DNA of 64,000 bases from Lineus longissimus (taxonomy: Eukaryota > Nemertea > Pilidiophora > Heteronemertea > Lineidae). The stretch spans positions 18,235,501 through 18,299,500 of the forward strand of contig NC_088310.1 of NCBI RefSeq assembly GCF_910592395.1, read 5' to 3'. Below are positions 1 through 64,000 of the stretch, piece after piece (position 1 is the first letter of the stretch; each line of letters opens with the position of its first letter). The notes below the pieces were generated by a model that searched no databases, was not told the DNA's origin, and was given only the letters and a program-made list of their open reading frames with translations. A program made the translations under genes and the position numbers.

Positions 1-359
1 CCTTAAGAACCGCTCCTATGGACGGTTCTTTCCTGTTCGCAGATTCTGTACAAGAGGCGGCTCAAGCACAGAAAGATTGGGACAAATTATATGCCCCCAC
101 TGCGACACAGAGGGCCAAGACCTCTCTACCTAACGCTAGAAAGATAGAGAGGCCCCAGCAGGCATCGGGTTCAATCCCGTACGCCAGGCAGGTCCTGCCT
201 AGGCCTACCCCGCCTAGTCAGCCTGCTCCTGCTGGATCCTTCCGACGGGAAGCGGAGGGTCGCCGGACTGGAAAGAGGAAAAATACTTCCTCTAACCAGG
301 GTGGATCCGGTCCGACTAAGCACTCCTTTCGCCCAAGGGGTGCTGGCCGGAAGAGGTGA
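1..359 (+). CDS. DIRS ORF1 (gag-like), C-terminal part
   Basis: The frame is open from the window edge to a stop at 357-359, and the first in-frame ATG is at 18. The predicted C-terminus is basic and rich in Pro, Arg and Gly, ending in a Gly-Arg-Lys-Arg tail, which suits a nucleic-acid-binding gag-like protein. It overlaps the downstream RT frame by about 59 bases (301-359). No conserved domain is recognisable in this fragment, so the call rests on its position ahead of the RT ORF. Most of the ORF lies left of the window. Confidence 0.55.
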   Translation, partial: LRTAPMDGSFLFADSVQEAAQAQKDWDKLYAPTATQRAKTSLPNARKIERPQQASGSIPYARQVLPRPTPPSQPAPAGSFRREAEGRRTGKRKNTSSNQGGSGPTKHSFRPRGAGRKR

Positions 360-2463
360 CTCCCCCCTCCTTTCTCCTCCCGGACGCAAAAAGGAGCCGA
401 CTCCGGTAGTCGGGGGCCGTCTGCAAAAATTTGCAGACATTTGGGACGATTGGTGCCCAAAGGGGTCCCCAGTCCCAAACATGTTGAGGTACGGAGTGAA
501 ACTAGATTTCAACCGTACCCCCCCGACTACCATATATCCAACCCCAGTTCAGCCACCGAAGGACCCAGTCAAGGCCTCTGCCCTCCAAGCAGAGGTCGCG
601 ACATTACTGGAGAAGCAAGCTATCCAGGTCCTTCAAGATCCATGCTCCCCCGGCTTTTACAGCCACGTTTTCTTGGTTCCCAAGAAAGCAGGGACATGGA
701 GGCTGATCATAGACCTTTCCAGGTTAAACACCTTCTTGAATGTTCCTCATTTCAAGATGGAAACCACCAGGTCTATAGCAACGGCGATACAGCCCAACGA
801 TTGGGCGGTATCGATGGATTTAATGGATGCGTACTTACATGTACCGATCCATCCAGACTATCAACACTTCCTTCGATTCCATTACGAAGGAAAGACGTAT
901 CAATTCAGGGCCCTGCCGTTCGGTCTGGCATCGGCACCCCTAATTTTTACGATGATAGTCACAGCCTTCGTCGCTCCCTTTCACGTGATGGGGTTCAAGC
1001 TCCATCACTACCTAGACGATTGGCTACTCCGTTGCAAATCGCGGGAACTACTACTGCAACAACTTCAGGTTCTAAAGCAAAAAGTAGTTTCCGCAGGTTG
1101 GATTATCAACGAAACAAAGTCAGAATTCATACCATCCCAAGACTTCGTTTACGTTGGAGTTCGGTTCCTTACGGCCATAGGGAAAATGCTGCCCCCCCTA
1201 GACAGGATAAAGAAAATTCTTCATCTCGTCGCAGAATTCAGAGGAAGGACTCAAGCTCCCGCAAGGCGATGCTTGAGCCTTTTGGGACTTCTGAATTCGG
1301 CAGCAGACCAAATCCCCCTTGGCCGTCTATATATGCGTCCCATCCAGATGTTTCTAATGTCTCTATGGAAACCCCACAGGGACCCATTAGACAAGTTGGT
1401 ATTGATACCTCAATACCTACTCAAGAACGTCTGGAACTTCTGGGAGTCGGAGACTCGTCTCCAAAGCGGTGTAGATCTTGCTCCACCGCCCCCAGAAGTG
1501 TCCCTGTTCACAGATGCTTCCCTACTAGGGTGGGGAGCACATCTGAACAACGGGGACATGTCCATAAGAGGTCTATGGACAAGGGAGGAGACCATTCTTC
1601 CAATAAATATATTGGAAATGAAGGCTGTCCTTCTTGCCGTGAGGGCTCTTTCCCTTCGCCTGAAGAATCGGAGAGTAACCCTGTTCTCCGACAATTCTAC
1701 AGTAGTAGCATATGTCAGGAGACAGGGAGGCACAAAGTCCGGCATTCTTTGCCAGCTAACTTGGGAGCTTTACCATCTTTGTGCCGACCTTGGAGTATCG
1801 ATATGTGCCAGACACATACCGGGCAATCGCAACATCCTTGCCGACGCCCTGTCCCGTCAGAACAAGCTAGTTCAGACAGAGTGGACACTCCATCAGGAGA
1901 TTGTAGACGACCTTTGTCGCCTTTGGCAATCTCCGAAGGTAGATCTGTTCGCCACCAGGCTGAACAATCGCCTTCCCATCTATTACTCTCCACTTCCGGA
2001 CGAAGAGGCCCTGGAAGTCGACAGCCTTACAGCCTCTTGGGTCGGGCTGAACGCATATGCGTTTCCACCCCTCCCTCTCATCCAACCAGTCCTGAACAAG
2101 ATCTTGACCAGCCATCCGGTGAGAATAACTCTCATCGCACCTTGCTGGCCAAATCAGGCCTGGTTCCCAGCCTTGCTGGAGCTCCTGATAGATCACCCCA
2201 GGAGTCTTCCTACTTGGAAGCACCTCCTGTGGCACCCCCTGGGGAGATGCTACCACCAGAACCCTGGATTTTTCAAGTTTCACGCCTGGAACTTATCCAG
2301 TTGCATCTCCACCAGAGAGGCTTTTCGGACATCGCTGTCAAGCGCATGTCCGCACCTCAAAGGGGGTCTACCCTTGATGTGTATCAAGGAAAGTGGTCTA
2401 CCTTCACTTCCTGGTGCAGGGAGAACGGAGTTAATCCGATCTCTCCCTCTATATACAGATTAG
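301..2463 (+). CDS. DIRS reverse transcriptase-RNase H polyprotein
   Basis: A 720-codon open frame. The RT domain spans roughly residues 85-260. It has a VPKKAGTWRLIIDLSRLN block, an aspartate-containing palm motif (SMDLMDAYLHVPI), the LPFGLASAP turn and the catalytic YLDD box near base 1010. RNase H follows at about residues 395-520, with FTDAS, an ILEMKAV block, FSDN and a final DALSRQ. Downstream are the DLFAT and YAFPP blocks usual in DIRS proteins. The frame has no internal stop over the catalytic region, so this copy may be recent or still active. The annotated start is the first ATG; the true start or recoding mechanism is unknown. Confidence 0.9.
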   Translation: MDPVRLSTPFAQGVLAGRGDSPLLSPPGRKKEPTPVVGGRLQKFADIWDDWCPKGSPVPNMLRYGVKLDFNRTPPTTIYPTPVQPPKDPVKASALQAEVATLLEKQAIQVLQDPCSPGFYSHVFLVPKKAGTWRLIIDLSRLNTFLNVPHFKMETTRSIATAIQPNDWAVSMDLMDAYLHVPIHPDYQHFLRFHYEGKTYQFRALPFGLASAPLIFTMIVTAFVAPFHVMGFKLHHYLDDWLLRCKSRELLLQQLQVLKQKVVSAGWIINETKSEFIPSQDFVYVGVRFLTAIGKMLPPLDRIKKILHLVAEFRGRTQAPARRCLSLLGLLNSAADQIPLGRLYMRPIQMFLMSLWKPHRDPLDKLVLIPQYLLKNVWNFWESETRLQSGVDLAPPPPEVSLFTDASLLGWGAHLNNGDMSIRGLWTREETILPINILEMKAVLLAVRALSLRLKNRRVTLFSDNSTVVAYVRRQGGTKSGILCQLTWELYHLCADLGVSICARHIPGNRNILADALSRQNKLVQTEWTLHQEIVDDLCRLWQSPKVDLFATRLNNRLPIYYSPLPDEEALEVDSLTASWVGLNAYAFPPLPLIQPVLNKILTSHPVRITLIAPCWPNQAWFPALLELLIDHPRSLPTWKHLLWHPLGRCYHQNPGFFKFHAWNLSSCISTREAFRTSLSSACPHLKGGLPLMCIKESGLPSLPGAGRTELIRSLPLYTD

Positions 2464-3353
2464 TTGATTTCCTTATTGAATTATTCACGGAAAGACAACT
2501 ATCTGTCACGGCTATAAAAGGGTACAAGTCCGCCATCGCTTCTACCCTCCGTGTTTTAAGCACCTGGGATCTTCGTTGGGAGGACCAAATAACCCCTCTT
2601 TTCAGAGGAATGTTATTAGAGCGTCCTAGACCGGTTCACAACACCCCTAAATGGGACCTCTCTGTTGTCCTTAAGGTGCTCATGAGGCATCCTTTTGAAC
2701 CCATGTCTATTTCATCCATGAAATATCTGACACTCAAAACGGTCTTTCTAGTAGCCTTGGCTACCGCCCAACGGAGATCAGAGCTCCATGCACTTTCTTT
2801 TAAGAAGCTGGCTTTTAGAGAGGGAGGGGAGGTTATCCTGGCTTTTATACCAGGATTTCTGGCGAAGAACCAGGGACCGGCCGCCTCTCGGCCCCCGGTT
2901 ACTATTCCCTCTCTGTCAGGAACGATCTCTTATGATCTTCCTGACAGAACTTTATGTCCCGTCAGGGCCCTAAAGTTCTACATAAATAGGACAAAACCTC
3001 CCGGTATCCGCCAGGGGAGAGAGCGTTTGTTTTTGTCCTATAAGGAGGGAAATAAACGAGAGATAGCGGCCGCCACTATTTCAAGGTGGATTGTGGAGAC
3101 TATTCGTCTTTCCTACAACACCTTGAAGACTTCCTCTGATCTTCGTGCGCTAGCTAACATCTCAGCACACGAAGTTAGAGCACTAGCCACCTCCTGGGCT
3201 AACTACCGAGGAGTTGCTCTTCAAGAAGTCGTTTCCGCTGCATGTTGGAGTAATCACTCCACATTCTCTCGTTTCTACCTACGAGACGTTTCTTCCCTCG
3301 TAGATGGCATGCACACAATCGGCCCGATTGTGTCTGCGGGGCATGTTGTTTGA
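2244..3353 (+). CDS. DIRS tyrosine recombinase
   Basis: This region matches the YR domain that replaces a DDE integrase in DIRS elements and performs site-specific insertion of the circular intermediate. The catalytic tetrad is visible: Arg in QRRSEL (about 2772), His-x-x-Arg in AHEVRAL (3168-3179) and the nucleophilic Tyr in FYLRDV (3276-3278). A SAM-like N-terminal DNA-binding part precedes it (about 2340-2560). The frame is open from 441, but only the part from about 2244 looks like recombinase; upstream it overlaps the RT ORF in another frame. The start shown is the approximate beginning of homology, not a verified initiation site. Confidence 0.85.
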   Translation, partial: EMLPPEPWIFQVSRLELIQLHLHQRGFSDIAVKRMSAPQRGSTLDVYQGKWSTFTSWCRENGVNPISPSIYRLVDFLIELFTERQLSVTAIKGYKSAIASTLRVLSTWDLRWEDQITPLFRGMLLERPRPVHNTPKWDLSVVLKVLMRHPFEPMSISSMKYLTLKTVFLVALATAQRRSELHALSFKKLAFREGGEVILAFIPGFLAKNQGPAASRPPVTIPSLSGTISYDLPDRTLCPVRALKFYINRTKPPGIRQGRERLFLSYKEGNKREIAAATISRWIVETIRLSYNTLKTSSDLRALANISAHEVRALATSWANYRGVALQEVVSAACWSNHSTFSRFYLRDVSSLVDGMHTIGPIVSAGHVV

Positions 3354-3785
3354 TCCTGGCTAGATCAAAAAAGGGGGGGGGGAAGCCCGATTGAAGAGTC
3401 AAACGCGCATCTTGCGCCATTTTTGATATGCCCTATCTTCAACATCCAGGCAACCCCTAGTAGACTAGAAAGGACGCAATTTCTTATTGTTGTTTAGCAA
3501 TAACTCATTCTACACCCTTCAACATGCCTTACTTGCTCTAAGCTCTGTTGCCGGAAAGAAGATGGTTTTATTACGCAATTCTAGCGCTTTCCGGAGAATG
3601 GGTCTATTACTCTCTATAATATGATTGTAATACCGAGATCAAAATACCGGTCCTCCGGTTCTCCCCATTTCTTTCCCCTGGCGGTCCTCCTTAGCTAATA
3701 TGCCGGTGGTGCCTCCTGGATGGAACAACAGCTCAGCCTTAGGTAAGTCCTCGTTTCCCACCTCCAATAGGTTGCTGGGATTCGA

Positions 3786-3882
3786 TGCAAAAGTGTTCCA
3801 TAGGTAAGTTTGAATGACACAAAATGCCCATTTCCTTACAAGAAATGGCCATTTTGTTAGTTCATACTTACCTATGGAACAC
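3786..3882. repeat. DIRS internal complementary region
   Basis: A hairpin-like junction of two opposed copies of the same approximately 58-bp unit. The right half (3825-3882) is an exact reverse complement of the right terminal repeat at 4085-4142. In DIRS elements such a region is thought to template completion of the ends on a circular intermediate. Confidence 0.8.
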
Positions 3883-4084
3883 GGCCCTCCCGCCGTCCCC
3901 ACAAACGGGACATACTCTTTATTAACGCTCAAGAGTAAAGACTAAATATGGCGGCATGAGATCGGCGCGATCTCGCGGGATCGGTCAGGGCGCCGCCTGG
4001 CGGCCGAGCTGTTAACTCAGTTCTCCCTTTAGAAAATTAAAGGGATACTCTTGTGTTTGAGCCCAAATGGAGTAACATGCAAAA

Positions 4085-4142
4085 GTGTTCCATAGGTAAG
4101 TATGAACTAACAAAATGGCCATTTCTTGTAAGGAAATGGGCA
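4085..4142. repeat. DIRS right inverted terminal repeat
   Basis: A 58-bp segment exactly complementary to 3825-3882. It marks the probable right end of the retrotransposon. Sequence beyond 4142 shares nothing with the element. Confidence 0.75.
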
Positions 4143-5880
4143 ATTTGTTGATGGCTTAGTATTCAATTGATTACAAACTAAGAAAGTAGTTGGCTGGTAA
4201 AAATCCAGAGACTGAAATCCATACCAGGCTACCAGATTGAATATATTCTGTAATTTGATTGGCAAAATAGTCTTAGGAGATGACAGTGATAGCATCAGGT
4301 CTTGGCCTACATGAAAGATTCATCCGCATGAGCTCGGAATGCGATACATTGACTAGGGACCATTAATCGCGTCGTCATCATGTAGCTGTGGTGTATCGCA
4401 CTTGACATCCCATACATAATCTATCTCGTCCCGCGACAAATTTGGATGGACCCAAGAGGATATCAGTGTATCATCCATAAACCATGTAGTACTTGTTGGA
4501 AGATGCATTATACTTTACACATACTCGGATGGTTCGGTATTTCCGACCAAAGGGATCGGGATTTGAATCAAATTCTCCGATCTATTTCATATAATGTCTT
4601 TTCTCCCAAAGCTCTCGTGTAAAGTGCATTATGTCTCCCCTGTGGAATGGACTAATTCAGTTTAAGTCCGTGTCAAATACTATATCTGACTGGCAGACAA
4701 GATATTGGAGAAGAGATATTTTAACGTTTGATGAGCTGTCGTTTTCCGTAGCTAGTATGAGTTATGTTGATACATTGGTGTCGTTATGCTCTCTCTCTCA
4801 GACTGGCGTTATTAGATCACAATATATCTTAGTAAAAACTCGATAGTTTTACATCATCAAATGTGTTAATCATTGATTCTGTGGAAGTGCAACATCTCAG
4901 AAGTGTCCTTTGGAGACAACTAGATCTGTTGATATGTTCTGTGTTGCACTTAAAAACAAGATTTCCCTATTTTGGGTTTTGGCATTGGCACTGTCAAAAA
5001 CTGTTGGCTAGGAATTGGAAATCAGTACGAAATGGGTGTTTTCTGCAAATACAAGTCGTGGACACATACTAGTGTGCATGCAATCAGTTCCATACACAAC
5101 ATTATACAAATTGAGTGTGCATGTCATGGATTCTCCACGCTCAGAAATATCTGGCTCTCGAGGAATTACAGCCTCCGAATCAAAAGGCACTCAACATCAC
5201 TGTGGCAAATACCCTCGTGATTGGTGCGTTGATGGAAGAGGAAAATATAGATAATTGCCACCAGTAATGTGTTGATAAACAAATGCAATGACTTCTGTAT
5301 ATTGGGGATTGTGCCTGATTGTACATTTCATGCATATATGGATTTTGTAGCCAAGTGGTCCCGTTCAATAACTTTGCCAAATTTCGCTTGGGTTAATTGC
5401 TCCATTTGGGGACTTTTTTCCCTCTTGATGCAAATAAGTATGTAATGAGTGAGAGTATGGTGCGAATTGAGAAGTAGTTTGCCCCAAGAGGCCACAGCGG
5501 TGCATTAGCGAATTTTTAATGCAAATTTTGTACGAGTAATACAATGGCCTTCCCACGCGTCATTTGGTATCAATGCAATGGATGCATCATCCAGTCATAT
5601 GCGATATTCTAGGCCCTTTCATTCACATGTTCATCGGGCCGAATCTATAGCTAACTGATCTGCATCAGATCACCGTGTGAAAATGTCTAAAAGAAGGCTG
5701 AATCTCTGGTCATGCAAAATAACCTTTAACCATGTTAACCATGAGTTCCATATCTGCTGAAGTGTTGCTCATGTCGACAGAAATTCTTTTCGAAAAGAAT
5801 TCCCCCATAACGTTTCATTAAAAACCTTTTGAAAGTTTTCGTTTATTTTCTGGTTGACATGTTTTCTTGTTTAATTCCAG
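4143..5880. other. Non-coding, probable PPP4R4 intron
   Basis: No coding region or recognisable repeat is seen. The stretch ends in a pyrimidine-rich tract and AG directly before the first PPP4R4 exon of the window, so it is read as intron. Confidence 0.5.
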
Positions 5881-8800
5881 TATAAAGAAGGAGATTCTTC
5901 CAGTGGTGCAGTCCCTTTGTCAGGATGTAGACTATGAAGTGAGAGGTTGTATGTGTCGGCAGCTAGACCCTGTTGCTAGGGGATTGGGGTAGGTAGGCTA
6001 GCCAGAAGAAGGGCGAGATTTGTGATATAGTATGTCGGGACACATGCTGTCGATAAGAATTCCTAAACTATGAAAGAATTCAACAGGTGAACTTCCTTTC
6101 ATTCGAAATAAACTAAAGTGATTTTGTCCCGACATTCTGGCTGTGACTATGTCCTCGGCAGACATTTGGCTGTGACTTTGTCCTTGCTAGAGAGATTTGG
6201 GAGTATTGTGAAACACACTAATTATGAGGAAATTTTTTCTTAAATGTTTTCATCGCAATAGAGGTCATGTTGGGCTCAAGTAGGCCTATTTTGGAGAGAA
6301 AAAGCAGGAAGGAGAAAATATTTTCACAGCCTAACAATAGACTTTCGCGGAATGTTGTATAGCAGGAAAAGAAAGTGTCAAGAATTTCAACTTAGTTGTC
6401 AAAAACTGTTCTTGATTGATAAAACACTCCAGATACTTCAGTTGAATTTCTAATTAACAGCTAAAAGTAAAGCTTGACCTACATGCAAAATATGTAATTA
6501 CATTTGAAGTTTTATTGGAGGCCGAATAATAATGCATATATTTTGTGTTGCAGACTTGAAGCAACAAAAAGTGCAATACTACCGGAATTGGTGGAGTTGA
6601 CCAATGATGAGGAGAGCCATGTGAGACTTGCTGGGTTGGAGACGGTCGTGAACATGATCAGTCTTCTAGACGATGGTAAGCAAGGTTTCATCGATAGCCA
6701 GGTTTAGATCTTTATGGAGTTAGAATCGCCAGTCTCTAACTCAGGGCTTGAGATAAGCCCTTAAAATGGTCATTTGACCCAGGACCCTCAAAGTTGATAT
6801 TGTTAGCTTTAAAACTGCTACAGGACTGTTGATAATTTGTCAAAACATTGTTTGACTCCCAATCAAAAAAGTCTAGCTCAGACCCTGCTAACTCGAGAGG
6901 ATCTAAACCCTGGGACAGCAGGAGTCAAAACTGTATTGTATATAACAGGGAGGAGACATACAGTTTTTTCCCTCCTGAAGAAGAGCTTAATTGGACCGCA
7001 AAATGGAACGAGCTATGCCTCAGCTTTCCTAGGCCCTGCTAACTCGAGAGGATCTAAACCCTGGGACAGCAGGAGTCAAAATTGTATTGTATATAACAGG
7101 GAGGAGACATACAGTTTTTTCCCTCCTGAAGAAGAGCTTAATTGGACCGCAAAATGGAACGAGCTTTGCCTCAGCTTTCCTAGAACTTTGAATTTTTGAA
7201 ATCGGACAAAAAATTACTGTTTTAGAAGCATATTTTGCCAGTTTAAATAGGGCAGTTCTAAGTTTTTTCACATGAGAATTCTTCTTTTTTTTGAGGTCAT
7301 AGTAGCCTTAATTTCATTCAGTTCACAGCTGAAAAAAAATATGTTTTGACATTTCCCTAGAGTAGTAACTTCCGATTTGGCATTCATGCATCACTGTGAC
7401 CTCCACTATTGATGAGTTAATACATAAAGCCAACAGCAATTGTTATGGCATCTGCCTGTTGAGTGCTGTAACATTACAACAGTTGAGCATACAGTTTGAC
7501 AGTTGGTGTCTGCTGCTGATCAAACAGTATTGTGGCTATGTCAACTGACACAATATGCTGTGATGAGTCAATTGTGTTTTATCGGAGTAACTCCTCGAGG
7601 TCTCCCGGTGATGGCAGCTGTGTCCTCTTGCACTGACATGGATGAGGTACTTGTGTCAGAAAATCTGCATTAGAAACATTTTTGGGGGGTATTAGTCATT
7701 GTGATGTTGTGTAATAGGAAAAATAGTCGATCGAATTTTAACCTTTTCTAGGCCAGGGACGTTTCGTGGCCTTGATGGTTTACCTTGTCCATTTATTATG
7801 GCTGGCATTACCTGTAATCGACAAGAGAAGTGTCTCACCAAAGAAGAAGTGGTCTTTCACAATGGTCATCAATACCTTCCCCTGAAAATAGCATGTAAAA
7901 CTCACACCCATGTTTACGAGGTTGCACACCCATGATTCCCACTCTCATTCCGTGTTCAACTGGGTGTGGGAGTAAAAAAACAGGTTGCACTCATTCAAAG
8001 AGAACCGACTTGAAATGACGCATCAGACACTGAGTGGTCGTCAGAAATTGCCCACGTCTTCTCACTCAGAAACCGTTTTGCTCTTTCTTGAGTGAATGGT
8101 TGCAGATCCAGAGCCTACACAGTCTCACTGCTGCTATCCTCTCCTTGCCAATATTATCAGTATCATGCTCTAGCAATCAGTGTCCTCCACAAGGACATTT
8201 GTCAGGGTGGCCCACCCAACCTTGGCAGCTTACCACCCTAGCTTGGAAGAGCCATCCTACCTTACTGTAGAATTTCGTAAAGGGTTTCGAAAGGGCCACC
8301 CTACCTCGTGTTGCACGCTGGCAAAAGTTCATGAATATCGAGAGTACCACCCTACCTTGAGAGAAGCCTGTGGAGAATCCTGGGAACGAACACCTGTTCA
8401 TGTTCCGAGTCTAAACAATCGGATGCTTTCCGACTTCCCTGCTCATGATACTAATGGCACACTTAGAAAGTGTCAGGTAAGAGATGGCAGAGAATACACC
8501 GAGTGAGCACTGATAGTGGATTGCTATTGATATACAATTTTAACTGTTGTACTTGGTCAAAACCTTTTTCGATCAAACCAAAAAATACGGATCTCTTGCC
8601 TCCTGATGATCCCCCAATCTTAATCTCTTGTGGGGCTTCATGTGGTGAAAAGGAAGTCTCTCCAGCAACCTGAAAGCAAATATCTTTGATAGTTACCTTG
8701 GTGCAGTATACTTGTCTGCCCAACAGAGCTTACTACAGTGGAACCCCGGTAACACGACCACCCAAGGGACTAAGCCGAAGTGGTCGTGTTACCGGGGTGG

Positions 8801-11800
8801 TCGCGTTAGTGAATTTAAGAATCATAAGTAGGTTTTCCCGCCAAAACATCGTCCTGCTGTGTGTACATTGACATGCATTAATGACTACGCCACCGGGTGA
8901 TTCGATAATTTTGTGTGTATATAACGAATAAAAAATCATTTTCTTGAGTGTTTTGCGTTTAATTTGCAACTTATGTAAATGAGTAAATAAACTGACGAGA
9001 GCTAATTAGACCAAACATTACATTAAAACTTGAGCATGCTAATTAGAACAAGCATGTAATTCACACCATCGGCAGCTGCCCTTCTTGATGTCAAGCTAAT
9101 ATTCCCGCTAACATTGAGAGAGGTGATGTGAGAAGATGTTGAGAATTCTTCCTGATGTCTTCCTGCTTTAACATTAGCCAATTTGAACTGGTACTGATTA
9201 AATCATCTTTTTAATAACGTATTTTATCAACATTACGACGTAGTAAGCATTCTTTACTTTGAGTATCGGTACTCTTACTAATCAACATAATTTATTTGTC
9301 TTAAAAACTACGTGTGCATGCCTCTTGACATCATTAATACTAAATGATGAAAAAACAAACCGTGAGTCGAAAAGAAAGTTTATTCTTCATTTTATTTGCG
9401 CTTACATTTGATCAAACCTTGGAGGAATTATACTTGAAGTATAGTTCCTCCAAGATCAAACTCACTTACACATCATTTATTTTCATATGGATTCCCATGG
9501 TCATTGTGTTCGAGGTGCTAATTATCAACACGGATTTGCGAGAAGGTGCCAATTGATACCATGCAGTCATGGTTGATTACGGCAATTAGGCCTCATGGTC
9601 GCGTTAGCGGGGTTAATTTGCAGTTTGGGACCGACCAAGCTGGTGGTCGCGGTCTGGGTACCGGGGTGGTCGTGTTAGCGAGGGCCAGTTAATGGGAATT
9701 AGAGAGAAAACCATTCGGGACCGGAGAATTTTGGTCGTGTTCGCGGGGTGGTCGCGTTACTGAGGTGGTCGCCGACCGGGGTTCCACTGTATATCATAGA
9801 TTTATCTTGGGATCTTTCAGAGACAAACTGCAGAGGTGAATTTGTACCCTGTGGAGAACTAGCATCCAGTTTGCTGAATCATAATTGGCATCAATTGAAA
9901 ACTGTACTGGTATGCACAAATAAACACTACTTGTGCTTGCATCATGGTTATCTTAGTGTGTTATTTCTGCCGTTTCTTTCACCGCGGTAAACAAGAATAA
10001 CTCTTGTGAACCGTGGTAATAATTCATCACGCTGGGTTATCCCGTAGACGTATTCATAAAGCTCCTGGTGGAGTCTACTCCAGATCCGCTAATATCCTCG
10101 GATGGCAGCCGAGGCAATCAATAATGTTTACCTCCTTCAGTGCCGGGCTGTTGGAGCTTGAATTAAGGTTGGCTTGCCTTGATTTATAAGACAGACGTAT
10201 TTAATACAACGTATTTCAAACACTTTATTCGTTGACTTTCAGTAAAAGCATGTATTTGTTATGATGAAGGATAGCACATTTATTCAGGTTTTTTCTCTCC
10301 CCGAGTCGTTTGCTTCCCTGCCTTGTCAAAGGCTTGCTATGGCAAATCGATTTCTCACTGTCCTCTAGTTTTCCTATGATTGAAAGGTATCCCTAACACT
10401 TTGTCTAAAAAATTGCCTTTGAAACAAGTCTTTTAACCAGGTGAATATCAGAAAATCCCTCCACGGTCAAATTTCAATTTTAACTTTCTGTGCTTCTATT
10501 TATAAAACTGGACGAAACTGGTCTATTTGGGCAGAAACTGAATTCCAACCTCACCTGTGATGTTCTCTAGTCCACCATGATACTCCCTTATCACAGTATA
10601 TCAATGGAGAAATTTAAGATTTCAAAAAGAAGATCAATACACAACAAAACAGTTCCAGGCTACAGTGGGTGTTTTTGTTTGGTTTAAAAACATGCCTTCT
10701 GTTCTAAGATGTGAGAGATTTTCATGTTGGTCTTGGCTGGTAAGGTGGCTGTGGAACCTGCAAAGAGCATCCTTTTGCATGCAACTCTCCGCTATTGACT
10801 TGGCTTGCTGCGTCCTTGAGAAAGGTGTTATTTAGAGAGCTTTCCTCATTCAGCCTGTGCAGAAAAACAATTGGTGAGTTCTAGGAGTGTGGAAATCGCT
10901 GAGTGAAATATGAAGGTATCTTTTCTACCTTGCTGATGTCTGTTGCTAAAAATATTGCTGAAGTCGTCGATATTTTAACAGTTAATTTGTTTTTGTCATC
11001 AGCGAAAGTTTTTTTGTAGGTTATCGGATATGGTTGAGTTGGGTTGTGATTGATCTGTTAACCTTTAGCAGAGTTGAATAAACAGCCTTTTTGCCTTCAG
11101 TCAAAGAGAAAACCATTCGAAGAAACCTGGCCCATCCAACTTCATCCACGGCTGAAAGTTGGTGTGATCTAAGACTGTCATGAGATGCTGGATAAAAAGA
11201 AATCAGTCTGGCAGAGAAAATGCCAGAAATGTATCAATCCCTGCGTGCCCCACCTCGATGTGCGTGTGTGGAGATGTAGCCATTGACCAAATCACATCTG
11301 TGACCCAATCGCATTGAAAATGTCTTCAACCTGAATCCGTTAGGCTGCAAAATGCCTAGCTATCGATGAAAGAGTCGTGAGCTAGTGGCATTCAGCAAAT
11401 CTGTATCTAATCAGATCCCGTTGAAAACGTTTTCAACCTCAAGCCTAGACTGCGGAGAATGCCTAGCACTTGGTGAAAGAGTCATGTGCTAGTGCCATTC
11501 AGCAAATTTGTACCAAAACAAACTAACTTTCAGGTTCTGTAATCCTGTTGTCTTCCCATTACGAACTTCGTGTTTATTCTTCTCTTTCCAGACACATGTA
11601 CGAACACAATCGTCCCTCTTGTTTGTAAATTCTGCCAGCAAGCGATGGAGTCCGGGGACTCGACGTTACCGGTCGTCGCCAAACAACTCGGGAAGTTATG
11701 TCATGGACTCTCAGGTCAGTAGGATGCCAGGAATGAAGTTGATCGATCGGTGAAAGGTCTCAGAGGTTGGATTAATATGTCAATATGATGTATTTATAGC

Positions 11801-14800
11801 TAAACGCTGCTCTCTCGGTTTGAAGAAAATCAATACGTCTGCTCTTTCTATTGACCCTGTAAGGTCTAGTTGCGTTATTGGCACACCACCTGCCCCCTCT
11901 CGTAACCTGTCAGAGCTTTGTGTTTAGTTAAAGAGTGATTCCAAATGTTGTGAAATCCTCCCTTTTCCTTTGCTTTATGCAATCTGCCAAATATCTTGGT
12001 TAAATATAACCACATATCATTAGCCCATTCATCAGTCGAAAGGTTATTTTCTAAAAGTGCATGTAAGGATGGGATTTATGCTTGCATACTCTTAAACATA
12101 TATATTTAGCTGGTCTCTCCTCCATATACCAAAAAGATACATGTATATTCAGACTTTCGGGAGCTCAAATTATGCTTTTATCTATGATCCTTCACAATTT
12201 TAGTCTTGGCTGCACAAAGACTGTTGGTTTCTTGAACTAAAAATAGGTTTGACATTTTGAACATGTCTTGTGAGGGAGCGCATTAAAGGTCAAAGGATTG
12301 GCATAAACAACCAATTCATAGTCTTGCCTAACATTTTCACGTTAACAGGATGGTGTTTCAAGTCTATAAAGTTTGGCAGGAAAGATTTGAAGCATTAGGA
12401 TTCTGCATTGCAGAGCCATTCCCTGTGCCATTTGTCAATTCAAAACCTCTGGAACTATTTTCAACCAATTATGGTATCATTTAATTAAGTTACCGCTATC
12501 TGTGGACTGTTAATTTCAACTGCCAATTAATAGGGCAATCGTTTTTAATGGTCGTTTTAATTCTTATCGTTCTGAAAAGTAATTACGAGACAATCGCAGT
12601 CTGTTTCAAATGACGGCAAATTTAATAGGAGGAAAGAATATGTCTGGCAGGGGTCGACCCTAGCCTGTAGGAAAAATTAAGCAAATGGGTCATGTGTTAA
12701 TTTTCTACTGGGATGAAAATGATATGATGATTAAACAAAAATGACCAGGATGAAGAAATGATTCACTAAAACCATTGGCTTAGCCTTAAACATCAACCAG
12801 ATGACATGAACTCAGCTCTTCTGATGTTCAGACACTATGTTTGTCTAAAAATTTACCACGAGGCAACATACCAGCTTTGAATGATTGTCTGTTAATGCCA
12901 AAGCCATCCCTTTCTATAGTTTTCCTTCATGACTGTGACTTAAGATACAGTAGAGCTATTGGGGAGCCATCTGATGGGATTCTGAAGAACTGAAAGTCAA
13001 ATGGCGACTGTGATTTAAGATACAGGAGAGCTAGTGGGGAGCCATCTGATGGCATTCTGACGTACTAGCAGAGCTATTGGGGAGCCATCTAACGGCATTC
13101 TGATGAACTGAAAGCAAAATACTATTGGGGAGCCATCTGATGGCATTCTGATGAACTGAAAGTCAAACGTAGATCTACAGGGTGGCCCAGAATTATTTCC
13201 TTGGACGGTAGAATTCTATTGTGTATCCATTGTGTGAGGGAAAATAATTCTGGTTCACCCTGTAACTCTCTGGTGGTCAGCAGATGACTTTTCAAGACGT
13301 AAATGGCCAAGGGGGTCAAAGAAAATTCAGATGGGAATGAACCTGGATTGTACTCGGGGGGGGGGGGGGGGGGGGGGTCGGCCATGGGGAATACAGATAG
13401 TTAGTTACCTACGTTGTGCTTCTTAAGGTTTATATTAGGAGAAGACAAAGTTTTGAAATTGCCTTCATGTGAGAAATAGATTTTGGATATATTGCAATGT
13501 CTTGACATCATTTCTTCTTCCTTTGCAGCCAATTTAACTCAAGATCAACGAACCTGGTTGATCGACTTTTATAAAAAGCTTTGTAAGTTAGGCCAGCAAA
13601 AGAAATCAAATAAAGAAGACAACTCGCCGACGACCAAAGTACCCGTAAGTTCCGCAAAAACACCGGTAACCTCTCCGACCAAAGCATCTGTTAGTGCCTC
13701 CACCAAAACTGTCAGTTCTCCCACCAAAGTGTCCGTTCCTCAGCCTCCAAGAGCTCCAGTGAGTTCTCCACCTCCGCCAAAGCCTGCAGTGCCTGTAAGT
13801 CCTTTTCCAGGGTGGCCCGAAAAATTACCACTCGTGCTTGGCTGTGTGTCTTTGATATCTTCCACGAACCGCACGAGTGGTGATTCAGTTTTGGATGCCC
13901 GGTTTCTTGGCTTTTAGTGCTGCCATCTCATGCCTTTCACCTGTACTAATCCTAGACAACGGGATTCCGGTAAGCTACAAGCTAATCTGTAGACCTTAGA
14001 TACTGACATGTCAGTTGCACTGGCAACACCTGCTATTAGTTTAAAGTGGATTTTGTCTCTACCAGAGAGAGCTGTTGGATTGTCTATCTGGTTTGGGAAG
14101 GATTTTTTTTTCATTTTCACCCTGTATCATACTGATAGTAGCTACGGTTTAAATAATGATGTATATATTCTAACAAATACACAGCACTTTTCCTATCAAT
14201 CTTAATGTTTTGTCATGTAAATACATTAAAATTTGAAGAGTCGATCGTCAAACATAAATAATTGATGTCAGCACAAGAACTTTTCTAACAAATTGATGTA
14301 TAAAACAATATCCTTGTGAAAAACAATAGTTTGATATGAGATATCAGTGATAACTTTTATGTGGTGTCTTTATTATTGGGATTAGCACAAGCAAATTGTG
14401 GATGCCTCAAAATTGTAAACGGAATGGTATCAATCATATTATTGAGTTAAAGTGTTTGTGGGAAAGACCTGCTTTAAAAAGACATGTTATTTTCTGTATT
14501 ACAGTTGTATGAACAATTGAGTATAACAGAGTTGTTCAAGCAGGACTCGCATGAAGAGTGCAGACAGAACGCTGCCTTCAACTTTCCCGTAAGTATCAGT
14601 TAGAAAAGATTGAGCAGAATTTTCCTTTGGTTACTGTTAGGCTTGATGTCGCAAATTTTGTTCCACGGTTAGTTCTTCTGCTAGGTTCTGATCGGGTATT
14701 TTCTACTTTGAGAGAAAAGAAGGGTAAGAGGCAGCAATTGTGGTTCAAAGGGGCATAAACAAAGCAGTTACGTCAGATTTTTAAAATGCTAAAATTGAAC

Positions 14801-17800
14801 AAACATCAACCGAATTTGACGGTATTGAAGAACAGAGGCATAAATAAGCAAGTGGTGCCTTAAAAATGCCTTTTAACCCAACACTATAAGTCAGAACATC
14901 AGTAACTCTCATTCATGTAATGGTGTTTGATTTTTCATTCAAATCTTACCTTTCGTTCATTTCCTTGCAGGCTCTTGTTTTGTTTGGGAATCCCAAATCG
15001 TTCAAGTCACAGCTCTACCCGGCATTCACAGCTCTCTGCACAGATCCCAGCGTCAATGTCAGGAAAAGTGTGGCGGCAGGCTTCCATGAAGTAAGTTCAG
15101 CCGTTCAGGTGCAATGGGGTAGAGCATTGCAATGGGGGTATGGCATTGCGATGGGTAAGGGATTGCAATAGGAGTGTAGTAGGGCATTGCAATGGGGGTA
15201 GGGCATTGCAGTGGGGGTAGGGCAACACAATGGGGGTAGGACAATGTAATGGGTGTAGGGCATTGCAATGGGGGAGCATGTAGGAAATTGCAGTCTTGTA
15301 TCATTGCTCTTTTCAACTTGGAGATTATATCAATGCTAGACCAGAATATTTAGTAGGGGTCAGTGAAATGAACTGTATGAGCTGTTACACTACCATTGCA
15401 CCAAGCACTCTCTCTGGGGTGCTAATATAACACTCTTCTTCACCAGAAATAATACGATTGCCAGCTACTGCATCCCAACACAACATTACCGCAAGCCAAG
15501 TTCAAATGTGTTTTAGACACTGTTACAGAACTGTTTCTCTCCTTTAGGTTGCCAAGCTCCTTGGTCCAGATGTATATGTTTAGACACTGTTACAGAACCG
15601 TTTCTCTCCTTTAGGTTGCCAAGCTCCTTGGTCCAGATGTATATGTTTAGACACTGTTACAGAACCGTTTCTCTCCTTTAGGTTGCCAAGCTCCTTGGTC
15701 CAGATGTATATGTTTAGACACTGTTACAGAACTGTTTCTCTCCTTTAGGTTGCCAAGCTCCTTGGTCCAGATGTAGCATCCGTCCAGAATGATTTCATAA
15801 CATTATTGAATGACGATTCCATAGATGTGTTGAAAGGCCTCGTGCCTACGATACCGGAGGTGTTAGGGTTATTTGCTCAGGCCGGTGTTTCACAACAGGA
15901 GGGCAAGGTAGGAGTCTCATACTTCAAGAATAAGCACATTGTGCGATGACTTGTAGGAGGTGGCATTGTACCTTGTCAGGGCAGATGAGTTCTTCCCTCT
16001 AAAATCAATTGATTGAGATCAGACCCTGAATTAATAACCACTTGGCCTGCAAAAAAGTTGTCTTCCAGTGTCCTCTGTATGAGTTGATATTGACTTTGAA
16101 GGTCAACACCCTTGGTAAACCTAATGATGCACAACCAGTTTGAGGTGTTTCTTTTTACCAATCAGAGGGGACAATAATGCTAACTTTGGGAAACAGTAGC
16201 TATCAAGACTTGAGCTAACTAAACACTCTTGGAAGCAGTCAGTGGTTGCAGACTTCTTTACTATTGTAGTAGTAATTGTTTGAAAAGGGCACTTAGTCAA
16301 AATTCTGAAGAGTTCCCCACACCGTTAGAAAGCTCAGAGCACCAACATTCAATGCTGAAGATGGCTTGAAAATTGGTGCAGAAATGACAAAGTAATGGCA
16401 CTTTGAATTAGGTGATTTTTATAGAAATACCAAACATCCCCAAGACATAGCTGCTGTTATCTCCAAACGAAAACAGGCGATGCAAGTTTGATTTTGTGTG
16501 GAGCCCCTGACATTTGTTCATATTCGTGTCGGTTCTCTCTCCAGCAAACGCCTGTTCCATTGACCGATGTCATTCCCGCGTTGATAGCCTGTGATTGCGT
16601 CGTGACGGCATCTAACAACTGGCGCCTACAGGCAGACTTGATGGACCAGTTGAGCTGCCTTCACAAGATCTTCACCAGCGAACAAATCCATCAGAAATTC
16701 ATTCCATTGTTATTCAAGAAGTTATCTTCTGCGGTGAGTATCTGTACTGTCTCTCAAATTGATGAGTCCAATACGTAATCTGATTGGGGGATCTTTGGCC
16801 GAATCTTTTACTTTATTTGCTCCAGCAGGCCCCCAGCAGGCCTCCGACCTTCGGCCTTTCGTTCACGAGACTGATGCCTTATCCACTAGGCAATCAGGGC
16901 CAGAATAGTAGAGATTCTGATGAGTTCCTTGTTCATTTTCAGCGGGCATTACCTGTACGACATGCAGCAGCCAGGACTTTGTTGATATTGATACGGTATA
17001 ATCATCGGCTGGAACAGAGACAGGATATGTGTTTTAGAATAATAGAGGGTAAGAAAATGAGCCAGTTTTGATCTTGTTATGGATTGAGAATATTATGATG
17101 GCTGTTTCATTTGATAGCTCATCTCTCTGAAGTCCCCCGTATAGACTCGGTTACAAGTCAGTATTTGTTTGGCTTTTCCAGCAGATTTTCTTTCTCTTCT
17201 CCTTTGAAATTACATTTAGGTATCAGTAACACCAAGTATAGATTCCATACTTGGTATTACTTGCGTCATAACCTTATTGGATTTTGCCAGAGGTATGGAG
17301 TTCACTACAGGCAACTGTCCACCCGTGTGGGATCTTTTACTCACCCTGGCATAGACACTCAGGAACAAGGGACCAGGGCTTTTAGTCTCATCAAACAGAC
17401 GCTCTATAATTTATCTCATATTGAGCCTTAAACTTATTGTGAAGAGTCAGGAATTTTAGTTCCTTGAAAGCTAAGTGGGTGCATCCAGGAATACAATCAT
17501 GTTCACCTGTATCTTAATTTTCATTGCAGACTTTTGCCATGGTAGGAGTTGTCACCAGCGATTCTTATTTATAGACGTCTGTAAAATTGTGATGGAACTG
17601 TTTTCAAAGACCTTTTTCAAGGAATACTTCTTTGAATTTCTATTAGCATTGGCGTCGGACCCTGTGGCGAATGTACGCTTACGGTTATGTAGAATTTTAC
17701 CCGCGCTAAAAGGTTTACTTAAATTGCCAACGGACAGAAATTTACTGCAACAGTTGGATTCTAGTGTGAGGATGATTTTGATAAACGAGAAAGATCGCGA

Positions 17801-20800
17801 TGTGGAGGACGCGATTCGGTTATCAGTGGAGGAGTTGGATAAGACACAGGTGCAGATGGAGTCGGTCATGAGGCGGTCGTACTTTGATGAAGATATCGTG
17901 GACAGGAGGAAGGAGAAAGAGGAGTTGGAGCTGATAGAATTGGTAAGTTTTTTGATGAGTCTGGGAGTGTCGGCTTGGGGGTGGGGTTGAGGGATAACAC
18001 CCCTGTTTGCTGCCACATGTAGCATTGTATAAGCAGACTTCTGATAAGCGATTTTACGCTAGTAGTAGTATTGCGAGGCGATTTTGGACATGGCTTGCTT
18101 ATATCAGCTAGGCCTATGAGTTGATTTGGTGCTAGTGCGCTGTTGTTGCGGTAGTGAGATTTCAGTGATCCTATTTCGAGACGTCACGGCCAGGGTGGTT
18201 GCTACAAAGATGAATTTCTGATGTCAGGCTTCATTGGGCGAAAACATTATGTCTGTTATATTTCGTAATGTAGTTCTCCTCAAATGCTCTACCTGACACA
18301 ATTCTTAAAGATTTCAGTTGATCAGATTTGTTACAGTTATTTGTTGAACTTTAAAACGAAAGTGTCAGACAGAGTTCGCTTCTAGAAAGTCTGGCCACCC
18401 CATTCAGAGAAATTATCTCTAATACGATTTTTGTCTGCAGGAGGAAAAAGAGAGAAAGGAAGAAGAAGCGAAGATGGCCAAGGATAAGAAGAAAGATAAG
18501 AAGGACGGGACGAGTCGGATTCCAGCACCAAAACGACAGACGAAGATCCCTACAGCTAGCAAGGAGAAGATCGGCTCGGGCAATCAGGCAGCTAGGAAAG
18601 GTGCTACAGCTAGTAGTAATACATCAGTCAAAAGTGGTAAGTTAGCAACAGTTAGGTGTACATTTTTCCATTTTCCGATTTTGGGCAGTGCAGCCTTGAC
18701 CAAGACGATGCTCTTTTCTTGTGTCAAGTAAAATCAGGTTCATAATCCTGGACCTAACGTTTCCACCATTGGATCCATTGTGGTGTCAAGTGAAAACGTT
18801 CAAGAGACAATAGAGGTTTTCATTTCTTTGTATGGGATGGATGTCCTTGATTCAGCTTACTGGTAAATAGATTTCGGCACGGCGCAGTGACTCTATCACT
18901 TGTTCACTTCAGTGGTTGACATGATTTAAATGCTGATATTTTCATTGCAGCGGGTTCATCAGTGGGAGTGAGTAACAAAAGCAGCAAGACAGCCTCATCT
19001 ACAGCTCAATCCAAGGGTGCAAACAGTTCAGTGACAGGTTCCCCTCGACTTGGTCAGCGACCAGTACCGAATGGAGCCACAAAAGACAGGTAAGACAGGT
19101 TTGCCCAGGTATAAATGACATCTCGAATGTTTCCCAGACAATTGCATGTTTCAGAAATTTGTTTGATAAGGATTCAAGAACTTAAAGAATACGCTGTACA
19201 TCTTAACACAGTACATTTATGAAGCGTCTTGGAGAATTGGAGACCTGGCTATATTTTGGGCAGAGGGACCTTCTTTGTATTTTCCTGCAGTGCCTCATTT
19301 AGTACCGTAGACACCATTTGGTGTTGGCTTTGTTGATCTGTGATGTCACCTGGCTTTGTGAAAACCATATGTGGCCCCTCACAGCAAAACCAGGCGCATG
19401 TTGCTCTGAGTTAGGCAGGTTGAGGTGGACTGTTTGTTCATTTCACTATTGTCTGCCTTTTGTAAAATCTGAGCACATCACTTTCTTTATCCATTATCTC
19501 CTAGTGTCAATAAGGTTCATCTTCTTTGCGACATGTGCCTGGTTTTGCTATGACTGGTCACATATTGTAACAGCGTGACATCACGTGAAACAGTTCTATT
19601 GGTTACTTCTAGCCTTCCCTGTGGTTTCGATATTAATACAGTTAATGGCTACCTGCAGAAAACAAGAACTTACTTTGTCACAGAAATGTCTTATCATCTT
19701 CTTTCCTTTCTACTAGGCGAGCATCTGGCCCACCAGCCCCCGGTACAACTGCAGCAAGAACATCTAGAACAACAGGCACAAGCTCTCCACAAGGTAAGCT
19801 GGCAGTGGTGAGCTGACAGTCTGGTTCCATCAGGTGTCAGCTTTGCACAATTCGGAGCAAGGGTCTTAGCATTATTGTAATTAGTTTTTCGAGAAGATGG
19901 GGAGTGGCATGTGTATTGAGTCGTAGCTTTTTATGGAAATGGAAGTAGCTTTCTATGGAACATTTGCTTTACTTTACGAATGTTTGAGTCCGTGCGGCTG
20001 CGCATGAAGGTTTAGGCTTTGATATTTATCTTAACACCTTCAGCGCCGAACCACCCAGATCTACGTGGCCCAAATCCCCCCTCTTTGAGGTGGTTATCGG
20101 AGTCTCCTGGACTTCGTGAAAATACTACGCCATCGCCATCTTCAGGGCAAGGTAGGAACTGAAAAGATCACGCGGTCTTAAAACGGTCTTTTCAGTTCCT
20201 ACCTTGCCCTGTAGATGGCGATGGCGTAGTTTCAGGAAGTCCAACGTTCTGAACTACGCCATCGCCATCTTCAGGGTAAGGTAGGAACTGAAAAGACCAA
20301 CCTTGCCCTGAAGATGGCGATGGTGTAGTTCTTTTATTGCCCTGAAGATGGCGATGGCGTAGCTCTTTTATGACGTCCACGAGACTCCGATATCCAGCTC
20401 AGGGGAGGGGGATTTGGGCCACGTTGATCTACGTGGTTCGGCGCTGAAGGTGTTAACTCATGCATGCTCTAAGTGACCGTTTCCTGGCATTCAAGGTGTG
20501 GCTTAGTCCCTAAAAGTTTGATTTGGGACTGAAAAAAATCGACAGATATTTGGACTTCGATCGTTTGTGGTGTAATCAATCGTATCTTGCAACTGTGCAT
20601 GATTTTGATGAAAACGTGGCCTCAGTCTTGCCAAGTGTTAAGGAATGAACCATTTGTATTGCCGATTGGTGATTATAATTTGCCCTATTTGCTTGACTCC
20701 AGTCAACAATATGACCAGGTGAGGTTGACCCCATTCTACTCTATTAATTGTAGCGCTGCTGTATCAAACCTCACTTTTCCTCATCCTAAGTAAACCCTCT

Positions 20801-23800
20801 TTATAACAGCCACAAGTACAACAATGCTTTTCAAGAAAATGAAGAAGATTTGAGCAATCGAGATGGGCACAAAGAATTTGTCTATTGGTTATCCTGGCTC
20901 TAGTTCGTAAACTCATGTACTTTTCAAACCGACTATTTCATCAAATTATCATATAGCACTGTCACTTTGGTGGAAAAGACCAAGAATATTTGCTCAAATC
21001 TGCTTCTGACACTTATTTCACCTCAGTTTCTTTTCAAAAAGGGATCTTGATGGTTGTGGGTCAAATGTATCAAGCAGAAATTTCCTCATTTGGCCTTGGC
21101 CTTTGTATCGAGCAATGCCTGGTTCAAAGTAAAATCCAGTCCCAGTTTGAAATCCCACCCGCGTGACACAGCTTTGTGTATAAGTGAGTGTGTTTGCAGG
21201 CTGCTTTAGGGCTCCTATGATGTTGTAAGGTGCGAAAACAGCATTAATGTCATCATATGCAGCAACAATGTAACACAATAGATTGTGTTATGCATTTACC
21301 TGCGCTGCGTGATGACGTCATGAGACTGGTGTCTCGAGCTGATACGTAATGATGCACTGGCCAATACACGGTCCATCCTCGTAAAATTTACCCCACACAT
21401 CTAAAAGACGAGGAAATTTCTGCTCTTATTAAACAATCTTTTTGATCACATCTTTGGTTTTCACGTTGAAAACGCTATTTCCTTTCAGGGTATGTATCTG
21501 ATCCTTTGTGTCCTGGGAAGCCGGTTTGTGTCATGACAACGTCTTGTTTTCACTAACAATTACTTGTTGATGTGTGTATCTTCAGTTGATATAAGCTGCG
21601 CTTACACCACGAAATATTGGTTGACCAATTGCACTTACACCACCACATTGCCGCGACAAATTGGTTCGCCAATCCATTGCCGATACAAATTGCCGAGCGA
21701 ATTTGTCCCACCAAGCTTGATGGTCCAAATTCGCCAGGCTTGTTAAAAGCTCGGCTTTGTCGTGGTGTACGCGCAAATGGATCGGCAATTAGCTAGTTAG
21801 ATGGTTCGGCTCCAGGCGGCGCTTTCGAATTGGCGCTTTCTGCGCATGCAATTTATTGTTTGCGCGCCATCTGTAGCCGGATTTTATAACTAGCTGCAGC
21901 GCTGGTGTAAGCGCTTGGTGGATTTTCGATGGTGCGGCATTGGTTCCCGAACCAAGATTGGTGGTCCATTTTCAGGTGGTGTAAGTGCGGCTATAATACA
22001 CACGAATTCTGAGTGCATTTGTCTGTTGTCTTGAAAACTCAATGTATTCTGTTGATATACATTGTAATACACAGGAATCTGAGTGCATTTGTCTTGAAAA
22101 CTCAAAATTTTGTTCATTTGTAACTGTTTTATTTCGACTTGGAGTTTGCAGTTATTTTGGGATTCTGAGATTGTTTGACAATTTTGCTTTCTGACAGTAA
22201 ATTTCATTTGATTCTATGCCTAACTGAGTCCTTATATCATTGAAATGAAAATTTGAGAGATTTGCCGTGGTTCCCAGCTAGCCTAATTGGCTAGTGAAAT
22301 GAAATTACTTAGGTGTCCCCGAGGTGAATGCAAGTAAGAAATTTCAAGTCAAGCTCGTGAATGAGCTAGATTTACTTGGCCAGATAAGTTGTCCATTTCA
22401 TTTCTGTGGTGGGTCACACTTTCAAGCAGCCCCCCCCCCCCTTGCTAAATAAGGTGAGGTGGGGTCGGAAATCGTCTTTGATTTGTTTCATCTTCTGTTG
22501 TGATTCACTAATTTACAAAGTTGAATGGCCATCACAAAGTTTTCTGAGCAAGCTTTTTTTGAATGTTCACACGGTGCTGCATGTATTCCTGGCATGAACA
22601 AGTCAAATAATGTTGCACTCGAACACCACGCACAGAATGTTGTTCAATTTTCAACTTAACCATTGTTATCTTTCACCTATCAATGGTTTTCACTATTGTT
22701 TTTCACAAGATTCAACTACAATTGTCTTGTCTTAATTCGGCCGAGGTCAGCATTTTTCTTCTGAGTGTCATGACACTGTACTGATTGATAACTGAGTTGA
22801 ATTCTGATGCCTTATTTGAATGCTCTCTAATCAAATATTTCCATACTCTGAACTCAATATTCCTCTCCTACATTTAACCCCTTCTCAAGGCCTGTCTCCA
22901 CATTAGCCTGTCATGCCGTGTAGAACGCACAACTCATTTACATTTAATGCTGCATTGCCCAGGTAATGCACAACAACTTTCGTGTGATGCTTGGCGTTAA
23001 ACGCTTATGTGGGGCAAGACCTTCAGAGTGTTATGTAGACCTCGCCTGTAAATACTGAAAAATAATGCCTGGCTGCTAGTTACTTCTTCTTGAGGATGGT
23101 AGAACACTTCTATAATTCTGTAGTTGAAAACGTTGCCTAAAGGTTCGTAGTATTGTACCTATAATGCCTTAAAGTCTGGAATAGCTTGCTCTCCATGTGT
23201 GAAATACTTGTCTCTTTTTCAAGCTACAGTCTTTTCAAAACAGGTTATCGGAAAATGTTTAAATTAAAAAAAAGTATTCGGCAGTTAAAAGGGTTAAAAA
23301 CCAGAGACGGATGGAAGTCATTTAGATATTGTGTTTGAGATGTATTGTGCTTTTGATTTACCCAGCAGCCCTCAGACTGTAACAATTGGAAACAGATTCC
23401 CTTAACAGTTTAAATATGTGTCCCCGCTCCTTTTCCCTGTTTTCCAGTTCTTGTAATGTACATGTGATGCCAATGGCAACTTTGTATTTCTCAATGGAAC
23501 AACGGTGATTTTCAATTCTTTGGAATCAGAATTTGAGTCTTACAGGTTTTTGCCGAGATTAGCAGGTTAAGGGAAGCAATGACCTGCAGCCAACTTGTTA
23601 TCGTCAAATTATTTTCAATCCTTTACATCATATTCATGTCAATGTTTGACTTGGTCTTGCAGAGACAGCGCTACGAAAAAACTCCCTAACAGGGCCAAGC
23701 CAAGCAGTACGAAAAGTTAGTTCGGGTAGTATACCCGTGGGTTCAACAAAGTAAGTGATCTTCCTGAATATTTTCATAAAACAAGGATTTTCCTTCAGGG

Positions 23801-24147
23801 TATAGACCCATCAGGGTAGAGTCTCTAATAAAGCTTGAATCGATATATAAATTTTTGAGTGTGATCGACCCAAAAGTACGAACTTAAAAGGCGGGATTGT
23901 GCTGATATCAATATCATTTCAAACCATATTGTCAACTATTACTTTATGATCATATTGTTTCTTACATCATCTCACTACATAACCTGTAAGGTTATGCAGA
24001 GAAAGGGTTAAGCTGTGGTGAAATTCCGGAAAATGACTAACGATACATTTCCCTTTTGTTTTCCAGTTCACTGGAATTTTGTTCCGAGAACAATCTTTTA
24101 ATTTCTCTCGTTTTATTTGCAGAAGGAAGTCCTCTCTGGGTAAATAA
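5881..24147 (+). CDS. PPP4R4: PPP4R4, protein phosphatase 4 regulatory subunit 4 (15 terminal coding exons, 5' part missing)
   Basis: Exons: 5881-5988, 6554-6675, 11592-11714, 13529-13794 (alternative end 13644), 14505-14588, 14971-15090, 15749-15907, 16545-16733, 16943-17048, 17530-17942, 18441-18636, 18951-19089, 19717-19793, 23663-23750, 24123-24147. All junctions keep phase and give about 737 residues ending in TAA. The product aligns along its length with human PPP4R4 from about residue 207 (from memory of the family). Matching blocks include the CQDV-YEVR-CMCRQL HEAT helix, DFYKKLCKLG, DPVANVR and LLQQLD. The protein is an alpha-helical HEAT scaffold of cytosolic PP4 complexes, with a Lys/Glu-rich coiled segment (exon 11) and a Ser/Thr-rich basic tail. 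The last exon has an alternative acceptor at 24066 giving a different C-terminus; the short form (ending SSLGK) resembles the vertebrate tail better. Earlier exons are outside the window. Confidence 0.93.
6883..7184. repeat. Two-copy 151-bp tandem duplication (PPP4R4 intron)
   Basis: Copies at 6883-7033 and 7034-7184 are nearly identical, each starting with CCCTGCTAACTCGAGAGG. The open frames across it arise from the duplication and are not supported as coding. Confidence 0.85.
8736..9789. mobile_element. Non-autonomous DNA transposon, TA target site
   Basis: The element begins CAGTGGAACCCCGGTAACAC and ends with the inverted form (CGGGGTTCCACTG), flanked on both sides by TA. Inner copies of a GGTCGCGTTAG-type motif recur near both ends (8790-8815 and 9595-9775). 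No transposase frame is present, so it is a roughly 1.05-kb deletion derivative. TA duplication and CAGTG termini suggest the Tc1/mariner/pogo superfamily (inference). Confidence 0.8.
9790..11294. other. PPP4R4 intron without recognisable genes
   Basis: AT-rich sequence with no coding match. Part of the long intron between the second and third exons in the window. Confidence 0.4.
11295..11513. repeat. Diverged ~110-bp direct tandem duplication
   Basis: Two adjacent copies share phrases such as CATTGAAAA-CTTCAACCT, GAAAGAGTC-TG-GCTAGTG and CATTCAGCAAAT. They lie just upstream of the exon at 11592. Confidence 0.6.
12955..13168. repeat. Minisatellite, four GGGGAGCCATCT units
   Basis: Four irregular copies of a unit containing GCTATTGGGGAGCCATCT followed by an ATTCTGA-GAACTGAAAG phrase, in a PPP4R4 intron. 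Confidence 0.75.
13178..13262. mobile_element. 85-bp mariner-type MITE
   Basis: Perfect-looking short fold-back with termini CAGGGTGGCCCAGAATTATT and its inverted partner ending in CACCCTG, flanked by TA on both sides. CAGGGTG ends and TA duplication are typical of mariner relatives. Confidence 0.75.
13357..13378. repeat. Poly-G run
   Basis: About 22 consecutive G residues, in a PPP4R4 intron. Length may be unreliable in assembly. Confidence 0.8.
13645..13800 (+). promoter_or_regulatory. Two in-frame alternative 5' splice sites around a Pro/Ser/Thr segment
   Basis: Both CCC|GTAAGT (13645) and CCT|GTAAGT (13795) fit the donor consensus and leave the same phase. The 150 bases between them encode 50 residues made of repeated SPTK-x-SV and proline clusters. 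Either isoform would splice correctly to 14505. Confidence 0.65.
13808..14124. mobile_element. Mariner-like element remnant abutting a splice donor
   Basis: Starts CAGGGTGGCCCGAAAAA and ends TTTTCACCCTG followed by TA, the same terminal style as the MITE at 13178. It begins 13 bases after the donor at 13795. The left flank is not TA, so the left end may be altered. Confidence 0.5.
15100..15280. repeat. GCAATGGGGGTAGGGCATT minisatellite
   Basis: About nine variant copies of an 18-20-bp unit directly after the donor at 15090. Reading frames on the minus strand here are repeat artefacts. Confidence 0.85.
15512..15779 (+). repeat. 67-bp unit x4 duplicating a splice acceptor of PPP4R4
   Basis: Units start at 15512, 15579, 15646 and 15713. 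Each contains TTTAG|GTTGCCAAGCTC, the acceptor and first codons of the PPP4R4 exon. Only the last (exon start 15749) leads into the full exon. Entry at 15548, 15615 or 15682 reads VAKLLGPDVYV and then an in-frame TAG. Confidence 0.9.
16850..16916 (-). repeat. tRNA-like remnant (pseudo-tRNA or SINE head)
   Basis: On the minus strand the segment starts GCCCTGATTGCCTAGTGGAT, with a D-arm-like GCC-TAGTGGATAA-GGC and a CTCGTGA loop. The anticodon stem does not pair and the B box is degenerate, so it is not a functional tRNA. Confidence 0.4.
19337..19589. mobile_element. Fold-back MITE, copy 1
   Basis: Outer ends carry opposed TGATGTCAC and GTGACATCA. Inside, AGCAAAACCAGGCGCATGT and its inverted form face each other. 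A related copy lies in the opposite orientation at 44106-44300. Confidence 0.6.
20035..20452. mobile_element. TTAA-flanked fold-back element (piggyBac-type MITE)
   Basis: Termini CACCTTCAGCGCCGAACCAC and the exact inverse are flanked by TTAA at 20031-20034 and 20453-20456, the piggyBac target duplication. The interior repeats CTACGCCATCGCCATCTTCA in both orientations at least five times, so single strands could fold extensively. No coding capacity. Confidence 0.8.
21590..21995. mobile_element. Fold-back MITE, GCGCTTACACCAC termini
   Basis: Left end TATAAGCTGCGCTTACACCA mirrors the right end GGTGTAAGTGCGGCTATA with few mismatches. The left TIR is partly repeated (TTGCACTTACACCACCA at 21627). 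No transposase; superfamily not assigned. Confidence 0.65.
22000..23662. other. PPP4R4 intron, no gene seen
   Basis: Contains a two-copy GAGTGCATTTGTCTTG-type duplication (22013-22110) and a short poly-C run near 22431. Nothing coding is supported. Confidence 0.4.
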
Positions 24148-25454
24148 CTGATCAAGAAATGCTGCAGTGACAAGTGGCATCGTGTGAGAACAGCCCTGTA
24201 TCGAAAGACTCCAAGATACAATGTCTGTCATGGACAGTTCGGGACACTTTGTTCAGAAGTTGTTTGTTTTACAATGGGTCTAGTTACACGAATAGCTGAA
24301 CATTTAGAGTTGGACTCGATAGTGAGACGAATTCTGGACTTCCGTGCCATGGCTGGATTGTAGAATGACGTATTTGTCTGTTTATTAAAGGCACTGCCTG
24401 GAACAAGTGTGGGCACACAAAAAGTTTTGAGCCAAATCAACCCGTTTACTATGTGTACAGACTGATGTGACAGCAAATCTTTAGCAAACATGTGTGGGAC
24501 CACTTGCTGAGGTTTGAAACAGTAATGTAGTAATTGCATCTCTGATGTTCTCTCTGCATCACTGGAACAAGTGTTGTTTGGGGAGAATGTGGTTGGTTTT
24601 GGGTTGATGCCCATGTTTTCTACATCTTAAACTTGGGGACAATATAGACAGGTCTTGGACTGATGCCGGTTTTCATATCATAAACTCAGGACTGTGGTTA
24701 CGTAACTAAGAGTAGCTAGCTGTAGACAGGAGATTAGTCTTTATCTAGGCGTAGAAGCGGCCGCGACTTACTGTCAGTCTGTGATAACTACCTGTATACA
24801 AGCACTTGCCTTCACTTGGTGCACAAGCAACGAAAGTGGTAATGCTAGGAGCACACACTGCACTATTAGCACACACTGCACTATTGTTGCAGTCGTCCTG
24901 CGTCCAAATGTTTAGTCACATGCACACACTGCAACCACTATTTAAGCGCATGGGTGGCTGATTTTTAAATTGCAGCGTGTGCATTTGACTGAAGGAATCG
25001 GATTAGGACTAAGGTAAGCCGACACTGTGTACCTTCCAGATGTGCCAAACAGGATGATGCTGGTTGGCATTTTGAATAACAGCGTCGTAGGGTGGTGAAC
25101 CCCATGGATACTACTCAACCTTGGTCACTTAAGCAGTAGTTGGGCTGTGTCGTTGTGTCAAAGTCTTCATACCGCATTTCAGTCGAGTGGCGTGCACCAA
25201 GGTTAGTTGTGACTTGTACTTAGCATTGAGACCTTGTATTTGACTGGGTGTATATGATATTGTACATTTAGTTGCCTGTCTTAGTCGCTGATGTTTAGGT
25301 GCACGTTTGTAAATTTAGTCGGGCCGCTTGGATATCGGTTGCGTTGAGACATGATGGGGCTTAGTGGAGTATGGCTGACTTGTGGCACATGAACAGAATA
25401 GTGCGTCTTGTGGGGAGATAGAAAGATGAGATTTCTATTTACAGGGCATTACCG

Positions 25455-25460
25455 AATAAA
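25455..25460 (+). terminator. Candidate PPP4R4 polyadenylation signal
   Basis: AATAAA about 1.3 kb after the PPP4R4 stop codon. It was picked by position and motif only; nearer variant signals are possible. Confidence 0.4.
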
Positions 25461-25867
25461 AATTGTAGAATACAGTGGTTCGGAAACCAATGTACTATAA
25501 ATTGTTCCCCAGTGTACAGTTTCTAGAAATTCTAAATTGTATATATCCAGTTTTGTTGAGAGTTCAATGTATATCATGATTGTTCCAAAACATAAAAATC
25601 GTACGAAGTTTTATCCCGAAATTGTATTATGGAAATAATTGTATGGTTGTTGATACTTTTAAAATTGTGGCAGAAGATTTTGAAACTAGGTTTCCTGTGA
25701 ATTGTGCTGTACTTTGGTGTATGGTTGGTTTTGTACAAAAAAGCCTGTTCAACTCTTCCAAATTTCAGTCCTGTAACAACAGGCCTCAGTAACTTGGCGA
25801 TTTGACAGTTTTTATTCTGATAGTAATTTTGAGCATCTTGCATTACCCTGCCATTCGTTTGGTACTA

Positions 25868-26068
25868 CAGTCCCAATCACAATTGACATCCGTCCTGCTT
25901 CGCGACAGTGACACGCAGCTTCCTCATGGAGTTGTACACCAATGATGCGCTTATCTCTCTATGTTTCGCGTAAATTATGTGCGATATCTGTGCGACTTAC
26001 GCACTGGGTAGTGCTTCTATGATGCACCAATGACGCGATTTACGGGATGTCAATTGTGATTAGGACTG
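25868..26068. mobile_element. 201-bp MITE with TA duplication
   Basis: Termini CAGTCCCAATCACAATTGAC and its inverse extend 24 bp and are flanked by TA at both ends, consistent with a Tc1/mariner-type MITE. Confidence 0.8.
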
Positions 26069-26837
26069 TATGTTCTGCTGTGTAGGTGATTCCACTGGGC
26101 ATACAGCAAATGAAGGACCGATGTGATTGAAGAACTTATACGTAGGGCCGATTCTCGATTTGTAATCATTTTTTAACACGATTTTAGATCAACTTTGCAG
26201 AATTGATTAGTGAGGTATTTATTTCTAAGTTATTCACATCATTTGATAGGCGTTCACATTGAATTTTGATTTTCAATATTGACACGTTATTGTCAGGGAT
26301 TTCTTGATAGTTTATACATGTGTTGATGACAGTCACTTGTTTTCCACGAGTTCTCATTAGAAATAGGTTTCATTTGTATGTTGATATAGAGCAGAGATTT
26401 GGGCATACTTTGATGATCTGAGCCGGATGGTGTGTGGCGATTCTTTTAAAGAAAAGGCCTTTGTCACAGGATATCAGTGATTGTAATGAAAATATGTGCA
26501 GTGCTCCTCGGTGTCACAACCAAGGACAGCTAGGTTTGATATGGGTTGACCATTTTGGCCAGAAACGGAAAGCCTAAAGCATTTAGAACAATCTCAAAAT
26601 GAAATGAATGCCAATTTCAAGGGTGGCGGTTTCGTCTTTGTTTTCCATAGAACATGGTTCCATGAATTGGGGTATAAATACTGCATTACAATAGTTTTGG
26701 GAGATTTTTGACCTATCATTGTTTTCTCTACCTACCTACCTAGGGTAAACGTTGCACTAGACATTGAATCAAGTGTACGGAGATTTGTTAAAGACACCTG
26801 TGTTATGATTTATTTGATTTTGATTGAGCACATTTCT

Positions 26838-26940
26838 AAAGTGGGTAGCGCAGTTAGTTGAGTCAACCTTGAAATCGCAAACAGATGAGTCTAATGAGTT
26901 GAAATGTACAAGCCTTGAATTTAACCCCTGCCACAGCTGC
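26838..26940 (+). repeat. Possible old tRNA-derived SINE head
   Basis: GTGGGTAGCGCAGTTAGTTG resembles an A box and a degenerate GAATTTAACCCC sits where a B box would be. Weak evidence. Confidence 0.3.
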
Positions 26941-27919
26941 CATGGCAGTGGATGCCCACCAAAATGGCCTTCGTGCCCTCTATATCTTCTTTCACTTCTT
27001 CCAGTAGCCAAGGCCAAAATGGCTCTAAAATGGGTCCCCTAATAATTGCTTTGAATTCAAGGCCTGAATATGCACATTGTTTGTGTTTGAAGCTGAGTTA
27101 TGGACTAATCCATTTGTAGAAAATCGACTAAGATATAATTGTCACTTTCATGAACGAGGAGGGGTGGAGCACAGAATGTGTTAATATTGGTCATCGGACT
27201 TCACACTGGGGCAAAGGGCTGCATGTGACATCAAACACCTGGTAACGTCGAGACAAATTGAAATTGTATCAACATCACTCTGTTGCAATGTTGCATGTTT
27301 TATAAACTGTCAGACGGACTAGTTTTCCTCTCCACCAGCAGATAGCGCGATCTGCTTGTAAGTTGGATTGCTCGATCCAACAGAATGAGCCACAGCCCAA
27401 CAGTTTTCAGAGTTTCAATTTGAGGTGTGATAGAATTGAAATTGACACCACACTATTTGGTCTCCGTATTTGAATCGAAAACTTTGGTGGAGCTCGAATT
27501 ACAGCCCAAATCATTGTCTGGTTGAGCCTACATTTTGGCTCCACCCACCTGGCATCAGTCTTAGTACTAAGACCCACCTCTGGCTCTACTGATGGACTGT
27601 CTTAATTTTGTGTTTAATTATGATAACATGAACCACCGGATACATGTCTCTCCTTAACTGACTGTTCCACTTCCTAAGCTTGATGAAGGCGTTTTTAAAT
27701 GCTAGGCCAGGGTCAATGCACCACAAGTGATGTCACTTGAAGCCCTCTGTCAGTTATGAGAATTTGACAACCTCTTAGTGAATCGCGCAAGAGTATTTTG
27801 TACACCACATTTGATTGTAAATATCAGATTTTCTCATATGATAAAGAGCAAAGAAACTAAGATTATATTGTAGTCGTTATTATTTTTATCATCTGTCAAT
27901 ACACCGGGCTGGGAAAGTT

Positions 27920-29330
27920 TTTTCACTGAAGGAGTGTCATATATTGGAGACGCTTTCTAATGAATATGTCATCCAAATTTGTACCAAATTACCTTCGAAG
28001 TAGCACCGTTCGTCAGAGGAGACCGTTTGTCTGTTACTGCAAAATCGGTCAGGAGCGTGCCGACTTTCTGGCTATTGACGTCATAACCACTCGTCCACGA
28101 AACTTCCCGTCCAGACAAAAAGTCATGCTTCAAGAGGAGTTTGCAAAGGAAACGTGTGTGAAGACCAAACACATGTGGCTTGTCCATTTGGGGTCTAATG
28201 ATGTCATCCTCCAATATCAGATTCCTGGAGATTCTCGCGTCTCATGTTTTGGAGGACAGTCTCTTCCAAGATGGGAATTCCTAGAGGAAGGAGATTCCTG
28301 TGTCTGATATGAGAGGACAGTCTCCTTGAACTTGGGAATTATTCCTGAAGACATTCGTCTACACCCGTCTCTTGGAACGAGAGGACATCAGTCTCCTCCA
28401 AGGTGATAGTCCTTCGTGAAGACACTTGTATCTAATATGGGAAGACAAAGCTAGGGCCCTCTGAGCGGGTGTGTCAGGCTGACACTGACCACGTTTCCTT
28501 TGCAAACTCCTCTTGAAGCATGACTTTTTCTTTGGTAATTAGATCTTGAAGCGATAGTTGAAGACCAATTGCTCTGTGTCGGTGTGTGCTCAATTGAAGT
28601 CTCTACCCCACCATTGGTCGTTTTTGCCTCTAGTCTCCGTTGGGGAGACTGAGCATGATAGGGGCAGTAACTCTTTGAGTCAGTACGCAGTACGTGTCTG
28701 TTACCAGGACGTCCACAGCCGATATGGTTTTTTCAGTCACAATACGCTACCGAATGTTCCTTTTTCCGGTGACTGCTTCACAAGGACGGCTGGACAAGGA
28801 TGACACAATGGACGACCAAAGATTTTAGGGACTCGGCCTGTGAAGTGAATATATGATACAAGTTTATTGGGTTATTGGGTTTATTGCTCTTGAAAAACGG
28901 AAAGAAGAACAGTCGCATCGATCACATCAATCACGCATCTTACACATGCCAAAAGACACGACGTTTCCTGACCGATTTTACAGCAATAGTACCAGCATAC
29001 GCTGCTGATCGCTAGTCTTGCTCCGACCGCACTTCCTTACCAATCAACAATCAATGCGTTGCGGGTAAGACTTTCTTCTCTGGAGGAGGCGCATCGGAGA
29101 CGACAAATTTGCAACAAATTACCTTGGAAGCAGCACCGTTCGTCGGAGGTGATAGTTTGTCTGTTACTGCAAAATCGATGCGATGTCTTCTTTTCGGAAA
29201 TAAAGGTTCGGAACTTGAAGACCAAAAAAGACCATTCGGGGTCCAATTATGTCATCCTCCAATGGCGGAATCCTGAGGATAGTTTTTTTGGAGGACAGGC
29301 TCTTGAATGACATTCAATTGAAGATTCTAC
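27920..29330. repeat. Two diverged copies of an unclassified repeat
   Basis: Segments at about 27980-28270 and 29105-29310 share ordered blocks: CAAATTACCTT-GAAG-AGCAC, GTTTGTCTGTTACTGCAAAA, GGGGTC-AAT-ATGTCATCC and TTTTGGAGGACAG. No stable reading frame is shared, so this is a dispersed repeat and not a gene pair. Confidence 0.6.
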
Positions 29331-29928
29331 CCTCCCATTGGCCGTAGTCAAATAAAAAAAATCCCGGATTTATCATCAGCGCCCGCATTAAAAAATGCCG
29401 CCGCATACTCTGATTACCTATGCCTAAACGAACCCCGGTAAGAAAAAAACATTTAAAAACCCCACCTCATCCCTCACGAGAAAAACTTATCATGTTCACA
29501 GCGCAACCAGTGTCGTAGCCGGATCCAGAAAGCTAACAATATGGGAAAGATAATGTTTGCTCTGATCTATATCGTGCATGCATGCGACACATATATCATG
29601 AGAAATGCCATTTGCGCCGCAACCAGTCGCTCCTGTCAGCGCCCGCGCCACCGTCATGAGGTTCCTCGGAACCAAAGGTATCACGTACCAATGTGCTGTA
29701 CTGAAGACCATTACCCGTGTTTGCCCCCCCCCCCCCCCCCCCCCGGTGACCGCATGGCTTGTCTTATTCGAAAGTATCTGCTGCCAGTAACGCTCGATTA
29801 GGCCTTGTCAGTGTTTCAACTTGATATAAGAGAAACGCTTCGTCAAAATTCCGACGGCAATCATTGTTTTCGGCATGAACATTTTTCTGCGGTCGATGGG
29901 TTTTTTGTGGACTGGTCGTTCCTCCAAA

Positions 29929-30005
29929 TAAATTATATTTGAATCTCCCGCTTCCCTAGGCCGTTCCTCCAAATAAATTATATTTCAATCTCCCGCTTCC
30001 CTAGG
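29929..30005. repeat. Two-copy ~38-bp tandem repeat
   Basis: CGTTCCTCCAAATAAATTATATTTGAATCTCCCGCTTCCCTAGG occurs twice in a row with one change, in intergenic DNA. Confidence 0.7.
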
Positions 30006-31479
30006 CCCTTGCTTAGCGAATTTGTAGGCCCTTGTTCTGGGCCTCAGTTTCAGTCAGAAAAAAAATGTCGGACACCATCGAGAAACGTGGACTGCTGCTC
30101 CGATTTTTTTCAATATTATGCCTTTATTCCGGTAAGATAATATCTGAAAATTGTTTTTGTCGATAGAATGTGTAGTAAAGTTCTCGCAGGCTCGCAATGG
30201 CTCTTTGAAATAGGTGTTTAGACATGTCAGACGGGTTTTTTGGCATCTATATATATCGTTGTGGTTTCTGAAAGTTCTGTGAGCAGCCCATCCGTTTGTG
30301 GAAATATAATAATGTTTTTCATTCGGGGGTTTTCCTGTAATATCTTTCTCTGTAAGGCCTTATTCTACACAGTATCACGATATCGATGGTTGTAAATCAC
30401 GCAAAAATTGCTTCTTACAGCAAACTGTTTCTCTCCACAAGTTTTATTAGTCCTAAAGTTACCATTCGGCGAGATTGAAATGATTTTGGCAAAGGATTAC
30501 CGAGATATCATCGGATAAATTCGCATCAGAAATTACACGCTTGCTGTTTGACCTATTACTCGCCGCAAGACAGGGCATAGGAAGTGACGTGTAGGGCATG
30601 TGGCAATCCCACAATGCAAGGTCTGGCATAATATGTCTGAAGTTTTTGGCGGGATAAATCAGATAAGGTACAAAATAAATGCACAATGTATCTGTTTTGC
30701 GTAATTTTATTAAAAAGCACCGGTGATAGCACTATACGTGGGTATACATGAGTATATGTTTAGAATAATAACAAACATAACTAGGCTTCGACAACTATAT
30801 TTGAACAAACTTGTCACTGGTTCCTTACAATTTTTAAATTTCAGCACTTTGCGAGTTTGATATTTGAACTGTCCTTCCAAGATGTGGCGAAAGCAAGACT
30901 GGTTGTCATCTATGTATGGGTTTAGATATCTGCATAAAAAATCTGATGATTGTGGTCACGTGACAAGATGGTGACAATCTTACTATTGCCACAACCGAAA
31001 AGAACGCTTAAATGTATTAAGTGTTTGAGGACTTGTTAACAAGATTCATAAGTTCAATTTCTTTACTTTGAAATAATTTTCATAATGATACAGAGTAAAA
31101 AATAGTTCTCATTACGCCCGATATGACGCCTTAAAAGCTCTAAAATAGAAAATTTATATGGATTTATGAAAAAATATATTGAAAATCTAATGCATGTATT
31201 TACATAATTCATTCAAGCCAATTGTCCGAAAAGCAGGGCTCCTCGCCCCACACCTGGTTAGAACACTCCCAATGGGAGAACTAAGTTCATTATAATGCAT
31301 ATAGGCCTACTCATTAATTATAATGCATATATTCATTGATTATAATGCATGTATTCATTAACCAACATTAGCATAGAGACCCACAGAGCGCATTTCTATC
31401 AATTTTTTTTCATTTATAATCATATACAATATACAAGTACACGTAATGTTATATTTACAAACTTATGAGTGGCAGTAGC

Positions 31480-31995
31480 CAATAGAAGCTCTAAGCAATG
31501 TATCATACGGTAATAAGACACAAATTGAAGCTCTTAGCAATGTATCATACGGTGATAACACACAAATTTAAACTCTTAGCAATGTATCATACGGTGATAA
31601 CACACAAATTTAAACTCTTAGCAATGTATCATACGGTAATAAGACACAAATTGAAGCTCTTAGCAATGTATCATACGGTAATAAGACACAAATTGAAGCT
31701 CTTAGCAATGTATCATACGGTGATAACACACAAATTTAAACTCTTAGCAATGTATCATACGGTAATAAGACACGAATTGAAGCTCTTAGCAATGTATCAT
31801 ACGGTAATAAGACACAAATTTAAACTCTTAGCAATGTATCTTACGGTAATAAGACACGAATTGAAGCTCTTAGCAATGTATCATACGGTAATAAGACACA
31901 AATCTAAACTCTTAGCAAAGTATAATACGGTTTAAATAAGAAACAAATTGAAGCTCTTAGCATATAATGTATCATACGGTTATAAGACAAATTGG
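31480..31995. repeat. 42-bp minisatellite, ~11-12 units
   Basis: The unit is GCAATGTATCATACGGTAAT plus AAGACACAAATTGAAGCTCTTA. Two variants alternate irregularly, one with GGTAATAAGACACAAATTGA and one with GGTGATAACACACAAATTTA. Since 42 is a multiple of three, one frame stays open for 145 codons. Units at the right end are degraded. Confidence 0.9.
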
Positions 31996-33123
31996 TAGCA
32001 AGCCATTGAATACAGTACTACAGTACAAAATGTATTACATTTTATATGAAATTCATAATAATTAAATGACAAATATATATGTATGATGCATATAAATGTA
32101 CATGTTGGTGTGTGACAAGGCTGCTCAAGTTAATTTGCATTGCTCTGCAACTTTGTCCTAAAGTTAAATGTTTTAGTGGCTATACTACAATATAAATTCA
32201 ATAACTATTAGACATATATGAATTAACTTCATCGATATTCACAAATGTCATAGCTGCCAATGAAGAACAAATGCAAGTCAAAAAAAACATTAAGCAATGA
32301 TGAGAAAAATTGCTTTTCATGCTCATGTAATGCATGTGAGGACTTGTTCATAAGACAAAGGTTGATCAAACACATACCATTTGGCAGTCCCTACCAGTGC
32401 GCGTTTAGCAGTCAGTTCCCCGCAAGGTATTTTTTTCTCCCGCAAGGTAATTTTTAAAATATGTGTTGTATCATATCAAGCATTGATAAAGACTTAGAAT
32501 GTGGAAACAATACTACAGGATCTTCTCTAGCAAATTTGATACCAAATTCTGACAATAGGGGGCTTTCAGAAGATAAAGTTTGGCCAAGGAGTTGTACTAG
32601 TGTTATTAAGAAATTGTGAAAATGAGAACTCTGGTTCTGTTAATTTGTTTTAGAAGATAAATCGTCTCCTATCCAATGGCTATCGGTTCTACAGGTGTGT
32701 GACTACCGTAACTGCCTTTTTAAAAAAGGGAAAGCTTTGAACCTTCTGAAAATCCAACCCTCAGTCGTATGTGTCCTATGGATATATAGATTGACTCGGA
32801 TTCCTATAAATTGACACAATCATTAGTATCCCTTCACCTTCTGTAATTGGTAGTCCAGAATCACAGAATCGAACACATTTCAAAAGAACTCACATCACCA
32901 AAAATGAACCATTCGGTTCTGTATAGTTATCATTTCGAACAATTCTTTGTGATTGACGAAAATTTTAAATATTAAACGCGCTGAACGCCTTTTTTAGGTT
33001 ACAATTTTCAGGATATTCAGAAATGTTTGCAATCCTACACAAATTTACCAATAGGTTTTAACAGTCTCTAAATGCAGGTCGGATCAGGACGTAATGTTTA
33101 AAGTTATTCAAACTGCAAATCGT
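31996..33123. other. Intergenic, no gene seen
   Basis: AT-rich sequence between the minisatellite and the arginase stop codon. No coding match. Confidence 0.4.
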
Positions 33124-36100
33124 CTAGTTTTTGATCCTCTTCAACATATCCTCCTTGGTGCAGAGACCAGCTCCAACCAAGAGAAGCTTGGTGGCGGTGT
33201 CCACGGTGATACGGGCGTCATCTTCGGTACCCAGGCCTGGGTTTACCTCGGCCATGTCGATCACGTCAAGATGACCTGCAAGAGTAATAATACAGTTGAA
33301 TCTTGACAGGAAGGTTTGGTTGAAAGAACAGGCGAGTAGTAGCTACTTGATCATGAGGGGAGGGGAGCAAAACACCTAAGGTTATAGTTATCACGTTGGC
33401 CTGTTTACCAGATATCCAACGAACGTGAGACCCTGGGTGAACTGGGAACAAACTCTGGACCTGCATGCTCCTGTTAGGCGACGGGATAACCTTTAGGCCA
33501 GAGCAGACATATGTCGCTCCTGGATGTCACTGCTTTAAAGAGAATACTGTGGCTGAAATGTTTCTTTCTTCTTACCTGTCTTCTTGCATTCCTCCATGAT
33601 GTGAATACCATCGGTCATGGTGAGACCATCAGGGACCACCGTGCCTGTGGAGGGGGCAATGCTGGGGTCCATTGCGTCGATGTCGTAGCTCAGATGAAGG
33701 CTGCGTTTGGGGCTGAAAGAAATGATATGACCATCAGAGAGGTGCAGGTTTAAGTTTCTACTATCAGGACTCTGGGACCGCCAGGACGGGTTACAAAGCG
33801 GTTTGCAGAGTGTCAGCCACGTTAGCCACACGGAATGCCGGCAGGGTGGACCGCGGTTCTGTATTGATGCTGCCAACGGTGTTGATAGCATGCATCTTCA
33901 TCAGCGGGCTGTCACTCTCCGTAGTACGTGACACGATAATCGTGGACGGTTTTAGCTACGATGACGTTGTACCAAAGTTACTTGCAGCAAGAGGACTCCG
34001 ACACTGGTGAGCTGCCCTTTGGTCTTGTCATCTGTATTATTTCCCATCACTGCATCATGTTCTGGCGAGCGTGATCGCAAGCAACTTACCCAGGGTTGAG
34101 GTAGGCCAAGCAGTCCTTGACCGCCTCTTCTATGCCCACCGCACGGACATCCTCCGCGTAGTAGGACTTGATGTTGTAAGACTTGAGAAACGCCTTCTCG
34201 CCCTCGTCAACGTCACGTAGCCCGATATAAGCCAAGTTCCTCAAGTTGATCCTGGAAGATGGTGACAGAGAATGTGAAGAACATATCAAAAAGTGACCAA
34301 TTTTTGCATCTCATATTGGTTCACCAAAATGGTTGTTTCATTGGTGCTGATTGCAAATTACGTTCCACGGACAATGAGGTAGCCAGAGGGTAACAGTGCC
34401 ATGGACAACGGCTTTAAACCACAGATAAAAATGCAAAGATGACAAGCTGCTGTTACGATACACTCCAGACGTAGTGGACCGACCTCCTCCCTTGCAGATT
34501 TAGAATGACGCAGACTGCCCCGGGAGTCTACTGTCACGTCAGCGCATTCGTATGGCAGTCATTACATATTCTTATATCCTCATTAGCTTCATCGACTTGA
34601 CCCCGAGACCGGTTGACCAGAGTCTTTCAAATAAATCATTTTATTTGAAAAACACTGTGTTGACTAATTAGCATGACGAACGAGAAACAAAGGCCCAGCG
34701 CCATGCGGGGGTTGTTGGTGTTTAAGTCTAGTCTTCATGCCTTAGCGTCTTCGAGGTGTCCTTGCCTTACCTTGGGTGCTTCAGCCATTCGAAGCCAGGG
34801 ATTTTGTTGGGCATAAGGTCCACGAGTTCCTTGGCGTTGAAAGCTAGGGGCATGCCATGGATGTTCCCAGAGGGGCTCACCGCGGGAGTGTTGATATCGG
34901 CTGGAAATATAATTTTAGAAATCATGCATGATATGAATAAATGCAAATACGTTATTCATATCAGCCAATGGGGAAAAAAAATGCTTATCGCAGTTCCAGT
35001 ACATTTGACACGTTGCTTTAGGTAAAACATGGAATTTCTTTACCTGACAATTTGAAAATTGTGTTAAATGTCATGGTTTCTCCAATTGGCTCAAGCTAAT
35101 TTGAGAATTCTGTCAAAAGACAGGCATCAACATACTTTGGGTTGCGAAATGGTATAGACATAATTGCTAAACCCGTTTAGTACATAGTATGACAACCGCT
35201 GTCAAAAAGCTTCTAACGACCGAAATACATGTATAGCATGCGTCTCCAAACAAAAACGATATAACTCTGTTTGGTGTATCAATTGCGTGCCATGCAACTT
35301 AAATAAAATCATTAGTGTGAGAAAAATTTGAGAAACGTGGTGTAGAAGTTAGAAATGTCCGAGGATCGAATGTCCGGGGAACAAAGGATTCTATTATGCG
35401 CGTTAATCTCATGCCGATCTAAATCGGCGGTGCGCGTCGGCAACTGGATTGAAGGACACCGCCGCTAAATCGGCAAGTTCAATCTCTCAGCTATTGCCGG
35501 TTATGGCTTTGATAGAATCAGTCTAGACCATTATCTGTCAGCATACAATAGGGCCGGACACTTTTCCTGGGGAACATTTGATACTTCCTCACCAGCAGTT
35601 GCAATGTTTTAACATGGTAAAATGGTATAATGATGAGTAGCTCAGGTCAATGCGGAGCCGTATTTCTCCGGTGAATCTGTATGAATAGATGAAAACAAGC
35701 ATGAAATAAGGCAAAGGAAAATACTGTTCAACTTCTACAAGCCGTGCACCAAGTTAAACGTACCTTCTTCCAAATGTTTGCCGTCTCTTTTCGGCTGTGT
35801 GAGCGACGATTGCGCATTGTTCTCGCAGTTTCAACATGAACAAGATGTGCAATGTCAAGGTCACGAGAACGCGCACATGCAACTCGCAGCAGCGTGCGAG
35901 TGAACACGCTACCATTATCCACTAGTTTATCTATCTCCGGCCAGCGCCAACGCAGTAGCCTCTGAAACGCTCCTCACAATGGTTGAAACCCTAGAATTAT
36001 ACATACATATGAAAACATGGTGAACCGTTTCGTGAAAGATAAAGGTTACGCCCTTTCCCCACCAACAACGACGCGGTGTCCACTTCTTTTAGGTATGTAA

Positions 36101-39100
36101 GGCCTAAACTTACTTTGGCTATAAAACATCAAGGAAGAACTAGTTCAACATCATAAAATTGAAAAATATCCCTTACATTCTGCAAACTCAATGTCGAGCA
36201 TTGACCAGGCAGCTCAGCTATTACGTCAGGTTGGCTCAGTCCACTGGGATTGATACCTCCCACTAGGAAGTCGTCGTCGAAGCTGCTTCAAACCTGTATG
36301 TACTCACATCAAGAAGCGTATACAGGCCTCTAGCCAACTTAAAGCCCCCCCCCCCCCCCACCAAAAAGTAACGCCGCCCCACCACTCATAAAAACAGATC
36401 TAATTTATTCCCAGTTACCAACACTTTGGATCATTATTAATTCTTATCTCATTGTCGATTTTTTTCCAGCATTCTAAACACTTTCCAGAAAAAAAACCCT
36501 TTTTACTTTCCCATCAAAACTAAAACTTTGCATTGTCATTGATAACACATTTGTATGATAAATCTTTAGGCCTAGGAAAGTGCATGAAAGTTTCGACTAT
36601 GCGTTGATACTGGACGATCAGCCAGCGCCGACGCGGTAGCGACCATTCAGGAAGAAGGACCAGCGCCAACGCGGTAGTCCACCAATGTAGGCGCTGTTGG
36701 TTTCGGTTGTCATCATCCTGAAGGTTCTGGCTATTGGGCCGACTCAGTAGACCAAGTTCAGCCAAGGCCAGCGCCGACGCGGTAGCACTTGGGGTCTCGT
36801 CAAGAATTCTGTGGGCAAGTTGATGAGTGAGGATTGTGCCAGCGCCGACGCGGTAGCATTAGCTTCCAATACGTCGATGTTCCCATGTTGTCGCCAAGAG
36901 GTCAGCGCCAACGCGGTAACCAGGCCAAGCAGCTGAAGTCAAGTCCTTCTCGATCTGGTGAGACTTGAAGTTTCGCCCATCAGCGGTTGATTTCTCAGAA
37001 GTCAGAAATTGGTGCCCTCGTATTTCCGTAAAATTGAAGTGTTTGCGTCCCATTATCTGTAGACTCTGACTGTGCCAATCATGGTTAGAGTGATATCTAC
37101 TGTCGAAATCTACAAATGATATCTAAAATTATATATCTACTGGTTTTCGCCGCAAATTTCCGTTATGAGAGCACCAATTTCGCGCTAGCTGGGTGGTCAG
37201 ACTAGCGGTAGTTAGATAACATACTTACCATGGGCGTCGATCCACAGGATGACTACCTCAGCGCCGTGTTCTGACGCGTGGACTGAGTGGCCGTACACGG
37301 AACCAATCGCGAAGCTGTGGTCACCGCCCAGCGTCAGGCACAAGGAATTTTTGGACAACTCTTCGAGGACAGCATTGGAAATCTGAAAAGGGGGCCGGAG
37401 CGGAAAGAATATAAACCAATTTGCTCTGCACGGCTTTTCAAACAGTGGAGGAATTATTTAACCCAATATCAACATCTTTAACTATCTGATCGGTTCGTTA
37501 GCTGATCAATAAGCTTGGCCAGTTTGCCAGCCAGTTGACAAGTTTCTATATAGATCATTGATGAACTGAAAAAGATATTAGGGAGTTTTCGCAAAGCCCC
37601 CGAGACGCCAACGAACGCCTATCCCATTGTTTGATATCGTGATCAGGAGGTCGAACAATGGGATTGGCGTTCGGGTTGACGTTTCGGGCATTTTGCGAAA
37701 ACTCCCTATTATTTGTCAGGCTTCCTAACCTTTTTGTTGTCGTCGCCGTTCTTCCTGACGTTCATCATTGGCGCCATGGACTTGGGTACATCCGTCCCCG
37801 TTCTTGGTAGATCATCTGACATGGCGATGTCGAGGACCACGTGGTTCTTCTGGTCTGGAAGAAATGAGACACGGATCATGGACGGTTTACATTTTGTAAA
37901 TGGAAGGAAAGACATACACATCACAACAGACCTTCGATACGTTTATGATGATGATGCTGATAATGATGGCTGTGGGTTCCCGTCAAAAGTGGACAACGTA
38001 TACATCACGCACCGCATTTAATTTTTTTTTCTCCTAGATTTCTCCTTACTTTGCATGTTGCTCTCCTGATTTTATTGCATAATCTCATGACAAAAACCGG
38101 AAAAGCCATGCTTGAAAACTCAATCTCAATATCATTCTCATTCTCAATCGCATTAGGACGCTTCGCCAATATTAGTCAAAACTAGCTTAACTTACCTGTT
38201 TCCCTAACATAGGGCGCCAGTTTCTTCCACAACATTTCTGCTCCCGTGCTCACATCGGGCTTGGGCTGAAAGAACAAAAAAACATCTGACTTTTTTTTCT
38301 TCACTGAGTTCACGAAGACGTTAAGTATATGAATGGCGTATAATCAATTCATTTTCTTCGAACATCGAGCGATGGAGTCGCAATGCCGCGCTCAGTGTGC
38401 ATACCGCGGCCGGAGCAGCGGACGATGGCTTCATCTGACTACGTTTTCGCAACTCCACGAAACGCCAACGCATACTCGTTTAACTTCGCGGGCTTTGCTA
38501 AAACTTCAAAATGATCACTGAGCTAGGCGGCCAGTCACCCGGAATCAAAAAATGGACCCGCATAAAGATGATACGGGAAAACAGTGTAAGATGACAATTA
38601 TGATGACAACATTTTTTTAAATTCCATTGCAAATGCGGTCAGACACGGTCACAGCGTTGATAATTGCCAAATTGAAGTCCAATATTTTCCGCTTATTACA
38701 ATATTACATTCAAGCAGTGAAAGCTATCCGTAACCCATTACTAGTAATACCATTATCACATCCACAAAAGACAAAAATCGTTTTCCTCGTGGTATGCCAG
38801 ATGTCCCCCGTTTCGATGGGAAGCTTGTGGTTGCACATTTTCAATTCTTAATTGACAGAGTGTATGCCAGTAATTCAATGCAGTAGGCCTATTGCCGGAA
38901 AGATATGCGCAGTTAGATTTGATACGCTTGATAGCACGCAGAAAAGTATTTCACAACGAGCCTTTGTCACAACTACAAGCGAATATACGTTTAAATTGAT
39001 ATTCTCATTGCAACTGCAATTGATATGAATTTGACTGAAAATACGGAGTATACATCTAGTTATAATAAAATTTGGCGAATCTCTGATATTCCGTGTGCAT

Positions 39101-39325
39101 TATATAGTATTATGATTATTTTTTCATTAACGTGCGAGAATTAGTTTAAGTTTATTTTGTTTCCGATTGGAAGACTTTCGAATGTTGTTTATGTTTTAAT
39201 GCCATTTCAAAAAAAGCTTTTCAAACAATTGAAAAAAATAAGGCTAAATCTCTGGATAAATGAAGACGAAACGTGTTGTTACCCACCTGGCCTGAGTTTA
39301 CGGGTGCTTCGACGATTGAAATCAT
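33124..39325 (-). CDS. ARG: Arginase, complete eight-exon gene
   Basis: Coding exons in transcription order: 39287-39325, 38196-38265, 37730-37854, 37229-37382, 34771-34900, 34090-34251, 33576-33712, 33124-33275. The phases join exactly into 322 residues. The enzyme hydrolyses L-arginine to ornithine and urea at a binuclear Mn centre. All ligand motifs are present: GGDHS (His100), DAHADINTP (Asp127, His129, Asp131) and SYDIDAMDP (Asp237, Asp239), plus GNIHG (His144) and AEVNP (Glu282). The start is very short: the 13-residue first exon begins MISIVEAPVNSGQ, directly at the first core strand, with no mitochondrial targeting peptide. Length equals human ARG1 (322). Residues about 45-80 replace the usual GGV-EGP surface region with an Asp/Lys-rich stretch. 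The third coding exon ends in GTTAGG, a weaker donor. Confidence 0.96.
35942..36922. repeat. 18-bp motif, six dispersed copies in an arginase intron
   Basis: CAGCGCC(G/A)ACGC(G/A)GTA(G/A) occurs at 35942, 36623, 36661, 36769, 36840 and 36903, all in the same orientation. The spacers are unrelated and of different lengths. The motif is much more GC-rich than its surroundings. No element termini were identified. Confidence 0.8.
37581..37706. mobile_element. 126-bp MITE in an arginase intron
   Basis: Termini GGGAGTTTTCGCAAA and TTTGCGAAAACTCCC, flanked by TA. The inner part continues the inverted pairing (CCCATTGTT and AACAATGGG). It lies 24 bases from the donor of the adjacent exon. Confidence 0.75.
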
Positions 39326-40960
39326 TGTCACTATTGAGAGGTAAAATTGATCAAAACGATATCTTGATTAAATTTGCGTGATTGCGTCTCGGTGTCTCTT
39401 GTCTCCGAAAATTGCGTTATGGTTCGATTGCGCGCTGCCAAATGGTTATATACACGCCTAAATCCGGTTGGTGCTGATTGGCTGATGGTCGCCACGCCTT
39501 CAAAATAGACCCATGATGAATTTTGACCATAAGCCAGGGGATTTGGAAACCTTCCAATCCAGTGGATGATGTCACAATGTTTCAAGTTTTTGCCAACAAT
39601 TCTCGTTCAGAAATGTCAGAGCAAACTTTCCATGACGTCGGCTGATACATGTATCGATTTCATGGTTGGGTGCTTTCCAGGAAAGCTGGATCCAAATTTA
39701 AATACATGAAGCTGAAAGCAAAAAAACTTTTAAAAAGTTTCGTCTGCTTTTTATGTAGCGGGTGCTGCCAGAAACTTATATATCTATGATATATAAATGA
39801 ACATATCTGTGTTACAGATGAATCATCCCTAGGTTTGAAGGCTTTTTGACACCCCGTCATATACCAAATATCGACAGATGGAGTATTGTTATGCCAGGAC
39901 ACAGATGGACAAGTTTATGAAAAATGATCTCAGATAACCATCAGCGCTTTCAGTATACATATAGGCCTATATAATTTGATATGTGCCAATGTATTCCCTG
40001 CTATGTGTCTCTTTTGTGAGTTTGCACTTCTCTTTTGGTTCGATCTGTCCAACAACAGGACTAGGGTATTATACTGTGGCGGCTTAAGTTGGGACAAGGC
40101 TGTTAAATAGGCCAAAGGTCTGTAGGTCCATTGAGGACGATACTGAAAAGACGCCTCTCTGATCGAACGAAGCAAAGAAAATAGATAAAACCCTTTGTAT
40201 GAAAAAACTGATAACAGCTTTTGATTCAAAATGAAATGACATAAATAGCAATGTGTATCGCAATCCGAACATTAGGTAGTTTAAGCAGAGGAGAATTTTG
40301 CGCTCGTATGACCAAATATCTCTCCTGTATGACGTAATCCGAATCGACTTTTCGCCAGGCTGCGTTACAAATTACGTTAGATCATTACGTCATTACGATC
40401 ATTACTGATAGGGGCGTCATTTTTTCATTTGCTGAAACACGCTGTTGTCAGAATGCCGCGGCAATTTTCAGTCTGATTGGTCGATTTTAATGGACTAAAG
40501 ACCAAGATTCTTAGAACTTTGTGTTTTATCATTCAAAAGAAAATGACTTGAAAAAAGTTTGAAATAAAAAAAGTTTTTTTGTAAGGGTTTTTTAAATGGC
40601 CGATTACATAATGAAAAACTTATGCAATCACATTCCTGCTATAATGCATGATTAAAAAAAATTTTTCTGCAAATATACTAAAAACCGCATTGAATTTGGT
40701 CCATTGGTTGGCCGGCGAAATATCGTATGAAGTAGGTGTTGATATTGATATAAGCTAGACTGTACAACATGAATTGTAAGCTTTGGTAGAGAGATGCTTG
40801 AATATTGTGGCTGTTGGGTGAATTAAATGGGCCTAAACAAGCGGATACATCTCCATAGCTTATTAGGGCAGCAGGTGTTCATTGTTGTGCCAAATAGACT
40901 GCCCTGGGGATTATGCCACGCTTTGAATTATTCGTAGTCACAAGGTACAACGACATGGTA
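39326..40960. other. Upstream of arginase, no gene seen
   Basis: Holds the presumed arginase promoter and 5' leader. No clear TATA box or CpG-rich block was identified. Short open frames on either strand show no recognisable protein family. Confidence 0.4.
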
Positions 40961-40974
40961 CATGTATACGGGAA

Positions 40975-41125
40975 AAGGTGCAGGAAAAAAGGTACAGGAA
41001 ATAAAAGTACCGGAAAAAAGGACCTCCGTAACTTTTTTTACCTATATATATGACATTTTGTGTACCTATTTTTCCTATACCTTTTTTCCGGTGCTTTTAT
41101 TTCCTGTACCTTTTTTACCTAGATA
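40975..41125. mobile_element. Small fold-back repeat
   Basis: GTACAGGAAATAAAAGTACC and CCGGAAAAAAGG face inverted partners (CCTTTTTTCCGG, CTTTTATTTCCTGTACC) across an AT-rich loop. Probably a short MITE. Confidence 0.5.
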
Positions 41126-44105
41126 CGTGATTGTACGAGACATATAGCCTTCGTTCCGGTGTGACAGCGGATATAGTCCCCCTGGAGTCATAGTCCGGTA
41201 GCATTGTATTTGATCAATTAAGCAGCATGATCTATTGTACCGCTAACCCTAACCAAAACATTTAGCAATGCGGGCTATTGTTACACGGACTATCAGCCCT
41301 AGGACTACTATCCCTTGCACACCGGTTTGGATCGAAGGCTTGCAGACGACAGAAAAACAATTAACAAAATAAAGATGTTTTGGCCATGCTGAGCTTGCTG
41401 GGCAAAGTTTACCGTCGAATGAAAGATATACGAGGGAGGAGTATCAAAAACCTGTATCTCAGGATGGAATTTATACGGAGAAAATGGTCACCAGGCCAGA
41501 CGATGGTGGTGGTTTGAACTGAGATAGTGATGCAAGAATGATGTCCCGCCAAAAAACTTGACATGCCTGGACAAGTCTCCGACGTCGCTTGCAGAGGTTT
41601 TATATACATGTTTCTGAAAGAATGCATTTGAGGCATGATTGTGAAATCAGTGATGTCATAGACTAGTAAGAAAAAGTATATACCTTCAAGATATTCCTCC
41701 CTCCAGTTATCCCAATCATTATTTGGACCCTTCTGCACTGAATTCATCCCAAAACTCTTCATCTGAATCTGCTGCATCTGAATAGCCAGAATCCTGATCT
41801 GTATGATAATCTTCCCAATCGTTTATTATTATTTCATGATCTAACTTTAATGTTAAGACCTCAAGACCCGCGGCCACCATCAATCTTTGTGCACTGTCAT
41901 GATAGAGATGTAGCGGTCTCAATTTACAATCGCAGATGCATTGCAACTATGAACTTGGCCTACAGGGAGGTGTTACAGAATCCAACTGCTTTAAACATAC
42001 ATTCACTACAAGATAGATTGAATATCGCACTGTTAAATATCAGTCAGCTGTTTGCACCACGCACATGCCCCTTCCCATGCAGGGAAGAGCTTGGGACGAA
42101 CACGATTAATATCAATGTTACTGGTCAATTAAGTATAATGCTGCAATATATTCAAACCGATATTTGGTTAAAAATCGTTCATTTACTCAATTTTGGTCAT
42201 AAGTCTAAGGATGCGCGCATCAATCACTGTATGCTTGTATTTTCTATTCATTGCAATCAATCCCCTACATCCCAGCCGGTACAATCTGTCAACCACTATA
42301 AACAATGAGGGTGTGTCAGCATTTTTTAACGTCTATTCAGGCAACATCCCTCACAATGCATCAATGCCTCACAGATTGCACATCCTCGCACGGTGCCAGA
42401 TGTGTGGTTTTATTGTCCCTCTAGCAAGGAAGAGAAGAGGTTGCTGTTGGCGCCGGCGTATGTCTGATGCACCCCAAGTGACAGTCCACGTGATGAGTGA
42501 CGTCACCGTAAACAATTTGATTGATGGATGGACGGGGACTGGATGAAGAATGAGCAAACATGTGTTACACAGGAGTATTCGATTATTTACATTTTTCTCA
42601 GTACTCGTTTCAGATTCGATGAAATCGCGCGACAGAACAGACACGTAGACGATGGCGACTGTTCCGGTGTAATGTTTTTGAGTGTTTCTGTTTTTGAGTG
42701 TTTCCCCTCATTGTTTGGGAACGCTCAAAAATAGATTGACGAGTTTTTCTGTGTATCCCCCCTATTGAAAAGTCATAGTCTCTCTAGTTGCCTATTGTTT
42801 GGAAACACTGAAACATGGGGAACAACCACAGATGTTACACCGGGTCTGGAATTTCACTAATTATTCCTGGAATGTGACCAGGAAAGGACACGATTTCGCC
42901 GAAGCCGTCTGATTGTGACTTTGTCCTCATAAGGCCAATTTCACTTGACAAGACACCTGGATCACCTGTTACTCATGATCAATGGGCACCAACATTTTGG
43001 CCAGAACTTGAAATCCATGCTGAAATTTGCATCAAGTACGTATTTAAGACATTTAGGAAGTATTCAAATTCAATTACAAATTTCAAATGTTTAACGAATG
43101 GCGTTAGGCCTTTAACCATACTCCGACGCAGTGATATATAGTGCGATAAGGCGCGGTCCTACGGTATGCTTGAATATAATCGCTGCTTTGGGGAATGGCC
43201 TTTAACCATTAAGGTTTTTACAAATTCAAATTCAAAATAGTTTATTGTGCCTTATAAAATAATTTTACATAAGCTTAACAACAATAAACTCGAGTGCAGA
43301 TAGAACGAAGAGAAAAGAGGAGCAGTATGTGTTAAGGGATCTGTCTATGGAAATGTACCCTTATCACAAGCATATCGTCAATAACGGGCAATTTGTCATC
43401 CAAACGAGGAATGCGTTCGACGGAGTATAAGCACGAGACATCATAATTTATCGCATCAGAGGAAAAAAAAATGTGGCAAACATTCATGCCTTTATTTTCA
43501 GAGATTTTTTTCGGATGCAAGATAATTTGAAAGAAAAAACGCCAGTCACGCCTCTCAACAAAAAAAGTCGGTCAAGTACGTGCACTATTGTCAATTTGGT
43601 GTACCGAGGACGAGGAAACACTTGTTTTGGACAAGTCCCCATTTTTTGCGATTTGATGATTTTTGTTGAATCATTGTGATGGTTTTTGTTAAATCATAAT
43701 ATTACATGTATTGTCGCATGTGGCACAGCCTGGCGGATGCGTAAGAGGATGCAACTCGCGCTGTTGTCGCCGGCACGGTTCGTTCAGGCATGACAAGCTT
43801 GCCTTTTTTGGGAAAGAGCACTGGACAAGGATTACCCCCCTGATGAAGTGTCACCTGCTTGGTGCTAATGCGACAGCCCGGCATTTTTACGTAGGCGTCA
43901 CACAAAAATGACAACTATTTGATTTTCTATGAGCTAGTCGTTTGCACTTTCTTGACATTGTAGAAAAAGAACCAGGCACGTGCTTTTTAGAATTATAGTC
44001 GACACATGACCCCCGGGAGTCTTTTCAGAACATCATGCGAGACCAGGTATAAAGATTGGTCGTGCGTGTCCCCTTTAAAGAACTCTGGATATTTGATACA
44101 ATTGC
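41126..44105. other. Intergenic, mostly unclassified
   Basis: No supported gene. A short acidic open frame on the minus strand (41719-41946) is discussed among the findings. Confidence 0.35.
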
Positions 44106-44300
44106 AATATCATGATATTGATCGCGCCAGACCCGTCACAGCGCAACCAGGCGCATGTCGCGCAGAAGATGCGTCTTAATGACACCAGGAGATAATGGAA
44201 GAAATTGGTGTACTCATATTTCACAAAACAGACAACAATGAACAACCAGTCCATCTCAACCTACTAAGCTCAGAGCGACATGCGACGGATCACCTTTTAG
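44106..44300. mobile_element. Fold-back MITE, copy 2 (inverted relative to 19.3 kb)
   Basis: Its reverse complement follows the element at 19337-19589: GACATGCGCCTGGTTGCGCT, AGGTTGAGATGGACTGGTTG and CATTATCTCCTGGTGTCATT all have counterparts there. Confidence 0.6.
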
Positions 44301-44309
44301 GCCTGCATT

Positions 44310-45240
44310 TACACTGACCGCGTAAAAAAAGGCACACCCACCTTTACCAAGCTTGGCGTTCCAGGTTGTATATATACCTCAGAGTGTTTTGGGTTCGTGA
44401 AAAAAAACGCGTCTCATTGTCTTATGTATTACCGCTGTGACATCTTATTCAATAAAATGTTATAGCTAAAATGTTACAGTTAGAAATTTAGATGCCTCAA
44501 TCTGTATACCTATAATATGTGACACCTGTTTGCTGCTCATACGAAAACGTAACCTTTTTTCGACTTCGCAATACGAGAAATTCTAATTCAATAAGAGAAA
44601 TTCTAAAGGACAACATTTCAGTTTTCGTGACACTTATATATGAACTATATGTTCGTTAATAATACTCGCCCTAATTGTGTGCATGGGAGCGCATTAAAAA
44701 GGAATCTTTTTTAACACCAGTACAAAGTCCTCTATGAAAATAAGTAGTGCGTGTCCCCCTAAAGTATATTTGTATTTTTGCCAAGATATATATCATTGGA
44801 TATCGGATAGAATTGCATTTCCATATAGTGAGAGCGCCTCAGACTTCTATAGTCCTGCACTTATGTAGACGTCAGTGACCGCCCCAGCAAAAAAAAACCG
44901 CGTGAGGCACCTTTTAATACCAATGTTGGCAGTTCAAAGGTGATTGTAGAAGTCAGTGACTGTGCAAAAGATGCATTTTTCTATATTTGCCAGGATATTA
45001 CAGACTCTGGATGTTGAATACACTTTTTCACTGCTTCAGCTGTCAGTTCCAGCACTGGCTACCTTCCGGTCCTATCGATTGATGTCATGTTGACTGACAT
45101 GATGTGATAGATATTGCATACGATGTCGATCGCGTCACGGACTGCGCTTACAAGTCAGTGACCGCGCCAAAAAAACGCCCCAGCCACCTTTACCAAAGTT
45201 GGCAGTTCCAAGGTGTATAGACTCTTCAGAGTGTTTTAAT
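44310..45240. repeat. Three diverged copies of a ~95-bp repeat
   Basis: Copies near 44315-44400, 44868-44945 and 45150-45240 share the order GTCAGTGACCGC, a run of A residues, CCACCTTTACCAA, TTGGCAGTTC-AAGGT and, in two of them, CAGAGTGTTTT. Located just downstream of the ALPK1-like gene. Confidence 0.65.
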
Positions 45241-45434
45241 TCTTAAAGTGTTATGAATTCCTGAATCACACACCCTTCACTAAATAAATATACATGTATT
45301 ACATTTCTGGTAAAATAGCGTTTTGTTCAGCTAGGAATTCAATAGACTCTCCCAGGACAGTCCATTGCATTATCCTAATTGGATCTCCTTATGATGAGGG
45401 ACGAGGCCCGTCCACTGCGTCTGTAGTGTAAGAA

Positions 45435-48400
45435 TTAAGAGGCAAATTGAGGTCTCTTTATTCCTAGCGAGTAGCATATATCGTTACATGTCGGATGTTG
45501 ATGACTCCAAAAGGCGTCAACACCCTTTTTACCAAGGTTGCCAGTAACAAATGCGGTCTTCAGAGGTTCTGAATTAATGGCCGGGTCTGTGAAAATGATG
45601 GTGCCTTTTTGGTCCCGGGGCAACCAGCCCTGAAGGTCTGTCACCAGTATCCTGCCTTCAGACTGCTCCCATGTAAAGTGCATAAAGGCTAGAGACACGT
45701 CCACAAGTTTCTTAGTTAATCTTGGGTTGACGTACGTGAAGTTGTTGGTCACTTTGACAAAATCTGATCCCTCCACGAACGGCTCAACATTAAACAAATA
45801 AACTATGTCCTTGTGGTCATCCGACAAAAGTTGGATGTGCGCTGCAGGGACAAACTGGATCTTCCAGGCCGGATTGTCGTCCTTGACCGCCTGGTTGAAC
45901 AGGGCCACGAAATGGCGCGCCGTCATCTGGCAGACGACATCCTGGTAGTACAAATGCAGCTTCTTCCGCTTGGCATCTCGGTAGCTCTTGCCAACGTATC
46001 TATCAAGACAAAGAACATCTGGTGAATTAAAAGACGCATCTAAAAATGGACACCGTATCAGAGAGATATTTTCAAGCGCTTGCTGCAATTCGACCTCAGA
46101 GTAGATAGATTGTCTATTTCTGTGTCCGGATGTACCCTTTAATTTGTTACCTTGCTTTTGGTTCATCCTGATTGAGATACTGAAGTTTGATGACGTCCCG
46201 CATGGCTCCCTTGCGACGAACGTCCAGCTCCTCATCGACGTAGACCAGCGTTGTCGAGCAAGTCCATGTATTGTGGGCAGCGTCGAATTTAAACACCCGG
46301 GCACCTGGGAAATACATGTGTAGATTCTTGAAATTACGGCCGGTCCCTGGGGGCGGACACCGAGGACTAGAGATGCCCCGGCGGCGTCCACCAGACTGCC
46401 AGCGGCACATGGACAACAACACAGACAGAAGTTTTCTTTCTATCTGGTAACACACAAGTTAATATTCAGTGCACGAGACTTGAATTTGAATTTCAGTCAA
46501 TCGTCAGCATGGAAATAATTTCCATTTTAAAACCTTTCTTTTAATGAAACAACTCTGAATTTCTTCTATATAAAAGGAAAAAAGGACGAGATTTCAGTTC
46601 AATAGCCTAAAAAATATATCTCAGCGGCCAGTTAACCCGTCGCAGTACCTGTATATGTTTGTTTCAGTCAGAATTATTGGTGATACCGTCTTCAGTGACA
46701 AAATTGACGTCATAACCTTTGTCGATACACGTACATGTACTCACTTATGCCATTGAGGAAATACTCAGAAGTTGGAATCATGATGTGCCAAGTAGATACT
46801 TACGATGAACACCCAACGGTATCTCGCCTGTCTTTAAGGCGTGACCTTGGCGGGAATCAGTCATCACGATATTAGCGGAAGGATTCATTGTCTGTCCAGG
46901 CAATGCAGAGAGGGTGCAGTCTACGAATGAGCTTATTGGGCTCACTGGATCAGGCACGAGGAACGTCTTCGGGAGTTGTGTGGGTTTGTCTTCGAGGTAC
47001 ATCGGTTGGACACTCTCAACGTACTCGTCAATTTCGACCCCTTGTTCGTGACTCGCGATGGACACATCCTCTGTCTTTGGATTCATCAAGCCTTGCGTTG
47101 ATCCACTGTAACCTGTATCTACAGATGAACCATCAACACCCAAATGATCAGCAAGAGAAGCAGCTTCATGCGGCAGTTCAAACTGTCCTCCGAGACTACC
47201 AGTCCCAGAAGCAGTTTCTACGACATTATTGGCGCTCGGAAGCCCCAGGCAATGCGATGCGACAGGCGGGCGAACTACCGCAGGAGTGCCGGTCTCTTCA
47301 TTCTGACCTCCGCCAGATTTGGTCATCTGCTGAAACTGACCTTCTCTATCTCCCACTTTAACTGCTATCCCTGTGTCTCGATACCTTGACGAGTCTGCTG
47401 TCTCTGGCTGTCGTCGTCCTGATGGTTGAGTGTCAGCCTCTGGGTCCATAAGAGTAGGTGCTACTGACAAACTCACTGAGATGGAAGTTATCTTTTCCGA
47501 GAGATCAGCGACTGAAGTGTCTCCTTCTTGTTCACCATTCCATGCAGTGGAGCCAATAGCATGTCTGTTAGCTCTTGTATTGAAACGGGTGAGTCGAGCT
47601 CGAGTACCCGAGCGGTTGTGCTCGGTCACCACAGGAGTAGCAGCCGCTGGTTGTCGTTCGGATGGCTTGGTGTCGGCCTCTGGATCCGTAAGTGTAGGTG
47701 CCAAGCTCCCAGAGATGGAACGAACACATGTCGTTGCAGATTCTTCCATGGCCCTTTCGTTTTGATTGTCTTTCCTTGGAGTGGCAGCACCAGTAGCATG
47801 TCTCTTAACCCGGGTGCGGAAACGGGACAATGGCGCTCGACTGTTGGCTGTCTCCTCAGGATGGGATACCACCTGAGTGCCTATCTGGTTAGGGGTCGAT
47901 GCCACAGATTCTCGGAGAGTCGGGTACCGGTATTCATAAGCTGGTAGGTTGAGAAACTCATTAGTTTCAGGAGCACTGACAGTTTGTCGCGGTAGTTCCA
48001 GCAAGTCATGGACTTTATGGATTGCTTTGACAAAGTTCTCCTCGAGAGGAACAGCGTCAGTAGCGGCGCAGTGATGATCATAAATGATCATGCAGTTCTT
48101 TTCGATCTCAATAGCTTTCGAGATTGCTCCTGGGGTAGCCATCAGACAGTAGGCTATGAAACATTGGTACACAGCGCATGTGAATTCATACAGCTGCTCT
48201 CGACTCGTGAGTTTATTCAATGATAGGTGTCCCTTGAGACTCATCTTGAGGTCGTTGAGAGCCTGGGTGATCAGCTTAAGCCGGTCTTCCTGAGGCAGTG
48301 TGATCACGAACATGAGCAACACCTCGCCAGCCCTTCGCTGGAAGAATGGAATGAAATCAGTCTCAGAAAATGTGAGGAAAAAAACTTGTGACCAGTCAGG

Positions 48401-51078
48401 GTTGTCGCCAATTTGGGGAGATTCGCACTCACACCCACAGAATCGACTGTGCCCCAGATACCGAAGTCGTTTCCGCCGTAACTCGATTTGCGAGTTGCCC
48501 CTAGATTTAGTTGCGTCGCATAAAGATTTAAGAGTAATACCTAGACTATTTAGCACTACTCGACCACCGGGATGTGCCCCCAAAGATGTGGTAGGCCTGC
48601 TGCCATAATTGTTCACACCAGAATGCAAAACTGTTCGAATCACCAATTGATGGCTATACTAGCTAATAGTAGAATCAGAGTATTTCAATGAATTCATTTA
48701 AAGAAGACAAGCAGTCTTCGTGATTGTGACTATGTCTTTTGTGATTGTGATTGTGACTATGTCTGCCCGCTTACCGTATGCCTCGCGAAGAAAAATGGGT
48801 CGAATCTAGTCAGCCAGGCAGCCTGTCTGTTCGCAGCATAGGCCTCTTCAAGGGGATGGTTATAGCGGCACGCATACTTCAGCAGCATCTGCTTGAACTC
48901 TGAATGAGAGATGTTTCTTAGGGCATCTGAGAGGATGCCCAACGAGGAGCTTATTCCTTTTTGGTCGGGCTTGGGTAGGCTGTTGTATCTCCGGATAGAC
49001 TCGAGGATAAGGTCTGCAGCTTCCAACCAAAGACCTATATACAAGAACATGAGGGACAGAAAAAATAAACAAGCACTCACTTGATATCAATTAACGAAGT
49101 GTTTTTGTGTAATCTAGTCGATTTCCGCAATCCGATTCGACGAAAGAGCACTCCGCCTAGCCATCTGTATATAACTGAACACATGTACTTGACTTTAAAC
49201 TTGAGGATGCATTGCAGTATAGCTTGCACGTTCACACTTGCACTTTTGAAAAGCCTGCTGTCATTTCCAGTTCTGTTCAAAATTACATGAGAACAGCTTA
49301 TTCTCAGGTGCAAATTCGCAGCTAAGTCACACCTCTGGCCAGTATCCCGCAAAAGAAGCCACGGACCAGGTAGGTCTTCGTATCTCTGGCCAGTATCCCG
49401 CCAGATAGGCCATGGACCGGGTAGGACTTCGATCAAATCTCTGGCCAGTATCTCGATAGCGAGAAGCCATGGACCGGGTAGGACTTGCATGTCTTTGGTC
49501 CTCGGCCAAAATAATGATAGTATAAGTAATAGCTTACCGAGATTATGTCTGATAACTCCTTTCACCTGGACGCATGTTGCGTGAACAATGTTGTACTGGC
49601 TCTCCTCCTTATAGTGCCATTGCTCTGGAAGGACAAATTGAGTACAATGACCATCTTGACCCATAGGTTTTCAATCCACTCCGCCAACCCGGACTCCGTG
49701 ACACAAAAGGGAAGGGAGTTTAAAGATGTAGTACCTCTGATGGTTCAGAATGACATGGACCTACAGTCCAATACAGAGTTCTCCTGAAGCAGATCTTTCA
49801 GTTTTTTTGGGTGCAACATAGCTCCTTACTTTATACAAAGGTTAGATAGTACAAAACCAAGATGAAACGTCTGCAGATATAACAGGCATATCAGAGAAGA
49901 CGCAAGAGACCTGGATGTGCCCTGATGAAAGTTGGTCTCCAACAACGCCATCTGTGGACGCATAAGCTGGAAAGTAGAGTTTTGAAAGACCCGGGGCATT
50001 CCATTTCGTCATCCTATTCATGAAGTACGAGGCCGGTCCACTGCGTCCGGAGTGTAAGTTTTAAAGGTGTGACCAACCTTTATGTCCCTTCTCTGAGAGA
50101 ATGAAATCGAGCGTCTTGTCCGCATCTTGGAGAGAGCCCCCGTCTTTGAGGAACCTTGCCTTTCTTAGGTAGACCTGTGGCGCGATGGCCGTGGTGGGCG
50201 CCTGCTGTTTGATGTCGTCCACCTTGTCGAGGATGTATTTGGAGTTACCATGCAAATACATCAACCGATCAAGCAGGAGGGCGACTGACGCGGCCGTCTC
50301 GAAGGCCTTCTCTGAATAGGCAAGTTCAAGACATTCCTGGAACAAAAAAACAACAACATTAGAAATATTAATTTCAATCACGCCATAGTACGGCGTTCGA
50401 GTCAAACTTGATAGACACGTTATTTCAGCAACCATTTCGATACATGTACATGTACCGGGACATATCACTTGTTGCAGTTAAAAAGTTCGAATTTCCTGTG
50501 TCACCTAGACTCCATTGCAGTCCATTTCGTCATCCCTATCGTTTTTCCTCGTTGGGCGACAGGGCGCGCGGCGACTATAGGACGAGGTCGGTCCTCTGCG
50601 TCCGGGGTATGGGAGTCACCGGGGTTCAAAGAAGTTGACCCGCCTGACTGCTGCATGCCGATTTCGGCGTTCTAAGTCAGCCTTGTCTTAGTGAAGGACT
50701 GAAAAAAATACCGATGGGCATCGAATAATGGTGACGCCAATGAGATTCGCACTGCCTCTCTAATCAAGACTGCATTCTGCAATTCATGCTAGATTTGTAC
50801 AACTCGGCGATTAAGGGGGCATGCAAAACAACCTTCAGAACATCCTCCTCCGTCATATCAGGATACACTGCATTCTTGGACTGGATGAGGTCATTGATGT
50901 TGACGATCTCCTTCTTATTGTCCGGCTCGAACTGCCACTCCTCGAAGACGAATGGCCAAGATTGGTCCTCAGCCTCGCGAACTAACTGCTGGAGTTTCGG
51001 CGACAGCGCGCTGAACAATTCCTTCAATGTCTTGTGTTGCGAGGAGGAATTCTTCAGTTGCACCCCAGCTCCTTTCAT
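45435..51078 (-). CDS. ALPK1: ALPK1-like alpha-kinase, predicted ADP-heptose receptor
   Basis: Exons in transcription order: 50833-51078, 50078-50336, 49538-49624, 48775-49034, 46804-48337, 46151-46304, 45435-45999. Phases join to 1034 residues (human ALPK1: 1244). The N-terminal helical domain (about residues 20-400) matches ALPK1, including WPFVFEEWQ, LLDR, IAPQVYLRKAR and PKPDQKGISSSLG. A disordered linker (about 410-780) follows. The C-terminal kinase (about 797-1034) has RYVGKSY, TDLQGW, TDPAINS, GNLGKKG and the zinc-binding HPTCNDICYSLG end typical of alpha-kinases. ALPK1 binds bacterial ADP-heptose in the cytosol and then phosphorylates TIFA to start NF-kB signalling (known in mammals). 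The first ATG is chosen as start; vertebrates have about 20 more N-terminal residues, so an upstream exon is possible. The donor of the first exon (GTTGTT) is weak. A TIFA-like gene lies immediately upstream on the same strand. Confidence 0.92.
47429..47686 (-). other. ALPK1-like linker repeats with DPEADT motifs
   Basis: Two DPEADT(K/Q)PS motifs at 47669-47686 (Thr507) and 47429-47446 (Thr587) lie 80 residues apart. Each is preceded by APTL-x and, about 50 residues earlier, by a basic RF-x-TR-x-x-RHA-x-G motif (Arg456, Arg535). The linker therefore contains a tandem duplication of an approximately 80-residue module. The DPEA-x-T(K/Q) motif also occurs in the neighbouring TIFA-like proteins. 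Confidence 0.75.
49331..49485. repeat. Three-copy ~53-bp repeat in an ALPK1-like intron
   Basis: CTCTGGCCAGTATC-CG followed by GCCATGGACCGGGTAGG occurs three times in a row. The open frame across it is a repeat artefact. Confidence 0.8.
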
Positions 51079-51099
51079 TTCAATTCGTGGACGGGAACT

Positions 51100-51786
51100 G
51101 AAATGAGTGATTTGAAAAAACCGTCACAGAGTTGAAGCTGAGACGACTGAATCATTAAAGGTATAGATGTCCGGAGATGCAACATACCGGTCTCCGCCCG
51201 AGCGGATGGTGTTTCGAACCAGCAGCCCGGAAAACGTATTGTCCCGGGAGTGTCGTCAAGCCAGTGTCATAAAGACGGCCGTCTTGAATGTAGACTTGGC
51301 ACAAGTTGAGACTTGCTGGACAGACTGGGGCAGTGGGACTGGTCATGTGCTCGTGTTGCAGTTATACATGCATATTTGAAGTGGACAAATGATTCATGAC
51401 GAATGAACTCGGTGCATGTTGACAGCGGTAGAACATGCAGACATAATTGACCCTGATGGTGATATTGATAACCTATTAATACTGACTATCGGAATCTTTT
51501 TTCCGCGGGCCGTTCATGATATACTTATCGATTATACGCCAAATCATACTGCACATTTGCCTGCAGAAATTCGGATAGAAACAGACTTGGTTAAACCGAC
51601 CGCACTCGATTTCCGGAAAAGCAAGCAGAAATAATTTGCCCGTCACGAACGTCACTTTCGGACATCGGTGTTGAGTATGATCAAGAAGATTATCAAGAGC
51701 TCCATGACACTTTTGTTGAAGAACTCTCGTGAGATCGATACATATGGTGTAAAAGAAATTACTCCGACACAGAAAGTGGCATGATA
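51100..51786. other. Spacer between ALPK1-like and TIFA-like genes
   Basis: About 0.7 kb with the presumed ALPK1-like promoter or leader. An acceptor-like TTTCAG at 51100 could join an upstream non-coding exon to the first coding exon. No other coding region seen. Confidence 0.4.
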
Positions 51787-51792
51787 TTTATT
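51787..51792 (-). terminator. Polyadenylation signal of TIFA-like A
   Basis: AATAAA on the minus strand, 312 bases after the TIFA-like A stop and before the ALPK1-like start. It argues for separate transcripts. Confidence 0.6.
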
Positions 51793-52103
51793 CCATTTTT
51801 ACATGTTTTAACAGAGAGCAAAAGCATATCCTTAAACAATTTTGATACATGCATAGAGTGAATCACCTCAACATTTCTTCTAATGCGTCTTGTGAGACTC
51901 TGGATTAAATCTTTGGATTACGAAGCAAATGAACGACACTTTAACACTCCTACGACACGTCGTTCTCTACAATAAACTCGGCAAGGCGCCGTCGCGACTC
52001 TCCACTGAGCTGATGGAACCTTGTGAGAGATATCATCAAAGCAAGACAGTCGCGACGGATCTGATAAACTTTACAGTACCACTTCATGACAGAGAGACAA
52101 TGC

Positions 52104-53084
52104 TTATTGTTGGAAGGCATCATCACCAAGACACCTTCTGGCTGCCTCTTGTGACACATTGCGTGAGAGGGAACACTGCACGGGCGCATTTAGCTGTGAA
52201 CCTGGTGTATTCATTGCGAAGTCTAAGTTCGAGTCAGCTTTAAATGTTACCTCGAATATGTAACTACTCCATCTATTTGACGTCTCCACGCACAACAAAA
52301 AGTCCATGCTTTGCCCTTCACCGTACTTAGAATCAAGATCACGAATACGCAATCGTGATACCAGGGGAAGTCGTCTGCTTTCATCCAGTCCTAAAGTTTC
52401 TTCATTTAGGAAAACCTTCTTAAGCCTGCTCAGGTTTTTAAAAACGAAGTACCACTCGTCCGATTTGTGGACAAGTGTCAATGAAAATTGTCTTTGTGAA
52501 ATCGTCGTGTCATTAAGTTTTACCTGGACACCCCCTGAAGGTGCAAGTCTGCCAAACACCATTACCCCGTCACCTATCACTTTATCCTTCGGGTAGAATT
52601 CTTTCAATCGTTTTGGCGTGAGAGGCGAGTAGCTGAAAACCACCTTGTTCTCGTCCGTCCCGCCACCCAGTTGAACTTGTGTTTCAGCCTCCGGATTCTC
52701 TTCGACGACAATACCACTATCCGCCACGGAATTGTCCTTTTCTAATCCACTGCTGGGAACACCTAACTTAACCGAGACATCTCTCGAAGAAAAATCATTT
52801 CGCGGTTTTGCCCTTTTTTCGTTGTCACATCCCGCATTAGCCGTATTCGCCACATCTACATTAACTTTCGTGTCGGCATCGTGGTCTACTTCTATGATAT
52901 TATGTCTCCCCGCATCTTCAATTGATGCGGCTCGCCGGGGTTCCTCTTCTTTCGTGTCCGCATCGGGGTGTACTTCTATGATATTATGTCTCCCAGCACC
53001 TTCGGCTGATACGGCTCGCCGGGGTTCCTCTTCTTTTGTGTAGGCCTCTGGGTCCTCCTCTACAATGTCACGCCCCGAATCCAT
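52104..53084 (-). CDS. TIFA: TIFA-like FHA adaptor, copy A
   Basis: 326 residues from one coding exon (acceptor at 53110; ATG at 53084). An earlier in-frame ATG lies before the acceptor and is not used. The C-terminal half (about 148-285) is an FHA domain with TIFA features. Gly178-Arg179 (FGR), Ser196 in ISQRQFSL and Lys216-Asn217 (FKNLS) correspond to human Gly50-Arg51, Ser66 and Lys88-Asn89, which bind phospho-Thr9. The usual FHA histidine is Gln, as in TIFA. The acidic N-terminal half contains four motifs of the form Asp/Glu-Ala-x-Thr-Lys/Gln (Thr16, Thr44, Thr72, Thr135) resembling the EDADTEE of human TIFA. In mammals ALPK1 phosphorylates Thr9, TIFA multimerises and recruits TRAF6. No TRAF6-binding PxExxE is seen at the C-terminus. 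Human TIFA is 184 residues; this one is longer through its N-terminal tail. A general FHA protein remains possible. Confidence 0.82.
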   Translation of the reverse strand: MDSGRDIVEEDPEAYTKEEEPRRAVSAEGAGRHNIIEVHPDADTKEEEPRRAASIEDAGRHNIIEVDHDADTKVNVDVANTANAGCDNEKRAKPRNDFSSRDVSVKLGVPSSGLEKDNSVADSGIVVEENPEAETQVQLGGGTDENKVVFSYSPLTPKRLKEFYPKDKVIGDGVMVFGRLAPSGGVQVKLNDTTISQRQFSLTLVHKSDEWYFVFKNLSRLKKVFLNEETLGLDESRRLPLVSRLRIRDLDSKYGEGQSMDFLLCVETSNRWSSYIFEVTFKADSNLDFAMNTPGSQLNAPVQCSLSRNVSQEAARRCLGDDAFQQ

Positions 53085-53586
53085 CCTAATATTCTCAACT
53101 TCGAAACTATCTATAAGAGACAAGACCACTAATGAATATTCATAGGTTGGAGGTCTATCAATTAGACGAGTGCATGTTTTTAACTCTAAAGTACATATTT
53201 GGAGAGGCATTGAAAAAATATTTGTTGTGGCAAGTCTACAGATATAAAGAAATTATTTGATGAAAAAATTAATTTCGAATTTTGCTAATTTGGTAATAGG
53301 GGGCGTGTTTTGAGATTTTTCTGCCAGTTGGGTGAAAAGAGTGGAAATATCAATGTCTGTCTAATTTGTCGATTATCAAAAAATTTCCGTGGTCAACTAC
53401 CAGTTTATTTTTCACCATTTACTTGCCCGACTGTCCGGAATATCATATCAAAATTTCAGATTCACAGCCCCACGCAGCATTTGATGCGTCGCGGTCAAAC
53501 ATTGACAATTTAACTGCTAAAAGGCTTAAAAAATCAATGGTGGTCTTGTCTCATAAAGCGATAAAACTAGATTGTTGTTTACTCAC

Positions 53587-53633
53587 CATGTACTCGACTT
53601 TAGACTGCAAATGGCGCTCGGTAGAATCACGAC
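53587..53633 (-). other. Putative 47-nt non-coding exon of TIFA-like A
   Basis: Bounded by TTTTAG and GTGAGT. Acceptor, donor and length are kept in the other palindrome arm (61352-61398). In the frame that would join the coding exon it has a stop, so it can only be leader. Confidence 0.4.
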
Positions 53634-54494
53634 CTAAAAATTTAACAGAGACACATATTAATCAAGATAGTAATCAGAGTATTTATAAAACGCAGACTTG
53701 AATCTATAACCGCCCCATAAACTTTAAACTAGTTGTACACATTAATGTGCAAGTATTTATTCCAGAAAACTGTGTTTTTATGTCTTGTGTATCTCACACT
53801 ACATTTTCCAGGTCACAGCACTTGGTGCGGTTAATTGTCAAACGGAACTTTTTTCATGCTTCATGAACACTAGAAATGTGCTTAGAAATGAAGTTTCGTT
53901 TTAGAATTTGTGGCACCAACAGAAAACCATGTTTCTTGGGTAAATCGGGGGTGCTCTTTCCAAAAATGAGGTTTTCTGGAGCCTATTTTTAGGTTGTGAA
54001 ATATAGGTCTGTGGAGGAAGTGATAAAATGTCAGACAAATGGAGTAGATTAATGCAGGCCGGTGCAGAAGTAGAAAGTGTCTCCCTGGGAAAAGTGTCCG
54101 GTCCTACTTTATTCTGACGCATTATGGTCCATGGTTCTCTTGATGCCATGACTGTCAACACCTCAGATATTAAAAGGACATTTTAAACTTCTACACCGGC
54201 AATTATTAGAATAAATGACGAAATCGGAGTGTATCTATAATACATGTACCAATAAACTCTCCGTTCCACTGTTCAGATATCATTCTTCGGAGTGGTCAGT
54301 ATATTAGTGTCACGCAGACACAAACTGACGGTACACTCTGGACGCCGTGGATCAGCGTCGTCTCTCCCCTGGGAAGACTATGAAAGGACTGTCTCACGAA
54401 TCTTACCGACGGGCTGTCAATTTGCCCCGCGGATTGTTTACAAATTCGCGAGGGGGGGGGGGCAGAAATAGAAGCTTTCAAAGACAACACTTAC

Positions 54495-54614
54495 CTCTTG
54501 TTTTCACCGATTTAGAAAGACAAGAGAATTGTTTTCAAGCGCGGGTAGAATGAAGTCAATGGCGTCCAGTTTGACAGGTCTCGACTCATCGCGTGTCACC
54601 ATCGCCGACAATAC
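54495..54614 (-). other. Putative 5' leader exon of TIFA-like A with 32-codon uORF
   Basis: Runs from about 30 bases below the TATA box to a strong donor (AAACAAGAG|GTAAGTG at 54495). It contains a complete short reading frame (54602 down to 54504, starting MVTRDESRPV and ending in TGA). Confidence 0.45.
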
Positions 54615-54638
54615 GTAACTGGAATGGTTGGTAATTGA

Positions 54639-54646
54639 TATTTATA
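54639..54646 (-). promoter_or_regulatory. TATA box of TIFA-like A
   Basis: TATAAATA on the minus strand, about 35-45 bases before the leader uORF. An identical box occurs at 60671 in the other arm. Confidence 0.55.
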
Positions 54647-54970
54647 GAACGGGGCATTTCTTTTTCACTTTTCTCAACTTAGGATTGGTCGAATTCGAAA
54701 TATCATCTTGGGTTTTCCGAGGCCACTTGAATATGTTATACTTTATATTCTTCTCAATAACGAAAGCGCAACTACTTTCAATACAAATTTCAATACAAAC
54801 TGTACATACACATGACATATACAAGGATTATAAGATTTAAGTTCTGTTAAGAAGTCGAAGTACTCTTTTCAAATTCGACTACACAAATTCTTTGGATTTC
54901 AAGTCATCGTATCATAAACTGTCTCCTAATCTTTGACAGATAACATGGCTTGTGCGTTCTTCCCGTTGAT

Positions 54971-55216
54971 AATAATAATGAGTCTTTTATATAGCGCAAT
55001 TCCGTGACACTAAGTTCTCGCTCAAATCACTTTGGGTTATCTTATTATTACCCCGGTCTCCACAGAAATCAATCAGGGGTTTCAAGGAGCAACCAGAAGG
55101 TGCTCACTTGAACTCGACCAGTAAGGGAACTAAGCAGTGACTCGGCCGGGAGTCGAAACCACGACCTCCTGATCATGAGACCGACTCTCTTCCACTGCGC
55201 TACCGCTGCCCCGTGC
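54971..55216 (-). mobile_element. tRNA-derived SINE, left arm copy
   Basis: Same element as at 60106, in inverse orientation and flanked by the same CCCGTTGAT target duplication (54962-54970, 55217-55225). The B box carries an extra T (GGTTTCGACTCC), so this copy is probably less able to be transcribed by Pol III. Confidence 0.85.
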
Positions 55217-55619
55217 CCCGTTGATGACATCTACCATAGGCCCAAATGTGTTCAGTTCATGCTGTGCCAGCTATGGTGAGTCTGTATGATACAGGCAGAG
55301 GTTGGCTGATGTACAATGTGCTCGATGGCTGTGTAGGCTGCATCCAGTGCAGAGGAACAATCTGCACACCCGGGATCGCGAAGCTCAAGTGACTGGAAGA
55401 CGGCGTTCCTCCATTAAAGATACAGACTCTATTTCCAGGTAACTGAAGCCAATTGTGGGCATCCCCAGGATAGCCAGCTGGAGACGAGAACATCCAGGTG
55501 CTCTAGCCAGATTCGAGGACATGACACTAGTCCGACGAAACGCACACCAAGGACCTCTAGTGGGGTTACTTGGCCCGAGAACGGTACACATCTTCAGTAG
55601 ATCAGTATCGATCTGTCCA

Positions 55620-58600
55620 CTAAATATACAACCAGACCTCAAGCAGGTTGTTGGGGCCGAGGACAGTAATAGTCCAATGAAGGCACATCACCAGCAGGTC
55701 ATTGGAGTCAGTCTCTGTCCACGAATACACACCCAGAACCACCAGCAGGTGATTGGGGCAGAGGACAGTAATTGTCCAATGAAGGCACATCACCAACAGG
55801 TTATTGGAGACGAGGACAATACTTTTGCAAAGAAGAGACATCCTCCGTGGATCAGTCTCTGTCCACGAATGCACAGCGAGAACCTCCAGCAAGTGATTGG
55901 GGCCGAGGACAGTAATTGTCCAATGAAGGCACATCACCAGCAGGTAATTGGAGACGAGGACAGTCCTTTCCCAATGAAGAGACATCCTCCGTGGATCAAA
56001 ATCTGTTCACTGAATGCACACCCAGAACCTCCAGCAGGTCATTGGGGCCGAGGACAGTAATTGTCCAATGAAGGCACATCACCAGCAGTTCAATGGAGAC
56101 GAGGACAGTACTTTTCCAATGAAGAGACATCCTCCGTGGATCAGTCTCTGTTCACGAATGAACACCCAGAACCTCCAGCAGGTCTTTGGGGCCGAGGACA
56201 GTAATTGTCCACTGAAGGCACATATCTGTCCACTGAATCCAATGGACACCCAGAATCTCAAGCATGTTGTTGGAGCTGAGGACGGTAATTGTCTAATGAG
56301 GTCGCATCTCCAGAGGAAAAGTCTGTGTCCACGAATGCATACCCAGAACCACCAGCAGGTGAATGGGGCCGAGGACAGTACATTTCAAATGAAGAAACAT
56401 CCTCCGTCGATCAATATCTCTTCAATGAATGCACACACAGGACCTCCAGCAGGTCATTGGAGCCCAGGACAGTACTTGTCCAATGAAGGCATATCACCAG
56501 TGGAACAGTACCTGTCAAATGAATGCACACCCAGGACGTCCAGCAGGTTATTGGAGACGAGGACAGTCCTTTTTCAATGAAGAGACATCTTCGTGGATCA
56601 GTATCTGTTCACTGAATGCACACAAAGGACATCCAGCAGGTCATTGTGGCCAAGGACAGTACTTGTCCAATGAAGGCATATCACCAGTGGAAGAGTATCT
56701 GTCAAATGAATACACAACCAGGACCTCCAGCAGGTCATTGGAGCCGAGGACAGTACTTGTCTAATGAAGACACATATCTGTCTACTGATTCCAATGGACA
56801 CCCAGAAACTCCAGTATGTTGTTGAAGCTGAGGACAGTACTTGTCCGATGAAGGCATATCTCCTGTCCGATGATGGCACACCAAGGACATCCAGTAGGTT
56901 ATTGGTGCCGAGGACAGTACTTGTCCAATGAAGAGACATCCCCGTGGATCAGTCTCTGTCCACGAATGCACACCCAGAACCTCCAGCAGGTCATTGGGGC
57001 CGAGGACAGTAATTGTCCACTTAAGGCACATCAACAACAGGTTATTAGAGACGAGGACACTACTTGTCCAATGAAGAGACATCCTCCGTGGATCAGTCTC
57101 TGTACACGAATGCACACCCAGAACCTCTAGCAGGTCATTGGAGCCGAGGCCAGTACTTGTCCAATGAAGGCATATCACCAGTGGAACAGTATCTTTCAAA
57201 TGAATGCACACCCAGGACGTCCAGCAGGTTATTGGAGACGAGGACAGTCCTTTTCCAAGGAAGAGACATCCTCCGTGGATCAGTATCTGTTCACTGAATG
57301 CACAGCCAGGACCTCCAGCAGGTCATTGGGGCCGAGGCCAGTACTTGTCCAATGAATGCATATCACCAATGGAAGAGTATCTGTGAAATGAATGCACACC
57401 AAGGACCTCCAGCAGGTTGTTGGGGGCCGAGGACAGTACTTGTCTAATGAGGTCACATCTCCAGACGAAAAGTCTGTGTCCACGAATGCCTAGAACCACC
57501 AGCAAGTGATTTGGGCCGAGGACAGTAATTGTTCAATGAAGGCACATCACCAGCAGGATTTTTGAGACGAGGACAGTACTTTTCCAATGAAGATACATCC
57601 CCCGGGGATCAGTCTCTGTCCACAAATGCACGCCCAGAACCTCCAGCAGGTCATTGGGGCTGAGGACAGTAATTGTCCAATGAAGGCACATCACCTGCAG
57701 GGTATTGGAGACGAGGGCAGTACCTTTCCAATGAAGAGAGATTCTCCGTGGATCAGTCTCTGTCCACGAATACACACCCAGAACCTCAAGCAGGTCATTT
57801 GGGCCGAGAACAGTACATTTCCAATGAAGAGACATCCCCGTCGATCATTATCTGTTCAGTAAATGCACCCCCAGGACCTCCAGCAGGTCATTGGAACCGA
57901 GGACAGTACTTATCTAATGAAGGCAAATATCTGTCTACTGCTTACAATGGACACCAAGAACCTCAAGCATGTTGTTGGAGCTGAGGAAAGTACTTGGCCA
58001 ATGAAGGCATATCTCCTGTCCGATGATGGCACACCCAGGACATCCAGTAGGTTATTGGGGCCGAGGACAGTACTTGTCCATTGAGGTCACATCTCCAGTG
58101 GATAAGTCTCCGTCCACGAATGCATACCCAGAACCTCCAGTAGGTCATTGGGGCCGAGGACAGTACTTGTCCAACGAAGGCATATCACCAGTAGAACAGT
58201 ATCTGTCAAATGAATGCACACCTAGGACGTCCAGCAGGTTATTGGAGACGAGGACAGTCCTTTTCCAATGAAGAGACATCCCCCGGGAATCAGTCAGTCA
58301 ATGATGCACACCCAGAACCTCCAGCAGGACATTTGGGCCGAGGACAGTAATTGTCCAATGAAGGCACATCAACAACAGGTTATTGGAGACGAGGACAGTA
58401 CTTTTCCAATGAAGAGACATCCCCCGTGGATCAGTATCTCTCCACTGAAAGCATAGCCAGAACTTCCAGCAGGTCATTGGGGCCGAGGACAGTAATTGTC
58501 CAATGAAGGCACATCAACAACAGGTTATTAGGGACGAGGACACTACTTTTCCAATGAAGAGACATCCCCCGTCGATCAGTATCTCTTCACTGAATGCACA

Positions 58601-58760
58601 CTAAGAATCTCCAGCAGGTCATTGGAGCCGTGGCCAGTACTTGTCCAATGAAGGCATATCACCAGTGGAGCAGTATCTGTTAAGTGAATGCACACCCAGG
58701 ACCTCCAGCAGGTCATTGGGGCCGAGGACAGTACTTGTCCAATGAAGGCATATCACCAGT
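55620..58760. repeat. Composite minisatellite, forward orientation
   Basis: A higher-order unit of about 140-145 bp made of two related halves. Each half contains CAGCAGGT-ATTGG-G-CGAGG, ACAGTA-TT-TCCAATGAAG and either GGCACATCACCAG or AGACATCCTCCGTGGATCAG. Homogenisation is imperfect and some units are truncated. Open frames of up to 200 codons result from the repeat. Confidence 0.9.
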
Positions 58761-59720
58761 GTGCATTCGTGGACAGAGACTGATCCACGGGGGGTGTCTC
58801 TTCATTTGTAAAGTAGTGTCCTCGTCTCCAATAACCTGCTGGTGATATGCCATCATTGGAAAATTACTGTCCTCGGCTCAAATGACCTGCTGGAGGTTCT
58901 GGGTGTGCATTCGTGGACAGAGACTGATCCACGGGGATGTCTCTTCATTGGAAAAGTACTTTCCTCGTCTCCAATAACCTGCTGGTGAGGTGCCTTCATT
59001 GGACAATTACTGTCCTCAGCCCCAATGACCTGCTGAAGGTACTGGGTATGCATTCGTGGACGGAGACTTGTCCTCTTGAGATTTGACCTCATTAGACAAG
59101 TTTTGTCCTTAGCCCTAATAACCTGTCCTGTAACTGGATGTCCTGGGTGTGCAATCATCGGACAGGAGATGTGTCTTCATTGCACAAGTACTGTCCTCGG
59201 CCCCATTCGCCTGCTGGTCGTTCTTGGTATCCATTCGTGGACACAGACTTTTCCTCTGGAGATGCGACCTCATTAGACAAGTACGGTCCTCAGCTCCAAC
59301 CACATGCTTGAGGTTCTTAGTGTCCAATCGATTCAGTGAACGATATGTGCCTTCATTGGACAATTACTGTCCTCCGCCTCAATGACCTGCTGGAGGTCCT
59401 GGGTGTGCATTCAGTGAACAGATAGTGATCGACGGAAGATGTCTCTTCATTGGGAAAGTACTGTCGTCGTCTCCAATAACCTAATGGTGATATGCCTTCA
59501 TTGGACAATTACTGTGCTCGGCCCCAATGACCTGCTGGAGGTTCTGGGTGTGTATTCGTGGACAGAGACTGATCCACGGAGGATGTCTCTATATTGGAAA
59601 AGTACTGTCCTCGACTCCACTGACCTGCTGGTGATGTGCCTTCATTGGACAATTACTGTCCTCGGCCCCAACAACCTGCTTGAGGTCTGGTTGTGTATTT
59701 AGTGGACAGATAGATACTGA
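58761..59720. repeat. Composite minisatellite, inverted orientation
   Basis: The same units as to the left, now reverse-complemented (CTTCATTGGA-AA-TACTGTCC, CCTCGGCCCCAATGACCTGC). The switch at about 58761 marks the palindrome axis. About 1 kb remains here against 3.1 kb on the left. Confidence 0.9.
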
Positions 59721-60105
59721 TCTACTGAAGATGTGTACCGTTCTCGGGCCAAGTAACCCCACTAGAGGTCCTTGGTGTGCGTTTCGTCGGACTAGTGTCA
59801 TGTCCTCGAATCTGGCTAGAGCACCTGGATGTTCTCGTCTCCAGCTGGCTATTCTGGGGATGCCCACAATGGGCTTCAGTTACCTGGAAATAGAGTCTGT
59901 ATCTTTAATGGAGGAACGCCGTCTTCCAGTCACTTGAGCTTCGCGATCCCGGGTGTGCAGATTGTTCCTCTGCACTGGATGCAGCCTACACAGCCATCGA
60001 GCACATTGTACATCAGCCAACCTCTGCCTGTATCATACAGACTCACCATAGCTGGCACAGCATGAACTGAACACATTTGGGCCTATGGTAGATGTCATCA
60101 ACGGG

Positions 60106-60346
60106 CACGGGGCAGCGGTAGCGCAGTGGAAGAGAGTCGGTCTCATGATCAGGAGGTCGTGGGTTCGACTCCCGAGTCACTGCTTAGTTCGCCTACTGGT
60201 CGAGTTCAAGTGAGCACCTTCTGGTTGCTCCTTGAAACCCCTGATTGATTTCTGTGGAGACCGGGGTAATAATAAGATAACCCAAAGCGATTTGAGCGAG
60301 AACTTAGTGTCACGGAATTGCGCTATATAAAAGACTCATTATTATT
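60106..60346 (+). mobile_element. tRNA-derived SINE with intact A and B boxes
   Basis: A 241-bp element. The head matches Pol III promoter boxes (A: TAGCGCAGTGG; B: GGTTCGACTCC). The body ends TTGCGCTATATAAAAGACTC and an (ATT)n tail. A 9-bp target duplication ATCAACGGG (60097-60105, 60347-60355) brackets it. The shared insertion site in both arms shows that the SINE predates the inverted duplication. Confidence 0.9.
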
Positions 60347-60670
60347 ATCAACGGGAAGAACGCACAAGCCATGTTATCTGTCAAAGATTAGGAGACAGTT
60401 TATGATACGATGACTTGAAATCCAAAGAATTTGTGTAGTCGAATTTGAAAAGAGTACTTCGACTTCTTAACAGAACTTAAATCTTATAATCCTTGTATAT
60501 GTCATGTGTATGTACAGTTTGTATTGAAATTTGTATTGAAAGTAGTTGCGCTTTCGTTATTGAGAAGAATATAAAGTATAACATATTCAATTGGCCTCAG
60601 AAAACCGAAAATGATATTTCGAATTCGACCAATCCGAAGTTGAGAAAAGTGAAAAAGAAATGCCCCGTTC

Positions 60671-60678
60671 TATAAATA
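60671..60678 (+). promoter_or_regulatory. TATA box of TIFA-like B
   Basis: TATAAATA, mirror of the box at 54639-54646. The leader exon follows and ends at the donor at 60822. Confidence 0.55.
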
Positions 60679-60705
60679 TCAATTACCAACCATTCCAGTT
60701 ACGTA

Positions 60706-60822
60706 TTGTCGGCGATGGTGACAAGCGATGAGTCTAGACCTGTGAAACTGGACGCCCTTGACGTCATTCTACCCGCGCTTGAAAACAATTCTCTTGTCTT
60801 TCTAAATCGGTGAAAACAAGAG
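60706..60822 (+). other. Putative 5' leader exon of TIFA-like B with 32-codon uORF
   Basis: Begins about 30 bases after the TATA box and ends at AAACAAGAG|GTAAGTG. The uORF (60715-60813) has the same length as in copy A, with three amino-acid differences. Confidence 0.45.
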
Positions 60823-61351
60823 GTAAGTGTTGTCTTTAAAAGCTTCTATTTCTGCCCCCCCCCCCCTCGCGAATTTGTAAACAATCCATGGGGCAAATTG
60901 ACAGCCCGTCGGTGAGACTCGCGAGGCAGTCCTTTCGTAGTCTTCCCAGGGGAGAGACGACGCTGATCCACGGCGTCCAGAGTTTACCGTCAGTAAGTGT
61001 CTGCGTGACACTAATATACTGACAACTCATTTTTGGAAAGAGCACCCCCGATTTACCCAAGAAACATGGTTTTCTGTTGGTGCCACAAATTGTCAAACGA
61101 AACTTCATTTCTAAGCACATTTCTAGTGTTCATGAAGCATGAAAATGTTAAGTTCCGTTTGACAATTAACCGCGCCAAGTTCTGTGACCTGGAAAATGTA
61201 GTGCGAGATGCACAAGACATAAAAGCACAGTTTTCTGGAATAAATACTTGCACATGTGTACAACTAGTTTAAAGTTTATGGGTTCAAGTCTGCGTTTTAT
61301 AACTACTCTAATTACTGTCTTGTTTAATAGGTATCTCTGTTTTATTTTTAG

Positions 61352-61398
61352 GTCGTGATTCTACCGAGCGCCATTTGCAATCTAAAGTCGAGTACATA
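61352..61398 (+). other. Putative 47-nt non-coding exon of TIFA-like B
   Basis: Counterpart of 53587-53633 with conserved TTTTAG acceptor and GTGAGT donor. The ATG at its end in copy A is ATA here. Confidence 0.4.
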
Positions 61399-61900
61399 GT
61401 GAGTAAACAACAGTCTGGTTTTATCGTTTTATGAGACAAGACCACCATTGATTCTTTAAGCCTTTTAGCAGTTAAATTGTCAATGTTTGACCGCGATGCA
61501 TCAAATACTGCGTGGGGCTGTGAATCTGAAATTTTGATATGATATTCCGGACAGTCGGGCAAGTAAATGGTGAAAAATAAACTGGTAGTTGACCACGGAA
61601 ATTTTTTGATAATCGACAAATTAGACAGACATTGATATTTCCACTCTTTTCACCCAACTGGCAGAAAAATCTCAAAACACGCCCCCTATTACCAAATTAG
61701 CAAAATTCGAAATTAATTTTTTCATCAAATAATTTCTTTATATCTGTAGACTTGCCACAACAAATATTTTTTCAATGCCTCTCCAAATATGTACTTGAGA
61801 GTTAAAAACATGCACTCGTCTAATTGACAGGCCTCCAACCTATGAATATTCATTAGTGGTCTTGTCTCTTATAGATAGTTTCGAAGTTGAGAATATTAGG

Positions 61901-62632
61901 ATGGATTCGGGGCATGACATTGTAGAGGAGGACCCAGAGGCCTACACAAAAGAAGAGGAACCCCGGCGAGCCGTATCAGTTGAAGGTGTTGGGAGACATA
62001 ATATCAAAGAAGTAGACCCCGATGCGGACACGAAAGAAGAGGAACCCCGGCGAGCCGTATCAATTGAAGATGCGGGGAGACATAAGGTGGTTTTCCGCTA
62101 CTCGCCTCTCACGCCAAAACGATTGAAAGAATTCTACCCGAAGGATAAAGTGATAGGTGACGGGGTAATGGTGTTTGGCAGACTTGCACCTTCAGGGGGT
62201 GTCCAGGTAAAACTTAATGACGCGACGATTTCACAAAGACAATTTTCATTGACACTTGTCCACAAACCGGACCAGTGGTACTTCGTTTTTAAAAACCTGA
62301 GCAGGCTTAAGAAGGTTTTCCTAAATGAAGAAACTTTGGGACGGGATGAAAGCAGACGACTTCCCCAGGTATCACGATTGCGTATTCGTGATCTTGATTC
62401 TAAGTACGGTGAAGGGCAAAGCATGGACTTTTTGTTGTGCGTGGAGACGTCAAATAGATGGAGTAGTTACTTATTCGAGGTAACATTTAAAGCTGACTCG
62501 AACTTAGACTTCGCAATGAATACACCAGGTTCACAGCTGAATGCGCCCGTGCAGTGTTCCCTCTCAGCCAATGCGTCACCAGAGGCACCCAGAAGGTGTC
62601 ACAGTCTTGATGATAATGCCTTCCAACAATGA
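61901..62632 (+). CDS. TIFA: TIFA-like FHA adaptor, copy B (shortened)
   Basis: 243 residues, single coding exon with acceptor at 61874. The FHA domain (about 63-200) is complete, with Gly93-Arg94, Ser111 and Lys131-Asn132 intact. Compared with copy A it lacks 85 residues (A positions 62-146) in frame, so only two Asp/Glu-Ala-x-Thr motifs remain (Thr16, Thr44). It gains two residues near the C-terminus. The frame is open despite the large deletion, and many differences between copies are conservative, so it may still function. Homology to copy A ends 27 bases after the stop, and the copy A polyadenylation signal is absent. Confidence 0.8.
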   Translation: MDSGHDIVEEDPEAYTKEEEPRRAVSVEGVGRHNIKEVDPDADTKEEEPRRAVSIEDAGRHKVVFRYSPLTPKRLKEFYPKDKVIGDGVMVFGRLAPSGGVQVKLNDATISQRQFSLTLVHKPDQWYFVFKNLSRLKKVFLNEETLGRDESRRLPQVSRLRIRDLDSKYGEGQSMDFLLCVETSNRWSSYLFEVTFKADSNLDFAMNTPGSQLNAPVQCSLSANASPEAPRRCHSLDDNAFQQ

Positions 62633-62659
62633 AATTGGTCTCTCTGTCATGAAGTGGTA

Positions 62660-64000
62660 TTTATTTATTTATTCAAAAACCCCATAACTGGGGACATTAC
62701 AATAACAATACATAGCAGGACATACAAATATACAATCTTTAAAAAGCAGTTAAATACATTGTACCCAACACCCTAGGGCCAACCCAGCAAAAAACATGAC
62801 CATCGTAGGCCTATGAGGCCTTTACTAAGAGACAAACAAGCTTATGGTGCAGTGATGCTTTACGGTTGTAACTATCAGAGAAAATAAGAGACCGTATGGA
62901 ATCTTCAATTCCATTAGGAGGTGACGCTTCCACTTGATTATCATTTATGCCGAAAATAAGATCCGAGGGAGACTGACCACTTCCAATAATTCTGCCAAGC
63001 AACGTGTGAGGGTTGAACTGGCCGGTAATTATATATCTGGACAAAAGTGTACAATACAGCCGAGAGCAGGGTGACTCACCACCCATTATTCTCGTAAACA
63101 AACCGTTAGTCCTCTTAACCAATACCTCTTTAACTTTTGGCACTCCAAGGGCCCGTAACAAGAAGGATGTACGGCTTCTCCGTGACAAACCAAGTACCTG
63201 TTTTAAAAGATTTCCCTGAGTAGTTTCTACTGTGTATGTCTGTTTTTGAAATATACATGGTTTCACAGCCAAACATAAGGCAGGGCATACATAAAGACTT
63301 CCATAGGTAAACCTTCGCTGCGGTACACAGACCGGGGTAACACAAACCTTTGTCATTCTGGCCATAGAAAGCTCCACGGCATTTTTTAGTTCTATTGTTC
63401 GCATGGTCCGTACTACAACCCAGTTTGTTGTAACTGACGCCTAGTATATCTAGCTGCTCCACCGAACCGAGACAGCTACCATAAATCTTCCATACAGGGT
63501 CTTTCTTAAAGTTATGCTTACCCATAATGAGGCATCGAGATTTCATCACATTGAATTTAAAACGCCATCTTATGGAGTATTGACCACATACATCAATCAA
63601 TTCTTGGAGACCACTGACTAAGCCGTCGAATTGTAATGGTCCTCACCAATACAGAAACCCCGTTTGGCATCGGTAACCATAGACAACATATCATTCAGAA
63701 ATATCTTAAACAAAGTAGGAGAGAGTTTACTCCCTTGTCTAGTTCCCTCGAGCACACTTATCTCCCTACTACAAGCACCATTCCATCTTACCATCGCCTT
63801 CATTTTACCATACCACCTATACAAGAAGAACCAGTGATGATTAGGGATTTTATCCCACAGTTTGTAAAAAAGGCCATCATGCCAAATGCTGTCAAAGCAT
63901 TTCTGTGCATCTAGCGAACAAACAAACAAAGGCGACCCATCGCTACTTCATCTGCTAAATCATGCCGAATTCTATCCCATAGCATATACCCATGGAGCGG
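62660..64000 (-). mobile_element. LINE (non-LTR retrotransposon) remnant, 3' part
   Basis: The minus strand encodes reverse transcriptase pieces. One has LDAQKCFDSIWHDGL and GTRQGSKLSPTLF (63618-63929), a second in another frame runs from 63600 to about 63130, and a third forms the C-terminal region (63404-62811). Frameshifts separate them. The catalytic YADD box expected after the GFCIG strand is missing through a short deletion near 63620. The 3' end carries an (AAAT)n tail at 62660-62680. CR1/Jockey-like type is likely. The 5' part lies beyond the window. Confidence 0.85.
62811..63929 (-). pseudogene. Broken LINE reverse transcriptase
   Basis: Three reading frames must be joined to follow RT homology, and the YADD catalytic motif is absent, so no active enzyme can be made from this copy. 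Confidence 0.85.

Follow-up and report, generated by a model that had tools for sequence, protein, structure and literature searches.

In mammals, the ADP-heptose/ALPK1/TIFA pathway is an arm of innate immunity that was discovered recently. Human ALPK1 is reported to autophosphorylate at sites that are unmapped (PMC10113258), and a complex of its residues 1-473 and 959-1244, with the linker removed, is still ADP-heptose-dependent and working (PMC10723048). In PMC10865109, human ALPK1 does not co-localise with TIFA condensates, which the authors regard as not driven by multivalent contacts of ALPK1; human TIFA mutated at T9, G50, R51 or S66 does not condense, and N89A still does. An earlier sequence-only reading of the DNA described here had credited human TIFA with a single ALPK1 site, Thr9; this has to be given up, as ALPK1 phosphorylates Thr177 too, in vitro, according to PMC9704527. 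A 2025 paper holds that neither ALPK1 nor TIFA occurs in invertebrate lineages (PMC12457700).

The window, a stretch of 64,000 nucleotides, belongs to chromosome 3 of Lineus longissimus and contains a gene for a TIFA-like FHA protein (T1) approximately 1 kb upstream of a gene for an ALPK1-like kinase (K1) on the same strand. In human, the ALPK1 gene likewise lies next to TIFA. Eight kinase-domain matches are gathered in a single cluster, and two Lineus proteins, P0002 and P0003, are named alpha-protein kinase 1-like by NCBI. At the level of sequence, Lineus contradicts the absence of ALPK1 and TIFA from invertebrates, plainly so for ALPK1.

The gene model of K1 (1034 aa) lies on the minus strand. 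Exon 1 (50833..51078) has the start Met and the N-terminal domain that matches PDB 5z2c, exon 2 (50078..50336) keeps R116, R150 and R153 of the human pocket, exon 3 (49538..49624) uses the same acceptor as the NCBI paralogue P0002, and exon 4 (48775..49034) keeps D231, K233 and F295 of that pocket, with Ser at T237. In the large exon 5 (46804..48337) the N-terminal domain is completed and followed by the linker and its two repeats, and the alpha-kinase domain begins in exon 6 (46151..46304) and continues to the stop in exon 7 (45435..45999). For exon 3, an acceptor lying 30 nt further upstream could be used instead. The kinase exon matches Pfam PF02816 (E 5.8e-34), its best PDB chains are human ALPK1 (E 1.7e-34 and 3e-34, against 4.4e-12 for the family that comes next), and the domain is of the ALPK1 subtype. 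The N-terminal domain matches 5z2c with E 4.7e-35. Eight of nine positions of the ADP-heptose pocket are identical in K1 (61, 67, 116, 150, 153, 231, 233 and 295); T237 is Ser in K1 and Ala in the P0003 kinase. R153, K233 and T237 are named as pocket residues in PMC10723048. The domain thus has the features of the helical domain with its pocket, and ADP-heptose would be the ligand.

T1 (TIFA-like A; 52104..53084, minus strand) is a single open frame of 326 aa, in which an N-terminal tail (residues 1-147, with four Thr9-like sites) is followed by the FHA domain (52236..52652, minus strand) and a short C-tail. As had been proposed, the FHA domain retains the residues that bind phospho-Thr9: all five checked, G178, R179, S196, K216 and N217, align with human TIFA G50, R51, S66, K88 and N89, and the domain would accordingly be a phosphothreonine binder. 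It appears to be of the TIFA type, with an acidic, putatively ALPK1-type Thr site N-terminal of it. A profile of five Lineus sequences and P0001, from which vertebrate sequences were excluded, gave TIFA chains as the six best of 19 PDB matches (E 2e-4 to 2e-3), and hhalign against ten vertebrate TIFAs gave E 2.3e-8. Pfam FHA was detected in three of six members (best E 0.0028), and the same search gave no match for T1 itself. The AlphaFold2 model of T1 is poor (mean pLDDT 41, core blocks 68-82, tail below 50). The eight best matches in its fold search were all TIFA or TIFA/TIFAB (E 1.4e-3 to 7.8e-3, none below 0.001; TM-scores by target 0.40-0.48), which is weak support because the alignment behind the model contained vertebrate TIFAs. 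Among the dimer-interface residues of TIFA listed in PMC7083832, some of them main-chain contacts, S43, Q73, K76, E86, Y105, N107, K108 and D110 are all changed in T1 and K88 alone is kept in the one MAFFT alignment compared.

The Thr9-like sites of the adaptor and the kinase linker were all found at the residues proposed. On the minus strand, T1 has DPEAYTK (Thr16, 53034..53054), HPDADTK (Thr44, 52950..52970), DHDADTK (Thr72, 52866..52886) and NPEAETQ (Thr135, 52677..52697), and the K1 linker has DPEADTK (Thr507, 47666..47686) and DPEADTQ (Thr587, 47426..47446). The latter two lie in internal repeats 80 residues apart with the common block APTL-x-DPEADT-x-PS. The linker is predicted to be disordered, with pLDDT values of around 20-30 for P0002, a paralogue whose AlphaFold2 model is poor (mean pLDDT 42, alignment of 5 sequences). 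T1-T4 and T6, the adaptors without frame damage examined in the genome, have several such sites each, 2-4 per chain. The inverted paralogue T4 (TIFA-like B; 61901..62632, plus strand, 243 aa) has two on the plus strand, DPEAYTK (61931-61951), with Tyr at -1 as in T1, and DPDADTK (62015-62035).

Identity between adaptor and kinase over all seven residues, DPEADTK, links the K1 linker with T3 and with the related adaptor P0001, a longer shared word than any that 300 shuffles produced. For T1 itself the word in common is just DPEA, and shuffles yield as much. DPEADTK occurs three times in P0001 and is also present in the K3 linker. Loss of the motif in relatives, named beforehand as a point against the proposal, was not observed: the kinase P0004 keeps it as DPQADTQ, and amphioxus has a looser form. 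When the 391-Mb genome was searched for the DPEADT coding pattern, eight of the ten matches listed fell inside the 0.2-Mb ALPK1/TIFA cluster, seven in kinase linkers and one in T3, the seven being paralogous copies; the reversed control gave one match. The likeness of the coding DNA, GA-CCAGAGGC-ACAC, is present at Thr16 and both kinase sites and absent at Thr44, Thr72 and Thr135. Gene conversion between adaptor and kinase was rejected, as the flanks beyond DPEADTK show no likeness and only Thr16 of T1 shares the DNA string. Among K1-K5 the motif is kept no better than linker blocks picked at random (0.51 of such pairs as good), and conservation in this set was dropped as evidence because the copies are too alike.

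The shared motif is real and conserved, and the locus encodes a variant of the known ALPK1-TIFA system, which suggests that in this worm the alarm pathway for bacterial sugars is many-armed. Our preferred reading, held tentatively at slightly less than an even chance, is a nemertean ALPK1-TIFA-type sensor with a multi-site adaptor network seeded by the kinase linker. Cytosolic ADP-heptose would bind the helical N-terminal domain of K1 and turn on the alpha-kinase domain, which would phosphorylate the repeated Asp/Glu-Ala-x-Thr sites in the disordered adaptor tail, 2-4 per chain. Each phosphothreonine would then be open to the FHA domain of another adaptor, and one FHA domain together with several phospho-sites per chain would build a branched network, which could take the place of the intrinsic dimer, the source of bivalence in vertebrate TIFA. 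The linker motif would most likely be an autophosphorylation site at which, once it is phosphorylated, the adaptor FHA domain could also dock, the active kinase thereby seeding the network. As to the parts, the adaptor tail is probably a multi-site substrate, self-phosphorylation of the linker sites is an evenly balanced matter, and that the FHA domain docks on the linker is possible but rather doubtful. Of the multivalent system inferred earlier, the ALPK1-like/TIFA-like pair, the pocket and FHA residues and the several sites in five adaptors hold; findings in human argue against docking on the linker being essential, because the linker-less split enzyme works and ALPK1 does not co-localise with TIFA condensates. 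Also weighing against the preferred reading are the missing TRAF6 motif of the adaptors scanned, the largely changed dimer interface, Tyr at -1 in T1 and T4, mostly Lys instead of Glu at +1, and Ala at T237 in the P0003 kinase.

The alternative that survives best is a substrate motif only: the kinase prefers the sequence, and the linker sites serve autophosphorylation, e.g. to tune activity or turnover, and are never bound by the adaptor. It agrees with the papers cited above on autophosphorylation of human ALPK1 (PMC10113258), the dispensable human linker (PMC10723048) and the lack of co-localisation in human cells (PMC10865109). After the Thr, moreover, the linker has K/Q/R-P-S where the tail has K-E-E, K-V-N, Q-V-Q and others, a difference to be expected if the kinase reads only the preceding part. 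However, T3, P0001 and the K1 and K3 linkers agree in all seven residues of DPEADTK, more closely than a preference for substrate would appear to require, because positions -1 and -2 before Thr9 vary among the 12 vertebrate TIFAs fetched. We regard this explanation as doubtful rather than improbable.

Multiplication of sites in the adaptor was borne out above chance, with four sites observed in the T1 tail against a mean of 0.048 after shuffling for the pattern [DE]A[DENY]T, itself derived from T1, and it is partly due to an 84-bp tandem repeat (52865..53041, minus strand; 2.1 copies, 89% matches, coding a 28-aa unit), the probable source of one extra T1 site. It could be, then, that a single site in the tail has a function and that tandem duplication within this loose, disordered region left the others behind; the additional site in T1 and T2 falls inside the repeat, found in T1, and T4 has two sites only. 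Yet three sites recur in T3, P0001 and T6, a diverged paralogue with different spacing and an FHA region only 36% identical, and the motif takes three of the four Thr of the T3 tail and both Thr of the T4 tail. Such drift is improbable, and duplication as the sole cause of multiple sites was rejected on account of T6 and P0001.

Docking of a third protein on the motif, read unphosphorylated or after the action of another kinase, seems about as improbable, if not slightly more so. T-K-E-E fits the TRAF2-type [PSAT]-x-[QE]-E and is found at Thr16 and Thr44 of T1, T2 and T4 and at Thr16 of P0001. The TRAF6-binding motif P-x-E-x-x-(aromatic/acidic) was absent from the five adaptors scanned (T1-T4 and P0001; the human TIFA control matched at 176), and some other recruitment must therefore exist in these. 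T-x-[QE]-E is, however, missing from T3, from the third site of T1-T3 and P0001 and from the linker sites, for which a TRAF motif was rejected. Chance likeness of acidic disordered stretches, to which the short word shared by T1 and the K1 linker would point, is highly improbable and was rejected on the shuffle counts (DPEADT twice in the K1 linker against a mean of 0.0 in 20,000 shuffles) and on the genome-wide concentration of DPEADT in one cluster, even with seven of the eight matches as paralogous copies.

A wider reading, which we consider unlikely, is that ALPK1 linkers throughout Bilateria carry a DP-x-[AG]-x-T module that is self-phosphorylated and read by the TIFA FHA domain, the sensor being both writer and nucleation seed of the TIFAsome. 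The module is counted twice in the nemertean linker and three times plus a variant in amphioxus, where each of three ALPK1 linkers (P0005-P0007) has DP-S-A-x-T three times. The human linker would have two, DPEGET (Thr791) and DPDAST (Thr850); the literature search found no paper on this human peptide. The Lineus-amphioxus likeness DP.A.T is unexceptional (rank 16) if every linker contributes one count; in all 300 shuffles the top pattern equalled or exceeded its score. Only recurrence makes the likeness conspicuous, and repeats inside a single linker may have arisen by duplication. No amphioxus TIFA is named among the 120 matches listed of 129, from an alignment including human TIFA; the named ones are vertebrate, nearly all called TIFA, and many are nameless. 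Viral contig scans for relatives of the adaptor or kinase gave 25 and 83 pattern matches, none of which was confirmed. Were the wider reading true, the nemertean sensor and one adaptor paralogue would have kept an identical DPEADTK, and human Thr791 and Thr850 would be the unmapped autophosphorylation sites of ALPK1.

A linked ALPK1-like/TIFA-like pair in a protostome would place the origin of the pair at least as far back as the bilaterian ancestor, unless the genes moved sideways. The shared peptide offers candidates for the autophosphorylation sites of ALPK1 and for kinase-adaptor docking, in worm and human. It also suggests that valence per chain is exchangeable in evolution, a dimer with one site against a tail with several.

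Compared with vertebrate ALPK1, K1 has the same helical N-terminal domain, long disordered linker and C-terminal alpha-kinase domain, as well as RYVGK with the catalytic Lys (human K1067); it differs in the two 80-residue repeats bearing DPEADT, in Ser at T237 and in the clustering of eight kinase-domain matches in the worm. The three amphioxus ALPK1s share this architecture and a repeated linker motif, but lack the acidic residue at -1. The worm adaptors resemble vertebrate TIFA in the equivalents of G50, R51, S66, K88 and N89 and in the acidic Thr site before the FHA domain. Unlike vertebrate TIFA with its one N-terminal site, they have 2-4 sites per chain, mostly Lys at +1 instead of Glu (Glu at +1 and +2 in all 12 vertebrate TIFAs fetched, of 120 listed), no TRAF6 motif in those scanned and, in T1, mostly changed dimer-interface positions. 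More generally, multi-phosphosite scaffolds are disordered chains with many phospho-sites read by one FHA or SH2 domain; what sets Lineus apart from these is that the sites of the reader and the linker of the writer have closely similar motifs.

The kinase gene of the window (K1) was modelled on the minus strand, from 51078 to 45435, as seven exons separated by six GT-AG introns, with a product of 1034 amino acids, the acceptor of exon 3 being chosen as that of P0002, an NCBI Lineus alpha-protein kinase 1-like paralogue. With this acceptor the positions that the sequence-only reading had given for two Thr9-like sites in the kinase linker, Thr507 and Thr587, were reproduced. The last exon matches Pfam family PF02816 (E 5.8e-34) and has human ALPK1 chains as its best matches (E 1.7e-34), and in the first K1 model the N-terminal 431 residues matched 5z2c, the human ADP-heptose domain (E 4.7e-35). 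Eight of nine positions of the ADP-heptose pocket are identical to human in K1; the exception is T237, which is Ser in K1 and P0002 and Ala in P0003, another NCBI protein of the same name. R153, K233 and T237 are described as pocket positions of human ALPK1 (PMC10723048). In a model of P0002 (mean pLDDT 42, only five sequences) the N-terminal domain is helical, while residues 399-789 have pLDDT below 50, with block values mostly of 20-30, and are devoid of secondary structure except for one short helix.

The adaptor TIFA-like A (T1) is a single open frame on the minus strand, from 53084 to 52104. A Pfam search with T1 alone gave no match. With a profile of five Lineus sequences and the related adaptor P0001, containing no vertebrates, TIFA made up the six best of 19 PDB matches (E 2e-4 to 2e-3), and a profile-profile comparison with ten vertebrate TIFAs gave an E value of 2.3e-8 (probability 95.3). 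A model of T1 was of low confidence (mean pLDDT 41); in a fold search with it the eight best matches were all TIFA or TIFA/TIFAB (E 1.4e-3 to 7.8e-3), none having E below 1e-3. Consistent with the earlier claim that the FHA domain keeps its phospho-binding residues, T1 has the equivalents of human TIFA G50, R51, S66, K88 and N89. The human mutants T9A, G50E, R51A and S66A fail to condense and N89A condenses (PMC10865109). Since T1 differs from human TIFA at eight of nine compared dimer-interface positions (taken from PMC7083832), and a TRAF6 motif was detected in none of the five adaptors scanned, we use the name TIFA-like rather than TIFA. A public protein search with T1 gave P0001 as the sole match (one among 1690 candidates), and T1 therefore seems to be unannotated in that database.

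The source of the gene pair is a nemertean, i.e., a protostome, and TIFA and ALPK1 have both been stated to be absent from invertebrate lineages (PMC12457700). Among the titles and abstract beginnings of the open-licence papers listed, no literature on invertebrate ALPK1-TIFA or on the linker motif was found, and ALPK1-like proteins are already so named by NCBI annotation in Lineus and Branchiostoma. For the Lineus longissimus assembly a span of 391 Mb is reported, chromosome 3 accounting for 29.08 Mb (PMC8593623). Our whole-genome searches covered 391,118,348 bases, the window being G000:C3:18235501-18299500 on a chromosome (C3) of 29,083,594 bases, which also carries the NCBI alpha-protein kinase 1-like proteins. 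Ten alpha-kinase matches were obtained genome-wide, eight on C3 (18.28-18.44 Mb) and two at a single locus on C1, which by eye reads as eEF2K-like. The linker exon was recognised by tblastn (E <= 1e-3) in five of the eight C3 copies (K1-K5). TIFA-like copies T1 and T4 (TIFA-like B) lie inside the window and T2 and T3 outside it. In human, TIFA and ALPK1 lie next to each other as well (4q25). T5 (G000:C3:18408477-18408934, minus strand) is degraded, with the tail start and the FHA end left in differing frames and the middle gone. T6 (G000:C3:5670524-5671456, plus strand), whose FHA region is 36% identical to that of T1, is distant from the cluster, and the genome-wide search for alpha-kinases had no hit in its vicinity.

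TIFA-like A and B are flanked, in opposite orientation, by frames that share 93% identity across 113 residues (53336-53698, plus strand, and 61311-61649, minus strand), and the adaptor thus seems to lie within an inverted duplication. Between A and B there is a large tandem array (55612-59710) with nested 51-, 94- and 144-bp units, and a K1 intron contains a 51-bp tandem repeat of 2.9 copies (49333-49486). At G000:C3:18389374-18394068 (plus strand) a 1565-aa open frame fuses a retroelement-like polyprotein, BEL/Pao as judged by eye, in frame to an ALPK1 alpha-kinase exon. Two overlapping long open frames of 771 and 997 aa at 148-3350 (plus strand) are possibly a mobile element.

Repeated Thr9-like sites are a feature of the adaptor tails. 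The pattern [DE]A[DENY]T was derived from T1, with N at -1 admitted after T6 had been inspected, and the expectation was the mean of 20,000 shuffles per tail. Four sites were observed in T1 (0.048 expected) and four in T2 (0.050), counts that are not independent because the pattern came from T1, to which T2 is 98% identical. T3 has three sites (0.025), T4 two (0.017), P0001 three (0.040) and T6, the start of which was guessed, three (0.024). The multiplicity noticed in T1 thus recurs in other TIFA-like tails, as DPEADTK three times in P0001 (299 aa, source lgn) and as DSDADTK, DSEANTK and DDDAETH in T6. We infer that three tail sites are the older state; the extra site of T1 was probably gained through an 84-bp tandem repeat.

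The linkers of K1 and K3 carry DPEADTK and DPEADTQ, those of K2 and K4 EPEADTK and DPEADTR, and K5, having lost one repeat, DPEADTQ. Among K1-K5, variation affects one of 12 motif columns and 50 of the 387 remaining linker columns, a degree of conservation that random blocks reach as well. Forms of the motif also occur in other kinase linkers: the kinase fragment P0004 (433 aa, 52% identical to K1 across 239 aligned positions) keeps DPQADTQ once, with a Thr-less DPEAPIQ close by, and the amphioxus ALPK1 linkers P0005-P0007 each have three copies of the looser DP.[AG].T (0.015-0.027 expected) and a fourth, DP/NP...TT variant. K1 has two DP.[AG].T (0.024 expected), a pattern broadened once the amphioxus and human forms were known. 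The human linker presumably has DPEGET (Thr791) and DPDAST (Thr850); the human sequence used agrees with PDB in the parts flanking the linker. When all 3- and 4-residue gapped patterns common to linkers were scored with no preset pattern, DP.A.T came top for K1 taken together with the B. lanceolatum linker and the presumed human one, and second with the human linker left out, its score being reached in 0 of 300 shuffles in either case. With each linker counted once, DP.A.T ranks 16th and the best shuffled pattern scores at least as high in 300 of 300, so the signal is one of recurrence, and copies inside one linker may be duplicates.

The DPEADT coding pattern GAYCCNGARGCNGAYACN has ten matches on both strands of the 391-Mb genome and its reversed control one. 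Eight of the ten are inside the cluster: ALPK1 linker exons account for seven (two each in K1 and K3, one each in K2, K4 and K5) and T3 for one; the others are at G000:C1:24860286 (minus strand) and G000:C9:17888968 (plus strand). As the seven linker matches are paralogous copies, the independent events are fewer, namely the linker repeats on one side and the adaptor on the other. With the tails of T3 and P0001 the K1 linker has DPEADTK as its longest common word, seven residues against a maximum of six in 300 shuffles, and with the T1 tail it is DPEA only. The flanks past DPEADTK are unlike, KLEEPRR or KEEEPPV in the tails versus KPSERQP in the K1 linker.

In human, ADP-heptose activates ALPK1, which phosphorylates TIFA at Thr9, and pThr9 is bound by another FHA domain (PMC10723048, PMC9704527). 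The sequence-only reading took Thr9 to be the single ALPK1 site of human TIFA, which does not hold, as Thr177 is phosphorylated by ALPK1 too, in vitro (PMC9704527). Human ALPK1 also autophosphorylates (PMC10113258). The simplest fit for the worm system is an adaptor tail that would serve as a multi-site substrate of the kinase, together with a kinase that would autophosphorylate its own linker. The adaptor might, in addition, dock on the phosphorylated linker, which is attractive because writer and substrate share the same peptide; the human results do not favour such docking as an essential step. Human TIFA T9S is phosphorylated, yet gives no signalling (PMC9704527), and the Thr, which is conserved in the worm, therefore matters for the reader domain. 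Compared with human TIFA, the loss of dimer residues and the several sites per chain suggest that valence has shifted from dimerisation to the tail.
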